Positions 1 through 64,000 of a DNA stretch of 64,000 nucleotides are shown here, piece by piece (within the stretch, counting starts at the first letter, position 1; each line of letters begins with the position of its first letter). The position numbers were made by a program, and so were the translations under genes. Source of the stretch: Spiroplasma sp. BIUS-1 (GTDB lineage Bacteria > Bacillota_I > Bacilli_A > Mycoplasmatales > Mycoplasmataceae); assembly GCF_010365805.1 (NCBI RefSeq), contig NZ_CP048386.1, positions 62,001 to 126,000 of the forward strand, written 5' to 3'. Below the pieces are notes generated by a model. It was not told where the DNA came from. It worked only from the letters and a program-made list of their open reading frames with translations, and ran no database searches.

Positions 1-1128
1 GATAGATTAATGAAAAGAACAAAGTACGACATGGAAACTATGAGTGAGTTTGGAATATGTAGTGGTATAGAAAACTACTCACCACATTTAGATTTTAGAG
101 CACCAGGTGTTCCACCATTTACTTTAATTGATTATTTTGGAGATGATTTTTTAACAATAATCGATGAGTCTCATATGATGATTCCACAATTAAATGCTAT
201 GTACAACACAGACAGAAGTAGAAAAGAAACTTTAATAGAGCATGGTTTTAGATTACCAAGTGCAATCGATAACAGACCACTTAAGTTTGAAGAGTTTGCA
301 GGAAAACTAAAAAATATTATTTATACTTCTGCAACTCCAGGTCCTTATGAATTAGAGTTAACAGAAAATAAAGTTGTAGAACAAATAATTAGACCAACAG
401 GTTTAGTTGACCCACAAATCGAAATTCGTTCAACAGTAAATCAAATGAATGATATTGTTGATGAAATAAATAGAGTCGTTGCTAAAGGACAAAAAGTTTT
501 CATAACTGCAATAACAATAAGAATTTCTGAAGATATAACAACATACTTGCAATCTAGAAATATAAAAGTTGCATACCTACATTCAGAGTTAAAAACTTTA
601 GAAAGAAACCAAGTTCTTACTGATTTAAGAAGAGGGGTTTATGATGTTATTGTTGGTGTTAACTTGTTAAGAGAGGGTCTTGATATACCGGAAGTAAGTT
701 TGGTTTGTATTTTAGATGCAGACAAACAAGGTTTCTTGAGAAATACAAGAAGTTTAATTCAAACTATTGGTAGAGCTGCAAGAAACTCTGAAGGTAGAGT
801 AATTTTTTATGCTGACTCAACTTCTCCCGCAATGAAAGAAGCGATTGAAGAAACAAACAGAAGAAGATCAATTCAAGAAGAATATAATAAGGTTCATGGA
901 ATTACTCCAAAAACAATTATTAAAAAAATTACAGATGTAATTTCAGATTCCAACATTAGAAATAAAGTTGATGAGCTAAAAAAATTAAAGAAAAAAGAAA
1001 AAGAAAAGAAAAAAGAAGATTTGATTTCTGATTTAAGAAAACAAATGTTGAGTGCAGCCAAAGAACAAAATTACGAAAAGGCAGCTGAACTTAGAGATCT
1101 TATTTTAGAATTACAAGCCGAAAGTTAG
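1..1128 (+). CDS. uvrB: UvrABC excinuclease subunit B, C-terminal part
   Basis: The reading frame is open from base 1, so the N-terminal ATP-binding part lies outside the window; 375 residues remain. UvrB is the damage-verifying helicase-like subunit of nucleotide excision repair, receiving DNA from UvrA and recruiting UvrC. Visible are the stretch around [10 protein letters not shown], the motif ENYSPHL, helicase motif V ([17 protein letters not shown]), motif VI ([14 protein letters not shown]) and a C-terminal Lys/Glu-rich linker ending in a UVR domain ([18 protein letters not shown]) that binds UvrC. The gene ends 10 bases before uvrA, the usual uvrB-uvrA operon order. Confidence 0.98.
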
Positions 1129-1138
1129 AGGTAAAATT

Positions 1139-3979
1139 ATGAATAAAAAAATAATTGTAAAAGGTGCAAGAGAACATAACTTAAAAAATGTTGATATAGA
1201 AATTCCAAAAGAAAAACTTGTAGTCTTCACTGGTCTTTCGGGAAGTGGAAAATCATCCTTGGCCTTTAATACTATTTATGCAGAAGGAGAAAGAAGATAT
1301 ATAGAATCACTTTCTTCTTTTTCTAGACAATTTTTAAAGTCAGTTGAAAAACCTGATGTTGATGAAATTGAAGGATTAAGTCCTGCAATTTCTATTGATC
1401 AAAAAACAACAAGTCACAACCCAAGATCTACAGTTGGAACAACAACAGAAATACATGATCATTTAAGATTGTTGTTTGCAAATATTGGAACACCATTCTG
1501 TGTAAATGGACATGGACCAATAAAAACTTCTTCTTTAAAAGAAATAATTGAAACAATTAAAAAAGAAACAAAAGAAGATGATCAAATTTTTATTCTAGCA
1601 CCAGTTGCTAGAGATAAAAAAGGAACCCACAAAGAACTTTTATCAAAACTTAAAAAAGAAAACTTTTTAAGAGTTCAAATAAATGGAGAGATAAAAAGTT
1701 TAGAAGATGAAATTGAATTAGAACAAAACAAAAGACACAATATAGATATTGTTGTTGACAGATTAATTTATAAAAGTGAAGATGAAGATTTACAATCAAG
1801 AATTTATTCTGCAATAGAAGTTGGGTTGGGATACTCAAATGGACTTATAAGAATAAATTATCCAAAAAGAAATAATGAAACAAAATTATTTTCAACTAAA
1901 TACTCATGTAGTGAGTGTGGTTTTTCAATTCCTAATTTGGAAGCAAACCTATTTTCATTTAACAAAAAGAACGGAGCTTGTGAAACTTGTGCTGGTCTTG
2001 GTGTTAATCTAGAAGCTGACCCTTCTTTAATAATTCCTGATTCATCACTTTCAATTAGAGGTGGAGGAATCCTTTATTATAAAAATATAGTTGACACTAC
2101 AAACATCGAATGACAAAAATTTAAATTAATGTGTGATTATTATTTAATTGATTTAGATTCTCAAATCAACAAACTAAGTGAAAAACAATTAAATGTAATT
2201 CTATATGGTAGTGAAGAACCTATAGAAACAAAAATAACAACAGTAAGTGGAAATGTTTTAAGATCTTTTGATTACATTGAAGGTGTAGCTACACTTATTG
2301 AAAGAAAATATATTGAAACTAAATCTGATGAGAACAGAAAATATTATGGAAAATACATGATGTCAAAAGTTTGCAAAACTTGTGACGGTAAAAGATTAAA
2401 TGATATTGCATTAAGTGTAAAAATTAATGGTCTTTCAATCGCTGACTTTGTAGAAATGACAATTGAAGAAGAATTAGCATTCTTATTAAATTTAAATTTA
2501 ACTGAACAACAAGAAAAAATTGCAAGTTTAGTTTTAAATCAATTACTTTCAAGAATTAGTTTTTTAAATGAAGTTGGATTAAATTACTTAACTCTTTCAA
2601 GAAGTGCAACAACTCTTTCTGGAGGAGAAGCACAAAGAATTAGATTGGCAAAACAACTGGGTTCAAAATTATCTGGTGTCCTTTATGTTCTGGATGAACC
2701 TTCAATTGGTCTTCACCAAAGAGACAATGATAAATTAATTTCCACTTTAAAAAAATTAAGAGACCTTGGAAATACATTAATAGTTGTAGAACATGATGAA
2801 GATACAATGAAAGCTTCTGATTGAATTGTAGATATCGGACCTGGTGCTGGAGTAGATGGTGGAACCATAACAGCACAAGGAACCTATGAAGAAATTTGTA
2901 AAAACCCAAATTCACTTACAGGAAAATATTTATCAAAACAATTATCAATACCAACTCCAAAAAAACGTAGAGGTGGTAATGGATTAAAAATTGAAATCAA
3001 AGGAGCTACAGAAAATAATTTAAAAAATATTGATGTAACAATTCCTTTAGGTAAATTTATTTCTGTTACAGGAGTTAGTGGAAGTGGTAAGTCTACTTTG
3101 GTTGAAGAAGTTATCTACAAAGGTTTAAGAAAAGAATTAAATAAAGAATTAATAAGACCTGGTAAATACAAATCAATGAAAGGTTTTGAGAACGTAGATA
3201 AAATAATTTATGTATCTCAAGATCCGATCGGAAAAACTCCAAGATCAAATCCAGCAACATATACTTCTGTGTTTGATGACATCAGAGACCTTTATACTGA
3301 AATACCAGAATCTAAAATTAGAGGATACAAAAAAGGAAGATTCAGTTTCAACGTCCCTGGTGGGAGATGTGATGCTTGTTGAGGTGACGGTGTTGTTAGA
3401 GTTGACATGCAATTCCTTGGTTATGTAGAAGTTGTTTGTGAAATTTGTGATGGTAAAAGATATAACGAAGAAACTTTACAAATAAAATACAGAGGAAAAA
3501 ATATTTGAGATGTCTTGAGTATGACTGTTCAAGAAGCTTATGACTTCTTTGAAAACATTCCAAAGATAAGAGAGAAGTTAGAAACAATTTTAGCTGTGGG
3601 TCTTGGATATATTAAACTAGGACAAAACGCTACAACTCTTTCTGGAGGAGAAGCACAAAGAGTTAAACTTTCAACTTATCTATTAAAAAAACAAACAGGT
3701 AAAACTATATTCCTATTAGATGAACCAACAACAGGTCTTCACATTGATGATGTTAGAAGATTGATTGATGTTTTAAATATATTAGTTGATCAAGGAAACA
3801 CAGTTCTTACTATTGAGCATAACTTAGACTTTATAAAAGTTTCAGATTACGTTATAGACTTAGGACCTGAAGGTGGAAGTGGCGGAGGAACCATTCTTGC
3901 CACAGGTACTCCTGAACAAATTATTGAAAACAAAGAAAGCTTTACAGCAAAATATCTTAAGGAGTATTTAAATGATTAG
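1139..3979 (+). CDS. uvrA: UvrABC excinuclease subunit A
   Basis: A 946-residue ABC-type ATPase that finds bulky DNA lesions and loads UvrB, normal length for the family. The first Walker A (GLSGSGKSS) is near residue 31, followed by a zinc-binding Cys pair set (CSECG and CETCAGLG), a first signature [17 protein letters not shown], a second Walker A (GVSGSGKST) near residue 645, a second zinc module (CDACWGDG and CEICDGKR) and a second signature [15 protein letters not shown]. Several in-frame UGA codons (for example at 2111 and 3380) read as Trp. The start follows uvrB closely. The last 8 bases overlap the start of folC, which suggests translational coupling. Confidence 0.98.
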
Positions 3980-5069
3980 TGTAGAGGAAAAGTTAATACC
4001 CTCAGATATAATTTTTAAAAAAAATTATAATCTACAAAAATTATTAAATGACATTGGTAATCCGCAAAATAATTTTAAAGTTATTAATACAGTTGGGACA
4101 AATGGTAAAGGCTCAACTTCTAACTTTATCTTCAATGGATTAAAAACAAAATTTAAAAATGTTGGTCTATTTATTTCTCCTGCATTTATAAATCAAAATG
4201 AAAGAATACAATTGAATTCAGAAATGATTTCTGATGAAGATTTAAAAAGACTGTTAAACGAAAATAATGAAGTTATAAAAAAATACGAACTTACATTTTT
4301 TGAAATATGAACTTTATTGGCAATACTTTATTTCAATGAAAAAAAAGTTGAGGTGGCCGTTATTGAAGCTGGAATCGGTGGTGTAAAAGATTCTACAAAT
4401 GTTTTTGAAAACCAATTAGCAGTTTGTGTTACATCTTTAGGTTTAGATCACCAAGAAGTTTTAGGAAATACTATTGAGCAGATAGCTTATCAAAAATTAG
4501 GAATAGCAAAAAAAGGTGTTAAGATTTTTATAAGTGCAGATAATATAAAATATAAAAAAATTATTAATAAGGTAAATAATAACTATAAGGTTTTTGCAAA
4601 AAAAATTCCTGATAAAGTCTATTATCAGTCTTTTAACAAAGGTCTTGCAAAAGAAGTTTTAAATTATTTAGGAATAATTTATGAAGAATTTAATACAACT
4701 CCTTTAGGAAGATTTAGTATTTTAAAAAAGGAACCATTACTAATTTTAGATGGATGTCATAATTATGATGGAGCTTTAAAATTATCTAAACAAATAAAAA
4801 AAATAAAAAACCTGATTATAGTTTTTGGTTCAAGTGAAGGAAAAGATCAAAAATCTATTTTAGAGGTTTTCAAAAAACTAAAAAAAGAAATATTTATAAC
4901 AGAGTTTAATCATCCTAAAGCATGAAAAATAGATCACTCTAAATTTGCTGATTATAAAATAATAAATGACTGAGAAAAATTTTTAAAGGATAACCAAGAA
5001 AGGAACATTCTTGTTTGTGGGAGTTTATATTTTATTCCACAAGTTTATGAATGATTTAAAGGAAAATAA
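3972..5069 (+). CDS. folC: Folylpolyglutamate synthase-like Mur ligase (FolC)
   Basis: Predicted to add glutamate to folate in the cytoplasm, trapping the cofactor in the cell. The 365-residue protein carries the Mur-ligase P-loop GTNGKGST near residue 40, the following [14 protein letters not shown] segment, an [14 protein letters not shown] motif, the LDGCHNYDG motif of the C-terminal ligase domain, and a typical FolC end ([14 protein letters not shown]). Four UGA codons are needed as Trp to read it through. The start overlaps the end of uvrA and the stop is one base before a folT-like gene, so folate uptake and retention genes are adjacent. It is somewhat shorter than typical FolC (about 420-430). 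Confidence 0.92.
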
Positions 5070-5070
5070 A

Positions 5071-5736
5071 ATGAACTTCTATTTATACACAAACATAGTT
5101 GCGGCAATATTAATACTTGGTATTTTTGTTTGTGCATTGGCTTTAGAAAACTTTACTTTCAAAAAGATAAGTCTAAAACACTTAACTGTAATTTCTTTAT
5201 TTGCAGCTTGCAGCGCAATTTTGACTGGACTTTCTTATAAGATACCTCCTGTATTTGGTAACGTAAGTATCGCTTTAGGAGATTGAATTATATTTTTATT
5301 AGGATTATTGTTTGGACCACTTTGTGGTGTAATATCTGCTATTTGTACTGACACTTTAATGTCTATAACTTTGCCAAGCCAGTGAGGTTACCATGCAGGT
5401 TACATGTTTAACAAATGTGTTTTGGCTTTCTTTGGGGCACTTGTGTTTTTAACAAAGTCAGAGAAAAGAATTTTATTAAAAGTTATAATACTATACAGTT
5501 TTGGATACATTATTCAGAGCTTATTATTAAATCAAATATGAATGATGTCATGAGCTGGCGCTGCAGCTTGATTGGATTTGGTTAAAAAAATTATTAAATT
5601 ACCTATATCTTTACCTATTTACATAACACTTACTTACGCATCTTATATTCCAATAAGAAAATTATTGGAAGGATGAAGCACTGAGTACGTATGATGTTTT
5701 AGAAGTAGATATATTGAAAATGATCTAGATTATTAA
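5071..5736 (+). CDS. folT: Predicted folate ECF transporter S component (FolT-like)
   Basis: A 221-residue membrane protein with about six hydrophobic helices and the layout of an ECF transporter substrate-binding (S) subunit: a first helix and loop, then a GDWIIFLLGLLFGPLCGVIS segment, a CTDTLMS loop and a GYHAGYMFNKC segment. ECF S components bind a vitamin and work with a shared EcfA/A'/T module encoded elsewhere. The folate assignment is inferred from similarity to FolT-type proteins and from the position one base after folC. Start at ATG 5071, directly after the folC stop; an upstream in-frame TTG lies inside folC. Another vitamin substrate is possible. Confidence 0.72.
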
Positions 5737-5749
5737 ATCTAGATTTTTT
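5723..5749 (+). terminator. Intrinsic terminator after folT
   Basis: A 9-bp stem (ATCTAGATT/AATCTAGAT) with a 4-base loop, followed by a T run. It overlaps the folT stop codon and ends the uvrB-uvrA-folC-folT unit. Confidence 0.8.
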
Positions 5750-5764
5750 ATTAAATTTATTAGT

Positions 5765-5770
5765 TATAAT
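5765..5770 (+). promoter_or_regulatory. -10 box of hprK operon
   Basis: A perfect TATAAT lies 21 bases before the hprK start, just after the folT terminator. No clear -35 box is visible, which is common in Mollicutes. Confidence 0.55.
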
Positions 5771-5790
5771 TACTAATGAGGTAGTTAAAA

Positions 5791-6720
5791 ATGAGCAAAC
5801 TATATGCAAAAAAAATAATTGACTTCTTTGATTTGGAAGTTGTATCTGGAGAAGAACAAATAAATAATGTTATTGAAGCTTATGGAATAAACAGAGCAGG
5901 ACTAGAGTTGACTGGTTATTTTGAAGGTGGAACAAAATCACACAGAATTGTAGTTATGTCCACAAAAGAATATTCATATATTATGAATTTTGATGAAGAA
6001 GAAAGAAAGAAAAGATATGAAAAACTTTTTTCTAGAAAAATTCCAATGATTATAATAACAAATAAATTTGAAGATAAAGTAGTAATTGAAACAGCTAAAA
6101 AACTTGATTGTTTATTAGTTAGAACAAAAAATGATTCTACAAGTGACTTTACACAAAACGTTTTAGAGTTTATGGATGATTATTTCGCACCTCTTACAGA
6201 AGTTCATGCTTCATGTATAAATATTTTTGGTAAAGGTGTTTTACTTATTGGTGAATCAGGAATTGGTAAATCAGAGATCACTCTTGACTTAGTAAAAGCA
6301 AATCACTTATTTGTTGGTGATGACAGAATTGTTATAACAAAAAAATCAAATGAACTATACGGAAAGAGTCATGAAATTTTGAAAAACCTTGTTGAAGTAA
6401 GAGGTATTGGGATAGTTGACGTTTCTCAAACAAATGGATATCAAGTTATATTGGAAAAAACAAAAATAGACTTAGTTATTGAGTTAACACAATTTAAGAA
6501 AAATGGAATTGATGACTCAGAAAGACTTGGAAATACATTTGCTGGTTATGAAATATTGGGTGTTGATATACCTTACATCAAAATACCAGTTTCATCTGGA
6601 AGAAACATTCCAAACATCATTGAAGCAGCTGTTGCTAAACTAAAGATTAAACAAAGTGGTCTTTATGAAGATGAAACACAAGTTTTAAGTGAAAGAGCGA
6701 TGAAATTTAACAATGATTAA
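5791..6720 (+). CDS. hprK: HPr kinase/phosphorylase
   Basis: A 309-residue cytoplasmic enzyme that phosphorylates or dephosphorylates HPr at Ser46, linking sugar status to regulation of the PTS. The N-terminal domain (to about residue 130) precedes the P-loop GESGIGKS at residues 154-161, the segment HLFVGDDRIVI and the HprK signature EVRGIGIVDVSQ. Its substrate HPr (ptsH, at 38714) keeps Ser46. The last 8 bases overlap the start of the first lgt gene, a pairing common in Firmicutes and Mollicutes (hprK-lgt-trxB). Confidence 0.97.
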   Translation: MSKLYAKKIIDFFDLEVVSGEEQINNVIEAYGINRAGLELTGYFEGGTKSHRIVVMSTKEYSYIMNFDEEERKKRYEKLFSRKIPMIIITNKFEDKVVIETAKKLDCLLVRTKNDSTSDFTQNVLEFMDDYFAPLTEVHASCINIFGKGVLLIGESGIGKSEITLDLVKANHLFVGDDRIVITKKSNELYGKSHEILKNLVEVRGIGIVDVSQTNGYQVILEKTKIDLVIELTQFKKNGIDDSERLGNTFAGYEILGVDIPYIKIPVSSGRNIPNIIEAAVAKLKIKQSGLYEDETQVLSERAMKFNND

Positions 6721-8116
6721 TTTTTATTCAGACATGATATGGCAAAATGGAACAAAACTACCAGATGATTTTAATGATCCTCTTAAATTTTTGTATCCAG
6801 TTTTTGTCGGTTTGGGAGTTTTTCTTGTTTTAGGTGTATCGGCATTCAAAATATGAAAAAGAGGAATACCTTTAAAAGAATTTGTTACAGCAATTTACAT
6901 AGCTCTGCCGATCGGGGTAATTGGTGCAAGCATATTTGGTAAATTAGGTAGTATGGAAAATGAGTGAAAAAATTTCTATCAACTTGTTTTCTTTTGAAGA
7001 CCTGGTATGAGTTTCTTTGGTTCTATGTTATGCGGGGGAACCGCTGCATTTATTTGATTTTGAAACAAAAGCAAAGTAACTAGAGTATCAACTTTTGTTT
7101 ATGCAGATTGTATAGTTCCAAACATATTATTGGGTCAAGCTGTTGGTAGATGAGGAAACTTGTTTAACCATGAAATATTGGGTAGAGAAATTTCTGATTC
7201 TCAAATGGGAAAAATCACATGACTACCTGAGTTTATATGACATAGACTATTCTATATTTATAATCCAAGTCTAGGTCAAAGAGAAGATGTAATTCAATTT
7301 CGTCATCCTTTATTTTTATATGAATCAATGGCAACACTTGTCCTTTGATTGTTAATAATTTTTGTCTTTGCAAACATTGGGAAGTGAGTAAGTAAGAAGC
7401 CTTGAAAAATAGATCCTTATAACTTCCCTTGCAAAGCAAACAAAACAGTTCAATCTGTTTTTGAAAAAGAAATAAAAGATTATCAAACTCAGACACCTGT
7501 TAAATATTTAATGGATAAAGATGGAAAAGTTTATTTATCAAAAAGTTGAGCTTGAAAGAAAGCATATACACTTTATGAACCAGATAAATCACTTTCAAAC
7601 TCAGAGCAAACAAAAATAAATAATCAAAAAGCTATTGCTTTAAAGGCAAGAGAAAAATATAATACTTTAGTAAACAAAATTGAACAAGAAATTGATAAAT
7701 TAAAAGTTAATTTAAAGAAATCTAAAATAACAAAAGATTATTTTAAATTAGCTAAAAAAGAAGTTAAAAATAATTACAAAAAAGAACTTAAAAAACTAAG
7801 ATGAGAGAAAAACTCTTTTGTGTCATTTATCAAAAGAGACTCAAAAGGACTATACCAAATAAATAATCCAAACAACTATAGTGTTGTTCATTCAGGAACA
7901 TTAACTGGAATATATATTATTGGATATACAATCATAAGATTTATATTAGATCCTATGAGAAGCCCTTATGAATTGACCGTAAAAGAAAACGAAGTTCTTA
8001 ATTATTTATTATTGACAGGGTTTTTAATTTTAGGACTAGCTATTTTAGTTTGTGCTCAATTTATTGCCCCTAAAAAATGAAGAGAAGAGGGTTGATTATA
8101 TGAAAAATCATATTAA
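6713..8116 (+). CDS. lgt: Divergent prolipoprotein diacylglyceryl transferase paralogue (Lgt 1)
   Basis: A 467-residue polytopic protein that would transfer diacylglycerol to the lipobox Cys of prolipoproteins. The Lgt signature is present as GQAVGRWGNLFNHEILG. The second conserved motif, IHGG in most Lgt proteins and in the paralogue at 9096, is replaced here by SFFGSMLCGG, so the active-site His is missing. A hydrophilic, Lys-rich insert of about 160 residues (about 222-385) sits between the last two membrane helices, making it far longer than the usual 260-300. UGA must be read as Trp many times. Its end overlaps trxB by 17 bases. It could be an inactive or re-purposed Lgt. Confidence 0.85.
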
Positions 8117-9032
8117 TACAGATTTTGATTTAATTATAGCTGGAGCGGGTCCTGCAGGTTTAAGTGCGGCTATTTATGCTGGAAGAGCAGGGCTTAATGT
8201 TCTTGTTTTGGAAAAAGAAGCGCCTGGTGGAAAAGTTATTAAAACTGGAGAAATTGAAAATTATCCTGGTTTTACAAATATTCAAGGTCCAGATTTAGCA
8301 ATGCATTTTTTCGAACAAGCAACAGCTATGGGTGCTCAATTTGAGTTTTCAGGTTTAAAATCTTTTGAAAAGAACGAGATATTTAATGTTGATTTAGAAA
8401 ACGGCAAAAGTTTAACTTCAAAAGCATTAATAATCGCAACAGGAACAAAAGAAAATTTATTAGGAGTACCTGGTGAAATTGATCTTTATGGTAAAGGTGT
8501 ATCTTACTGTGCTGTTTGTGATGGAAGTTTCTACAAAGAAATGCCAGTTGCAGTTGTTGGTGGAGGATATAGTGCAATCGAAGAATCTATATTTTTAACT
8601 AGATTTGTTTCAAAAGTTTATTTAATACATAGAAGTCAAAAATTTAGAGTTGATCAAAAAACTTTAGAAAAAGCTAGAACAAATGAAAAGATTGAATTTA
8701 TTTTAGACACAGTTGTAGAAAGTATTGAAGGTACAGATAAAGTCTCTTCAATAAAAATAAAAAACACAATTGATAATAAGCAAAGTGAAATAGAAGTAAA
8801 TGCTGTGTTTCCATTTATTGGACACTATCCAGTTACAAACTTTGTATCACAAACAGAAATTCTTGATGAAGAAAAACATGTTGTTGGTGATGAAAGAATG
8901 AGAACTAAAATAGAAGGTTTATTTGTAGCGGGAGATGTTAGAAATACACCATTTAGACAAATAGCAACAGCAACAGCTGATGGAGCATTGGCTGGTCAAA
9001 ATGCAGTAAATTATATTGAAAGCCTTGATTAA
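8100..9032 (+). CDS. trxB: Thioredoxin reductase
   Basis: A 310-residue flavoprotein that reduces thioredoxin with NADPH. It has the N-terminal FAD-binding GAGPAGLSAA motif, the redox pair CAVC (Cys137 and Cys140), the NADPH-binding GGGYSAIEE motif and the C-terminal FAD motif GLFVAGDVRN. Length is normal. ATG 8100 is chosen because it follows a purine-rich site (AGAAGAGG) and directly precedes the conserved sequence; the in-frame upstream start would lie inside lgt 1. A terminator hairpin overlaps the stop codon. Confidence 0.97.
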   Translation: MKNHINTDFDLIIAGAGPAGLSAAIYAGRAGLNVLVLEKEAPGGKVIKTGEIENYPGFTNIQGPDLAMHFFEQATAMGAQFEFSGLKSFEKNEIFNVDLENGKSLTSKALIIATGTKENLLGVPGEIDLYGKGVSYCAVCDGSFYKEMPVAVVGGGYSAIEESIFLTRFVSKVYLIHRSQKFRVDQKTLEKARTNEKIEFILDTVVESIEGTDKVSSIKIKNTIDNKQSEIEVNAVFPFIGHYPVTNFVSQTEILDEEKHVVGDERMRTKIEGLFVAGDVRNTPFRQIATATADGALAGQNAVNYIESLD

Positions 9033-9048
9033 AATATCAAGGTTTTTT
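9023..9048 (+). terminator. Intrinsic terminator after trxB
   Basis: Stem CCTTGAT/ATCAAGG with a 6-base loop followed by six T residues; it starts inside the last trxB codons. Confidence 0.8.
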
Positions 9049-9095
9049 ATTAATTGATATGTTAAAATTATCAAAGTTAAAAGGTGTTGAATTAA

Positions 9096-10508
9096 ATGTT
9101 TTTAGGATGAATACAAAATGGTAATTGATCTGAAGCCAAAAATTGATGAACAGTTCAAGATAATTACGGATTTTTTCATGTTTATGCTTTTACAATGACT
9201 TTGGGTGTTATTCTAGCAGTTGGAGTTTCTGCTATTAAGTTGTACAGAAAAGGAGTTCCGTTAACAGAATTGTGAATTGGAGCAGCAGCTATAGTTCCTT
9301 TAAGTTTATTTGGAGCAAGTTTCTTTGGTAAATTAAATGCTAATGGAATAGGTCAAAATGCTGGAGGAGCAAGTTTCTTTGGATTGTTTGCTTTTTGAGA
9401 AGGTGGAATGGCAATTCATGGAGGAGTATATACAGGTACTTTCTTTGGTGTAATAATATTTTATTTTTTAAGTAAAAGAACAAAAGTATCTCTTTGAGTA
9501 TATGCTGATGCTATTATTCCAAATATCTTATTAGGACAAGCTGTTGGTAGATGAGGAAACTTCTTCAATCATGAAATATTTGGTATGCCAGTTGCAGAAT
9601 GAAATAATGGAAATACAAGTGCATTAAATTGACTTCCAAATTTCATTAGAACAAATATGGTTTGGACATATACTGGTGATGGTGAAAAATTAAACGGACT
9701 AACTCTTGAAAGAGGACACGATTACTTAATGTCTCCAATATTCCTTTATGAGGCTTTCGGATTATTACTGGCATGAATTTTAATAACTTTTGTAATTGCA
9801 AATATTGGTAAATGATTCGGAAAAAAACCAGATTATTTAATTGAAAAAAAAGTAAATAATAAAAATATTAGTTTAAAAGTTAAATTTGCTGATTTTTGAT
9901 TTGATATCAAAAAAATATTTAATAAAAATTTAAGAAATACAGAAAGTAATTCAAATTTAATAAAAACAGCAAATTGAAAAATTTGAAAAAATGAAGTTTA
10001 TGCAAACCATAAATATAAAGAAATTGACTTATATAAAGAACAAGTAAATAATATTAGCGATAAAAACTATTTTGTGAGAAAATGAAAACAAGGAAAACTA
10101 CTATCAGATTGCAATAACCCTCAAAAATATATGCTTATAAGATCGGGGGTGCAAGCTGGATCATATTTCTTTGCATGGAACCTGGTTAGATTCGTTTTAG
10201 AACTTGGTAGACCAGATGATCATTTATTTTTAATGTATCAAAGAACTTTATCACTAACAATAATTGGTTTATCAATGTTTGTTGGTTTAGCAATAGCTTT
10301 ACTATCTCAATTTGTTTTCCCTTATTTATTTAGAACAACAGGTTTAATTTATGAGCAAGAATACTTCTATGTTGAAAAAGGAGCAGGAATTGTTAAACAA
10401 ATTAAACCAAAAAAAGAATCTAAAACAAAAATAAGTAAAATTGAAAAGAACAAAATTAAAGAGCAAAGAATTAAAGAAAAACTTGATAAAAAATTAGGTA
10501 AGAAATAG
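9096..10508 (+). CDS. lgt: Prolipoprotein diacylglyceryl transferase (Lgt 2)
   Basis: A 470-residue polytopic membrane enzyme predicted to attach diacylglycerol to lipoprotein precursors such as the BMP lipoprotein at 22616. Unlike the paralogue at 6713 it keeps the active-site motif (GGMAIHGGVYTG) as well as the signature GQAVGRWGNFFNHEIFG, so this is probably the working enzyme. It also has a hydrophilic insert (about residues 235-348) before the last helix pair and a Lys-rich cytoplasmic tail of about 45 residues. It has its own leader after the trxB terminator and is followed after 9 bases by whiA. Confidence 0.93.
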
Positions 10509-10517
10509 GGTGATAGC

Positions 10518-11465
10518 ATGTCTTTTGCAATGGAAGTTAAAGAAGAAATTTTAAATCATACATTTACAGAAGAGCAAAAGATTATGCTTTTATCAGGTTT
10601 TATAAAATACAACGGAGAATTGATTTATACAAACAATGGTGCAGCTTTAAAGTTAACAAGTAACAGTAATAATGTAATTAGAAATATATTTTCTATACTG
10701 AAAACTATTTATGAAGGAAATATTGAAATATCAATTATTCAAATTCAGAAATTAAGAAGAAATAAAATATATCAATTAATGTTAACTGAAAATGTAATAG
10801 AATTTTTAACTAAACATCATATTTATGATTCATTGACCAGTAATAAAATAATTGAAATGAACCTAGAGAGATATGATAAAAAGTTAAAACAAGAATTAAC
10901 TAGAGCATATACATCTGGAATATTTATAGCGGTAGGAAGTGTTAATTCACCAGAAACTACAAACTATCATTTAGAATTACAATTCAAAGAAGAAAATTCA
11001 GCGATATATATTTCAAAAATTTTAAAAAAGCATTCTTTTGATTTTAAAACAATTACAAAAAGAAATAAAACAATTTGTTATATTAAAAAATCTATTGCAG
11101 TTTCTGATTTTCTAAAATTTATGGATGCTTCAATTTCGGTTATGAAATTTGAAAATACAAGAATTAATAGAGATGTCAGCAACAATATAAATAGAATGAT
11201 AAATATAGACATTTACAATCAACAAAAATCATCAGAGACTGGATCAAAACAAATTCAAGAAATTGAGTTGATTCAAAAAAATAATCTTATTTCGGAGTTA
11301 TCTCCTAAAGCACAAGTGCTTTCACAAATAAGATTGGAAAACCCAGATGCTTCTTTTTCTGAATTAGAATATTTAATGAATGAAAAAAATATTGCAATAA
11401 CAAAATCTGGAATAAGCAATTTATTTAAAATAATAAGTAAACTTGCAAACACAATTGGAGACTAA
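10518..11465 (+). CDS. whiA: WhiA-family DNA-binding protein
   Basis: A 315-residue protein with the WhiA layout: an N-terminal LAGLIDADG-homing-endonuclease-like fold without nuclease residues, and a C-terminal helix-turn-helix (about residues 250-310) with NLISELSPKAQVLSQIRLEN and a closing SGISNLFKIISKLA helix. WhiA affects cell division and development in Gram-positive bacteria; its role in wall-less cells is not established. The start at 10518 follows GGTGATAGC. It is cotranscribed with the small XRE gene 3 bases downstream. Confidence 0.9.
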   Translation: MSFAMEVKEEILNHTFTEEQKIMLLSGFIKYNGELIYTNNGAALKLTSNSNNVIRNIFSILKTIYEGNIEISIIQIQKLRRNKIYQLMLTENVIEFLTKHHIYDSLTSNKIIEMNLERYDKKLKQELTRAYTSGIFIAVGSVNSPETTNYHLELQFKEENSAIYISKILKKHSFDFKTITKRNKTICYIKKSIAVSDFLKFMDASISVMKFENTRINRDVSNNINRMINIDIYNQQKSSETGSKQIQEIELIQKNNLISELSPKAQVLSQIRLENPDASFSELEYLMNEKNIAITKSGISNLFKIISKLANTIGD

Positions 11466-11468
11466 AAA

Positions 11469-11696
11469 ATGAACAAAGATATTATAAAAACATTTAGTAA
11501 AAACATGAAAAGAATAAGGGTAAATGCACAACTTACACAAGAAGAGTTAAGTTTCAAATCTGAGTTACACAGAAATTACATTTCTGATTCAGAAAGGGGT
11601 AAGAGAAACATATCTCTTAAGTCTGTTGAAAAAATCGCAAAAGCTTTGAATGTAGAACCAATTGAATTTTTTAGGGAAATTGAAAACGAAGATTAA
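11469..11696 (+). CDS. Small XRE-family helix-turn-helix protein
   Basis: A 75-residue protein that is almost entirely one Cro/CI-type helix-turn-helix domain: VNAQLTQEELSFKSELHRNY followed by SDSERGKRNISLKSVEKIAK and ALNVEPIEFF. It is likely a DNA-binding regulator; the target is unknown. It lies 3 bases after whiA and is followed at once by a bidirectional terminator. Confidence 0.88.
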   Translation: MNKDIIKTFSKNMKRIRVNAQLTQEELSFKSELHRNYISDSERGKRNISLKSVEKIAKALNVEPIEFFREIENED

Positions 11697-11698
11697 TT

Positions 11699-11727
11699 AA
11701 AAAACAGAACCGGTGGTTCTGTTTTTT
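11699..11727. terminator. Bidirectional terminator
   Basis: A 13-bp stem from AAAAAACAGAACC to its complement with a 3-base loop, T-rich at the end on either strand. It ends the whiA-XRE unit on the plus strand and the rhodanese-like gene on the minus strand. Confidence 0.88.
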
Positions 11728-12121
11728 AATATACTATCACTTTTGTTAATTTATCAAAGTCTTCATTGTTTCTTATGTTTTTATATCCATCATAAAACAC
11801 ATAAGCTTTAAAACCTTTTGTTCTTAAACTTTTATAAACCGATAAGTGACTTCTTGAATCTTCATCAATGATTAAAATTTTATTTTTCTTATCCAAAACT
11901 TTAAAATATTTAAAATTAAAGTTTGTTATAGGAACATTTATTGTTCCGTGAAGGTGATTTTCTTTGTAAGAAAGAGAATTTCTTATATCAACAACTTGTC
12001 AGTTTTTGCTTTTTAGAATGTGAGGTAGTTTTTTACTATTCTTTGTTTTATACTTTCTTTTAAAAGAATTTGTTTTAAATAGCTTATCTAAAAATTTAAA
12101 CACGTATTCTAGTCATTGCAT
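11726..12121 (-). CDS. Rhodanese-like protein lacking the catalytic cysteine
   Basis: A 131-residue protein on the minus strand, readable only with UGA as Trp (codon 3 and near residue 43). After a basic, partly hydrophobic N-terminus it has a rhodanese-fold core: WQVVDIRNSLSYKENHLHGT, then INVP, then ILIIDEDSRSHLSVYKSLR and GFKAYVFYDGYKNI. In active sulfurtransferases the loop after the central strand holds a Cys (CxxGxRS); here it reads DEDSRS with no Cys. It is therefore probably not a sulfurtransferase; a protein- or phosphate-binding role is possible. The start is supported by AAGGTGAT upstream. Confidence 0.8.
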
Positions 12122-12211
12122 CTTTTATCACCTTTATGATTATATATGTAATTTTATAAATTAGTTAGTTTTAAAGTATGGTGTTAAAATCTATTTGGAG
12201 GAAGAAAATGA

Positions 12212-12826
12212 ATGAGAATAACACCAGAACAAGAATTTAACAACATTAATAATCTAGCAAATACAAAACCAAGAAGAAATCTATTAGGGGCTTTTCTTTG
12301 GTATTTAAGCTTCTTTTTAATAATTCCTTTATTTGTTCATATATCAAATGTGAACAAACTAAAGAAATTGAACATTAAAGTTTCAGAAGCAGAATCTGGA
12401 ATAGATGTGCAACTTAAAAAAAGAAGAGACACTTTGATAAAATTAATTGAATCAGTTCAAGGTAGCATGAAATTTGAAAAAGAAATATTAATGACTTTAA
12501 CTTCAATGAGAACGGGAGTGAGTATTCAAGACAAAGGAAAGAATGCAGCTATGCTAGATAAAATTTCTAAGCAAGTTACAATGCAACTTGAAAATTATCC
12601 TGAAATTAAATCAACTTCTCTTATTCAAGAACTAATGAGATCAACTGCAAATATTGAGGATGATATTTCTGCTTCAAGAAGAATTTACAATTCAAATGTA
12701 AGTATATTCAATCAAGCAATAAATGTATATCCAAAAAATGCAGCAGCAGCCCAACTAGGTTATGTTTTCAAATCTTTATTTGAAATCACAGACTTTGAAA
12801 GGCAAGATGTTAAAATCGAATTTTAA
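12212..12826 (+). CDS. lemA: LemA family membrane protein
   Basis: A 204-residue protein with one membrane helix near residues 27-46 (LGAFLWYLSFFLIIPLFVHI) followed by a long helical domain typical of LemA: KKRRDTLIKLIESVQG, NIEDDISASRRIYNSNV and FNQAINVYPKN. The biochemical role of LemA is not settled. ATG 12212 is chosen: the ATG at 12208 is out of frame, while GGAGG at 12197-12201 is well spaced. The next gene, a DUF3137-like protein, often accompanies lemA. Confidence 0.9.
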   Translation: MRITPEQEFNNINNLANTKPRRNLLGAFLWYLSFFLIIPLFVHISNVNKLKKLNIKVSEAESGIDVQLKKRRDTLIKLIESVQGSMKFEKEILMTLTSMRTGVSIQDKGKNAAMLDKISKQVTMQLENYPEIKSTSLIQELMRSTANIEDDISASRRIYNSNVSIFNQAINVYPKNAAAAQLGYVFKSLFEITDFERQDVKIEF

Positions 12827-12839
12827 GAGAGGATAAACT

Positions 12840-13889
12840 ATGAATTTTAAAAAAAATAAAAAAATTAATCTTGATGAAACTTTATTTTTACAATTGAAAA
12901 ATAACTTAAATGAAGATAACGACTTGAAATCGGGAATATCAAAATTTATTTGAAATAGAAATTTATCAATTATATTACCAACAATATTAACCCTTTTATT
13001 TTTAGTTGGGGCTTTGCTTTTCATGCTTTTAGAAGGCAAAGTAGAAACTAATATAAGAAAAATGTTTTTATTTATTGGTTTGGGAGCAATGGTTTTATTG
13101 CCGTTTCAAATGATAATTTCATACTTGTTAAATAAAAAATTACAAAAAAAATTAAATTTAATAATTCATACAAAAGGAAATCTTAAGAAAATTTATGAAA
13201 CATTTTTTAATCAAAATAATGATTTAAAAAATATAGAGAAGGTTGAGTACAAATCATTAAATCCAGACTTTTCAACAAATAAATTTTATGGCTCACACAA
13301 TGAATATTTATCACAAGTTGGACCTGCAAAAAAAAGAGATAATTTAAACTTATTGAGTTTTAAATTTAACGGCAAAGAAGGAAGTTTTATTATACAGGAA
13401 CCTGTAAAGTGTATAAAAAGAACTCGCTCTAGACGCTCAGATGGTTCTTTTAGATGAAAGACAAATACAACATTGGTTTCGATGGACTCTATATTTATAG
13501 TGGATGACAAGATTAAAAATGAGTGTAATGGATTAAGAATACGAAGCAAGGGTATTCTAAAGGGAGATTATCAAACAGAATCTGTTGCTTTTAATCAAAA
13601 GTATTCAACAAATATAGCCGCAACAAATATAGCGGGTGCCAAATTTTTAAATCCAATTGCATTAGATAGATTATCAAATCTAAATGATGATAATTTTTTT
13701 GCACTAGGAGTTAATGAAGATGTTTATATTCAAAAATACTTCATAAAAAATCCAATATATCCAATAGGGATATTTGATTTTACGAAGCTTTCATCAAAAA
13801 ATAAATTATATGAATACATGACAAGAAAAATACAATTTGAAAAAGATTTATTTAAAAGATCTTTGGAGTATATTTCATTTATAAAATAA
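12840..13889 (+). CDS. DUF3137-like membrane protein
   Basis: A 349-residue protein with two membrane helices (about residues 43-65 and 77-97) after a hydrophilic N-terminus, then a basic soluble domain. The UGA at 13455 and others read as Trp. Topology, size and position directly after lemA match the DUF3137 family, which recurs next to lemA. The function is unknown. A GAGAGGATAA site precedes ATG 12840. I do not recognise catalytic motifs. Confidence 0.7.
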
Positions 13890-13903
13890 AATATTCAAAA
13901 TCA

Positions 13904-13930
13904 AGGAATGTAATAAAGCATTCTTTTTTT
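13904..13930 (+). terminator. Intrinsic terminator
   Basis: Stem around GAATG/CATTC with an 8-base loop, followed by seven T residues. Confidence 0.65.
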
Positions 13931-13973
13931 ATTCGAAATGTAGTATTATATAGATATTGAATGGAGGCCTTTT

Positions 13974-14264
13974 ATGGTTTTACTTGCATCAAGCTCACAA
14001 CAGTTATTAGCAAATCAAATAATATTGGGTTTTGAAATTCTAGCTCTAATTGTTTCAGTATTAATGATCGCTGTTGGTCTAATACAAAATAAGAGTTCAC
14101 AAACTGGATTGAGTGCACTAAATGGAGGAAATGATGAACTTTTCTCCAACTCAAAAGAAAGAGGTGTTGATAAAACAACATCTATATGAATGTTTAGTTT
14201 AGGAATCGCATTATTTATAATAACAATTGTTATAGGAATTATTTCAAACACTGTTTTAACTTAA
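13974..14264 (+). CDS. secG: Protein translocase subunit SecG
   Basis: A 96-residue protein with two membrane helices (about residues 12-38 and 70-95) joined by the SecG loop: GLIQNKSSQTGLSAL, then GGNDELFSN and KERGVDK. It is the small auxiliary subunit of the SecYEG channel. The UGA at 14187 is Trp, so the protein is longer than a standard-code reading suggests. GGAGG lies upstream of ATG 13974. It sits just before rnr and smpB, the secG-rnr-smpB order seen in many Firmicutes. Confidence 0.93.
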
Positions 14265-14277
14265 TAGTGTTTTTTTT
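14246..14277 (+). terminator. Intrinsic terminator overlapping the secG end
   Basis: Stem AAACACT/AGTGTTT flanking the secG stop, followed by a T run. It lies between secG and rnr, so rnr may be transcribed by read-through or from its own promoter. Confidence 0.6.
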
Positions 14278-14294
14278 AGTAGAAAGAATGTTTT

Positions 14295-16391
14295 ATGAAA
14301 AATATAATACTATCTCGAATGGAAGGAAAAGAGAAGGTACACTTAAACGACTTAATAAAAAATATTAAAGCCGATTATGAAAGTGTAACAAACACCTTAA
14401 AAGAACTTCAAGAAGAACATCTGATAGGTTGAACAAAAGAAAATGTAATTTATCTTGTTGGAGATAAATATAAAATAGGTTCAATCAAAATAAATGATAA
14501 GGGTTTTGGTTTCGTAAAAGAGTTTAACTCTGAAGACGATGATTTTTTTGTTCCTCCAAACGGACTAAATGGTTGTATATCTTCTGATGAAGTTATTTTC
14601 ACCGTACAAAAAGAAAAAGATGACAGATTAAAAGCTAATGTTGAAGACATAGTTTTAAGAACAAAAACATCTCTAGTTGGAGAAATTAGAAAAAGTAGTG
14701 ACGGAAGATTTTTAGATTTCATCGCAAATGAACCTGGTTTCAAAAATTATAGAATAGTTATGATTAATGGAAAAGATTTTAACTTAAAAGAAGATTTGAT
14801 TCTTAAAGTAAAAATACTAAATGTAAGGGATAGAAAATTATTTGTTAGAGTCCAAAAAATTATTGGAGATGCAAATAAAGCTGTTGATAGAATTTTATCT
14901 ATTGCATATGAATATGAAATTAAACCAGAATTTAATAAATTAACTATAGATAATGCTAATGAAGTTGCAAAACCAATTGACTATGATGATCCAAAAGTAA
15001 AAAGAAGGTTAGAAAACTCACTTGTTGAAAAAAACCTTGTAACAATCGATGGAGCAGACTCAAAAGATTTAGATGACGCTGTTTATGTTGAAAAAACATC
15101 TAATGGTTATAAATTAATAGTAGCTATAGCAGATGTTAGTCACTATGTTACTCCTTTTTCTCCACTGGACAATACAGCTTTATTTAGAGGTAACTCAGTT
15201 TATTTGGCAAATAAAGTTATACCAATGCTTCCTGAAAAATTATCAAATGGAGTATGTAGTTTAAATCCAAACGAAGAAAAACTTTGTATGGTAGCTGAAA
15301 TGGATTTTGATTTAAAAGGAGACGTAGTTAATAAAAAAGTTTACGAGTCAATAATGATTTCAAAAGCTAGATTAACTTATAAAGAAGTTAACGATCTATA
15401 TTCAACTGGTAAATCTGAAAGACCAAAAGAAATTATTGACATGTTAATGGTTTCAAAGGAATTGCATGAAATAATAGATGCTGCAAGATCTGCAAGGGGC
15501 TCAATTGAGTTTGATGTAGCAGAACCAAAAATTATTTTGGACAAAGATTCAAATGTAGTTGATATCGCAAAAAGAGATAGAGGTATTAGTGAGAAACTAA
15601 TTGAGAACTTTATGGTTAGTGCAAATGAATGTGTAGCTACTGTTATTTTTGAAAAAGAATTACCATTCATTTACAGAAATCACGATGTTCCAAAAGAAGA
15701 AAACTTAATAGAATGACACTCTATTTTAAGAGCTTTAGGTATAAATGTTAAATTAAATGATTTAGATAAAATAAATCCAAAAACAATCAAAGATGCTTTG
15801 GTTCAAATTGAAGATCAAATAAAAGATGCAACAGAAAGAGATGTTATAAATGTAACACTTCTTAAATTTATGGAAAAAGCAGCATATGAGTTAGAAAATA
15901 TTGGACACTTTGGATTGGCAAGTGAATGTTATACTCACTTTACAAGTCCTATTAGAAGATATAGTGACTTAATTGTTCATAGATATTTAAAACAATATTT
16001 AGTAGATAAAGATTTAAGAGATTTTAAATTAGAACAAAATGAAAAATTTGTTTTAAAAGCATGTAGCATAATTAATGATACAGAAAAGCAAGCTGTTTCA
16101 GCTGAAAGAGAAGTTAATAAAGTGTGCATGGCTGAATTTATGCAATCAAAAATTGGACAAGAGTTCGAAGGTATAGTTGCTGCAGTTCTTAAGTTCGGTA
16201 TTTTTGTTCAATTAGATAATTGTGTTGAAGGGTTGATTCATATTTCTGAATTACCAGACTTTACATTTGATGAAAAAACAAGCATCATGGTTAATAAACA
16301 AAATAAAGTCTTCAGATTAGGTCAAAAAGTAAAGATTAAAGTTAAAAATGCTGATGTTAAAAAAAGAATTATAGACTTTGTGCTTGCTTAA
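14295..16391 (+). CDS. rnr: Ribonuclease R
   Basis: A 698-residue 3'-5' exoribonuclease. In order: an N-terminal winged-helix region, cold-shock-like domains (about residues 60-220), the RNB catalytic domain starting at TIDGADSKDLDDAVYV with the metal-binding Asp cluster, the AEREVNKVCMAEFM segment, and a C-terminal S1 domain (GIVAAVLKFGIFVQLDNCVEG). Mollicutes use RNase R as a main RNA-degrading exonuclease; it also degrades tmRNA-released messages. ATG 14295 is in frame; the ATG at 14288 is not. smpB follows after 14 bases. Confidence 0.97.
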
Positions 16392-16405
16392 TTGAGGTGA
16401 AAAAT

Positions 16406-16846
16406 ATGGGAGAGCATGTTTTATTAAAAAATAAAAAAGCTTATTTTAATTATGAAATATTAGATACTTGAGAAGCTGGTATAGTTTTGACTGGTCCAGA
16501 AATAAAATCTATAAGAAACAAAGATGTTTCTATAGAAGAATCTTTTATTTTAATAAGAAAAGGTCAAGTAGAAATCTTAAATATGAATATTAAGAACTAT
16601 GAATTTGCAAACCACGTTAAACAAGATCCTACAAGAAATAGAGTTTTATTACTTCACAAAGATGAAATAAAAAAAATGCTTAAAAGAGTTCAGTTAGAGA
16701 ATCTTACAATAGTACCTTTAAAGTTATATTTAAAAGGCAATTATGCAAAATTGGAAATAGGACTTGGAAAAGGTAAGAAATTAATTGATAAAAGAGAAAC
16801 AATTAAACAAAGAGATGTTGAAAGAAGACTTAAAAAAATAAAATAA
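16406..16846 (+). CDS. smpB: SsrA-binding protein SmpB
   Basis: A 146-residue tmRNA-binding protein needed for trans-translation, the rescue of stalled ribosomes. The family signature is clear: [39 protein letters not shown], the [17 protein letters not shown] segment and a basic C-terminal tail ([19 protein letters not shown]). Its partner RNA gene ssrA lies 363 bases downstream. GAGGTGA precedes the start. Confidence 0.97.
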
Positions 16847-16868
16847 AAAAACCATTTAATGGTTTTTT
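16844..16868. terminator. Bidirectional terminator between smpB and the minus-strand gene
   Basis: AACCAT/ATGGTT stem with A residues before and T residues after, usable on both strands. It lies between the convergent ends of smpB and the small Cys-rich gene. Confidence 0.75.
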
Positions 16869-17122
16869 TATTTTCAAGCATATGCCAGTATGTTTGCTGG
16901 TTTACCACAACCACAAACTCCGCAATTTTCCTTTTCTTCTTTTAGTTCAATATTTGCACCTAAGAAATTAGAATAACCTTCTTTAAGGCTGTTTGCAACA
17001 TGTTCTCCATTTTCTAAAGCTATTAATAATGTCTTTCCTTCTTCTAACATATTTTGAATCTCTTGAATTTCAACTTTTGTCATATCAAGAACTTCAACTA
17101 CATTATTTAAATCTTTGCTCAT
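16868..17122 (-). CDS. Small Cys-rich protein of unknown function
   Basis: An 84-residue minus-strand protein. The first UGA (16874-16876) reads as Trp, so the protein ends in AYAWK rather than AYA. The body is helical and acidic (TKVEIQEIQNMLEEGKTLLI), and the C-terminal part has a tight CGVCGCGKP cluster that could bind a metal. GGAGATG lies well placed upstream of the start. It is convergent with smpB and divergent from ssrA. I do not recognise the family. Confidence 0.72.
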
Positions 17123-17194
17123 TTATTTCATCTCCTTACAAATTATTATAGTTTATAAAATCTAATAGAAACTTTATTTATTCAAATAATGTTT

Positions 17195-17200
17195 TATAAT
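17195..17200 (+). promoter_or_regulatory. -10 box of ssrA
   Basis: A perfect TATAAT placed 8 bases before the predicted mature 5' end of tmRNA at 17209. The -35 region is weak. Confidence 0.65.
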
Positions 17201-17208
17201 ATAGATAT

Positions 17209-17620
17209 GGGGGTGTCCTGGTTTCGACAGGATACAACTGGCCCATGACTGCAGTGGTTTGGTAGACCTTAATACTTCTAGGTTTGATAAAATGCAAACG
17301 AAGAAAAAAATGAATTTGAAATGCCAGCATTTATGATCAATAATGCATCAGCTGGAGTTGCTTTAGCAGCTTAATAAACTTCTAAGTTTATAGCAGTTCA
17401 ACGTTATGATATGTGTTTGTGCTTCATTGAATAACGTATTACCTAGCGCAATAGAACAAATGATTTTAGTGATAAATTTGTTCGAAACTAAATCACTAAC
17501 GCTATAAATTTAAATCTCGTTGACTCTGTTGGTTTATAGTGTAAGTTAGAGACGACTAAACTGTAGACGTCATGGGTTGGAGTATTTTGGACGCGGGTTC
17601 GATTCCCGCCATCTCCACCA
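17209..17620 (+). ncRNA. ssrA: tmRNA (SsrA)
   Basis: About 412 nt. The 5' end GGGGGTG pairs with CATCTCC before the 3' CCA to form the tRNA-like acceptor stem, and GGTTCGATTCC near the 3' end is the T-arm. CTGGTTTCGACAGG at the 5' end is the usual tmRNA start. In between lie the tag-coding region and pseudoknot sequence. It rescues stalled ribosomes together with SmpB. A T run directly after CCA can act as terminator or processing boundary. Confidence 0.97.
17294..17374 (+). other. tmRNA proteolysis-tag reading frame
   Basis: Resume codon GCA followed by a 26-residue tag beginning ANEEKNEFEMPAF and ending NNASAGVALAA, then tandem TAA stop codons. The FEMPAFM core matches what I recall of other Mollicutes tags. 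The final ALAA is the classic hydrophobic degron end, recognised by Lon in Mollicutes that lack ClpXP. Confidence 0.88.
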
Positions 17621-17666
17621 TTTTTTTATGCTTAATTGTTTTATAAGAAAGGAATGTAATTTTATT

Positions 17667-19616
17667 ATGAATAATATATTAACATTATTAATTGCATGTC
17701 TTTCTTATACAACAATTATTGCCTTTTGTTACACAATCTTTTGAGGGTTAACAAGACATTTATTCACCAAACTAAAAACTTACTATGAAATATTTTTGGG
17801 ATTTGTACTTGGTTTCATTTCTACATTCTCATTAATTTTAATAACATTACTTGGTGGAGATACTGGTAATCTTGGATTGACAATATTCTTGCCAACATTT
17901 TTATATTGAGTATCAATTATTTTTATTTCACCTTTATCAAGTATAGGTATACTAACTTGTAATATATTAAATTTAGTTTTATTTTCATCTATTTTTAGTG
18001 ATTTTTTTGGTAAACCATCTGATTCATGAACTATAACTTTATTGGTTTTGGCTTACGTTATTCCACTTGTAAATTATTTTGTGAAAACTTTTTGAAAGAA
18101 TATTTCAAATTGATCAAACTGATCAATCACAACAATAATTCTTCTTTTAACAGGATTAATATGAGGTTTAGCGTTTATCAAAACTTCTCCAGCTCTTGGT
18201 AATATAACAAATTTATTATTCTGGCTTGGAAGTGGATACTTAGCTTATGCTTACATTGCGGTTATAAACCAAATCTATTTACATGCTCTTAAGTTACAAA
18301 ATATTGTAACTTATGACAACACATACTATTTAAACTTTTCTTCTGCTCACGAGCAAATCTTAAATAAGATTCAAGAAGAAAAAATTAAGCACGGTATTTA
18401 TTTAACTTACTTCATTTCAAATTTTGAGAAGTTCGAATCAAAAGTTAATTTTCAAATTAAAGATGAAGTTGTTAACTCAATATCAGAACAAAGTTACAAC
18501 TTAATTAAAGAAAACTTTCCAAATTCAATTTTCTTTAAACCTAATTACAAAACTTTCGGTGCTTTCATTCCATTTGATCTATATGAAGAATTTAGTCAAA
18601 GTAATAATAAATATTTAGAAGTTATAAAAAATATATTCTTACAGATGAATACAGAATTCAAAATTGAAAATTATAAAATTTCTATTAAATTAAAATCTGT
18701 TTGTTCTTATTATGGTTTACATTCTAATAACTTAGACAAATTGTTAGAATACAATAGACACGTAGAAAACGATTTCTTATTAACTTACCAAGAGAAAAAC
18801 ATTGTTGTAAATCCAATGGAAATAATAAAAGAAAAAAACCAAAATAAAAAAATGTTATCATTAAACGAAGTTACAAATCTAAATCAATTTGCAACATTGT
18901 TTGAACCTATTTATTCTTCAAAAACAAAAGACTTCGAATCTTACTTTTTGAATGGAATGGTAGAAGGTATAGAAATAAATTCAGATTTATTCGAAGAACA
19001 AAAAAAATTAATTTCTGATATGGGATTAGAATCTCTATTCTTAAGATATATTTCATTCCAATCATTAAAGAAATTATCAAAACAAAACAATTTTGTTAGA
19101 GAAAAAGACATGTTTATAAATTATACAAGCGAGTATATCTCAAGTGAAGATTTTGAAGTTAATGAATTTATTTTGAAACTTAAAAACTTAAAAATAGACT
19201 TATCAAAATTAATTTTAAACTTTGATATAAACAATGAAGTTGATAATCAAAAGCAACTTGAAAAAAATATTGACCTTTTAAAAAAAGAATCTATAAGAAT
19301 CTCAGTATCTAACTTTGGTTCTTTAAAAACAGATTTTGCTTTATTAAGTTGTTACAAACCAGAATTTATTTTTTTAGAAGGAGAAATTTCTAAAAAAATA
19401 AATTATATAAAAGAGAATGAAAAAATTCTTTTAGAAAGTTTAAAAATAGCTGAGAAGATTGAAGCGAAAGTTATTGCAACTTCTGTAAATAGTTATATAA
19501 TCTATAAACATCTAAAATCTTTAGGTATAGAATTTTTTACTGGAGAACTTATAGGAAGCTCAATTGATCCAAGAGAAGTTATTTCAGAGGAATTGAGATA
19601 CTTACTAAATAAATAG
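17667..19616 (+). CDS. Membrane protein with degenerate GGDEF-like and EAL-like domains
   Basis: A 649-residue protein. Residues 1-210 form about six membrane helices. Residues 223-310 have the pattern of a GGDEF domain (helix, YFISNFEKFESKVNFQIKDE, then KTFGAFIPFD) without the GGDEF loop. Residues 410-640 align by eye with an EAL domain: FEPIYSS for YQPI, FINYTSEYI for VNVS, ISVSNFGSLKTDFALL for the DDFGTG segment, PEFIFLEGEI for DxLKID, and VIATSVNSY for VVAEGVE. The metal-binding Glu and Asp residues of these motifs are mostly replaced, so neither c-di-GMP synthesis nor hydrolysis is expected. It may be a sensor or scaffold. mgtE follows after 14 bases. Confidence 0.72.
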
Positions 19617-19630
19617 AGAGGAAAATAAAA

Positions 19631-21055
19631 ATGTTAGAAAAAGAAGAAAATTTAAAAGCTTTAAGTGAAAACATTGAAAAACTAATAATAGAAAATGATA
19701 TTAAAAAACTTAGAGAGCTTGAAGAACTTCACTACCCACAAGATATAGCCGAGGCTTTAGAACAGTTGGATGAAAAAATAATTATAATAGCTTTAAGACT
19801 TTTCACTAATGATACAAGTAGTGAAATTTTTCCATACCTTGATACAGATATACAAGAGGAGATAATTAATAAAATGTCTTCTAAACAAGTTAGTGAACTT
19901 TTTTCAGAACTTTATACAGATGACATTGTAGATATTTTAGAGGAAATGCCTTCAAATATTGTAAAGAAAATTTTAAGATCTTCTACACCAGAAGCTAGAG
20001 CTCAAATAAATAATATTTTAAAATACAATGACGATACTGCAGGAAGTATAATGAGTGTTGATTACACTAGATTTAAAATAAATTGAACTGTAACTGATGC
20101 TATTGAAAAAATAAGAGAGCGAGATCAAGAATCAGAAGACCACAATACATTTTATGTAGTAGATGATTTAAATAATTTAAAAGGTACAATAGAACTAAAA
20201 GATTTAGTTTTCTCTAAAGGTGAAACAAAACTTTCAGAAATAATGGATGAGAGAGTATTGTTTGCATATACAAAAGATGATCAAGAAGCTGTTGTTGAAA
20301 AGTTTCAAAAATATGACATAACAACTCTTCCTGTTATAAATATTCAACAAAAATTAGTTGGGATAGTTACTGTAGATGATGTTCTTGATGTTATTGAAGA
20401 AGAAGTTACAGAAGACATTCACAAAATGGCTGGTATCTCACCAACAGATGACGAATACTTTAAAACAAGTATTTGAAAAATGGTTAAATCTAGAAGTGTT
20501 TGATTAATGTTTCTAATGGTATCTGCAACTTTATCTCAAATCATAATATATTTATTTATGAAAAGATACGGGTTTAATTCAGATAAGGGTTCTATAATTT
20601 ATATTGTTACAATGTTGTTAACACCTCTTTTGACTGTAATTTCAGGAACAACAGGTAATGCTGGGAGCCAGTCTTCAACAATGGTGGTTAGAGCATTGTC
20701 TTTAAAAGAAGTTGAAACAAAAGATTTCGCAAGAGTTATGTGAAAAGAATTTAGAGTAGCAATAATAACTGGTTTCATATTAGTTTCAGTAAACTTTATA
20801 AGAATGATTATAATTTATTCAATTGAAACAAAAGGTGATTTGAGCGATCCAAATTTATGATATACAATAGCAACACTTTCAATAGCGATGTATCTATCTT
20901 TAATAATGGCAAAACTTATTGGAGGTACACTTCCTATAATTGCTAAAAAGTTAAAATTTGACCCAGCTGTAACAGCTGCTCCTCTTGTAACAACATTGGT
21001 TGATGCGCTTTCAACAGCAATTTTCTTCTCTGTTGGTCTAATTTTCTTTGCTTAG
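19631..21055 (+). CDS. mgtE: Magnesium transporter MgtE
   Basis: A 474-residue Mg2+ channel. N-terminal superhelical N domain (about residues 30-135, with EALEQLDEKIIIIALRL and ELYTDDIVDILEEMP), two CBS domains (about 140-270, with TTLPVINIQQKLVGIVTVDD), then a five-helix membrane domain with SGTTGNAGSQSSTMVVRAL and the pore-side PAVTAAPLVTTLVDALST. Normal family length. It needs several UGA codons as Trp. It appears to share a transcript with the GGDEF/EAL-like gene upstream; no Mg riboswitch was recognised before either gene. Confidence 0.96.
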
Positions 21056-21086
21056 TATATATAATAGTTTTTCAAGGAGATAACTT

Positions 21087-21737
21087 ATGAGATTAAGAAA
21101 TAAAAATTGAACAAAAGGCTATATTGAAGAAAATAAAAAACATATGATTAATGTTGAAGAAAAAATAAACGCAAAAGACCTTTTTAAAAAAAACCAAGAA
21201 ACCTATTTAGAGATAGGTTGTGGTAAAGGTCAGTTCATTATCGGTCAAGCTATGAAGAGTTCTAACAAAAACTTTATAGCCATGGAAAAAGAAACAACCG
21301 TAATAGGAGTGGCTTTAAAAAAAGCTATCAATACAGAAAACTTCGAATTTAAAAATTTATTATTCTTAAATAAGTTTGCAGAAAACTTATTAGATATTTT
21401 TGAGGCCAATTCTTTAGATGGTATCTTCTTAAATTTTTCAGACCCATGACCTAAATCTAAACACTATAAAAAAAGATTAACATATATTGGTTTTTTAGAA
21501 ATATATTGAAATCTTTTAAAAGATAATGGTGTTATAGAAATTAAAACTGATAACGATAATCTTTATGAATTTAGTTTGGAACAAATTCAAGAATCAAAAT
21601 TCAAAATTCTATACAACACAAATGATTTATATGCTCAAAAAGATCTTTTAAAAGATAATATAGCAACTGAATACGAACAGAGATTTCATTCAATGGGTAA
21701 AAATATAAATAAAATAGTAATAAAAAAAGAGGTTTAG
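21087..21737 (+). CDS. trmB: tRNA (guanine-N7-)-methyltransferase
   Basis: A 216-residue SAM-dependent enzyme that makes m7G46 in tRNA. Visible are the SAM-binding LEIGCGKGQFI motif, the catalytic-side NFSDPWPKSKHYKKRL motif and the C-terminal ATEYEQRFHSMGKNI segment. ATG 21087 follows AAGGAG. Its last 4 bases overlap the end of the convergent minus-strand gene, and a shared terminator hairpin spans both ends. Confidence 0.96.
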
Positions 21738-21760
21738 TCTTGTGACTTAACCTCTTTTTT
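21723..21760. terminator. Bidirectional terminator within two convergent gene ends
   Basis: Stem of about 17 bp with one mismatch (AAAAAAGAGGTTTAGTC against GACTTAACCTCTTTTTT), loop TTGT. It lies inside the last codons of trmB and of the minus-strand membrane gene. Confidence 0.85.
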
Positions 21761-22285
21761 TGGTGGATTATTAATAAAATTTAAATAACTTTTTTTGAAT
21801 TCTTCGTTTTGACTCATTAGATATCTTGATATTTCAAAAAAAAGATAAAGATATATCAAATTAATAAACATTAAGATAAAAAATACTCATCAATTGCTTT
21901 TAGCGTTTTCCGCTCAACTAACTTTACTTATTAGAGAACCACTTGTTAACTCTATAAAAAAAGCTCCAATTGAAAATATAAGAATGAAATAATAAAAGAA
22001 TCTACCCTTAATAACATTTAATTGTTTTTCATTTGTTTCTGTATTTGTTATAACTTCCATATTATAAAAAAGTGATACTGAAGTTTTATTTAAATTTGTT
22101 GTTAGACAAACTAAGTAAAACAAAACAAAATTAAGGTTTATTTGACACACCAAAGTAATTTTTGTTTTAGTTTCTAGTGGTATGCTCAATAAAACAATTG
22201 AACTGATAACTATTAAAGATAATGTTATCGATCCAAATCACAGTATTGGTTTTTTTAAATCTGATTTGATAAGTTTGAATTCCAT
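21734..22285 (-). CDS. Small membrane protein of unknown function
   Basis: A 183-residue minus-strand protein with about four membrane helices: residues 14-40, 52-70, 110-130 and 150-175. UGA codons (including the tandem pair in SNWWVFF) read as Trp. The C-terminus is hydrophilic (PPKKEVKSQD). The start follows AAGGTGAAAAT. I do not recognise the family. Confidence 0.7.
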
Positions 22286-22349
22286 ATTTTCACCTTCTAT
22301 TATTATAGTCCAAAATAGGTTATCAATACGAGCAAAAAAATTACTAAAC

Positions 22350-22373
22350 TTTTTTTTTTTTTTTTTTTTTTTT
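22350..22373. repeat. T24 homopolymer tract
   Basis: An uninterrupted run of 24 T residues in the stretch between the minus-strand membrane gene and the BMP promoter. It begins 44 bases before the BMP -10 box. Apart from this tract, the promoter and the riboswitch, nothing is recognised in 22286-22615. Confidence 0.9.
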
Positions 22374-22392
22374 AAAATTAATAAAAATTTTT

Positions 22393-22422
22393 TTGTATAT
22401 TTTGGAATTCTCATTTTATAAT
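22393..22422 (+). promoter_or_regulatory. Promoter of the riboswitch-BMP operon
   Basis: -10 TATAAT at 22417-22422 and a possible -35 TTGTAT at 22393-22398 with an 18-base spacer. Transcription would start near 22430, just before the aptamer. Other TATAAT-like sites near 22566 and 22580 lie after the terminator and could give ligand-independent starts. Confidence 0.5.
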
Positions 22423-22445
22423 TAAATTGTAAATTAAATTAAAAA

Positions 22446-22557
22446 GCTTTTATAAGCCAACATATAGGGTTGGCGTTTCTACAATGTACCAATACATTTC
22501 TAAAGGCAACATGAAAGGGATCTTTTTAATAGTGATAAAAAAAGGTTCCTTTTTTTC
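22446..22557 (+). promoter_or_regulatory. Purine (guanine-type) riboswitch with terminator
   Basis: Aptamer: P1 GCTTTTA/TAAAGGC; P2 GCCAAC/GTTGGC closing loop ATATAGG; junction J2/3 GTTTCTAC at 22475-22482; P3 AATGT/ACATT closing ACCAAT; J3/1 TC with C at 22500. The GG of loop 2 and CC of loop 3 fit the kissing contact. A C at the specificity position and a U in the J2/3 core indicate guanine rather than adenine or 2'-deoxyguanosine. Downstream, a stem at 22516-22550 followed by T residues is the terminator. P1 AAAGG.AAC could pair with GTT.CTTT of the terminator as an antiterminator. It precedes a nucleoside transporter operon. Confidence 0.85.
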
Positions 22558-22615
22558 AAAACAAAATATAATAGCGACGATATAATTTACACAAATTAAT
22601 ATAGGAGAAAAAAAA

Positions 22616-24067
22616 GTGAAAAAATTACTTTCAGGATTGATGGCTGGAGCAGTTGTTTTATCTTCTGCTTCAAGCCTTGTTTCGTGTACAAACATAAAAG
22701 CAATTTCAGAAATTTATTTAGTAACTGATGCTGGTAAAATCTCTGATAAATCTTTTAATGAGTCTACTTATAAGGCGGGAACTGAGTTCCTTCAACAAGT
22801 TGTTGGACAAATTCCTGGTTACGAAGAATATCAAAGTAAAAAAATAGCAAGAATTGAACCTGAAAACTCAAGTACAAAAGTATTGAAAAATCAATATATG
22901 AATGCTAAGAATAATGGGGCAAAAACAATACTTTTACCTGGTTTTCACCACTCTATGCCTGGTGAAGGAGAAAATTTAGCTCCAATAGTAATGGGTGAAC
23001 AAGGTTCAACAATCATGTTGGATGGAGCGAGCTCTGCTAAAAATGAAATCGGATTTAGCTTTAGGGGTGATATTTCCGGGTTTTACGCAGGAATGGGAGC
23101 AATAATTTGACAGTTACAACAAGGTGATAAATACGACAAAATTTCTTTAGGATCTTTTGGTGGTATTTCAAACCCTGCTGCTGTTGATAACTTTATAGTG
23201 GGTTACTTAGCTGCTATAGAAGTTTTTAATGAATTTAAAGCAGATGATTCAAATTGAATCGTTTTAAAAGATAAATTCGGGTTTGATGATTCGGTAAGAA
23301 AGAAAACTGTTGAAATGACTCAAAAACAATATCCAACATCAAATAGTGATCCATCTTGATTTTCAAATTCATTTGCACAAGGTGACGGACAAGTAGTTGC
23401 TGGAACACTTATACAAAATGGTTCAACAGTTATAATGCCTGTTGCGGGACCTCAAACTTTAGATGCTGTTGGACTTTCAAAACAAATTGAAGGTGGAAAT
23501 AAAGTTAAAATAGTTGGTGTAGATACAAACCAAGCTGAAGCTTTTCCACAAAATGAAGGAATGTTTATAACAAGTGCTGAAAAAGATTTAAGAGGAGCTG
23601 TTATTGCGGGATTAGCACATACACAGTATTGAATTGATAGAGTGACTGGTGAAGGAGAAAATAGTCTTGGATCTAAGACTGAAGAACTTTTAGGTACTGA
23701 TTTCCAAGTTACAATCAAAGATAAAGATGGAAAATTTGTTGGAGTAGATGTTGGTGGAAATAAAGCTTGAGACCGAGACCTTACTTTAGATCAAAATCAA
23801 GTTAAAGAAGAAGATGGTCAAGGAAATACACTTTGAGTTGCCGGAAATATGTCTTCTGGCGGAAGAAATCAACTAGAAAAAACTTATGCAGACAATATTA
23901 AGGAAATATTTAATGTAGATGTTCTAACAAAAGCTTCAATAGATTTATTTGATAAAATTGATAGTATTCAAAAAGGTCAAACAATGATCAATGATTCATT
24001 TGTAAGTGAATATGCAAAAATTATTTTAAAAGAAATCAAACAAGGAGGTAACTCAAACAATGGCTAA
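22616..24067 (+). CDS. BMP-family nucleoside-binding lipoprotein
   Basis: A 483-residue lipoprotein starting at GTG 22616 (AGGAG site upstream). The signal peptide ends in a lipobox with Cys24 (SSLVSC). The mature part has the BMP/PnrA fold: LVTDAGKISDKSFNESTYKA at the N-terminus, a GDISGFYAGMGA segment, SLGSFGGISNPAAVDNFIVG and KIVGVDTNQAEAF. BMP proteins bind purine nucleosides and hand them to an ABC permease. The gene overlaps the ATPase gene by 8 bases, and a guanine-type riboswitch lies upstream. It is longer than typical PnrA (about 350), with additions toward the C-terminus. Confidence 0.93.
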
Positions 24068-25607
24068 ATATGCAATTGAAATGGAAGATATCTCAATGAT
24101 TTTCAATCAAAAAATAATAGCAAATCAAGACATAAATTTCAAAGTTGAAAAAGGTGAGATTCACTGTTTAGTTGGTGAAAATGGAGCTGGTAAATCAACA
24201 CTTATGTCTATTCTTTTTGGAATTTATCAACCAACAAAAGGAACAATTAAAGTAAATGGGAGAGAAGAAATAATAACTTCTCCAATCAAAGCAACTAAGC
24301 TTGGTATTGGAATGGTTCATCAACATTTTAAGTTGATTGATATATTACCAATATGAAAAAATATTTGTTTAGGTTCAGAAGAAGTTCTTGGTTGAGAATT
24401 CATGAACAAAAAAGCAGTTGTAGAAAAAACAACTGAATTAATGAAAAAATATAATCTAGAAGTTGATCTAGATGCAAAAGTACAAAACATATCAGTTGGT
24501 ATGAAACAAAGAGTTGAGATATTAAAAATCTTATATAAAGATGTAGATATCTTAGTGTTTGATGAACCAACAGCTGTTCTAACTCCTCAAGAAATTGATG
24601 GATTACTTGATGTTATGTTAGAATTCAAAAAAATAGGAAAAACAATTATTTTCATTACTCACAAATTTGCTGAAATAGAAAAAGTTGCAGATAAAGCAAC
24701 TGTAATCAGAAAAGGTAAGTATGTAGGGACTTTCGATGTTAAAAAATCAGGTATGGAAGAAATTTCAAAAGCAATGGTTGGAAGAACATTAGTGGAAGTT
24801 AAAAATACATCAACTTCAAAACCTGGAGATGTTGTAATTAAATTTGAAGATATAAATGTTAAAAAACACAATAATAACAAAGTTATGGGATTAAAAGACT
24901 TCAATCTAGAAATTAGAGAAGGAGAAATAATTGCTATAGCAGGAGTTGAAGGTAATGGACAAAACGAAATTGCTGAAGTACTTAGTGGTTTAGTAAAACC
25001 GGCAAGTGGAAAAATCTATCACAGAGGTGAAGAAATTTCAAAAACATCAATTTCAAAAAGATACCTTGAGCATAAAATGAGTTTTATTCCAGAAGACAGA
25101 CATAAGCATGGTCTTGTTTTGGATGAAAACATCATTAATAATACTCCGCTCCAAGATATTTCAACTAGCAAATATAGTAAAGCGTGGTTTGTTAATTTTG
25201 CAAAAGTACAAAATCAAAGTCAACGAATCATCAAAGACTATGATGTAAGAAATGCAGATGCAGGATTCACAGTAACAAGAAATTTATCTGGAGGTAACCA
25301 ACAAAAAGTTATCATCGGTAGAGAACTTACAAGAGAAAATGATTTCATTATCATTTTCCAACCAACTAGAGGTTTAGATTTAGGATCAATTGAATTTATT
25401 CATCAACAAATTCTAAAAGCGAAAGAAGAAAGAAAAGCTATATTGCTAATTTCTTATGAACTTTCAGAAGTTATGCAACTTGCAGACAAAGTTGTAGTTG
25501 TTAACTCTGGTCAAATAGTTGGACAAGTAGATAAAAAAGAAGCTACAAGAGAAAAAATTGGTCAACTAATGACTTCAAACTTAGAAGGAGGATCAGCAAA
25601 TGTTTAA
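24060..25607 (+). CDS. Nucleoside ABC transporter ATP-binding protein (two domains)
   Basis: A 515-residue protein with two ATPase domains in tandem, as in RbsA/YufO-type importers. The first domain has Walker A GENGAGKST, SVGMKQRVEILKILYK and Walker B DILVFDEPT. The second has a degenerate P-loop, GVEGNGQNE, and LSGGNQQKVIIGRELT with FIIIFQPTRGLDLGS in place of a classic Walker B. Such half-degenerate second domains are common in this family. It is part of the riboswitch-controlled uptake operon, overlapping its neighbours by 8 bases on both sides. Confidence 0.94.
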
Positions 25608-27309
25608 AATTAAGTTATGAACTTTAAAAGTTAAAACAGAAGCATTTGTTAATTCGACAACTTTTAAAGAAAAGCTGGGATTTGTAAAATCATCAGCCAT
25701 ATCAATAACACTTGGACTTCTTGTTGGAATTTTATTCATTTTCTGTAATGGAGAAAATGGATTTGGTTTCTTATGAACTGCTCTTTCAAGAGCATTAACT
25801 ACAAATATTTCAAGAACACTAGTTTACTTTGGGGTATACACACTAATTGGTTTAGGATTAGCGTTGGGATTCCAATTGAAAATATTTAATATGGGAGGTT
25901 CTGGACAAATATTGTCAGGACTTCTAATGTCATTTGTCATTATGAACTCAATAGGAAACGAAACAAAAAATGCACCATTAATATTCTTTGTATTTATTAT
26001 TTCGGGAATGTTAATTTCTGTAGCTTGTGGTGCTATGAAAGTTTATTTAAATGTTCATGAAGTTGCTTCATCAATATTGTTGAATTGAACTTTCTGATAT
26101 TTACTAAAATGATATATGACAGTTACAGGAACACCAACAGCATCACCTGTGTTAAATGAACATATGGCAATGATGGGTAATTCCTTGTGATCACTTTGTG
26201 TCTTGTTAGCATTGTTAGCAGTTATTGTAACTTATATAATTGCCACATTCACAACAACAGGATACAAAATTAGAATTGTTGGTAAATCATCAACAGCTGC
26301 TACTTATGCTGGGATCAAAAGTCAATACTACATTCTTATAGTTATGGCTTTACAAGGTTTATTTATAAGTATGGCAGGTTATTTCTATTATTTCTTAATT
26401 CAAGGAAGTATAACTTTCAATAAAGATTTAGTTCCTCAATTAGGGTTTGACGGTATTCCAATTGCATTGGTTGCATTTAACAATATTCTAGGGGTTGTAC
26501 CTGTTGCATTATTCTGAGCATTAGTAAAAGAAGGTGCTTCAGTTGCAATTACAACACCTCAATACAATAGTTTACAACCAGAAATAGCAGACTTGATATT
26601 TGGTATTATCATTTATTGTTCAACTCTATATGTGCTTTTCGTTAAGTTCCACTTAATAGAAAAAATTAAACAAATGATATACTTGGAAAAAGATGTTCTT
26701 AAAAAAAATAAAATTAAAGAATATAAAATGGAAATTAAAACACAAAAAGCTTTATTAAAAGATGTTGCAAGCCTAAATGAACTAAGTTCAATTAAAGAAG
26801 AAATTCTAGCAACACCAAAAGAAGATAAACAAAAAATAAAAGATTTATCTGATCAATATCGTGAAGTTAAGATTTTCCATGAAAGAAAATATCAAAAAGT
26901 TATTGCAGACTTAAAACAAAATATAGTCGATACAATAAACAATGGTTATAAAGAATTTGAACAAAAAACTATTAAAGGTTTATCAATAAACTTTAGTAAC
27001 CACAAAGCTGGAAAAGTGTTTTCAGCATTAGATCAAGTAATTGAAAAAATCAGTGATTATGACAAAGAAAATAAAGCTGTTGTAAAACAAGAATGTGAAA
27101 TTTTAATTACAGAAGCTGAAATTCAAGTTAAAGAATTGAAAGCTCAATACTTAGAATCTAAAAAAGAAGCAAAAGAATTCCTAAAAGAATTAAATGCAAA
27201 TTACAAAATTAATTTAAAAAACAGTGACGAAGAACAAAAGATAAATATTAAAAAAGAATATTTTGAGAAAATAATGGAGGTAAAAGATAAATATGACAGA
27301 CTTCATTAG
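25600..27309 (+). CDS. Nucleoside ABC transporter permease 1 with long coiled-coil tail
   Basis: A 569-residue permease. Residues 1-350 are a YufP-like membrane domain (FNMGGSGQILSGLL, KVYLNVHEVASSILLN, GYKIRIVGKSSTAATYAGI). After the last helix comes about 220 residues of hydrophilic, Lys/Glu-rich sequence (residues 350-569) predicted as coiled coil, for instance EKDVLKKNKIKEYKMEI and QVKELKAQYLESKKEAKEF. That tail is absent from typical permeases of about 350 residues. The frame is continuous with UGA as Trp, so the tail is not a sequencing artefact visible here. The end overlaps the second permease by 17 bases. Confidence 0.9.
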
Positions 27310-28234
27310 TGCTTTATTCAGTGACACATCAACATTCTTTGCAATATTTATGTTGGCAGCTGTTGCTGGTATGTTCTCTGAAAGATCAGGGGTTGTAAAC
27401 CTTGGAATTGAAGGTTACATGACAATGGGTGCTTTAGGATATAGTATCTTTGGTTATGCATTACATCAAAGTGGTGCAAACCCAAGTCAATGACTACAAT
27501 TAATTGGTTTATTCGTTGGAGCTGGAGTTGGAGCACTTGTTTCATTACTACATGCTTTCACAGCAATTAAACTTAAAGGTGACCAGATAATATCTGGTAC
27601 AGCTATCAATATTCTTGCACAAGGAATAGCGTTAGTTTTAGCAACATCAACTTTAACTGGACCTGAAAACTATATTAACTCAGGATTTATAACACTTGGA
27701 GTTGGATCAGGAACAAGTAAAATACTTACAGTATACTTAGTGATTGCAATTATAATTTCACTTGTAATGGGTTTCTACTTTACTTTTACTAAAACTGGTA
27801 CAAGACATATTTCTGCAGGAGAAAATCCTCATGCACTTGATGCAGCAGGTATATCTGTAAATAAATATAGACTTGTTTGTGTAATACTTTCTGGAGCTAT
27901 TGCAGGGCTTTCTGGAGCAATATTTGTAGTATCAAGATTGCTAGGAAGTTTTGCAGGATCAACACAAGGTTATGGATATATTTCATTGGCAATTATGATT
28001 TTAGGGCAATGAAGAATAAGCATGATTACATTATTCTCATTTGTATTCTCATTCATGTTTGCTTTAGGTACAAGATTACCTGTTATTGAAAATGCTGGTG
28101 AGTGAATGAAAGCTAATGGATCACTATTTAGAGTTTTACCATTCGTTATGTCACTTATCGTTATGATGATTTTTGCAAAAAAATCAAAACCTCCAAAAGC
28201 AAGTGGTCTTCCATTTGACAAGGCACAAAGATAA
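27293..28234 (+). CDS. Nucleoside ABC transporter permease 2
   Basis: A 313-residue YufQ-like membrane protein, the second half of the permease pair. Typical segments are GMFSERSGVVNLGIEGYMTM near residue 26 and TGTRHISAGENPHALDAAGI in the cytoplasmic loop, followed by AGLSGAIFVVS and a GYGYISLAIMILGQW helix. Length is normal. It is the last gene of the riboswitch-controlled operon; a terminator follows. Confidence 0.94.
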
Positions 28235-28256
28235 AAATATTAATAAAAGTTAAAAG

Positions 28257-28280
28257 AAGTTTCTATGGAAACTTTTTTTA
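28257..28280 (+). terminator. Intrinsic terminator of the nucleoside transporter operon
   Basis: Stem AAGTTTC/GAAACTT with loop TATG, followed by a T run. Confidence 0.82.
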
Positions 28281-28321
28281 ATTTGGTTAAAATAAAGTTG
28301 TATTTAAAGGAGAAATGAATT

Positions 28322-29038
28322 TTGAAAATACCTACACCACATATTAATGCAAAAAAAGAAGATATTGCAAAAATCGTATTAATGCCAGGAGATCCATTAA
28401 GAGCTAAAAAAATAGCAGAAACATATCTAGAAGATTACAAGTTAGTAAATGAAGTTAGAAATATGTTTATGTATACAGGTACTTACAAAGGAATAAAAGT
28501 AACTGTTGCTGGAAGTGGAATGGGATGTCCAAGTATTGGAATCTATTCATATGAATTATTCAAATTTTATGATGTTGATTACATAATAAGAGTTGGTAGT
28601 GCTGGATCATATAATGAAAACATAAATGTTTACGATGTTTTCAATGTTAAAGAGGCGTTTGGAGAAAGTAACTATGCAAAAATAGCTGCCAACATTGATT
28701 CAAATATAATAGAGTCTGGAAAAGATCTTTTTGAAAAAATTGAAGAAGTTGCTAGAAAAAATAATATTGAAACACACACAGGAAGATGTCATTCATCTGA
28801 TGTATTTTATAGATATGAAGACTCAATGACTTTTGCTAAAGAGAATAATTTAGATGTTGTTGAAATGGAATCATATGCACTTTTTGCTAATGCAATTGTT
28901 ACAGGAAAGCAAGCCGCTTGCTTATTAACAATCTCAGATAGTTTCATCACAAATCAAATTACTACTGCTGAAGAAAGACAAAACAATTTCATGAAAATGA
29001 TAGAGTTGGCTTTAGAAACTTCACTAGAATTAAAATAA
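28322..29038 (+). CDS. deoD: Purine nucleoside phosphorylase DeoD
   Basis: A 238-residue hexameric-type PNP that splits purine (deoxy)nucleosides to base and (deoxy)ribose-1-phosphate. Motifs: PHINAKKEDIAKIVLMPGDP at the start, VAGSGMGCPSIGIYSYEL, RVGSAGSYNENI, the substrate-binding VVEMESYALFANA and TISDSFITNQITTAEER with the catalytic Asp. It starts at TTG 28322, 9 bases after AAGGAG; the nearby ATG 28315 is out of frame and stops early. Placed directly after the nucleoside importer, it would process the imported nucleosides. Confidence 0.96.
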   Translation: MKIPTPHINAKKEDIAKIVLMPGDPLRAKKIAETYLEDYKLVNEVRNMFMYTGTYKGIKVTVAGSGMGCPSIGIYSYELFKFYDVDYIIRVGSAGSYNENINVYDVFNVKEAFGESNYAKIAANIDSNIIESGKDLFEKIEEVARKNNIETHTGRCHSSDVFYRYEDSMTFAKENNLDVVEMESYALFANAIVTGKQAACLLTISDSFITNQITTAEERQNNFMKMIELALETSLELK

Positions 29039-29045
29039 TAAAAAT

Positions 29046-29083
29046 AAAAAACAGCCTTTAGTAAAAAAAGGATGTTTTTTTAT
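29046..29083 (+). terminator. Intrinsic terminator after deoD
   Basis: Stem AAAAAACA.CCTTT against AAAGG.TGTTTTTT with one bulge, loop AGTAA, followed by T residues. Confidence 0.75.
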
Positions 29084-29166
29084 TTTGGAAAAAAATTCTA
29101 TTAAACTATTCTACTATTATTCAATTTATAGTAAAATAACAATGATTTTGTAAATGAGGTATTCTA

Positions 29167-30117
29167 ATGAAAATTTTAGCCATTGAATCAAGTTGTGATG
29201 AGTTCAGCATTTCAATAATGCAAGATGGTAATGTTTTATCAAATGTTATTTCAAGCCAAATAAAAGAGCATTCAGAATTTGGTGGAGTTGTTCCGGAACT
29301 AGCATCTAGATTACATGTTGATAATTTCCACTGAGTTCTAACCAAATCACTTTATGACAGCAAAGTAAGTTTAGAAGAAATAGATTATATTTCTTATACC
29401 TCAAATCCAGGACTTATTGGAAGTTTAATTATAGGAAAATTAGTGGCACAAACACTAGCTATGTTTTTAAATAAACCGCTAATGGAAATGAACCATATTC
29501 AAGGTCATATTTATGGTGCGAATATTGAAGAAAAATTTGAATACCCAGTACTTGCACTTGTTGTTAGTGGTGGACACACTCAAATTCAATGATTAGAAAA
29601 ACCTTTAGACTTTAAAATAATAGGATCAACGCAAGATGATGCGGTTGGTGAATGTTATGACAAAGTAGCTAGAGTTTTGGGATTAAAATATCCAGGTGGT
29701 CCTAAAATTGATGAATTATCAAAAAAAGGAGATTCTTCTAAATATAAATTACCTATAAGTAAAAATGACAACACTTATGATTTTTCGTTTTCAGGATTAA
29801 AAACAGCAAGTTTAAATCTAATTAACAAATTAAATCAAAATAAAGAAACTTTAAATATTGAAGATTTTTGTGCAAGTTTTCAAAAAACAGCAATTGAAAC
29901 TTTAATGTTGAAGTTTGAAAAAGCAGTTAACGAATATAAACCAAAAACAATTACTGTAGTTGGTGGAGTTAGTGCAAACTCAAGTGTAAGAGAAAACATA
30001 TTTAAAATTGGGGAAAAATACAAAATAAACAAAATCATTGTTCCAAATATGGAATATTGTACAGATAATGCAGCTATGATAGCTGAATTAACTAATGAAT
30101 ACTTGAAACTAAAGTAA
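29167..30117 (+). CDS. tsaD: tRNA threonylcarbamoyladenosine transferase TsaD
   Basis: A 316-residue ASKHA-fold protein that transfers the threonylcarbamoyl group to A37 of ANN-decoding tRNAs, working with TsaB/TsaE. Seen: IESSCDE at the start, [13 protein letters not shown], metal-binding HxxxH (His110 and His114 in [10 protein letters not shown]), [35 protein letters not shown] and [12 protein letters not shown]. Slightly shorter than typical (about 335-340). Part of a possible operon with the RpiR regulator 14 bases downstream. Confidence 0.97.
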
Positions 30118-30131
30118 AAGGAGCTTATAAG

Positions 30132-30911
30132 ATGAGATCGTTCTTAAGTAAATTAACAACAATAGATGATAAAGACTTAACAATAAAAGAGAAAAAAATT
30201 GTTGAATATATAAAAACACATCTAAAAGAAATTGTAGATACAAATATGAAAATAGAAAGAATGGCACAAGAAGCAGGAACTGGTTATAGTGCTATTTATG
30301 GTTTATTAAAAAAACTAAACATTAAAGGTTTTAGAGATTTTGCAATTTCACTTGCAAATGATGCTGAAAACCAAGAAATTAATGTCGCTAAAAATGATGA
30401 AAATGTTGTTTCAGGATATATAAATATCATTAAGCAAAACTATGCATTAATAGATAAAAAATCAATTTTTGAAACTTTAAATATTATTAAATCTTCAAAA
30501 AAAGTATTCTTCTGTTACTGAGAAAATTTACTTTCAGGACCAGCTCAAGAACTATCAAACTTCTTTTATAAAAATGGTTACAATGTTTATTTATTGGATA
30601 GTGATCAAGAAACTATAAGAGATAGAATAAAAACTTCAAACGAAGATGATGTTTTTGTTTTCTTTACAAGATATGGTAATTCAACCAGACTTGATAATGC
30701 AATTAAAGAACTTGGAGAAATGAAAAGAAAAGTAGTTTATATTTCAGGTAAAGTTGCATCATATGATATAAATAAATATCTATCTTCAATACACACACTA
30801 ATTGTGGATAATCCTGACACAAGCATTTTTAAAGGACATATTTCGCATTCAGTACCTTTTAATTATTTTAATGACCTATTAATTTATCATTTTTTAAATT
30901 CAGAACATTAA
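30132..30911 (+). CDS. RpiR/MurR-family transcriptional regulator
   Basis: A 259-residue regulator: N-terminal helix-turn-helix (residues 1-75, LTIKEKKIVEYIKTHLKEI and MAQEAGTGYSAIYGLLKKL) and a C-terminal SIS sugar-phosphate-binding domain (residues 105-250, with KKVFFCYWENLLSG and DVFVFFTRYGNST). RpiR proteins usually respond to a phosphosugar. No sugar gene is adjacent, so the target is unknown. The UGA at 30519 is Trp. Confidence 0.9.
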
Positions 30912-30934
30912 TCATTAGAAAAGAGTATTAAAGT

Positions 30935-32044
30935 ATGAAAAAAATAAGAAGAATCAGAAAAAATACATTAATAAATAGAGTAAAAAAAGGTTTTAGAACA
31001 ATCTATAGTGGTTTGGAAAAACCTTTTTCAGAACCATCTTTATTGGTTTCTTCAAAAGTAAAAAAATTTAATAAAACAAAACAAGATAAAAAATGACTAA
31101 AGGCTTTATTAACCACAAATAAAGTAGTTACAAAATTTTATAAAAGACCTGAACTAGCGGTTCAAGATATTCAAAATATTGAAGCAGTTAACTTTAAAGC
31201 TAGAGACGGAATAAGGTTATTCGGACTTGTTTATGAGCCAAACAAAGATTCTAATAAATGAGTTATTGCTTCTCATTGATTTGCAGGTCACAAAAATTGA
31301 TCACTACACCATGCTAAGCCATTTGCTAAAATGGGATATAACATATTTGTTTATGATTTTAGAGGTCATGGTCAATCCGAGGACGATTCAACAACAATGG
31401 GTGGTAAAGAACAGTTTGATTTAATGGGGGCCGTAGACTGACTAAGAGAAAATAAAAAAGTGGACAGTTTGGCCTTCATGGGAACAAGTATGGGTGGTTT
31501 TGTTTCAAATTATTGTGCAATGAAATATAAAGATGAACTTAAAAAATTAAACCTCAAATTTGTAGTTTCTGATGTAACTTATGGAAGTGTATTTAGTTTA
31601 TTCTTACATGTAAGAAATATTTACTTAGGTTTCCTTCCTAAGAGAAGAACTAAAAAATCTATAAATAGAGTTATTGAAAAACAAAATAGAAAAGAGGGAA
31701 ATATTAATTTACATGAAATTAGTATATTCCACTTATTAAGAGAAAACGGAAATAAAGATTTATTCCCGACTTTATTTTTACATTCAACAGATGACAAGGT
31801 TACAAGTCCTGCTGATACATATGAACTTATAATTAAAAGAGACTTTGAAAAAGATGATTACTTAGTTTTTAACTTCTCAATGCATACACAAGCTATGAGA
31901 TATCATTTCAAAACTTTTAATTATAAAATAGCAGAGTTTATAAATAAATATGAACCCGATCAAGAGAAATTTGATAACCTTGTAAAAGAATGACAGTTAT
32001 TGAAATTTGATAAGAAAGATCAAATATCTTTATTACTAAAATAA
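30935..32044 (+). CDS. Alpha/beta hydrolase
   Basis: A 369-residue protein with a basic N-terminal extension and an alpha/beta-hydrolase fold: SHWFAGHK (oxyanion region), VYDFRGHGQSEDD, the nucleophile elbow MGTSMGG with Ser185, LFLHSTDDKVTS with the acid residue, and FSMHTQAMRYH with the His. The catalytic triad therefore looks complete. Similar proteins are common in Spiroplasma and Mycoplasma and are thought to be esterases or lipases; the substrate is unknown. It starts at ATG 30935. Confidence 0.88.
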
Positions 32045-32049
32045 TTTAA

Positions 32050-32079
32050 ATATGAGAGCTAATTAACTCTCATATTTTT
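32050..32079 (+). terminator. Intrinsic terminator after the hydrolase
   Basis: Stem ATATGAGAG/CTCTCATAT with an 8-base loop, followed by T residues. Confidence 0.85.
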
Positions 32080-32111
32080 GTATAATATTATTGCAAAAAG
32101 GAAGTACTAAA

Positions 32112-33473
32112 ATGAAAGACATTAAAACAATACACTTAAAATTTAAAGAATTAAGTGAAGTAAATTTAATTGCAAGAGTTAGAAATAACAGACAAGGTAA
32201 AGTTGTCAGTTTTCTAGTTTTAAATGATGGAACAACAATAAATGATGTACAAGTTGTTTATAAAGAAGATACAAAAGGATATGAACAAGCAGTTCAAGCA
32301 AGGGTTAGTTCAATTGTTGAAGTTAAAGGTGAAATAGTTTTAACGCCTGGAAAACAACAAGAGTTTGAAATCAAAGCAACAGAAATATCTTTATTAGATC
32401 AAGCTGTTGAAGATTATCCATTACAAAAAAAAGAACACTCACCAGAGTTTTTGAGAGAAATCTCACACTTAAGAGCAAGAACAAAAACATTCCAATCTGT
32501 TTTTAGAATAAGATCACTTGCAGCATTTGCTATACACAAGTTTTTCCAAGAACAAAACTTTGTATATGTAAATACACCAATAATTACTGAAAATGATGCT
32601 GAAGGAGCAGGAGAGGCTTTTGTTGTTACTACAAGAGAAGATGCAAAATACGATGAAGATTTTTTTGGTAAAAAAGCCAATTTAACTGTTTCTGGACAAT
32701 TAAATGCGGAAGCTTATGCTCAAGCATTCAAAAATGTCTATACATTTGGACCGACTTTCAGAGCAGAAAATTCAAATACATCAAAACATGCAGCTGAATT
32801 TTGAATGATAGAACCTGAGATGGCTTTTTGTGATTTAAAAGATAACTTAGAAATTATAGAAAACTTAGTAAGATACACAATCAATTATATTTTTGAAAAT
32901 GCAAAAGATGAATTAGAATTTTGTAATGCAAACCTAGAAGAAGGTTTAATTGAAAAACTAAACATTGTTAGAAATTCAAAATTCGTTGTAAATGAATATA
33001 AAGAAGTTATTGAAATTCTTAAAAAAGCAGTTGCTGATGGACATGTTTTTGAAGAATCAAATATAGAATTCGGTCTTGATTTAGGAACTGAACATGAAAG
33101 ATATATTTGTGAAGTTGTTAATAAATGTCCTACATTTGTTACAAACTATCCAAAAGAAATCAAAGCATTCTATATGAAACAAAATGATGACAACAAAACT
33201 GTTGCTGCAGCCGATCTTCTTGTTCCTGGAATAGGAGAATTGGTTGGTGGAAGTCAAAGAGAAGATGACTTTGATAAAATTGTATCTAGATGTAAAGAAA
33301 TGGGAATTGATCCAGAAGAGTTGAGTTGATACAATGATTTAAGAAATTATGGATACTACAAATCAGCTGGTTTTGGTCTTGGTTTTGAAAGATTGATAAT
33401 GTATATAACAGGATCATCAAATATTAGAGATGTTATATCTTTCCCAAGAACTCCAAGAAACTTATTATTTTAA
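32112..33473 (+). CDS. asnS: Asparaginyl-tRNA synthetase
   Basis: A 453-residue class II synthetase. N-terminal OB-fold anticodon-binding domain (residues 1-105), then the catalytic core: [37 protein letters not shown], the motif 2 segment [20 protein letters not shown] and motif 3 [13 protein letters not shown]. The GAGEAF motif fits AsnRS rather than AspRS. ATG 32112 after AAAGGAAG is preferred over an upstream in-frame TTG at 32091. The genome also has gatCAB, so that complex probably serves Gln-tRNA. Confidence 0.97.
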
Positions 33474-33495
33474 AAGCAACATCGTTGCTTTTTTA
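33473..33495 (+). terminator. Intrinsic terminator after asnS
   Basis: Stem AAAGCAAC/GTTGCTTT with a 3-base loop and a T run. Confidence 0.85.
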
Positions 33496-33572
33496 TTATG
33501 GATTTTTAGAAAAATCTATTTTGTAGTTATAAATTAGTGTAAAATTAATATGTTAAATAAGGGGGATATTCC

Positions 33573-34541
33573 ATGCTAGTTTCATTTGTTATTACATGAC
33601 AAGAAATAGAACAAAACGTTAATGCTACATTACAAAGTGTTCTTAACCAAACAGATGATGATTATGAAATCATCTTGATCTCAGATAAAATGATTCAAGA
33701 AAATGAAGAGTTTGATATTTTAAGAAATTACTTCTGAGACATTAAAAAAATAAAAACTGTTGTAAACAGTTCAATTCAAGGAGCAGCTGTTTGTTGAAAC
33801 ACTGCAATTGACCTAGCTGATGGTGACTATATTAAATTTATCTCTCAAGGTGATACAATAAGTCCTGACTTTGTAAAAAATATAAGAGCAGAACTTAAAA
33901 AATATGATGGTGAAGAAATTGATTTAATTGAATACAATGTTCAGTTACACGGTTTATCAGATGATATTATTGACACTTACCTAGAAAAAGGTAAAGTATA
34001 TAACTTAAATAGAGAGTACTCTCCATATGCACATGTTAGTGCTACATTAGCAAACAAATTATTTAGAACTAAATTATTAAAAGAGTTTGGATTTAAATTT
34101 AGAAGATTTGTAAGATTTGATATGTTATTTACATACAAAGTTTTAGGACAAACTGATTCATATGTATTTTTAAATACAAAAGAACCACTTGAAACAATGC
34201 ATCTTGGACAAGTTCAATATTCAGTTTTCGACCTAGTAAACCAATGAACTCACATCTTAAACTACTACAGAAGAATTGGTAAGTTTAGAGATCTTAAAGA
34301 TTATTTAAACTATGCTTACTATAAAACACTAGTTCACATTTGATTATGAAATATTAGAAAATACGATAATAAATTATTAATCAAAAAAGCTGCAACTTTT
34401 GCAAATAGAAAATTTGAAGATAAAAGAGAAGACTTTATGAAAAATAATAAAGCCTTTAAAGAAACAAAAGATGTTAGATTTATTGAGATAGTTGATAATT
34501 TTGCAACATACATAAAAGAAATATTAAAACTTGCAAGATAA
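33573..34541 (+). CDS. Family 2-like glycosyltransferase
   Basis: A 322-residue protein with a GT-A fold at the N-terminus (residues 1-130): LVSFVITWQEIEQNVNATLQ, SVLNQTDDDYEIILISD, and ADGDYIKFISQGDTISPDF, where the metal-binding DxD region is present in variant form as DGD and QGD. The rest is rich in aromatic residues. No membrane helix is evident, so a cytoplasmic or peripheral enzyme making glycolipid or surface polysaccharide is likely; donor and acceptor are unknown. An RDD membrane protein follows 15 bases later. Confidence 0.83.
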
Positions 34542-34556
34542 AAAGGGTGATTTTAA

Positions 34557-35240
34557 ATGACACACCACAACACTAAAGAAAACATTATAGAAAAATCTTC
34601 TCATAATTTGGTTAAACCACATTTGGGAAGAATTTTTTTTGCTAGACTTTTTGATATTATAATTTGTTCAATACCAACTTTAGTTTTATCTATGTTAAAT
34701 CCAATTCATAATTGGGAAACTTTATTAATAAATATTCCGGTAAGTCAGCTTATTTTATTTGCATATTTTATTTTGATTCCTTACTTTTTAAAAGGCAACA
34801 CTTTAGGAAAATTAATTTTCAATTTAAGGTTGAAAAAAGATGATGATACAAAAATAAAAATGAAAGAAATTTTTTTAAGAGAGTTTTATTTTTTATACAT
34901 TCCCTTAATTTTTCAAATAACAATACAAATTATTATGGGTATAGTAATTTTTACAAATAGCCAGACAGAAGATTTAAATTTTACTTTGAAAATAATAAAT
35001 AATATTGGATATGTTTTTTTGGCTATGTGATTTATTTATATACCTTTAACAATTTATTTACAAAAAGAAAATATATCAGCTGTTGATTTAAAATTAAAAA
35101 CAAGAGTCTATTATTTAGAAAAAATATTGATTATTGAAAAAAAAGAAAAAGAAAAAGTACATGTTCATCTAAAAGATGATAAGCCTGGAAAAATTAACTT
35201 GGCAGAAATAGAAAAACTAATTGGAGAAAAAGATGAATAA
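34557..35240 (+). CDS. RDD family membrane protein
   Basis: A 227-residue protein with an RDD-type first helix (ARLFDIIICSIPTLVLSML) and three further hydrophobic helices. The loop FLKGNTLGKLIFNLRL is typical of the family. The tail is hydrophilic and Lys/Glu-rich. Function of RDD proteins is mostly unknown. Its last 8 bases overlap the next gene. Confidence 0.82.
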
Positions 35241-36414
35241 TTTTGAAAACACAATAAACAAAATAAAAGAGATTGTAGATAAAAAATTCTTTATGGGTGC
35301 AACTTTAAAAATAAATAAAGACAAGCAGAATATTTTTTCTTACAATTATGGAATCAATGATGTGGAAATAAAAAGTGAAATGAATGAGGATTTAATTTTT
35401 AGAGCATATTCAATGACAAAAGTTATAACAACTGTGGCTTTTTTGATTTTAGTAGACAAGAAAAAAGTTTCTCTTAAAGATCCGCTTTATAAATTTTTTC
35501 CTGAATTTAAAAATATGAAAGTAATAAGCAAAGAAGATAACACAAAAGTTGTTGATTGTGAAAAAGAAATATTAATGGAACATTTGCTTACAATGACATC
35601 TGGTTTCACATATTTCGGAAATAGATCTTTAACACAAAAACTTGTAACAGAATTACTTCAAAAATTTAAAATAAAAAACAATAATACATTTATGAACTAT
35701 GAAGATTTTATGAAAGAACTTTCTAATATACCATTGGAGTTTGAACCAGGCACAAGTTGAAGATATGGTTTATCATTGGATGTTATTGCAGCTGTTATAG
35801 AAAAAATATCTAACCAAAGTTTTAGGGATTTTGTAAATGAAAATATATTTGTTCCTTTAGAAATGAACGACAGTGATTTTTATTTAAAAGATAAAAGTAG
35901 AGAAGCAAAAGTCTATGAATGAACTTTGGTTGATGATAAAAATCATTTAAAAAAAGTAGAAGACTTTGATTTTTTAATTCAAGAAATAAACAAGGTACCC
36001 AATATGCCAATGGGTGGCGCAGGATTATTCACTACAGTTAAAGACTACTCTAATTTTTTAGATTTTCTTTTAGATGGAAAAGATAGAAAAGGAAATCAAT
36101 TACTAAGTAAAGAAGTTTTATTAGAAATGACAAAAGATCAAATCAAAGAACTTAGAAAAAATTTTATTTGAACAACAAACAAAGACTACAGTTATGGCTA
36201 TGGTGTGAGAGTTAGAGTGGAGAACACTTTATATCCATTAACAGAAGTTGGAGAGTTTGGATGAGATGGACTTTTAGGATCTACTGGGCTTGTGGACCCA
36301 AAAAACAAAATCACAATGTGTTTAATGCTGAGTTCAAAACCAGGTCACAATAAACTTATTGAATCAGAATTTTTTGATGCATTATATAAAGATTTAAATA
36401 TTTTAAAAAAATAA
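35233..36414 (+). CDS. Serine beta-lactamase-fold hydrolase (class C-like)
   Basis: A 393-residue protein of the beta-lactamase/penicillin-binding-like superfamily: SMTK with nucleophile Ser60 and Lys63 in RAYSMTKVITTVAF, a HLLTMTSGFTYFGN segment, the Tyr motif FEPGTSWRYGLSLDV, and a late EFGWDGLLGSTG segment matching the KTG/HxG motif. No signal peptide is seen, so it seems cytoplasmic. In a cell without peptidoglycan it is more likely an esterase or D-amino-acid peptidase. ATG 35233 after GGAG is chosen. Confidence 0.85.
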
Positions 36415-36456
36415 ATAAATAATTGATATTATAGAAAGGTTATAGGAGTTATTAAC

Positions 36457-38628
36457 ATGATAGAAAATTTATTAAAACAACTTAATGATGAACAACTAGA
36501 TTCTGTTATTACAACAGATGTACCCTTAAGAATTATAGCTGGAGCGGGTAGTGGAAAGACTAGAGTTATTACAACAAAAATAGCTTACTTAATTGAGAAA
36601 GAAAATATTTTCCCATCAAAAATTTTAGCAGTTACTTTTACCAACAAGGCCGCTCAAGAAATGAGAGACAGAGTAAATAAAATAATTCCTGATATGGATA
36701 GAAATCCAATGATAACAACTTTTCACTCTTTTTGTGTAAGGGTTTTAAGAGAAGATTGTGAATACATTGGTTTGTCTAAAGACTTTACTATAATTGATAA
36801 TGCAGATCAAAATAAAATTATTAGAGACATAATAAAAAACTTAGATATATCAACAGACAAAACAAAACCAGAGAAAAAAATACTTTCAAAAATTAGTAAT
36901 TGAAAATCAAAACAGTTAACTTGAGAAGAAGCGTATGAAGAAACTTTTAATGTCGCTGAAAAAAAATGAGCAAAAGCTTATAGAGACTATGAAAAATATT
37001 TGAGCGAAAAAAATTGTTTAGACTTTGATGATTTAATTTTAAAGGTACATAAATTATTTAATGAAAATTTAGATGTTAGAGAAAAATGAAAAAACCGATT
37101 TGATTATATTTTGGTTGATGAGTTTCAAGATACAAACTATACACAATTTGATTTAGTTAAATGATTAACTGGTTCAAGAAATAACTTAACAGTTGTTGGT
37201 GACCCTGATCAAACAATATATTCTTGAAGAGGAGCTAAAGTTAATATTATTTTAAATTTTAAAGATGAATTTAAAAATGCAAGAACAGTAATGCTTACAG
37301 AAAATTACAGATCTACAAAACCAATTTTAGACATTGCAAATGAGTTTATTGATAACAATAAAAACAGAGAAAAAAAAGATATCTTCACTCAGAAAAAAGA
37401 GGGAGAAATTGTAAAAGTCAAAGAAGTTGCTTCAAGAAACTTTGAAGCTAAATTTGTATCTAAAAAAATTAAAGAATTAGTAGAAGAAAAAAATTATAAG
37501 TATTCAGATATTTATGTTTTGTATAGAACAAATGCTTGGTCTCAAGAATTTGAAAAAGAGTTTCAAAACCAAAAAATACCATTTCATTTAATTGGTGGTT
37601 TTAAATTTAGAGATAGAAAAGTAATTAAAGATGTAACTTCTCTATTAAGAGCTGTAGTTTTTAAAGATGACTTAGCTATGGAAAGAGTTTTTGGATTCAC
37701 ACCAAAAGTAGGAGCTGTAACTGCTACAAAAATTAAACAAGCGGCATATGAATACGATTTAAATCTTTTTGATTTTTTAACAAAAGAATCTCAAGCTGTT
37801 AATTCAATTTCAAAAAACTTGAATGAGTTAATAAACTGTTTAATTAAAGCTAGAGAAGTATTCGAAGAAAATAAAAGTCTTCTTGAACTTACAGAACTCT
37901 TAGTGAAACTTTCTGGTTATAGAGATAGATTAGATTTAAAAGACAAAGAAGACGTAGAGGCCCTACAAAACCTTGAGGCTTATTATGATCAAATGGAAAA
38001 ATATGATCTTGAATATAATCAAAGTGAAAATGAACTAAATAGAGCAGTTAGTTTCTTACAAGAAGAGGCTATATCAAGTGATGAAGAAGGAATTGCAGAA
38101 ATTAATAAAGTAACTTTATTGACAATTCACTCAGCAAAAGGTCTAGAAAATAAAGTTGTATTTATAGTTGGTTTAAACAAAGATGTATTCCCATCTAAAA
38201 TGAGTTTTTATTCTATGGAGAGTTTAGAAGAGGAAAGAAGAGCATTTTATGTTGCAATCACAAGAGCTCAAGAATTACTTTTCATATCTTATGTATCTGG
38301 TGAATATTCTTATATTTCCAGTGGTGAATTGGGAGCTTCAAGATTTATTCAAGAATTAAATCCTGATTTATATGAAATTGAGAGAAACATTTACTTCCAC
38401 TCAAATAACGAAACTACAAGCGGTTATAAAGGTAAGCCTAACTTAGAGGCAAAACCAACCAAATTAGATGCTGGCGTGGTTAAAGGTGACAAAATTAAGC
38501 ACATGGTGTTCGGTCAAGGAACAGTTGTTAAGGTAATAGATAAATATATATCGGTTGCTTTTGCGGACCCAAAACAAGGAGTTAAGATGATTCCAATAAC
38601 CACTTCAGCGTGAGAAAAAATGGAATAA
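36457..38628 (+). CDS. pcrA: ATP-dependent DNA helicase PcrA/UvrD
   Basis: A 723-residue SF1 helicase of repair and replication. Motifs in order: LNDEQLDSVITT (Q motif), GAGSGKTRVI (motif I), FTNKAAQEM (Ia), TTFHSFCVRVLRE, DYILVDEFQDTN (II), VVGDPDQTIYSWRGA (III), ENYRSTKPIL (IV), TIHSAKGLENKVVFIVGL (V) and EERRAFYVAITRAQELL (VI). A C-terminal Tudor-like segment (VFGQGTVVKVID) is typical of PcrA. Several UGA codons read as Trp. Confidence 0.97.
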
Positions 38629-38713
38629 TTTAGATAAAATAAGTATCTTTTGAAATTTTTTCTTGTATAAGACACTTTTTTCTATAAAATAATATTGTTA
38701 AGGAGGATAATAT

Positions 38714-38977
38714 ATGACTTCATTCAAGGCAACAGTAATTGATCCAGTTGGTTTACATGCTAGACCTGCATCAGTTTTAACAAAAGAAGCTTCAAAATTT
38801 GCATCAGAAATTAAAATTAAATGTGGAGATAAAGAAGGAAACTTAAAATCAATTATGAACGTTATGGCACTTGCTGTTAAAACAGGTGCTGAAATTACAA
38901 TTGAAGCAAATGGCGAAGATGAAAACGAAGCTATTGAAGCAATTGAAAAAGCAATGAAAGATAACTCAATTATCTAA
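38714..38977 (+). CDS. ptsH: Phosphocarrier protein HPr
   Basis: An 87-residue PTS carrier. His15 lies in GLHARPAS and Ser46 in NLKSIMNVMALA, so both the PEP-dependent and the HprK-dependent phosphorylation sites are present. It passes phosphate from enzyme I (ptsI, 51644) to IIA domains. AAGGAGG lies 8 bases before the start. It stands alone here, followed by a terminator and the nrd leader. Confidence 0.98.
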   Translation: MTSFKATVIDPVGLHARPASVLTKEASKFASEIKIKCGDKEGNLKSIMNVMALAVKTGAEITIEANGEDENEAIEAIEKAMKDNSII

Positions 38978-38984
38978 TATTAAT

Positions 38985-39008
38985 AAGGCTATAAAAGGCC
39001 TTTTTTTA
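38985..39008 (+). terminator. Intrinsic terminator after ptsH
   Basis: Stem AAGGC/GCCTT with a loop of about 8 bases, followed by a T run. Confidence 0.65.
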
Positions 39009-39096
39009 TTTGTCTTATGTCAATTCCTATTCCAAAAATTAGAATTTTTTTTAGAAAATTTATTAATAATATATTTCATTTTTTTTAAAAAAGAGG

Positions 39097-39124
39097 TTAC
39101 TTTTTTCTTTTTTTTAGTTATAAC
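39097..39124 (+). promoter_or_regulatory. Possible distal promoter of the nrd leader
   Basis: TATAAC at 39119-39124 with TTACTT at 39097-39102 (16-base spacer), after a T-rich stretch. A start near 39131 would place the structured element below inside the transcript. Confidence 0.4.
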
Positions 39125-39152
39125 ATTATAGAAATAAAAAACACAATTTCAC

Positions 39153-39258
39153 AAAAAGACTGGATATTTGGTGAAACTCCAAAACTGTACCAGCACCTGT
39201 AATAAGGAAATAAATTAGTAATGATTTATAAGAATTTGAGTCAGAAACCAATCTTTTT
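39153..39258 (+). promoter_or_regulatory. Cobalamin-riboswitch-like structured leader of nrdFIE
   Basis: An outer helix AAAAAGA.TGG (39153-39163) pairs with CCA.TCTTTTT (39248-39258), enclosing a hairpin TTTGG/CCAAA with loop TGAAACT. The string GGTGAAACTCC followed by CTGTACCAGCACCTGTAA resembles the conserved core of cobalamin riboswitches, and GAGTCAGAAACCA (39238-39250) resembles the 3' B12 box. The element is short: the peripheral arms and the kissing-loop arm are not apparent. A terminator hairpin follows at 39313. I judge it a riboswitch of the cobalamin type or a derived variant; the ligand is not proven. Confidence 0.5.
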
Positions 39259-39312
39259 ATATTAAATCTTTTACTGGCTATAAAAGAGATATTTACAGAA
39301 TAATATTTTAGC

Positions 39313-39335
39313 CACGATACAAACATCGTGTTTTT
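39313..39335 (+). terminator. Terminator downstream of the nrd leader element
   Basis: Stem CACGAT/ATCGTG with a 6-base loop and five T residues, preceded by a larger pairing TGGCTA.AAAA (39275) with TTTTAGCCA (39306-39314) that overlaps the terminator's first bases and could act as the antiterminator. Confidence 0.7.
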
Positions 39336-39336
39336 G

Positions 39337-39379
39337 TTTCACTAAAAAGATGTACTTATACATTATTTGTTTTGTGAAA
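39337..39379 (+). other. Long stem-loop and repeat in the nrd leader
   Basis: TTTCAC (39337) pairs with GTGAAA (39379) and an inner ATGT/ACAT helix closes a 6-base loop. The left arm, TTTCACTAAAAAGA, nearly repeats 39147-39159, the start of the cobalamin-like element. The copies lie 190 bases apart. Confidence 0.5.
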
Positions 39380-39432
39380 TGATATATTTTAATTAATATT
39401 CATTTTTAACAACCCAAAATCTAGGCATTAAC

Positions 39433-39438
39433 TATAAT
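39433..39438 (+). promoter_or_regulatory. -10 box of a proximal nrd promoter
   Basis: A perfect TATAAT 76 bases before the nrdF start. Transcription from here would begin near 39445, downstream of the leader terminator, bypassing the riboswitch-like element. Confidence 0.45.
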
Positions 39439-39443
39439 TTAAG

Positions 39444-39505
39444 GCGCCTTTTAGGCGCAAAAAAATTCTGTAAGAAATAGAATAAATAATTTTTTAAGAA
39501 AGGCG
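39444..39505 (+). promoter_or_regulatory. GC-rich hairpin with complementarity to the nrdF ribosome site
   Basis: Hairpin GCGCCT/AGGCGC (39444-39458) is strikingly GC-rich for this genome. Part of its left arm, CGCCTT (39445-39450), is also exactly complementary to AAGGCG (39500-39505), the ribosome binding site of nrdF, so two exclusive pairings are possible. This would allow translational control. Confidence 0.4.
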
Positions 39506-39514
39506 ATATGCAAT

Positions 39515-40537
39515 ATGGCAAAGAAAAAAAATCAATATTACTATGATTCTCTTTCTCCAATTGAATTTGCAATGAACAAATTTAATGGAAGAATGAGATC
39601 AGTTAACTGAAATGTTATGAATGACGAAAAGGATTTAGAAGTTTGAAATAGAGCAACACAAAACTTTTGATTACCAGAAAAGGTACCAGTTTCAAATGAC
39701 TTAGTTTCATGAAAAACTCTAACTCCTGAATGACAAGAACTAATCACAAGAACTTTCACAGGACTTACGCTTTTAGATACAATCCAAGCAACTGTTGGAG
39801 ACGTAGCTCAAGTTCCAAACTCATTAACAGACCACGAACAAGTTGTTTATACTAACTTCGCATTTATGGTAGCTGTTCATGCAAGATCATATGGAACAAT
39901 ATTTTCTACACTTTGTTCAAGTGAACAAATTGAAGAAGCTCATGAATGAGTAATTAACTGTGATAGTTTACAAGAAAGAGCGAAAGCTTTAATTCCTTAT
40001 TATGTAGGAAATGATCCATTAAAATCTAAAGTTGCAGCAGCACTTATGCCAGGATTCTTACTATATGGAGGATTCTATTTACCATTCTACTTATCAGCTA
40101 GAGGTAAATTGCCAAATACTTCTGACATAATTAGATTAATTTTAAGAGACAAAGTTATTCATAACTACTACAGTGGTTATAAATACCAAAGAAAAGTTGA
40201 AAAACTTTCTCCTGAAAAACAAGCAGAAATGAAAAAATTTGTATTCGATCTATTATATGAATTAATAGATTTAGAAAACAAATTCTTATATGAATTATAT
40301 GATGGATTTGGAATTGCAGAAGATGCAGTAAGATTCAGTTTATATAATGCAGGTAAATTTTTACAAAACTTAGGGTATGAATCACCATTTACAGAAGAAG
40401 AAACAAGAATTGAGCCAGAAATATTTACTCAATTATCAGCTAGAGCTGATGAAAACCATGACTTCTTCTCAGGTAATGGTTCATCATATGTAATGGGTGT
40501 TACTGAAGAAACTTCAGACGAAGACTGAGAATTCTAA
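39515..40537 (+). CDS. nrdF: Ribonucleotide reductase small subunit, metal-free class Ie type
   Basis: A 340-residue R2 subunit that supplies the radical for dNTP synthesis. Class Ib sequence, but three metal-binding Glu residues are replaced: Val119 (FMVAVHARSY), Pro179 (LMPGFLLYGG) and Lys213 (LRDKVIHNYY). Asp88, His122 and His216 remain. This VPK set defines the metal-free class Ie enzymes of Mollicutes, in which a tyrosine becomes a DOPA radical; the equivalent is Tyr126 here. ATG 39515 is chosen because the ATG at 39508 is in another frame that gives no NrdF sequence. The first gene of nrdF-nrdI-nrdE. Confidence 0.96.
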
Positions 40538-40538
40538 A

Positions 40539-40994
40539 ATGCACGACGATGTCATCAAGATATCTCACAAAGATGTTAAGAGACCAAAAGGAAAAGTATT
40601 TGTTGTTTACTTTTCATCAATTTCAAACAACACTCATAGATTTATGGAAAAATTAGACGTAAATGAAGCAAGAATTCCTTATGAACTAGACGAACAATTA
40701 ATTGTAGATAAGGAATATGTTTTAATAACTCCAACTTATGCTGGAGGGGGCGGAGATACAAAAGGAGCTGTTCCAGCTCAAGTTGTAAAATTCTTAAATA
40801 ATGAAAAAAACAGAAACTTGTGTAGAGGGGTAATTGCATCGGGTAACACTAACTTTGGTGATACCTTTGCAATTGCAGGACCTATAATTTCCAAAAAATT
40901 AAAAGTACCATTACTTTACCAATTTGAATTATTAGGAACAAAACATGACGTGGAAACAATTAGAGAAATCCTAGAAGATTTCTGAAAGGAATAA
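40539..40994 (+). CDS. nrdI: Flavodoxin-like ribonucleotide reductase activator NrdI
   Basis: A 151-residue flavodoxin-type protein. The FMN loops are visible as [13 protein letters not shown] near residue 23, [16 protein letters not shown] and [14 protein letters not shown]. In class Ie systems NrdI provides the oxidant that converts the R2 tyrosine to DOPA, so its position one base after nrdF fits. The last codons include a UGA read as Trp (DFWKE). Confidence 0.96.
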
Positions 40995-40999
40995 AAATT

Positions 41000-43165
41000 A
41001 TGAACAAAGATAATATTAAAAGTCTTTCTGGTACAGATGAATCTGATGAATATATCAAATTAAATGCCAGAGCAAAATTATTTGTGCCTGGACAAGATAA
41101 CTTCAAACTAGATATTCAAGCAGCAGAATTGTACATGAAAGAACACATTGAACCAAATATGGTTAAATTCTCAAGTACAAAAGAAAGAATTGAATATTTA
41201 ATAACTAATCAATACTATGATGAAGAGGTTATGAATAGATACTCAATGGATCAAATTGATGAGATAACAAAATATGCTTACTCATTTGAATTTAAATTCC
41301 CAAGTTTTATGGGTGCATTAAAATTCTTTAATGCTTATGGATTAAAAACATTCGATGGTAAACAATATCTTGAAAACTATGAAGATAGAGTTGTTGCAAA
41401 TGCTTTATTTTTAGCTGGAGGAAACTTTGAAAAAGCTAAAAATATCTTAAGACAAATAATTTTAGGAAGATTCCAACCTGCAACTCCAACATTCTTAAAT
41501 GCTGGTAAAAAACAAAGAGGGGAATATGTTTCTTGTTACTTATTAAGGGTTGAAGATAACATGGAATCAATAGCTAGAGCTGTTACAACTTCATTACAAT
41601 TATCAAAACGTGGTGGAGGAGTTGCTTTATGTTTAACAAACCTAAGAGAATTTGGTGCACCAATTAAAAACATTGAAAACCAAGCTACTGGAGTTATTCC
41701 TGTAATGAAAATCTTAGAGGATTCATTCTCATATGCAAACCAATTAGGACAAAGACAAGGTGCTGGAGCTGTTTACTTAAATGTTCACCACCCAGACATC
41801 ATGTCATTCTTAGATACAAAACGTGAAAATGCTGATGAAAAAATCAGAATTAAATCATTATCATTAGGAGTTGTAGTTCCAGATATTACTTTTGAATTAG
41901 CAAAAGAAAATAAAGAAATGGCTCTATTTAGTCCTTATGATGTTGCTAAAGTTTATGGAAAACCATTCTCAGATATCTCAGTTACTGAAGAATATGAAAA
42001 CATGGTTAACAATCCAAAAATTAAAAAAACTTACATAAATGCTAGAAAACTATTCCAAGCAATAGCTGAACTGCATTTCGAAAGTGGATATCCATACTTA
42101 TTATTTGATGATACTGTAAACAATAACAACGCTCACCCAGTTGCTGGAAGAATTGTTATGAGTAACTTGTGTAGTGAAATTGTTCAAGTTTCAACACCAA
42201 GTGAATTTAATGCAGACTTATCATTCTCAAAAACAGGGGAAGACATTTGTTGTAACCTAGGAAGTATGAATATTGCAAAAACTATGGAAAGTGGAGAAGA
42301 GTTCTCAGAAGTAATTTATAACTCAATTCTTGCTTTAGATCACGTTTCAAGAAACAGTGATTTATCAAGTGCTCCATCAATTGAAAATGGAAACAAAAAT
42401 AACCATGCTGTTGGTTTAGGGGCAATGAATCTACACGGATTCTTAGCAACAAACCACATTTACTATAATTCACCTGAAGCCGTAGACTTTACAAACATGT
42501 TCTTCTACACAATGGCCTACCATGCTTTCAAAGCTTCAAACAAGTTAGCTAAAGAATATGGTTCATTTGCAGGATTTAAAATTTCTAAATTTGCTGATGG
42601 TTCATATTTTGATAAATATACAAAATGTGAAGAAAGTAAATGAACACCAGAATCAGACACAGTTAAAAACTTATTTGATAAAAACAATGTAACAATTCCA
42701 ACTCAAAAAGATTGAATTGAATTGTCAGAAGAAATTAAAAAAACAGGACTTGCAAACTCACACTTGATGGCAGTTGCTCCTACAGGATCAATTAGTTACT
42801 TATCATCATGTACACCAAGTTTACAACCAGTAGTTGCACCAGTTGAAGTAAGAAAAGAAGGAAAACTTGGAAGAGTTTATGTTCCTGCTTACAAAATTGA
42901 CTTTGACAATATGGGATACTACTCACTTGGAGCTTATGAAGTTGGACCAGATCCAATTATTGATATAGTTGCTGCTGCTCAACAACACGTTGACCAAGCA
43001 ATTTCATTAACATTATTTATGACAGACCAAGCAACAACAAGAGACTTAAACAAAGCATATATTAGAGCATTCAAAAAAGGATGTGCTTCAATATACTACG
43101 TAAGAGTTCGTCAAGAAGTTCTTGAAGATAGTGAAAACTATGAATGTGATGCTTGTGTAATCTAA
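41000..43165 (+). CDS. nrdE: Ribonucleotide reductase large subunit, class Ib type
   Basis: A 721-residue catalytic R1 subunit, normal NrdE length. Motifs: [20 protein letters not shown] with VSCYLL (active-site Cys), [35 protein letters not shown] and the C-terminal ECDACVI Cys pair that is re-reduced by thioredoxin or NrdH. ALMETA-like NrdE segment [11 protein letters not shown] and the [10 protein letters not shown] loop are present. It lacks the ATP-cone domain of class Ia. Five bases after nrdI. Confidence 0.97.
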
Positions 43166-43202
43166 AAAACTTTTTATAAAAAAGTTTTTTTTTTTTTTTT
43201 TT
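43165..43202 (+). terminator. Terminator after nrdE with T18 tract
   Basis: Stem AAAAAACTTT/AAAGTTTTTT followed by a run of 18 T residues (43185-43202). Confidence 0.8.
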
Positions 43203-43256
43203 AATTAAAAATTAAAATTTTTTTCTAGTTTATAATTATTAGTAAGAGGGAATAAT

Positions 43257-44003
43257 ATGATAGAGATAAAAAATATATCTAGGAAATTAGGTAATTTCGG
43301 TTTAGATAATGTAAGTTTTACAATAAAAAAAGGATCTGTAGTAGCTTTTGTTGGAGATAATGGTGCTGGAAAAACAACAACAATTAAAGCTCTTTTTGGA
43401 GAATTAAAATTGGATAGTGGAGAAATACTTATTGACGGACAAGATTTGTTTAAAAACAACAATCTTTCAAAAGTAGCTTTTTTTCCAGATTCAAACAACG
43501 TACCTTTGGATATTAAAATACATGAATATTTACACTATATTTGTGCAGCAAATAATATGACAAAAGAAAAAACTGATTTAAGTATAGATAATGTTTATAG
43601 ATTATTAGAACTTAGACCTTATAAAGATAAAAAAATAAAAGAGCTTTCTTCTGGTTGAAAGAAAAAAGCTATTATGGCAAGTGTTTTGGTAAGATCTCCA
43701 GAATACATAATATTTGATGAACCAACAGCCAATGTTGATGTTGAGTCAAAAATGTATTTTATGGATATTTTTAAACTACTTTCAAAAGTAGGAATAACTA
43801 TTTTAATAACAAGTCATATAATTGAAGAATTACAAGAATTAGCTAACTATTTGGTATTAATAAAAAAAGGACAAATAGTTTATGCAAATGATTTTGATAG
43901 AACAAAAGAACATATAATGGATGTTTATAAAAAACACATGAATGAACCAATTAAAGATCTACATATATTAAGAGAACTATATCTTAAAAAGGAAACAAAA
44001 TAA
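43257..44003 (+). CDS. ABC transporter ATP-binding protein (pair A)
   Basis: A 248-residue ATPase with Walker A GDNGAGKT (33-40), signature LSSGWKKKAIMASVL and Walker B YIIFDEPT, followed by the D-loop and SHIIEEL. The signature begins LSSGW, with Trp coded by UGA. It belongs with the membrane protein that starts at its stop codon. It is a close paralogue of the ATPase at 46099, sharing long identical stretches. The substrate is unknown. Confidence 0.9.
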
Positions 44004-46084
44004 TGGAAAAAGTCTTAAAAACATTAAGTAAAGAAGAAAAAAAAGTAAATTTTAATAAAGAATTTAAAAATTTTTCTCTTCTTTATAAAATAAACTTAAA
44101 ATTAAGTCTTAAAGATGTTGGTTCTATTTTAAGTGGGATTACTTTTGCTTCTCTTATGTCTTTATTTTTTATTCTTGAATTTTCTAGCGTTATAACTAGT
44201 GGTTCATCTGCTGAATATGGAAAATATAAAATACTTGTATATACTTTAGGTTCAGCTGCTTTAATATTTCACATTTTACTTAACTCTCTATACTTATTTA
44301 AAAAGCAAGTTAAAGACGGAATAGCTTCAATTGAATTAAGAGCTGGTTTTAAGACATGAAAATCTTATTTAATAAGAGTTTTAATAATATATTCAACTTC
44401 TCTAGTTTATATTGGAGTAACTTTGTTTGTAACTATAATTTTAAATTTTGCTAGTCTTAAAGATACAGTTTTGTTCTTTAATTTACATTACTCACAAGTT
44501 TTCTTTTTTGGGTTTTTAGCATTTTTCACTACTTTAATTATGACTGTTGCTATGGTTCTTTTAAAAACTTCAATGGCAACTATGTTTGCAATGGTTTATA
44601 TGATAGCAATTGTGTTAGCTCCTATAACAGCATCAATTAAATTTATGATTAAACCAAATAATGATTCAAACTATAAAACAAACATAAGGGTTTTATCTGG
44701 TAGCCAATTCTACAATCAATTTAAATATGATGAAAAGTTATTTAATGATACAGATGCTAATGGTAATTCAATAACTAATAAATTGATAAATGATTATGTA
44801 AATCAAGTACTTTCACCAATTGCTACAGAAACAGAAAATAAAAATAATGTTTATGATGAAAGCTATAAACTTGAAGGTTTTTCTTTAAGACATAACGTTA
44901 AGGAAAACGGTCTTTATAATGGTAAAGCAATAAAAAACTCAAAGGCAAGTCATATTCTTACAAAAAATTTAGGTTTAGGTCAAGTTTATTATAACTACAA
45001 TGTCTTTGAACAAAAAACTCAGTTTGGCGATATCAAAAGAAGTTATCTTCTAGAAGGAACTCCAATTTGAAATATTTTAGAACCTATCAATGATTATGTT
45101 TATAAAAATAGAAATGAATTTAATTCTAAATATAAAGGTGAAATACCCACTATGTTTATTGAACCAACAACATACAGATGAAATATAAAGAATGAAGGTT
45201 CAAATATTGATCTTAATGATTTTGTAAAACAACTTTCAAAAGATTTGCCAGAATATTCAAATATACTTAATTTTATTTTAAATTTCTATAATAAATATAA
45301 CTCTGTAATTGCTCCATCAAACTTAGCTAATAACTATTGAAGTGGAGGTTCAGATGGAAGAAGGGCTGCTTATAATGATATTATTGACAGTGCTTTAATA
45401 CCTGCTACTAGAGATAAAAATTCTTATTATTTCGGAAAACTTAACTACTATAGTTGAAAAGAAGTTTATACAATTGAAAATGAAGATCAATATATGCCAA
45501 ATTCATTCAACTTAGATCAAGTAGACGGTGATAATACATCTAGCAATAAAAGAAAAGACTTAGGTATAGATAAAAATAACCCTGAAGCTTTTAATCACAA
45601 TAATGAAATGGCAAAAGTATATAATGACTTCCCTGAACTAACAATAATAAATCAACTATTAGTAAGTTTATGAAGAATGTCTATGGACTTTGATGTTTAT
45701 AGAAAAGGTGCTTTAGATTCATCTTTATATGAATATTACAATACAACAGTTGCTTCAAACTCTCTAAAAACAGATATTTTTAGACACTTTGCAGCAATGT
45801 CTACAGGATTATTCTCAGATCCTTTATACAATGATTTACTTAATGTTTCTAATGAAGCATTTTACCAAGGACAGTTTTATACAATAAAAAACATATTTGA
45901 CTTTGAAAACTTTAGTTATACAAATAAGGATTCAAACAAAGCTATGGAGTCTCCATACAAAACTATTAGTGTTAAAAGTAAAAAAGCATTCTTGATTCCT
46001 TTAGCTTACTTTGTATATATAGTATTAATATCTCCACTAGGATATCTTGGTTATGTTGTATTTAATAAGAAAGCTAAATTATAG
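44003..46084 (+). CDS. Large ABC-type membrane protein (pair A)
   Basis: A 693-residue protein that starts by overlapping the ATPase stop by 1 base. N-terminal membrane helices lie at about residues 45-70, 80-105, 115-145 and 165-215. A large, Asn/Lys/Tyr-rich domain (about 225-655), probably outside the cell, then follows and a last helix near 660-685 (LIPLAYFVYIVLISPLGYLG). It is an ABC-2-like permease of unknown substrate, found in pairs in Spiroplasma relatives. Read through several UGA codons. Confidence 0.8.
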
Positions 46085-46098
46085 AAAGGAGCTTAAAT

Positions 46099-46851
46099 AT
46101 GATTGAAATTAAAAATATTACAAGAGACTTAGGTGGTTTTGTTATAAACCAAGTAAGTTTTAAAATCAAAAAAGGATCAGTTGTAGCTTTTGTTGGTGAC
46201 AATGGAGCTGGAAAAACAACAACAATTAAAGCTCTTTTCGGAGAATTAAAATTAGAACAAGGTGAAATTTTAATGGATGGGCGAAGCATCTTTGATGAAG
46301 ATAATCTTCAAAGAATAGCCTTTTTCCCTGACTCAAACAGTGTTCCTTTGAATATGAAAGTTAAAGATTATGTATCTTACGTTTGTGCTGTAAATGGTAT
46401 GAGCAAGTTAGAAGCTCAAGATGCTGCTAAAAAAATATTTGCTATGTTATCTTTAGAACCATATATAAATAAAAAAATAAAAAGTTTAAGTGCTGGATGA
46501 AAAAAAAGAGCTATTATGGCAAGTGTTCTTGTTAGAACTCCGGAATATATAGTTTTTGATGAACCAACAGCTAATGTGGATGTTGAAGCTAAATTATCTT
46601 TCATGAATATTTTGCATGAACTTTCAAAAATAGGAGTTACAATACTGATCACAAGTCATATTTTGGAAGAACTACAAGAAGTTGCAAACTATGTTGTATT
46701 TATTAGAGACGGAGAAGTTGTTATGGAAAAAGATTTCGATAACAAAACGGAATCAATTGCTCAATTATATAAATTAGTTATGGCAGAAAAAGATAATAAA
46801 GAAAAATTATTAAAAGAAATTTATAGCGCAAATGAAGGGATTGGAATTTAA
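46099..46851 (+). CDS. ABC transporter ATP-binding protein (pair B)
   Basis: A 250-residue paralogue of the ATPase at 43257. Walker A GDNGAGKT, signature LSAGWKKRAIMASVL and Walker B YIVFDEPT are all present, plus the His-switch segment SHILEEL. The region GDNGAGKTTTIKALFGELKL is identical to the first copy. Its permease partner follows directly, giving a tandem duplication of the whole two-gene unit. Confidence 0.9.
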
Positions 46852-46852
46852 T

Positions 46853-48784
46853 ATGTCACAAGTAAATTTAAACTTAGTTAAAGCACCCAAACCCAAAAAA
46901 ATTAAAAGTAAAAAAGATGAAAATACTTTTAGTGGTTTTAGTACTTTATATTTAATAAATATAAAAAGACTATTAAGAAACAAAGCAGTTATAGCAATGG
47001 CTATTGTATCGTTATTGGTTACACTTATAATGTCTTCGTTAGTAACTTCTTTTATGAAAAATCCTGATGATGCAGCATCAATTGGTACTATAATGGTCTC
47101 TATTCAATTTATATGTGAAATATTCTTCTTTATTATTTTTATGATAATATTGTCTTCTGAATTAATCAAAAAACAATTATTAGAAGGTATTCAAAATATT
47201 GAAATAAGATCTGGAGTTAGTTATAAAAAGTCTTTTTTATTAAGATGATATGTGTTTATGACATTTGTTGGAGGATTAGCACTTGCAAACTCAATATTAA
47301 AAATAGCTATTGGATCTGATATCATATTTAAATTTAGTCCTTTTTCTCTAGTGATACTTAGCACTTGTGTTTTTTACTTCTTTATTGGAATAGTTTGAAC
47401 ACCAGTTGTATTTGCAGTAACAATACTTTGCTCACTTGCTTGAAGTGTTATGCTTAATGTTTTTATTGCTATGTTATTGGTGTTTTCTGGAATGATTTCT
47501 TCAATGGATACAATTATGGAATATGATACATCAATGAATCATCAACTCGTAATGAAAACAAACTTAAAACTTTCAATAGCAAACTCATTTTATGAAACTA
47601 TGAAAGATGATGAAAGCAATAAAATACAAGCACTTTTCAAAGACGAAAATAAAGGTGGAAAGTCAATTCTTTCTTATCAGTTAACAAAAAACGCTTCTGG
47701 TTTAACATGATACACACAAGATGGTAAAACAAAAGAAACTATAATAAATAGTTATTCTATTTATTTATACTTAAACCCAAATTTCAGAAATAACAGTGAA
47801 GCAAAAGAAGCTTTTAGTTCTTCTTTATATGGAGGAACATTTAACATAAAAGTGAAGTCAGATGCTCACGATAACAAATTATATCAACCTTTATTGGATA
47901 CAAGCATCTTTAACCTATTAAATGATATTTTTAAAACTGTAGAAGAAGGAATGAAAACTAACAATAATAAGCCTCCACTTTCTCTACCTGGATATCAAGG
48001 TGGATTTATGGATGAAAACGGTTATGATAGTAATTTTCATGATATATCTCCATTAATTAAATGACTTAATAAACAAGAAAAAACAAAAGAATATAAAAAT
48101 TTATTAAATTGAGTTGATAGATTATATTCAAAATACAAATTTATATTACCTTCAATAAGAGAAAGATATTATTCAAGTGGGGGTAAAGACCCTGTATATG
48201 AACCATTTGTGTTTGTTAGTTCCTTTGACGGTGGTTATGGAAACAGCATTATTTCAAATGATGAAAACAGTGACATTTATAAAGTTTATAAAAGATATCC
48301 TGAGCTAATGATAATAAATGACATTATTACAGAGTCATGGATATCAACAATGATTTCAAGAGCTGAGTATAGATATAATAGTTATGACTCAAGACCTTTT
48401 GATAATCCTAGAGAAGTATATGAAAATTATCAAGATTGAACAAATTCTTCTATATTGAAAAATAATTTAAATATTTTTGGTCATTTTTCTATTTTAAATT
48501 CTCAATTATTTGGTAATAACTTTACAAAAGATCTTTTATTTAGAGATTCTATGCTTGGTTATAGTGGATTAACAACAGGTTACAAAAACTTAGAAGACTT
48601 AGCTAGTGTTGATATAAGAAATGCAATAGATGGTGAGCAACCTTTAACACCGATTTTTGAAAATGTTCAGTTATCTAAAAAATTAGGATTTATTGCTCCA
48701 TTAGCATTTGCTATTTACCTACTAGTTGGATTAGGATTTACATATTTAATTTACTTACTATGAGCTAGAAAAGCTAAAATTTAA
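46853..48784 (+). CDS. Large ABC-type membrane protein (pair B)
   Basis: A 643-residue membrane protein, paralogue of the one at 44003. The N-terminus is Lys-rich (VKAPKPKKIKSKKDEN), then come helices (VIAMAIVSLLVTLIMSSLVT and others) up to about residue 230, a large outside domain and a last helix (LGFIAPLAFAIYLLVGLGFT). ATG 46853 follows the ATPase stop by one base; an in-frame ATG at 46832 lies inside the ATPase gene and is less likely. Function unknown. Confidence 0.78.
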
Positions 48785-48806
48785 AACACCAAATGGTGTT
48801 TTTTTG
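48784..48806 (+). terminator. Intrinsic terminator after ABC pair B
   Basis: Stem AACACC/GGTGTT with loop AAAT and a T run. Confidence 0.78.
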
Positions 48807-48875
48807 TTTTCAACTTACAACATTTAAAAGTTAATATATTTAATATATAATTATTATTACTAGGAGAAAATAACA

Positions 48876-50921
48876 ATGGAAAATAACTTTTTTGTCAGAT
48901 ATGAAAAAGACGAATATTTAGTTAATTTAACTGAAACAAATGACTTCAAGAAAAGTAAAGGTTTCTTTGGTCTTTGATTTTTTTACTGAAAAAAATATAA
49001 AGTTAAAGCATTTTTTGTAGTCTTTTTAATACTTTTAGTTTCTGCTGTATCAGTATTTAATATTTTTATAGCAAGACAATTAACTGCACTTCTTGTTGCA
49101 GAAACACTTTTAAGCACTTTCAAAAATCCAGAATTTATGGTTGATTTAGTTAATAAAATTTTGGAAAGTAGCAATCACGGTTTAGGTGATGATCAAATAA
49201 AAGCGCTATTAGATTTTTTAGCTAATCCAAATCACCAAATAAGCGATCCAGTAATAACATCTGTTATACATGCACATTACTTTTCATATGTATCTGTTGC
49301 TGATGGTGTGGCTAGAGCTGACTTTCTATTTTGACAAATAGATAAAATAGAGTGAGTTTGAATCTTATTAGGATGTATTTCATTAATTATTGTATTAATG
49401 TATACAGCATACTGTTTATGTGGAGAAATTAGTGAAGATGCTAATACAGATTTAAAAAATAAACTTGTTAAATCACTTCTTAATAAAAATGTAGAATTTT
49501 ATAATCAAAATTCTCAAGGAAAAATTACAGAAACAATTGTTAAAGATTCAAAAAATATAGCAAACCAACTTAAAGTTGCTCCAATTATTATAGTGTTTAT
49601 ACTATTTTCAACAATTGGGTCAGTTGCTATGTTGATTTATATTGACCCAGTTATTGCATTATTAATGTTTGCTTTAATTTTCTTTGTATTATTATTAGCT
49701 CTTGTAGCTGTTTTGGCTATTTCAAAACCAGTTAAAAAAAGTATGGAAGAAAGATCAAAACATGATGCTGAAATTACCGAAAAAATTGCATCAATTAGAC
49801 TTGTTAAATCAAGTGGTAGTTGAGAAAAAGAAGTTATAGCAAATAATATAGAAACTGAAAAAAATAATAAGAAAAATAAAAGATTGAACTTTGCAATTTC
49901 AGTTATTCCAGGAATTATTATTGGGGCAATGGGTTGTTTAACTCTTTCTTCAATGATTTTCGGGGTATTTATTTATGGTGCGAATACTCAAAAACTTATC
50001 ACAGTTTTCTCATCATTTACAGCTGGTATATTTGTTATGGTTACTCCAATATTCCAATTAAATACGATTCTACAAAGTATTAACGAAACTAATAAATCTT
50101 CACAAAATATCGGAGATATTATCAATGACACAAATGATGTTGTAGAAAAAGAAGATACAGTGGAAATTGAAAACAACCAAATCAATTCTATTGAATTTAA
50201 AAATGTTACTTTTGCATATCCTTCAAGTCCTGATGTTCCAGTTATTAAAGACTTAAACATTACTTTAGAAAAAGGAAAATCTTATGCCTTTGTAGGTCCT
50301 TCTGGAAGCGGTAAATCTACTGTTACTAGATTAATTATGAGATTCTATGAAGAATTTGAAGGACAAATAAACATCAATGGAAATAAAGAGATTAGAGATA
50401 TTGACTTAAAAAACTGAATGGACAGTATTGGTTATGTTGATCAAGAACCACAAATACTTTCTGCATCAGTTAAAGAAAACTTAAGATATATTAAAAATGA
50501 TGCAACTGATGATGAAATTATCGAGGCATGTAAAAAAGCAAAAATTCATGATTTAATTATGGATTTACCAAATGGTTATGATACTTTCTTACAAGAAAGA
50601 GGAAAACAACTAAGTGGTGGTCAAAAACAAAGAATGGTTATTGCAAGAATGTTCTTAAAAAATCCAAGCTTAATTATTTTAGATGAAGCTACAAGTGCTT
50701 TAGATAACCTTGTTGAAAAAGAAATTTCTGCAGAATTAGATAAATTAATTGTTGGAAAAACAACAATTGCAATTGCACATAGATTAAGTACAATTAAAAA
50801 CTATGATCAAATATTTGTTTTAGATACAAACAAAAAAATAGCTCAAGTTGGAACATTTAATGAACTTATTAAAAAACCAGGTCTATTTAAAGAATTGTAT
50901 GAAGTAGGTAAGGAGGAATAG
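48876..50921 (+). CDS. ABC exporter with fused membrane and ATPase domains
   Basis: A 681-residue MsbA/LmrA-type half transporter. Membrane helices at about residues 40-60, 160-185, 225-250, 345-365 and 375-395, with a soluble loop between the first two (residues 70-150, longer than usual). ATPase domain from about residue 430: VTFAYPSSPDVPVI, Walker A GPSGSGKST, QLSGGQKQRMVIARM and Walker B IILDEATSALDN. The substrate is unknown; lipids, peptides or drugs are typical. Co-transcribed with the small membrane protein 4 bases downstream. Confidence 0.93.
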
Positions 50922-50925
50922 TTAT

Positions 50926-51561
50926 ATGAAAAAAGTAAAAAATATATTTAGTCCATCAAATAACTGAAAGACTACTTTCTTTTTGGTAATTTTTGTAGCA
51001 CTTTTAACACTTGTTATGGCAGGTTTTATGGGTTTTGAATTCACTAATGCAGAAGGAGTGAGCAAAAAATTCAAATTACTTCCTATAGTAAATGAATCAC
51101 TAGCTTACATAAGAGAAATTTTTCATAATGTTCCTTCAGGAGAAAAACCACCAGTTTATAACCCTGCATATGTATATGCATTAATATCAAATTGAAATCT
51201 AATAATTTATATGCTTTGATTTATAGTTCCAATAGGCTTCACCTTAAATCATTTCAGATTAATTCATTTAGTAGGTAAAACAAGAAGAACTGCAAATGCA
51301 ACTATCGTATTAATATCATCAATAGTTTTATTAATATGAGTTATAAACTACTGAATTGGTTACTTCCAATGAATTGATATCATGAATAAAAATAAATATC
51401 TAGAAAGTGACAGTTGAGGTTATAACTGAAGAACTGTCTTACAACAATCACTTTTAATTATTGGTGTAGCATTAATAATAGCTATGTCATCATATAATGT
51501 TTTTGTTGAAACAAAAACAAAATATGTAAGTATCTCAAGAAAAGGAGAAACAGCAATATAA
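50926..51561 (+). CDS. Small membrane protein linked to an ABC exporter
   Basis: A 211-residue protein with a short cytoplasmic N-terminus, a first helix (TTFFLVIFVALLTLVMAG), a loop of about 55 residues, then three more helices (IIYMLWFIVPIGF, ANATIVLISSIVLLIWVI, SLLIIGVALIIAMSSY). AAGGAGG precedes ATG 50926. Spacing of 4 bases after the exporter gene suggests a functional pair. I do not recognise the family; it is Trp-rich because of UGA codons. Confidence 0.75.
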
Positions 51562-51574
51562 TTGCTGTTTTTTT
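51549..51574 (+). terminator. Intrinsic terminator after the exporter operon
   Basis: Stem AACAGCAA/TTGCTGTT with a 5-base loop and a T run. It overlaps the gene end. Confidence 0.85.
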
Positions 51575-51643
51575 ATACCCACTTTTTAACTCTTGAAACT
51601 GATAATTGTGTATAATATATATGTTTAATAGGAGGTTATACTA

Positions 51644-53362
51644 ATGTCTAACAAATTTTCAGGAATTGGTGCAAGTAATGGTATATCAATAGCAAAAGTT
51701 TATATACTTGACGAACAACCAATCGTAATATCAAAAGAACCAACAAAAAATATTGAAGGGGAGTTATCAATAATAACTTCATCAATTGAAAAAGCTAAGT
51801 CAGATTTAGAAAGTCTACAAAAAATTGCCAAGGAAAAACTTGGAGAAGAAAAAGCAGCTATCTTTGAAGCTCATGCTTCAATTTTAGAAGATCCCGCAAT
51901 GGCAGAAGAGTTTACTGGTTTAGTTAAAGAACACAATTACAATGCAGCACAAGCAATTAAAGAAGTTGCTGACAAATATGTTTCAATGTTTGAAGCAATG
52001 GATGATGATTACTTCAAAGAAAGAGCAGCAGACGTAAAAGACGTTACTGAAAGATTAATCAGATACGTTCTAAATATGCCTGTAGCTGATTTAGCAACAA
52101 TAAGCGAAGAAGTTATCATTGTAGCTGAAGATTTAACACCCTCTCAAACTGCTCAATTAAATCCAAAATTTGTAAAAGGTTTTGCATGTAACATCGGAGG
52201 AAGAACTAGTCATGCTGCTATTATGGCAAGAAGTTTAGAAATTCCTGCTGTTTTAGGGTTAAAAACTATTTTACATGATGTAAAAGAAGGAGATACTTTA
52301 GCATTAAATGGTGAAACAGGAGATGTTGAAATTAATCCAGCAAACAAAGCGGAGTGAGAAAAATTAGCAGAAAACTTTGCGAAAGAAAAAGCTGAATTAC
52401 AAAAACTAAAAGATCAACCAACTTTAACAAAAGATGGATTTGATGGATTTGTATTAGAAGGAAACATTGGTAGTCCAAAAGATGTAGAAGCTGTTTTAGA
52501 AAATGGTGGAGAAGCTATTGGTTTATTTAGAAGTGAATTCTTATACATGGACAATGATCACTTCCCAACAGAAGAAGAACAATTCGTTTCATACAAAAAA
52601 GTTGTTGAAGAAATGAATGGTAAACTAACTGTTATTAGAACTTTAGACATTGGTGGGGATAAAAAATTATCATATTTCTCATTCCCAGATGAAATGAACC
52701 CATTCTTAGGATATAGAGCTATTAGATTTACTTTAGATAGAAAAGATATCTTCAAAGATCAAATTAGAGCTTTACTAAGAGCAAGTGCATTTGGACCAGT
52801 AGGAATTATGTTCCCAATGATCGCAACTGTAGATGAATTCTTAGCTGCAAAACAATTTACTTTAGATTGTAAAGCAGAATTAGAAAAAGAAGGCCACAAA
52901 GTTGGAGACGACTTAGAAATAGGAATGATGGTAGAAATACCTGCAGCAGCAGTTAATGCTGAAAACTTTGCAAAACATGCAGATTTCTTCTCTGTTGGAA
53001 CAAATGACTTAATCCAATATACAATGGCAGCAGATAGAATGAGCGAAAATGTAACTTACCTATACCAACCATATAACCCATCAATTTTAAGATTATTAAA
53101 AATGACAATCGATGGAGCACACAAACACGGTAAATGAGCTGGAATGTGTGGAGAAATGGCTGGAGAACCAGATGCTATTCCTTTATTAATGGGGTTAGGA
53201 CTTGATGCTTACTCAATGTCAGCTACAAGTATTTTAAAAGCAAGAAGTATAATGTCAAAACTTACTTTAAAAGAAACTCAAGAGTTAGCAAATAAAGCTC
53301 TTGAATGTGAAACATCAGATCAAGTATTAAAATTAGTAAAAGAATTAATGCAAGATAAATAA
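51644..53362 (+). CDS. ptsI: PTS enzyme I (phosphoenolpyruvate-protein phosphotransferase)
   Basis: A 572-residue enzyme that starts the PTS phosphorelay by moving phosphate from PEP to HPr. His190 in [20 protein letters not shown] is the phosphorylated residue. [57 protein letters not shown] and the C-terminal [10 protein letters not shown] with Cys502 follow. Length is normal. A GGAGG site precedes the start, and a TATAAT lies near 51613. It is separate from ptsH and crr. Confidence 0.97.
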
Positions 53363-53366
53363 TTAA

Positions 53367-53411
53367 GGGTCCTTTATCGCGTTTTTAAAAACGTAAGATA
53401 TGGACTTTTTA
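53367..53411 (+). terminator. Intrinsic terminator after ptsI
   Basis: Two-part stem: outer GTCC/GGAC and inner palindrome CGTTTTTAAAAACG, then five T residues. Confidence 0.65.
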
Positions 53412-53436
53412 TTTGCAAAAAGGGAAACTTAGAATT

Positions 53437-53991
53437 ATGAAAAGATGTGATTGAAAAAGCAACAACCCAATATTGTTGGAATATCATGATAAAGAGTGGG
53501 CGAAAATAACTCATGATGATAATCTTATTTTTGAAACTTTAATTTTAGAAACTATGCAAGCAGGTTTAAGTTGATTAACAATACTTTTAAAAAGAGATAA
53601 TTTTAGAAAAGCTTTTGATAACTTTGATTACAATAAAATTGCAAATTACAAAAAAGAGAAACTTGAAGAATTATTATTAAATGATGGGATTGTGAAAAAT
53701 AAATTAAAAATATATTCTTTGCCTATAAATGCAAATTGCTTTATCAATGTGCAAAAAGAATTTGGAAGTTTTGATAAATATATCTGACAATTTGTTGATA
53801 ACAAACAAATTGTCAATGATGTTAAAACTATGAATGATTTAGATGCAAAAAATGATCTATCAATTTTAATTTCAAAAGATTTAAAAAAGAGAGGTTTTAA
53901 ATTTACAGGACCAGTTACTGTATATTCTTTTTTGCAAGCAATTGGAATATACAATGATCATTGAAACGATTGTTTTGCTAAATTTTTATAA
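53437..53991 (+). CDS. tag: DNA-3-methyladenine glycosylase I
   Basis: A 184-residue Tag-family repair enzyme that removes 3-methyladenine from DNA. The family start MKRCDW is clear, then LLEYHDKEWAKITHDD, ETMQAGLSWLTIL, KRDNFRKAFDNFD and the C-terminal RGFKFTGPVTVYSFLQAIGI and NDHWNDC. The zinc-binding Cys and His residues fit: Cys near residue 4, His near residue 17, and HxxxC near the end. UGA codons encode key Trp residues. Confidence 0.95.
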
Positions 53992-54047
53992 ATTAAAAAA
54001 CACATAACACACTATTTTATTGTAAAATTGAGTTGAGGAGATTATTT

Positions 54048-54524
54048 ATGGGATTATTTACAAAAAATAAAAATTTAGATGTATTCGCACCAGTTGATGG
54101 TGAAGTAATAGATCTTTCAAAAGTTGAAGACGAAGTGTTTTCAGAAAAAATGTTGGGAGATGGTTTAGCTTTAGTTCCTGAAAATGGTGAATTTGTAGCA
54201 CCAATTGATGGAAAACTTGTAACTGTTTTCCCAAGTGGTCACGCTTATGGAATTGCTAATTCAAATGGAGTAGAAATTTTATTACACATTGGTTTAGATA
54301 CAGTATCATTAAACGGAGAAGGTTTTGATATCAATGTTAAACAAGGACAAAATGTTAAAAAAGGTGACTTGTTAGTTGAAGTTGATATTGAAAACGTAGC
54401 AAAAAAAGTTCCATCAATGCAAACACCTTTAATTTTTACAACAGATTCAATGAATGGAAGAAGTTTTGAAATTGTTAAGACAGGAAAAGTTAAAAAAGGT
54501 GACTTAATAGCACAAGTAAAATAA
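54048..54524 (+). CDS. crr: PTS glucose-type IIA component
   Basis: A 158-residue EIIA-Glc domain. PVDGEVIDLSKVEDEVFSEK, GDGLALVPENGEFVAP and the two active-site His residues, His65 (PSGHAYGI) and His80 (ILLHIGL; the phosphorylated one), then KKGDLLVEVDIENV. It receives phosphate from HPr. The start is ATG 54048, 7 bases after GAGGAG; an in-frame TTG at 54033 would add five residues. As a free-standing IIA it may serve several IIBC permeases. Confidence 0.94.
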   Translation: MGLFTKNKNLDVFAPVDGEVIDLSKVEDEVFSEKMLGDGLALVPENGEFVAPIDGKLVTVFPSGHAYGIANSNGVEILLHIGLDTVSLNGEGFDINVKQGQNVKKGDLLVEVDIENVAKKVPSMQTPLIFTTDSMNGRSFEIVKTGKVKKGDLIAQVK

Positions 54525-54538
54525 TATTTTTACTATTT

Positions 54539-54560
54539 GAAAACCCATTGGGTTTTTTTA
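54539..54560 (+). terminator. Intrinsic terminator after crr
   Basis: Stem AAACCC/GGGTTT with a 3-base loop and a T run. Confidence 0.75.
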
Positions 54561-54603
54561 TTTTTATCAATATATTAGTAGTAAAATAATATAAGGTGAT
54601 TTT

Positions 54604-55602
54604 ATGGAAAACAACACTAAAGGTTTTTGAAATAATTTAAAAGAAAAAAATAATAGATTTAGATCAAAACATTTTGATTTGAGTGAAGAGGCAAAATTTA
54701 GATTTGATATACTAAATTACAAAACAGATGGAATGATATTTGTTACAACTGTTTTGATAGTTCCTTTCATTTTGGCTTTAATGATCTGATTAATTAACCC
54801 TGATTATAAAGAAGGTTTTCAAATACTATATATTGTTTCTGTTTGTATTGGTCTAATATTTAGTTGTATAAGAAATAATGCCGGAATCTTTAAGGAGGGT
54901 TATTTATGAATATATTTATTCATATTGGGACCTCAATTAGCAAGCGTTATTGTTTCTATTTTTGTTTCTATTTTTGTAAAAATAACTGAAGAAAATAAAG
55001 AAGCAATCAATTCGTTTGCATCCATAATTACTATGTTTATAACAGAGATTACAATAATAGCTTTGGTTTTAAAATATGATAGAAAAATACCTAAAAGAAT
55101 AAAAGAAACCTTTAAAAAAAATTGAAAAGAAGTAATTTTCATATCTTTAATTGGAGTTGTTTTACTATTTGTGTTTGTAAATTTAATAATTACAAATCTT
55201 ATTGAAACAAAATTATTTGGATTTGAGGGAAGTAATAATCAAGAGAGTTTAAATGGTTCTGGAATACTAGATGGTGATTTTGGTAATGGTGCAAAAATAG
55301 CATACATTATATTGCTATTTCTTTTTTCAATAATAACAGCACCTTTGTGTGAAGAAATTTGTATGAGAAATAGTTTTAATTTAAATGCATCAAACAAGTT
55401 ATTGGGTTTTGTTTCTAGTGCTATGTTTTTTGGATTTGTTCACTACGGGACAACTTTTGATTTTGGACATATTTTAAGTTATAGTGCAGCAGGTTTTGTG
55501 CTTTCTGGAGTATTTCTATATACAAAAGGTAACATGACATATTCATGAACAATTCATATATTAAATAATTTAATTGCTTTTATATTAATGTTGGCAATTT
55601 AA
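54604..55602 (+). CDS. CPBP family intramembrane metalloprotease-like protein
   Basis: A 332-residue polytopic protein with about eight helices. The CPBP/CAAX motif is visible: EEICMR (Glu250, Glu251, Arg255), FFGFVH with His280, and a later HILNNL. These residues form the glutamate intramembrane protease site in Rce1-like proteins, so it is probably active. Bacterial targets are generally unknown. It lies between crr and a pseudouridine synthase. Confidence 0.87.
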
Positions 55603-55622
55603 AAAAAGAAAAGAGGTCAATT

Positions 55623-56516
55623 ATGACAATAATAAAAGTTAATCAAAATGATGTTGATCAAACTGTCTTTAACTTTATCAAAAAGAATTTTAAATCAACT
55701 AATTTATCAATAATTTATAAATGATTTAGAAAAGGTAAAGTAAAAATTAATGATGTTAGAATAAAAGATACAAAAGTTAAAATAAAATTAAACGACGAAA
55801 TAAAAGTGTATGATAGTAGCCAAGCAGAAAAGAGAGATGACTTTGAGGAAGTTGATTTTTCTAGTTTAGAAATAATTTATGAAGATGAGAATATATTAAT
55901 AGTTGATAAACAACCAAACTTAGAAGTTCATTCTCCAGTAAATATAAATTTAGATCAAATTGTAAAAAGTTATCTAAAGGATAAAGGTGAATATAACCCT
56001 GAAAGTGAAAATAGTTTTGTAATAAGTCATGTTCACAGAATTGATAAATTAACAAAAGGTTTAGTGATATATGCTAAAAACAAAATTACATTGGACTCTT
56101 TATTGAAAGAACTTAACAATAAAAGTAAAATTCAAAAATTATATTTAGCTAAAACAGAGAATAATCAACTGCAAACAGGAAAAGTAACAGGCTATATAAA
56201 ATATGATAATGATAATCAAAAAGCTAGATTTAGAATTGAAAAATTCAATAATACTAAAAAAGTAGAGCAAATTAATAATTTAATCGATGCTGAAAAAAAT
56301 ATATATGAAATTCAAATAATAACTGGAAGAAAACATCAAATTAGAGCTGTTTGTGATTTTTTTAAATCTCCAATTTGCAAAGATTTCAGATATGGGGCAA
56401 AAAGAAGTGAATTAAGAGAAATAGACTTAATTGCTTATAAATTAATCTTTGAAGGATTTGAAGATCATTTAGCATATCTAAATGGTAATGAATACAAATC
56501 AAAATATAATTTTTAA
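55623..56516 (+). CDS. RluA-family pseudouridine synthase
   Basis: A 297-residue RNA-modifying enzyme. An S4-like N-terminal domain (residues 1-70) precedes the catalytic domain: EDENILIVDKQPNLEVHSP, then HVHRIDKLTKGLVIYAK, where Asp141 is the catalytic residue, QKLYLAKT and a closing EIQIITGRKHQIRAV. The overall pattern fits RluC or RluD for 23S rRNA, but the exact target position cannot be told from sequence. Confidence 0.9.
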
Positions 56517-56554
56517 TGTTAAAATAAAAATAATGTATGTTCTAGGAGGTTGCT

Positions 56555-58450
56555 ATGTTATCAACAAGACAAGGTATTTTTAGTGTAATAGTTGGAACAA
56601 CAATCTCAACACTAAATGCCATTATTCAATTCCTTACAATGTACTGGGTTTTGGAAAAATTTGGAACAGAGTTTAACGGGTATGTGCGATTAGTCACATC
56701 TTTTTCTGCTATCATAGCAACTGCTGAAGGAGCTTTAGGAATAGCAGCATCAATTTTACTTGTTAAACCACTTGTTAATAATGATTGAATTAGTGCTAAT
56801 GAAATTTATTCAACCACTAAAAAAAGTTTTAAAAAATCAGCTTTACTGGGATTAGTTTTAGTTAGTTTAACAGCTATTGGTTATCCTTTGTATGCGGGAA
56901 TAAGTTCTGGGGGAGGAAGTATTTTTAATCCTTCTTCATGAAATGATATATTTATAAATCTTTCTGGAAAAACAGAAGGTAGAGCAGAATATTGAATGTT
57001 AATGTTAGTTGCTTTAATTTTTGGAACAAAAAACTTTGTTTCTGCTTACTGATTTAGTGTTTATGAAACAATAATAATAGCAGATAACAAAAATGTTATT
57101 AGAAGAATGACAATACTTTTCACAGATGTTTTGGTAAGTGGGTTAACTTTCTTTTTACTTGCAAAAGTAAATAACCCAATAGTTCCATTTATACCAACAA
57201 TTCTTTACTCTCCAATCAAAGGGTTATTAATTTACATGTACGTTAAAAAGAAATACTTATGATTAAAATATTATAAAGACTTTAATAGTTTTAAATTAAA
57301 TACAACTCAAACTAAGATAACTTGATCAACTTTGAGTTCAACTTTACTTTTAAACTCAGATATAGCTATAGTTTCTGTTATTTTGGGATTGAATGTTTCT
57401 TCAACACTTTCTTTATATCTTGTTGTTGCTTTAAATGTTAGATTGATTATGACAAACTTTGTAGTTTCGTTTAGAGAATTTTTTGTAACTTTGGTTGCAA
57501 GAAGAGGAAGAATAAATTGAGATAGTTATGCTAAATATGAACTTTATACATATCTAATAGCTGCTTTTACATTTATAAATATGTCAATTTTATCTCCATA
57601 TTTCGTAAGTGCCTTATATGGTAAAAACATCAATATTATTGGAGATGAAGCCAGTCAAAAAGCTTTTGAATATATGTTCTATACACCATATTTCTCAATT
57701 TTATATGCAGCAGTTACTTCGTTTGCTATTTTATGTGATGGTCAAATGACTTTGATTCAGGCAAAAGGAAGATATGGAGAAGTATCTAAATTCCAAAATA
57801 TAGTAGGTATAGTTTATATAATATCAGCGCCATTACTTGTTTTTGCTTTGGTAACAACTGGTGTTGGGGGAATTAACAGACTTGTTATTGGTATTATTAC
57901 AATGTACTCAATAAAATTAGCTTGTTTAGTTATAAGGTATGGATATCTATGAGTTTATGTTTGAAAATATGTAACTTATAACTCAAACAAAAAACACGTT
58001 TTAAACAACTTCTTGATACTTGTTGTTCCAACTGTTATGTCAATATTGTTAAATACCTTATTAATAAGTCATAGACTTAATATTAAAGAATCAACAAGTG
58101 GAAGTGCGACAATTGGTCCATTAGTATTATTATTCTTTGGAACAATCTTATTATCAATATCTGCTTTGGTCTTGTTTTCATACATACTTAATGCAAAAGC
58201 ATTTAATGGTATTATTAGAAACTTACCATTAGTTCAAAAAATCATACTTAAAAGATCAACAGAAGCTAGAAAAAAACGTTTTGAAGAATATGGAATTGAT
58301 GTTGATGAAATTGTAGATAAAAGTGATCAAATATCACAAGTTATGTATGGTATTGACGAACTAGACTTAACTACTGAAATAGTAAATGAATCAGCAGAAA
58401 TTAATGTTAATCCAAAAAATGAAAAAATATATGTTTTAAAAGGGAAATAA
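56555..58450 (+). CDS. Polytopic flippase-like membrane protein
   Basis: A 631-residue protein with some 12-14 membrane helices. The start TRQGIFSVIVGTTISTLNAI and the helix spacing resemble MOP-superfamily flippases (Wzx/MurJ-like), which move lipid-linked sugars. A Lys/Glu-rich cytoplasmic tail of about 80 residues (from about 560) follows. Several UGA codons read as Trp. It may work with the 537-residue membrane protein after it. Confidence 0.68.
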
Positions 58451-58475
58451 TCGACTTAAAGTCGATTATTTTATT
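58447..58475 (+). terminator. Intrinsic terminator after the flippase-like gene
   Basis: Stem AATAATCGACT/AGTCGATTATT with a 3-base loop and a T-rich end. Confidence 0.82.
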
Positions 58476-58532
58476 TGTTTTTTAAGAATAGCTAAGTTGT
58501 TATGAGATGCTATAATTTATAAAGGTGAGATT

Positions 58533-60146
58533 ATGGCAGTATATGGAATATTTATAGCTTTTGGAATATCTCTTTTATATTTATTCATGTTTTATACATC
58601 TGGATTAATAGCAATGGAGCTTTTCAAATTCAAAATAAAGAACTACTTTGTAGCTATTGCTACAGGATTTTTTAGTTACTTTACATTCCTTTCTGTTTTC
58701 ACATTTCCTTTACAACTTATATCTGTATTGCCTTATGTATTCTTTATTTACTATATATTTGCAATATCAGTAATATATCTTGTCTTTTGTTTTGTATTTA
58801 CAAGATTTTGATTAAATACAAATTTCTTTAAGTTAGATTCATTAATTTTCATTGGTGTTGTAGGAGTCTTTATTGCAATAGATTATATTTCTGTTAAATT
58901 TATTTCAACAGAAAACTTTAGTAGACATAAAAATACATTAGCCATTTTATACTGACTAAAAGATAACCCTGTTTCATTTTTTAATAACTCTACACTATTT
59001 AACTTTCTTGGTTTTAAACCATTTCAAGGTTGATACAGTTTTCAACTTTCAATCATAATGATGACAAACGCACAACCATACCAATATAAAGATATTATTG
59101 TTCCGCTAACAATTATCTTGGATGCTTTTTTAATTACTTCTATATTTTTTACATTTTATGAATCATTTGGTTTAAAAGATAAATTAAAAAGCAGGATAGT
59201 TGTTTTCAGTATAAGCTTAGCTGTATTTATTATTACAAGAATTATTTTTTGAAAACTTGGATATTCAATATTTAGTGGTGAAATGATTCTATTGTATTTA
59301 GTCTTTTTTGCAACAACGTTACTTTTAAGATATACAACATTTAATAGTAGGGAAAGATATAATCCTATTTTGATCGGGTATGCACTTGGTGGTTATATAT
59401 CTTTTTCTTGGGACAGTTCGTATCAAATTTTATTCCTTCTATATGCTTTTATTTTTACAATACAAAGAAGATTCAATCAAAACTTCACAAAAGATATTTT
59501 AAAAATAGCATTGTTCCCAATGGTTGGATTTATTTTCTATAATATTATTCTTCAACTTTATGTCCAAATGATTATCTTTGGAGCAATTCTTTTGGTGATG
59601 TTTATAACATCATTCTTGATGAATAAAAAATATAGTTTTGTAAGTCAGTTTGAATTATTTTTAGAAACAAAAAGTACATTAACTGTACTGGTCGTTCCAA
59701 TATTTTTCATGACATTATCAACAGCTATCATTTTAGCTTTTAATGAAAATATTCTTTCAGAAAAATATAATTCATTAAATATTTTGTATATTTGATTGTC
59801 AGTTATTAAAAATAATATTGCACAGCAACTATTAACATTTATTGTTTCAATGTCTCTGCTTGCAGGATCTTTGGTTTGAGTTTTCTTTAGAAAAAAAATA
59901 AAAACAAGTTTATTAACAAACACACTTGATTTATTTTTGATAAGTTACTTAACTTTTTATAACCCAATCTCTGTCAGATTCATAAGTACATTTTATCCAA
60001 ATATGTTCGAAACAAACGGAATGGTTTTATTGGTTTTGTTATTTGCAATTATAAATTCACTGCCTTATTCTGTAAAAATGAAAAAAGCAAAACAACAAAG
60101 CGATGAAGTAATTGTAATTAAAAAATACTCAAGAATTACTTTTTAA
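58533..60146 (+). CDS. Large polytopic membrane protein of unknown function
   Basis: A 537-residue protein with about 12 membrane helices and short basic loops. Helices begin at the N-terminus (YGIFIAFGISLLYLFMFY) and continue to the C-terminal region (MVLLVLLFAIINSLPYSV). It lacks clear catalytic motifs. Similar proteins next to flippase genes can be polysaccharide polymerases, but this is only a guess. ligA follows after 12 bases. Confidence 0.7.
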
Positions 60147-60158
60147 TAAGGGGTCTAT

Positions 60159-62153
<1,995 letters not shown>

Positions 62154-62156
62154 AAT

Positions 62157-62447
62157 ATGAAAATAAATTTGGAATTATTAAAAGAACTTCAAGATGATGT
62201 GATGTTGGATCTTAGTGAAGAAGAATTAAAAAACATTCTTAAATATGAGAATGATATTTTACAAAAGTTTGAAAAAGTTTTATCAATAGACACTGAAGGT
62301 GTAGAGGAGTTACATTATCCTTTTGATTTAAACAAAACATACTTGAGAGAAGATGAAGAAATTAGTCTTTTAGAGAAAGAGGATGTATTGAAAAACGCTC
62401 CAAGTGTCGATGGTGATTTTATAACAATCACAAAGGTGGTTAAATAA
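62157..62447 (+). CDS. gatC: Amidotransferase subunit GatC
   Basis: A 96-residue GatC, the small structural subunit of the tRNA-dependent amidotransferase. The pattern LDLSEEELKNIL, a short middle region and LHYPFDLNKTYLREDEE ending in the DFITITKVVK C-terminus fits GatC. It starts 3 bases after ligA and shares a single base with the start of gatA. Confidence 0.92.
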   Translation: MKINLELLKELQDDVMLDLSEEELKNILKYENDILQKFEKVLSIDTEGVEELHYPFDLNKTYLREDEEISLLEKEDVLKNAPSVDGDFITITKVVK

Positions 62448-63916
62448 TGAATTTTAAAAATATAACTTTAAAAGAGGTTCATGAAAAGTTAATAAAAAAT
62501 GAAATCAAAGTTACTGATTTAGTAAAATCTGTTTTAGAAAATGCTAAAAAAGAAATGGAGAGTAATTTTTTAATAACTTTATGTGAAGATGAGGCTATAA
62601 AAAGAGCAGAACTTTTAGAAAATAAAATCACAGAAGGAAACGTATTAAACGGCATTCCATTTATTCACAAAGATAATATTTCTACAAAAAATATATTAAC
62701 AACAGCTGGTTCAAAAATACTTTCAAACTATATTCCAGCATTTGATGCAACGATAGAAACAAAATTCAAAGAATCTAATTCAATATTAATAGGTAAAGCT
62801 GCACTTGATGAATTATCTATGGGTGGAACAGGATTGTTTTCATTTAATGGAGAAGTAAGAAACCCTCATGACTTTAACAGAATAGCTGGAGGAAGTTCAA
62901 GTGGTAGTGCTTATGCTGTAGCTAAAGGAATTGTTCCATTTGCAACAGGTGGAGATACAGGTGACTCAATTAGAAAACCTGCGAGTTTAACTGGTACTGT
63001 TGGATTTAAACCAACTTACGGTTCTATTTCAAGATATGGAGCAATACCATATGCACCAAGCTTAGATCATTTAGGTTTTTTTACTAATAACGTTGAAGAT
63101 CAAGCATATTTATGTGAAGCAACTTTTGGATATGATGAAAAAGACTTTACTTCAATTGAAAACAAACAGGATTTTGTCAAAAATATAAATAATTTAGATA
63201 AAAAAATAAAGTTTGGTTATATCAAACATGTAGATAATTGTCTTGAAGGGCAATTAAAAGAAGATTATAAAAAACTTTATGAACTCTTAAGACAAGAAGG
63301 GCATGAAGTTATTGAATTAGACTTTAATATAAAGTTATTGCAAGCTATCCCTGCAACCTACATGATGATTTCATTTGCTGAAGGAGCTTCAACACACTCT
63401 AACCTGGATGGAATTAGATTCGGTATGAGAGCTGAAGGAAAAGACTACAAAGAAATAATAAGAAATTCTAGAACTCAAGGTTTTGGAGAAACTGTTAAGA
63501 GAAGATTTATAATTGGTAGTTACCAGTTAAAATCAGAAAACCAAGAAATTCTTTTGGCAAAATCTAAAAAAGTTAGAAGAATGATAGTTGAAGAACTTGA
63601 TAGACTTTATGAACAAGTAGATATTTTAATTATTCCTCCAACTTTAGCACCAGCACAAACTGTAGATCATGTTTATGGAGTTGATGTTGAACAAAAAGGT
63701 GATGCCGAAAATGCATTTGTAGAAGATATTTTAATTCTTGCAAACTTTAACGGTATGCCTTCAATTACAATTCCTTTCGTAACTCAAGACAAAATGCCTA
63801 TTGGAATTAATTTAAATGCAAAACCAAAAGAGGACTTAAAAGTTTTACAAGCAGCTAAGTTTGTAGAAGAGTTAGTTACAAAAAACTTTAGACAAGTAGG
63901 TGATTTAGATGAATAA
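62447..63916 (+). CDS. gatA: Amidotransferase subunit GatA
   Basis: A 489-residue amidase-signature protein that hydrolyses glutamine to supply ammonia for tRNA transamidation. The catalytic Lys is in IPFIHKDNIST, and the Ser-cisSer region is GGSSSGSAYAVAKG, followed by GGDTGDSIRKPASLTG. Because asnS is present, the complex probably makes Gln-tRNA(Gln) from Glu-tRNA(Gln). Overlaps gatB by 8 bases. Confidence 0.97.
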   Translation: MNFKNITLKEVHEKLIKNEIKVTDLVKSVLENAKKEMESNFLITLCEDEAIKRAELLENKITEGNVLNGIPFIHKDNISTKNILTTAGSKILSNYIPAFDATIETKFKESNSILIGKAALDELSMGGTGLFSFNGEVRNPHDFNRIAGGSSSGSAYAVAKGIVPFATGGDTGDSIRKPASLTGTVGFKPTYGSISRYGAIPYAPSLDHLGFFTNNVEDQAYLCEATFGYDEKDFTSIENKQDFVKNINNLDKKIKFGYIKHVDNCLEGQLKEDYKKLYELLRQEGHEVIELDFNIKLLQAIPATYMMISFAEGASTHSNLDGIRFGMRAEGKDYKEIIRNSRTQGFGETVKRRFIIGSYQLKSENQEILLAKSKKVRRMIVEELDRLYEQVDILIIPPTLAPAQTVDHVYGVDVEQKGDAENAFVEDILILANFNGMPSITIPFVTQDKMPIGINLNAKPKEDLKVLQAAKFVEELVTKNFRQVGDLDE

Positions 63917-64000
63917 TTTTGAAGTAATTATCGGAATTGAAAACCACGTTGAATTAAAAACTAAATCAAAAATGTTTGCTAGAGGTCCTGTAACTTATGG
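63909..64000 (+). CDS. gatB: Amidotransferase subunit GatB, N-terminal fragment
   Basis: Runs off the right end of the window; 30 residues are seen (MNNFEVIIGIENHVELKTKS and following). FEVIIGxExHVELxTxSKMF is the conserved start of GatB, the kinase-like subunit that activates the misacylated tRNA. It starts inside the gatA end (8-base overlap), completing gatC-gatA-gatB. Confidence 0.95.
   Translation, partial: MNNFEVIIGIENHVELKTKSKMFARGPVTY

Follow-up and report, generated by a model that had tools for sequence, protein, structure and literature searches.

A conserved Spiroplasma membrane protein with degenerate GGDEF-like and EAL domains, probably a non-enzymatic regulator

Introduction

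Bacteria with near-minimal genomes rarely retain dead enzymes. What, then, is the role in a mollicute of a membrane protein that looks like an enzyme of c-di-GMP turnover and has lost the residues for it? This question is raised by a 649-aa ORF of Spiroplasma sp. BIUS-1, which we analysed within a stretch of 64,000 nucleotides (contig NZ_CP048386.1, positions 62,001 to 126,000), hereafter the window. GGDEF and EAL are the enzyme domains by which the signal c-di-GMP is made and broken down. Regulators in which both domains are degenerate are well known, with CsrD, LapD, FimX and YdiV as examples in the available excerpt of PMC10333796. In the open-access literature, our searches turned up a single earlier report of an EAL protein in a mollicute, U1 (PMC11535214, excerpt), but none that deals with degenerate EAL proteins in Spiroplasma. 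The novelty is a conserved mollicute protein in which both the GGDEF and the EAL domains are dead. We argue that it is probably a non-enzymatic membrane regulator.

The gene and its neighbourhood

The gene lies between the tmRNA gene and mgtE (table 1), and its ORF reads seven TGA codons as tryptophan. The start of mgtE, on the same strand, is 14 nt past its end. We searched the interval between tmRNA and the EAL gene for a terminator-like site and found none, so shared transcription of the two genes is possible. Table 1 includes two unnamed ORFs of the surroundings. ORFs resembling the one with the Cys-rich end occur near tmRNA in genomes G037, G106, G150 and G124, while the one downstream of trmB is found at the same position in g1, g3 and g12 loci.

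Table 1. Features of the locus, in positions of the window.
Feature	Position	Strand	Basis and remarks
84-aa ORF, Cys-rich end NCGVCGCGKP	16868-17122	-	between smpB and tmRNA, on the opposite strand
tmRNA gene (ssrA)	17209-17620	+	46 nt upstream of the EAL-gene start codon
AAGGA, possible ribosome-binding site	17649-17653	+	13 nt before ATG, by eye
Pseudo-GGDEF/pseudo-EAL membrane protein gene	17667-19616	+	ORF, genetic code 4, 649 aa
Transmembrane region, residues 1-205, about seven helices	17667-18281	+	hydropathy, low-confidence model
Degenerate GGDEF domain, residues 206-393	18282-18845	+	predicted fold; link via family f16
KPNYKTF replacing R-x-GGDEF, residues 291-297	18537-18557	+	by-eye alignment and predicted hairpin
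EAL domain, residues 405-630, catalytic residues lost	18879-19556	+	Pfam
SNFG replacing DDFG, residues 548-551	19308-19319	+	alignment
VIATSVN replacing V-V-A-E-G-V-E, residues 602-608	19470-19490	+	alignment
mgtE, magnesium transporter	19631-21055	+	Pfam and NCBIfam matches
trmB-like tRNA methyltransferase, after mgtE	21087-21737	+	name by eye
226-aa ORF, downstream of trmB	21734-22414	-	no convincing Pfam match
Purine riboswitch RF00167, preceding the lipoprotein gene	22428-22522	+	47.5 bits
BMP/PnrA-like lipoprotein	22616-24067	+	name by eye; no convincing Pfam or NCBIfam match

Domain composition

On sequence grounds, the identity of the EAL domain is certain. Pfam (PF00563) matches residues 405-630 with an E-value of 8.7e-18 and 65 bits, above the curated cut-off of 31.3. 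The EAL profile also matches all 33 aligned relatives, and the strong matches of the family profile in the PDB are EAL proteins (best E 1.8e-16). Pfam gave no match to GGDEF (PF00990) at E-values up to 1 in the protein, and none in the 33 members. The comparison of the family's GGDEF-like part with a profile of intact GGDEF domains, built from 22 of the 28 reference loci, was not significant (Prob 0.4, E 0.15), nor were those with smaller sets of 4 or 3 references. We modelled residues 206-393 with AlphaFold2 from two sequences, the second being the S. poulsonii homologue (pLDDT 60.3, pTM 0.62). Foldseek matched this model to GGDEF structures (best E 7.7e-4), with class III adenylyl/guanylyl cyclases ranking lower in its list, and VIA matched it to solved GGDEF domains over 134 residues with a Z-score of 10.1 and an rmsd of 3.5. 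We thus predict with moderate confidence that residues 206-393 adopt a GGDEF fold. A chain of profile comparisons provides a second line of support: across residues 226-648 the family profile aligns with degenerate proteins from family f16 (Prob 96.4), which in turn match intact GGDEF (Prob 84.3).

The N-terminal 205 residues contain about seven hydrophobic helices, the seventh of which is below the hydropathy cut-off used, and no Pfam domain. Their topology is read from hydropathy and charge only, and the full-length AlphaFold model, made from one sequence (pLDDT 40.7), served for the helix count only. The original prediction had recognized a membrane domain, a degenerate GGDEF-like region and an EAL-like region within one protein. 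Pfam, the PDB profile matches and the fold model agree on this arrangement; over residues 223-640, where an unrelated fold might have appeared, we obtained an EAL domain and a predicted GGDEF fold instead.

Conservation of the active sites

We compared the protein with 28 intact EAL references (of 30 loci of the class), selected for having the nine catalytic residues. The nine positions are E N E D D K E E Q in all of these (28/28) and F N N S N F T N T in the protein, which retains the N and nothing else (1/9). The alignment is most secure from position three onwards and less certain for the first E and for the N. That the acidic metal-binding residues are replaced (SNFG for DDFG, VIATSVN for VVAEGVE) had been noticed at first reading, and is borne out by the difference from all 28 references.

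The reading of residues was extended to 49 of the 53 EAL-bearing genomes (G056, G082, G174 and G195 were left out, and locus L014 was omitted because it is the same gene as L056). Of the nine catalytic residues, none is left in 24 of the 40 proteins from the family and f8, one is left in 14 and two are left in 2. The nine other EAL proteins of the order give a similar picture (none in 7, one in 1, two in 1). We therefore reject an active EAL phosphodiesterase, both on the single residue kept here and on the none to two kept in all 40 family proteins. The old sites have acquired recurrent substitutions: the second D of DDFG is an N in 31 of the 40, and the last E is an N or a D in 37. One protein, L015 (genome G141), retains DDFG and has lost the other catalytic residues. 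The ExLxR motif is determinative for c-di-GMP binding (PMC10333796, excerpt). Its E and R are never found together at the aligned columns in any family member.

The diguanylate cyclase motif GG(D/E)EF is absent. In its place, by an alignment made by eye and a predicted hairpin, stands KPNYKTF, with its first K at residue 291 and the second at 295. Conservation was counted in alignment A1, which comprises 33 of the 49 proteins after exclusion of 7 near-duplicates and of the 9 proteins from other families of the order. No member has a G at either G column of the loop (0/33), and the columns of the new motif are conserved in most members (K 30, N 22, Y 25, K 25, T 22, F 27). Since KPNYKTF is itself conserved, it suggests a new role for the loop rather than drift.

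Because the EAL proteins of the order keep at most two of nine catalytic residues (49 of 53 genomes read), an EAL match is not proof of c-di-GMP use. Hence, such a match in a mollicute need not have the implication drawn from it in PMC11535214 (excerpt).

Distribution, loss and selection

Pfam detected EAL in 53 of the 298 genomes of the order, with one match each: in 20/20 genomes of the same genus, 41/60 of the family and 12 elsewhere in the order. GGDEF was detected in 6 of the 298, with one match above the Pfam cut-off and none in the family of the EAL protein. The genome itself, whose search for an intact GGDEF domain had been proposed from the start, gave 0 Pfam matches and no c-di-GMP synthase was found. 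The family profile A1 gave one weak match in 20 other genomes of the class. A scan of genome contigs for close relatives gave no match, and viral contigs gave none; an alignment-based contig scan found one named locus, in S. poulsonii MSRO_BK (genus g5). In family f16 of the same class (L132-L141), 10 genomes, 0.8-1.3 Mb in size, each carry a single degenerate EAL match, and these proteins have mostly lost the nine catalytic residues.

The gene is under purifying selection, with no decay. Its ORF runs without interruption in each of the 49 proteins read, of which two come from loci with an open 5' end, and dN/dS ranges from 0.028 to 0.217 in 12 of the 13 close pairs. The outlier, L040/L043, has a value of 0.50 at a dS of 0.02. 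The neighbouring genes are similar to the EAL gene in this respect (0.064-0.158 for mgtE and trmB in two of the pairs and smpB in one).

The gene was lost at least twice within the family, in one clade and in G171, and must be dispensable for some lifestyles. In the tree of RNase R, SmpB, MgtE and TrmB, the nine EAL-lacking genomes that were placed form one clade (support 0.999). We searched the 19 EAL-lacking genomes, including G171, for remnants with the g5 profile and found none. Genome G171 (genus g5) also lacks MgtE and retains six MreB matches.

Both c-di-GMP domains are dead yet maintained by purifying selection across the clade, and no synthase was found. This makes the protein a clean test of what such domains do free of the nucleotide.

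Function of the protein

The explanation we favour, at slightly better than even confidence, is that the protein is a pseudoenzyme tethered to the membrane, passing on a signal through protein contact and without recourse to c-di-GMP. Such a protein would descend from a GGDEF-EAL protein of c-di-GMP turnover. Its membrane part, of some seven helices, would sense something at or in the membrane and pass the change to the two dead domains on the cytoplasmic side, where the C-terminus is predicted to lie. Binding to a partner, a protein or an RNA, would then be the way in which the dead domains act; they would neither make, cut nor sense c-di-GMP. Four parts of this explanation are directly supported: the domain composition, the lost sites and ExLxR, the purifying selection and the fixed gene order. 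The whole draws on the EAL profile in 33/33 relatives, the 0-2 catalytic residues in 40/40 proteins, the new motif of the GGDEF loop and the low dN/dS. Several points count against it. The altered pocket could bind another ligand, as the N or N/D conserved at the old sites might indicate; the membrane topology is read from hydropathy and charge; one pair, L040/L043, reaches a dN/dS of 0.50; and the repeated loss shows that some lifestyles do without the gene.

The first of these points leads to a sensor of another nucleotide (GTP, ATP or c-di-AMP), working through a remodelled GGDEF or EAL pocket, which we judge unlikely but worth weighing. New residues are conserved at both former sites. There are also precedents, since a degenerate GGDEF has ATPase activity in a DHH/DHHA1 phosphodiesterase protein (PMC10333796, excerpt) and mycoplasmas use c-di-AMP (PMC5508000, excerpt). 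However, the protein lacks any metal-binding acid, and the Pfam search found no known nucleotide-binding domain.

A more speculative idea, to which we give little credence, is that of a signalling hub in the membrane that works without c-di-GMP, was assembled from what was left of the c-di-GMP system and serves the MreB-based cell body of Spiroplasma. The EAL-bearing genomes of the family all have a full, strong set of MreB (41/41, best E 1e-127 or better, 4-9 matches), whereas 18 of the 19 EAL-lacking ones have weaker MreB only (best E 1e-19 to 1e-61, 1-3 matches) and the remaining one, G171, has the full set. But the 18 count as one loss as far as tested (9 placed, in one clade), and G171 has MreB without EAL. 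The co-occurrence is a striking lead, but it comes from a single clade and one genome contradicts it.

The neighbourhood might instead point to a CsrD-like role in RNA turnover, beside the clustered tmRNA, SmpB and RNase R. We surveyed gene order in 43 loci, 38 of which have an EAL match by tblastn, and tmRNA immediately precedes the EAL gene, in the same orientation, in 36 of these 38. CsrD, a membrane protein with degenerate GGDEF and EAL domains, acts with RNase E (PMC10333796, excerpt), and the CsrD model ranks with the best NCBIfam matches, at 32.8 bits. Yet this score, which reflects the EAL domain, is far below the equivalog cut-off of 663 bits. Moreover, the tmRNA cluster persists where the EAL gene is gone. 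We inspected the gene order of 10 of the 19 family genomes that lack EAL, and in 9 of the 10 loci (tblastn) tmRNA is still near mgtE-trmB, on the mgtE strand in 4 and on the opposite one in 5; in the tenth, G171, none of tmRNA, mgtE and trmB is there. A role of this kind seems very doubtful.

It is less probable still that the protein is a receptor of the LapD/FimX kind, reading c-di-GMP that is made by the flora of the host or by a synthase that went unseen. The order of the degenerate domains is the same, and there are weak matches to LapD (24.1 bits) and FimX. Against this, the LapD score is far from its cut-off of 1020 bits, no GGDEF synthase was found, and the loss of ExLxR led us to reject a c-di-GMP receptor on its residues.

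A partner or regulator of MgtE is hardly to be expected either, even if mgtE is directly downstream of the EAL gene in all 28 family loci outside genus g5. In g5, trmB directly follows the EAL gene (9/9 loci) and mgtE is missing. Pfam confirms that MgtE is absent from 7/7 g5 genomes, including the six EAL-bearing ones tested, and present in 11/11 others tested. Conversely, 8 genomes have MgtE without EAL, and in 9 of the 10 EAL-lacking loci the order tmRNA-mgtE-trmB is still in place. One Spiroplasma clade has thus lost mgtE and kept the EAL gene, while another has done the opposite. Since the losses are independent, the neighbourhood is no sign of joint function. The EAL-mgtE order is old and stable, and the link is positional. 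Of the original suggestion that the gene before mgtE might be tied to magnesium, the adjacency survives, here and in the surveyed relatives outside g5; the functional link does not, as each gene persists without the other, and we rejected it as the main explanation.

Finally, that the gene is a functionless relic is scarcely credible: both active sites are gone and it was lost in one clade and in G171, but the ORFs are uninterrupted in the 49 proteins (two with an open 5' end), and decay is rejected by dN/dS well under 1, below 0.22 in 12/13 pairs.

Comparison with known systems

The pseudoenzyme explanation can be set against proteins already described. In the f16 proteins, as in the Spiroplasma protein, a hydrophobic segment at the N-terminus is accompanied by a GGDEF-like part and a degenerate EAL part, and each small genome has a single EAL match. 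They differ in that the seven-helix membrane part is unmatched and their match to real GGDEF is better (Prob 84.3). Protein U1 of Ca. Oceanoplasma callogorgiae is likewise a mollicute EAL protein with a transmembrane segment, for which its authors inferred a possible use of c-di-GMP (PMC11535214, excerpt); we liken the two by description only. The EAL phosphodiesterases (PF00563, e.g. PDB 6ifq) have a clear sequence relationship with the protein over the whole domain, but at most 2 of their nine catalytic residues are left in the Spiroplasma family. LapD and FimX have the same degenerate GGDEF-EAL order, and FimX is one of the EAL structures matched by the family profile. Yet they keep ExLxR and bind c-di-GMP (PMC10333796, excerpt), while the Spiroplasma protein has lost this motif. 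CsrD (YhdA) of E. coli shares the architecture of a membrane part followed by degenerate GGDEF and then degenerate EAL domains, although its model matches the EAL part only. It is catalytically incompetent and does not bind c-di-GMP in E. coli, and both CsrD and YdiV/STM1697 are established examples of degenerate GGDEF/EAL proteins whose action involves no turnover of c-di-GMP (PMC10333796, excerpt).

Follow-up and report, generated by a model that had tools for sequence, protein, structure and literature searches.

Streptomyces also possesses a B12-dependent ribonucleotide reductase (RNR). That B12 riboswitches may precede B12-independent RNRs, as was noted in the initial annotation of the locus described here, is borne out by Streptomyces nrdABS, where a cobalamin riboswitch lies before a B12-independent RNR (Borovok 2006, as cited in PMC5962746). 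In the corrinoid riboswitch of Priestia megaterium metE, a kissing loop stabilises P13, and the logic of the expression platform has been demonstrated by mutation (PMC10653944). A 2009 survey found that most Mollicutes cannot use cobalt (PMC2667541). Class Ie R2 proteins are defined by V, P and K instead of three metal-binding glutamates (PMC11846895). We analysed a leader preceding nrdFIE in the window, i.e., the whole stretch of 64,000 nucleotides to which coordinates without a prefix refer, located in the 0.915-Mb genome of a Mollicute (G000), and compared it with the 60-genome GTDB family of G000, which contains Spiroplasma- and Mesoplasma-type species.

Anatomy and ancestry of the nrdFIE leader

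The nrdFIE leader spans positions 39131-39340. It comprises, together with its promoter region and the genes downstream, the following features:

39119..39131, plus strand: likely -10 region TATAAC (39119-39124) and likely transcript start near 39131
39131..39144, plus strand: 5' strand GAAATAAAAAACAC; partner strand 39328-39340 (3' arm of the terminator, U-tract); duplex of -10.5 kcal/mol
39153..39163, plus strand: 5' strand of the P1/P3 arm, 10 bp with one mismatch, pairing with 39248-39258
39164..39166, plus strand: J3/4, AUA (canonical GAA; invariant G lost), from the junction comparison with relatives
39167..39183, plus strand: P4 UUUGG/CCAAA (39167-39171/39179-39183) with the 7-nt L4 UGAAACU, from Rfam alignments
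39185..39196, plus strand: P5/L5 (39186-39195) with the kissing CCAG (39190-39193), and J5/6, from the Rfam alignment
39197..39199, plus strand: P6 5' strand CUG, pairing with 39242-39244, then UAAUAAG
39210..39229, plus strand: short hairpin ATAAAT/ATTTAT in place of the P7-P11 arm
39238..39249, plus strand: B12 box remnant GAGUCAG (P6 3' strand), 3-nt J6/3 AAA (39245-39247), then CC
39267..39287, plus strand: P13 TCTTTTA/TAAAAGA with L13 CUGGCUA, whose CUGG pairs with CCAG of L5
39275..39314, plus strand: antiterminator UGGCUA (39275-39280)/UAGCCA (39309-39314)
39313..39340, plus strand: intrinsic terminator CACGAU-ACAAAC-AUCGUG UUUUUGUUUC, hairpin 39313-39330
39515..40537, plus strand: nrdF, R2 subunit of class Ie (VPK); 340 aa when TGA is decoded as Trp
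40497..40994, plus strand: nrdI, assigned by its position in nrdFIE; the listed ORF overlaps nrdF
41000..43165, plus strand: nrdE, catalytic subunit, sole PF02867 match in G000

The closest solved structures of NrdF are the Mesoplasma florum R2 proteins 6gp2 and 6gp3. At its V, P and K positions (FMVAVHA, LMPGFLLYGG, LRDKVIH; alignment to 6gp2), NrdF is identical to them, in keeping with the original assignment of NrdF to the metal-free class Ie. The true start of nrdI is probably an internal ATG near 40539. The promoter was placed on the basis of a TATAACA[AT]TAT[AT]G block that is strongly conserved in the leaders of ten relatives; a promoter-type scan gave no consensus match. The terminator noted earlier behind the core was recovered as a terminator-like hairpin at 39313-39330 followed by TTTTTGTTTC, one being found as compared to a mean of 0.1 in shuffled sequences. 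Past the terminator (39336-39420), GTTTCACT and TTTTGTGAAATGA are conserved among the nearest relatives, and TTTCAC/GTGAAA can pair. The possibility that the core is coding sequence was rejected by inspection, as its few changes in the alignment ignore codons.

The core motifs named in the initial annotation, GGTGAAACTCC (39170-39180), CTGTACCAGCACCTGTAA (39185-39202) and GAGTCAGAAACCA (39238-39250), are present, as is the enclosing 10-bp helix AAAAAGA.C.TGG (39153-39163)/CCA.A.TCTTTTT (39248-39258) with its single C/A mismatch. The inner part of this P1/P3 helix varies between species and is fully paired in G034. Rfam alignments revealed the P3-P6 four-way junction and the B12 box, the P3 side being weak in G035. 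Short leaders of this type occur in six species, including G000, G034, G035 and G039, which together with G029, G041 and G043 make up a nine-species clade. Within the six, P4/L4 is invariant except for one L4 position, and P5/L5-J5/6 except for one J5/6 change in G035. The P7-P11 arm is long in G045 and in the canonical relatives and short in the six species, where it is cut to one short hairpin; the earlier description of the aptamer as shortened is thus correct. The kissing arm, which had been thought missing, was found just downstream (P13/L13, 39267-39287) and is invariant in the six species, with CCAG and CUGG of the L5-L13 kissing loop unchanged.

In the Rfam check proposed in the initial annotation, model RF01689 matched the leader at 39153-39258 with 27.3 bits in cmscan (genome-wide E 1.4e-4) and RF00174 with 24.0 bits (E 1.6e-4), so the resemblance to cobalamin models exceeds chance, while both scores lie below the curated cut-offs of 36.5 bits (RF01689) and 31.5 bits (RF00174). 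The Rfam score as sole proof of cobalamin ancestry was dropped, because an FMN riboswitch (G000:259282-259319) attains 27.1 bits with RF01689 as well. This second match was likewise rejected as an extra copy of the leader: the region (L105) holds an FMN riboswitch of 106.7 bits, mistaken by RF01689 for AdoCbl-II, and the matching places in three relatives also hold FMN riboswitches. Within the nrdFIE leader, the covariance model of the FMN riboswitch (RF00050) gave no match, and those of the 2'-dG-I and purine riboswitches gave none up to E 10.

The orthologous leader of G045 scores 38.3 bits with RF00174, above the cut-off. A covariance model (R1) built solely from the six short leaders and run against the 60 genomes retrieved canonical cobalamin riboswitches of relatives, with 85.6 bits in G030, 72.7 and 70.6 bits in G058, 69.9 bits in G050, 68.5 bits in G033 and 68.2 bits in G057; each of the six short-leader species holds a single copy. 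On the strength of the G045 ortholog and of this reciprocal recovery, the leader is of common descent with accepted cobalamin riboswitches. The observation behind the initial annotation, a core resembling the cobalamin riboswitch, is confirmed, and its interpretation is partly supported.

B12 genes and selection on the leader

A cobalamin riboswitch before nrdF had been considered unexpected in a Mollicute; canonical ones are in fact common at this place in the family, usually accompanied by NrdJ and BtuR. A second PF02867 protein is present in many relatives, and the sole one examined, that of G033, is an 843-aa adenosylcobalamin-dependent RNR, NrdJ (NF005991, TIGR02504). In the same genome, a cobalamin riboswitch precedes genes for a small membrane protein, an ECF-S-like protein and BtuR. 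NrdJ, the adenosyltransferase BtuR and a B12-linked ECF S-component, a label that rests on membrane-protein pattern and gene order with no Pfam or NCBIfam match, occur in many Spiroplasma. The distribution of BtuR approximates that of NrdJ, G026 having BtuR without NrdJ. In G045 these genes are pseudogenes, nrdJ being split into several frames and btuR and the ECF-S gene being broken too.

Across the nine species formed by G000 and its eight closest relatives, neither NrdJ, BtuR, a PduO-type transferase nor a B12-binding domain was found above cut-off, and no clear B12-linked ECF-S was identified. Weak ECF-S matches in G034, G039, G040 and G035 (E 1e-6 to 1e-3) are to a different, longer frame. 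QueG was not found in G000. The search for nrdJ and B12-dependent enzymes suggested earlier was run and detected no NrdJ or B12-dependent marker in this genome; none of the markers of B12 use, synthesis or import searched for was found there.

Other members of the family show further combinations. No RNR large subunit was detected in G015, G017, G020, G021, G025 and G026. Cobalamin riboswitches scoring above the Rfam cut-off are nevertheless present in all of these except G025. As for BtuR, G020 and G021 yielded fragmentary matches alone, and G015 and G017 none. In G022, a cobalamin riboswitch lies 5' of genes for a purine nucleoside phosphorylase-family protein and a deoxynucleoside kinase (L090, G022:830545-833611, positions 1501-3065), and deoxynucleoside salvage may be under B12 control in the group of this species.

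In a tree of NrdF and NrdE, G045 is sister to the nine NrdJ-less species (98% SH-aLRT). In six of these the aptamer persists; its loss is seen in the other three, G029, G041 and G043. Among the six, 25-33% of 4-fold sites differ (14% in the closest pair), versus 0-3 differences in the 41-nt P4-P6 core, 0/21 in P13/L13, 0-1/8 in GAGUCAGA and 0-2/30 in the terminator; in the P7 region, 4-15 of 31 positions differ. Between G000 and G039, the corresponding values are 29% for 4-fold sites, 0/41 for the core, 0/21 for P13, 0/8 for GAGUCAGA and 7/31 for the P7 region. If the core drifted at the 4-fold rate, the probability of its remaining unchanged would be about 1e-6 (0.71^41, a rough estimate). 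In G029 and G043, 23-28 of the 41 core sites differ from the six. Since the core is nearly frozen in the six species despite their divergence at 4-fold sites and has diverged in G029 and G043, selection maintains it in the six, while elsewhere it is free to change. G035 has one P6 pair and part of P3 broken, as in decay. Chance similarity and a recent relic were rejected as explanations, given the conservation of the core as compared to 4-fold sites and the recovery of canonical members by R1.

Expression platform, pocket and possible readings

Covariation was assessed in eleven nrdF leaders that share this type of platform; as these were chosen for fit and include some close relatives, the counts lean towards structure, and more weight falls on the slid controls and on the existence of two versions of the 5'/tail helix. 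All seven P13 pairs (100%) are kept in the 11 species, five of them with changes on both sides, and slid controls came nowhere near this pairing. The antiterminator, an alternative to the P13/L13 fold that shares 2 nt with the terminator stem, shows two compensated pair changes, UGGCUA/UAGCCA versus UGGUCA/UGACCA in G057 and G058. The helix between the 5' end and the terminator tail exists in two unrelated versions (types A and B), ACAACUAAA...UUUAGUUGU and GAAAUAAAAA...UUUUUAUUUC, with duplex energies of -10 to -15 kcal/mol within a version and about -3 to -10 kcal/mol between versions; its complementarity has evidently been retained though both strands have changed. The terminator stem is nearly invariant and hence carries little covariation information, and P4, invariant in the six and thus without covariation, was left out of the evidence. 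Because P13, the antiterminator and the 5'-end/tail pairing covary in relatives, the expression platform is sound; pairing is kept among relatives' nrdF leaders, which was the covariation called for in the initial annotation. Constrained folds calculated without the kissing loop gave -39.3 kcal/mol for the ON and -36.9 kcal/mol for the OFF state, i.e., near balance with the antiterminated form slightly favoured.

J3/4 and J6/3 line the cobalamin pocket of cobalamin riboswitches. The junction before P4 reads GGGAA in all intact Spiroplasma cobalamin riboswitches listed, and its third G (J3/4) is replaced in all six short forms; J6/3 comprises four nucleotides (NANA) in intact relatives where it is readable and three in all six. 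Accordingly, none of the six combines the J3/4 G with a 4-nt J6/3, while the P4-L4-P5-L5-P6 scaffold is unchanged in them. The bases of both junctions vary somewhat among the six, which suggests more variation than expected for a sharply selective new pocket. Junction changes on an unchanged scaffold would resemble a change of ligand, and the variable bases would fit a relaxed pocket too. An A-to-C change in J5/6 was rejected as a pocket marker, as it is also found in a canonical riboswitch (L126).

The leader is probably a transcription attenuator derived from a cobalamin riboswitch and selected after loss of the B12 pathway. It descends from a cobalamin riboswitch and would work like one in its platform. 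Since the pocket is remodelled and its junction bases are variable, we regard B12 sensing by the leader as no more than putative and refrain from classing it with the B12-sensing riboswitches. The ancestor would have been a canonical cobalamin riboswitch by which B12 repressed the B12-independent nrdFIE while the B12-dependent NrdJ was at work. Loss of NrdJ, of BtuR and of the B12-linked ECF S-component followed in this lineage, but in the six-species group purifying selection continued to act on the switch, whose pocket was remodelled. The regulated termination that we infer would start with folding of the P3-P6 core, upon which CCAG of L5 would kiss CUGG of L13 and stabilise P13; with UGGCUA/UAGCCA blocked, CACGAU/AUCGUG would form and transcription would stop before nrdF. 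Otherwise, UGGCUA/UAGCCA and the pairing of the 5' end with the terminator tail would form, and nrdFIE would be transcribed. As to the regulator, the balance tips slightly towards some ligand still gating the attenuator: a compound other than a corrinoid (a deoxynucleoside or dNTP, perhaps) is conceivable but doubtful, and a scavenged corrinoid is improbable. Points against the attenuator reading are the two Rfam scores below their cut-offs, the loss of the aptamer in the sisters G029, G041 and G043, which makes it dispensable, the decay-like breaks in P6 and P3 of G035, the variable J3/4 and J6/3 bases, and the conceivable presence of a B12 importer unlike the one searched for.

That dispensability, together with a variable P3 side fitting a relaxed pocket, would also suit an aptamer that binds nothing, its core and kissing loop being kept to set the level of nrdFIE expression, as a constitutive attenuator or through RNA stability. 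The terminator, P13 and L13 are, along with the core, the most conserved parts, and such an element comes close to an even prospect; but L4, J4/5 and UAAUAAG, which are needed for the tertiary fold and not for the terminator, are conserved as well. The frozen P4-L4-P5-L5-P6 scaffold, set against 4-fold sites of which up to a third differ, and the coordinated junction changes common to all six would fit a B12 aptamer whose ligand changed after B12 loss and which now senses another metabolite (e.g., a deoxynucleoside or dNTP). By analogy with the 2'-dG-I riboswitch in the nrdF leaders of Mesoplasma, which occupies the same position in related genomes, a pathway product would be the most plausible ligand. 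This change of ligand, which the initial annotation had likewise proposed and which would also accord with a core conserved in G000 where NrdJ, BtuR and the B12-linked ECF S-component were undetected, is a tentative possibility, given that the junction bases vary among the six and that a single copy per genome leaves no regulon from which to infer the ligand.

An ordinary corrinoid-responsive riboswitch, with corrinoids entering by an unrecognised route and repressing nrdFIE, seems unlikely: NrdJ, BtuR, PduO, B12-binding domains, QueG and a B12-linked ECF-S were all undetected in G000, two otherwise invariant pocket features are changed in all six, and B12 repression of the sole RNR would presumably be harmful. 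Such a switch would be compatible with the retained core, B12 box and kissing loop, with the acceptance of several corrinoids by cobalamin riboswitches (PMC9600662), and with G015 and G017, whose riboswitches score above cut-off although neither an RNR nor BtuR was detected there. A functionless, decaying relic whose similarity stems from recent divergence would match the decayed leaders of G029, G041 and G043 and in part that of G035, but is very improbable in view of the unchanged core, P13 and GAGUCAGA between G000 and G039 at 29% 4-fold and 7/31 P7-region divergence.

Significance and comparison with known systems

Within one genus and its neighbours, graded stages are found: an intact switch with B12 genes, in G045 a switch still intact although the B12 genes are broken, a remodelled switch without B12 genes (six species), and loss of the switch (three species). 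The fate of a riboswitch once its metabolite leaves the cell thus becomes directly testable in this family. The data also point to a B12-dependent RNR and a B12 regulon in Spiroplasma, of which we found no description in the open literature searched; the search retrieved no paper linking Spiroplasma with cobalamin riboswitches and nothing on point for Spiroplasma and riboswitches with RNR or cobalamin. Ligand-changed riboswitches are known for the purine class and some others; to our knowledge, no cobalamin aptamer recognising a non-corrinoid is known. If the ligand has indeed changed, a remodelled B12 aptamer would control the sole RNR of the cell, and the pseudogene-bearing and decayed sisters would preserve steps of the transition. 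Elsewhere in the window, a purine riboswitch (RF00167, 47.5 bits, 22428-22522) precedes genes for a lipoprotein and an ABC ATPase resembling a nucleoside importer; its J3/1 reads TTCTA versus the usual GACTA (by eye), and its ligand may differ.

The nrdF-linked cobalamin riboswitches (RF00174; RF01689, AdoCbl-II) of G006, G050, G057, G058 and G045 precede the same gene at the same position and share with the leader the P3-P6 core, the L5-L13 kissing loop, P13, the antiterminator and a terminator with a 5' complement. Unlike these, the leader has its P7-P11 arm reduced to one hairpin, lacks the J3/4 G, has a J6/3 shorter by 1 nt, scores below the gathering cut-offs and resides in a genome in which B12-dependent genes were undetected. 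With Streptomyces nrdABS it has in common a cobalamin-type riboswitch 5' of a B12-independent RNR, whereas in G000 no NrdJ was detected and the RNR that follows belongs to the metal-free class Ie. Its platform logic matches that of the P. megaterium metE riboswitch (PMC10653944), for which the ligand response was demonstrated, whereas here the logic is read from sequence; a further difference from metE is the potential pairing of the terminator tail with the RNA's 5' end. The 2'-dG-I riboswitch (RF01510) of Mesoplasma and relatives likewise sits in the leader of this operon but has an unrelated fold. Such riboswitches were located ahead of nrdF in Mesoplasma grammopterae and in two further genera (L002:2832-2895, L222:733-796, L223:713-776); the sensor in the nrd leader thus differs between neighbouring lineages.
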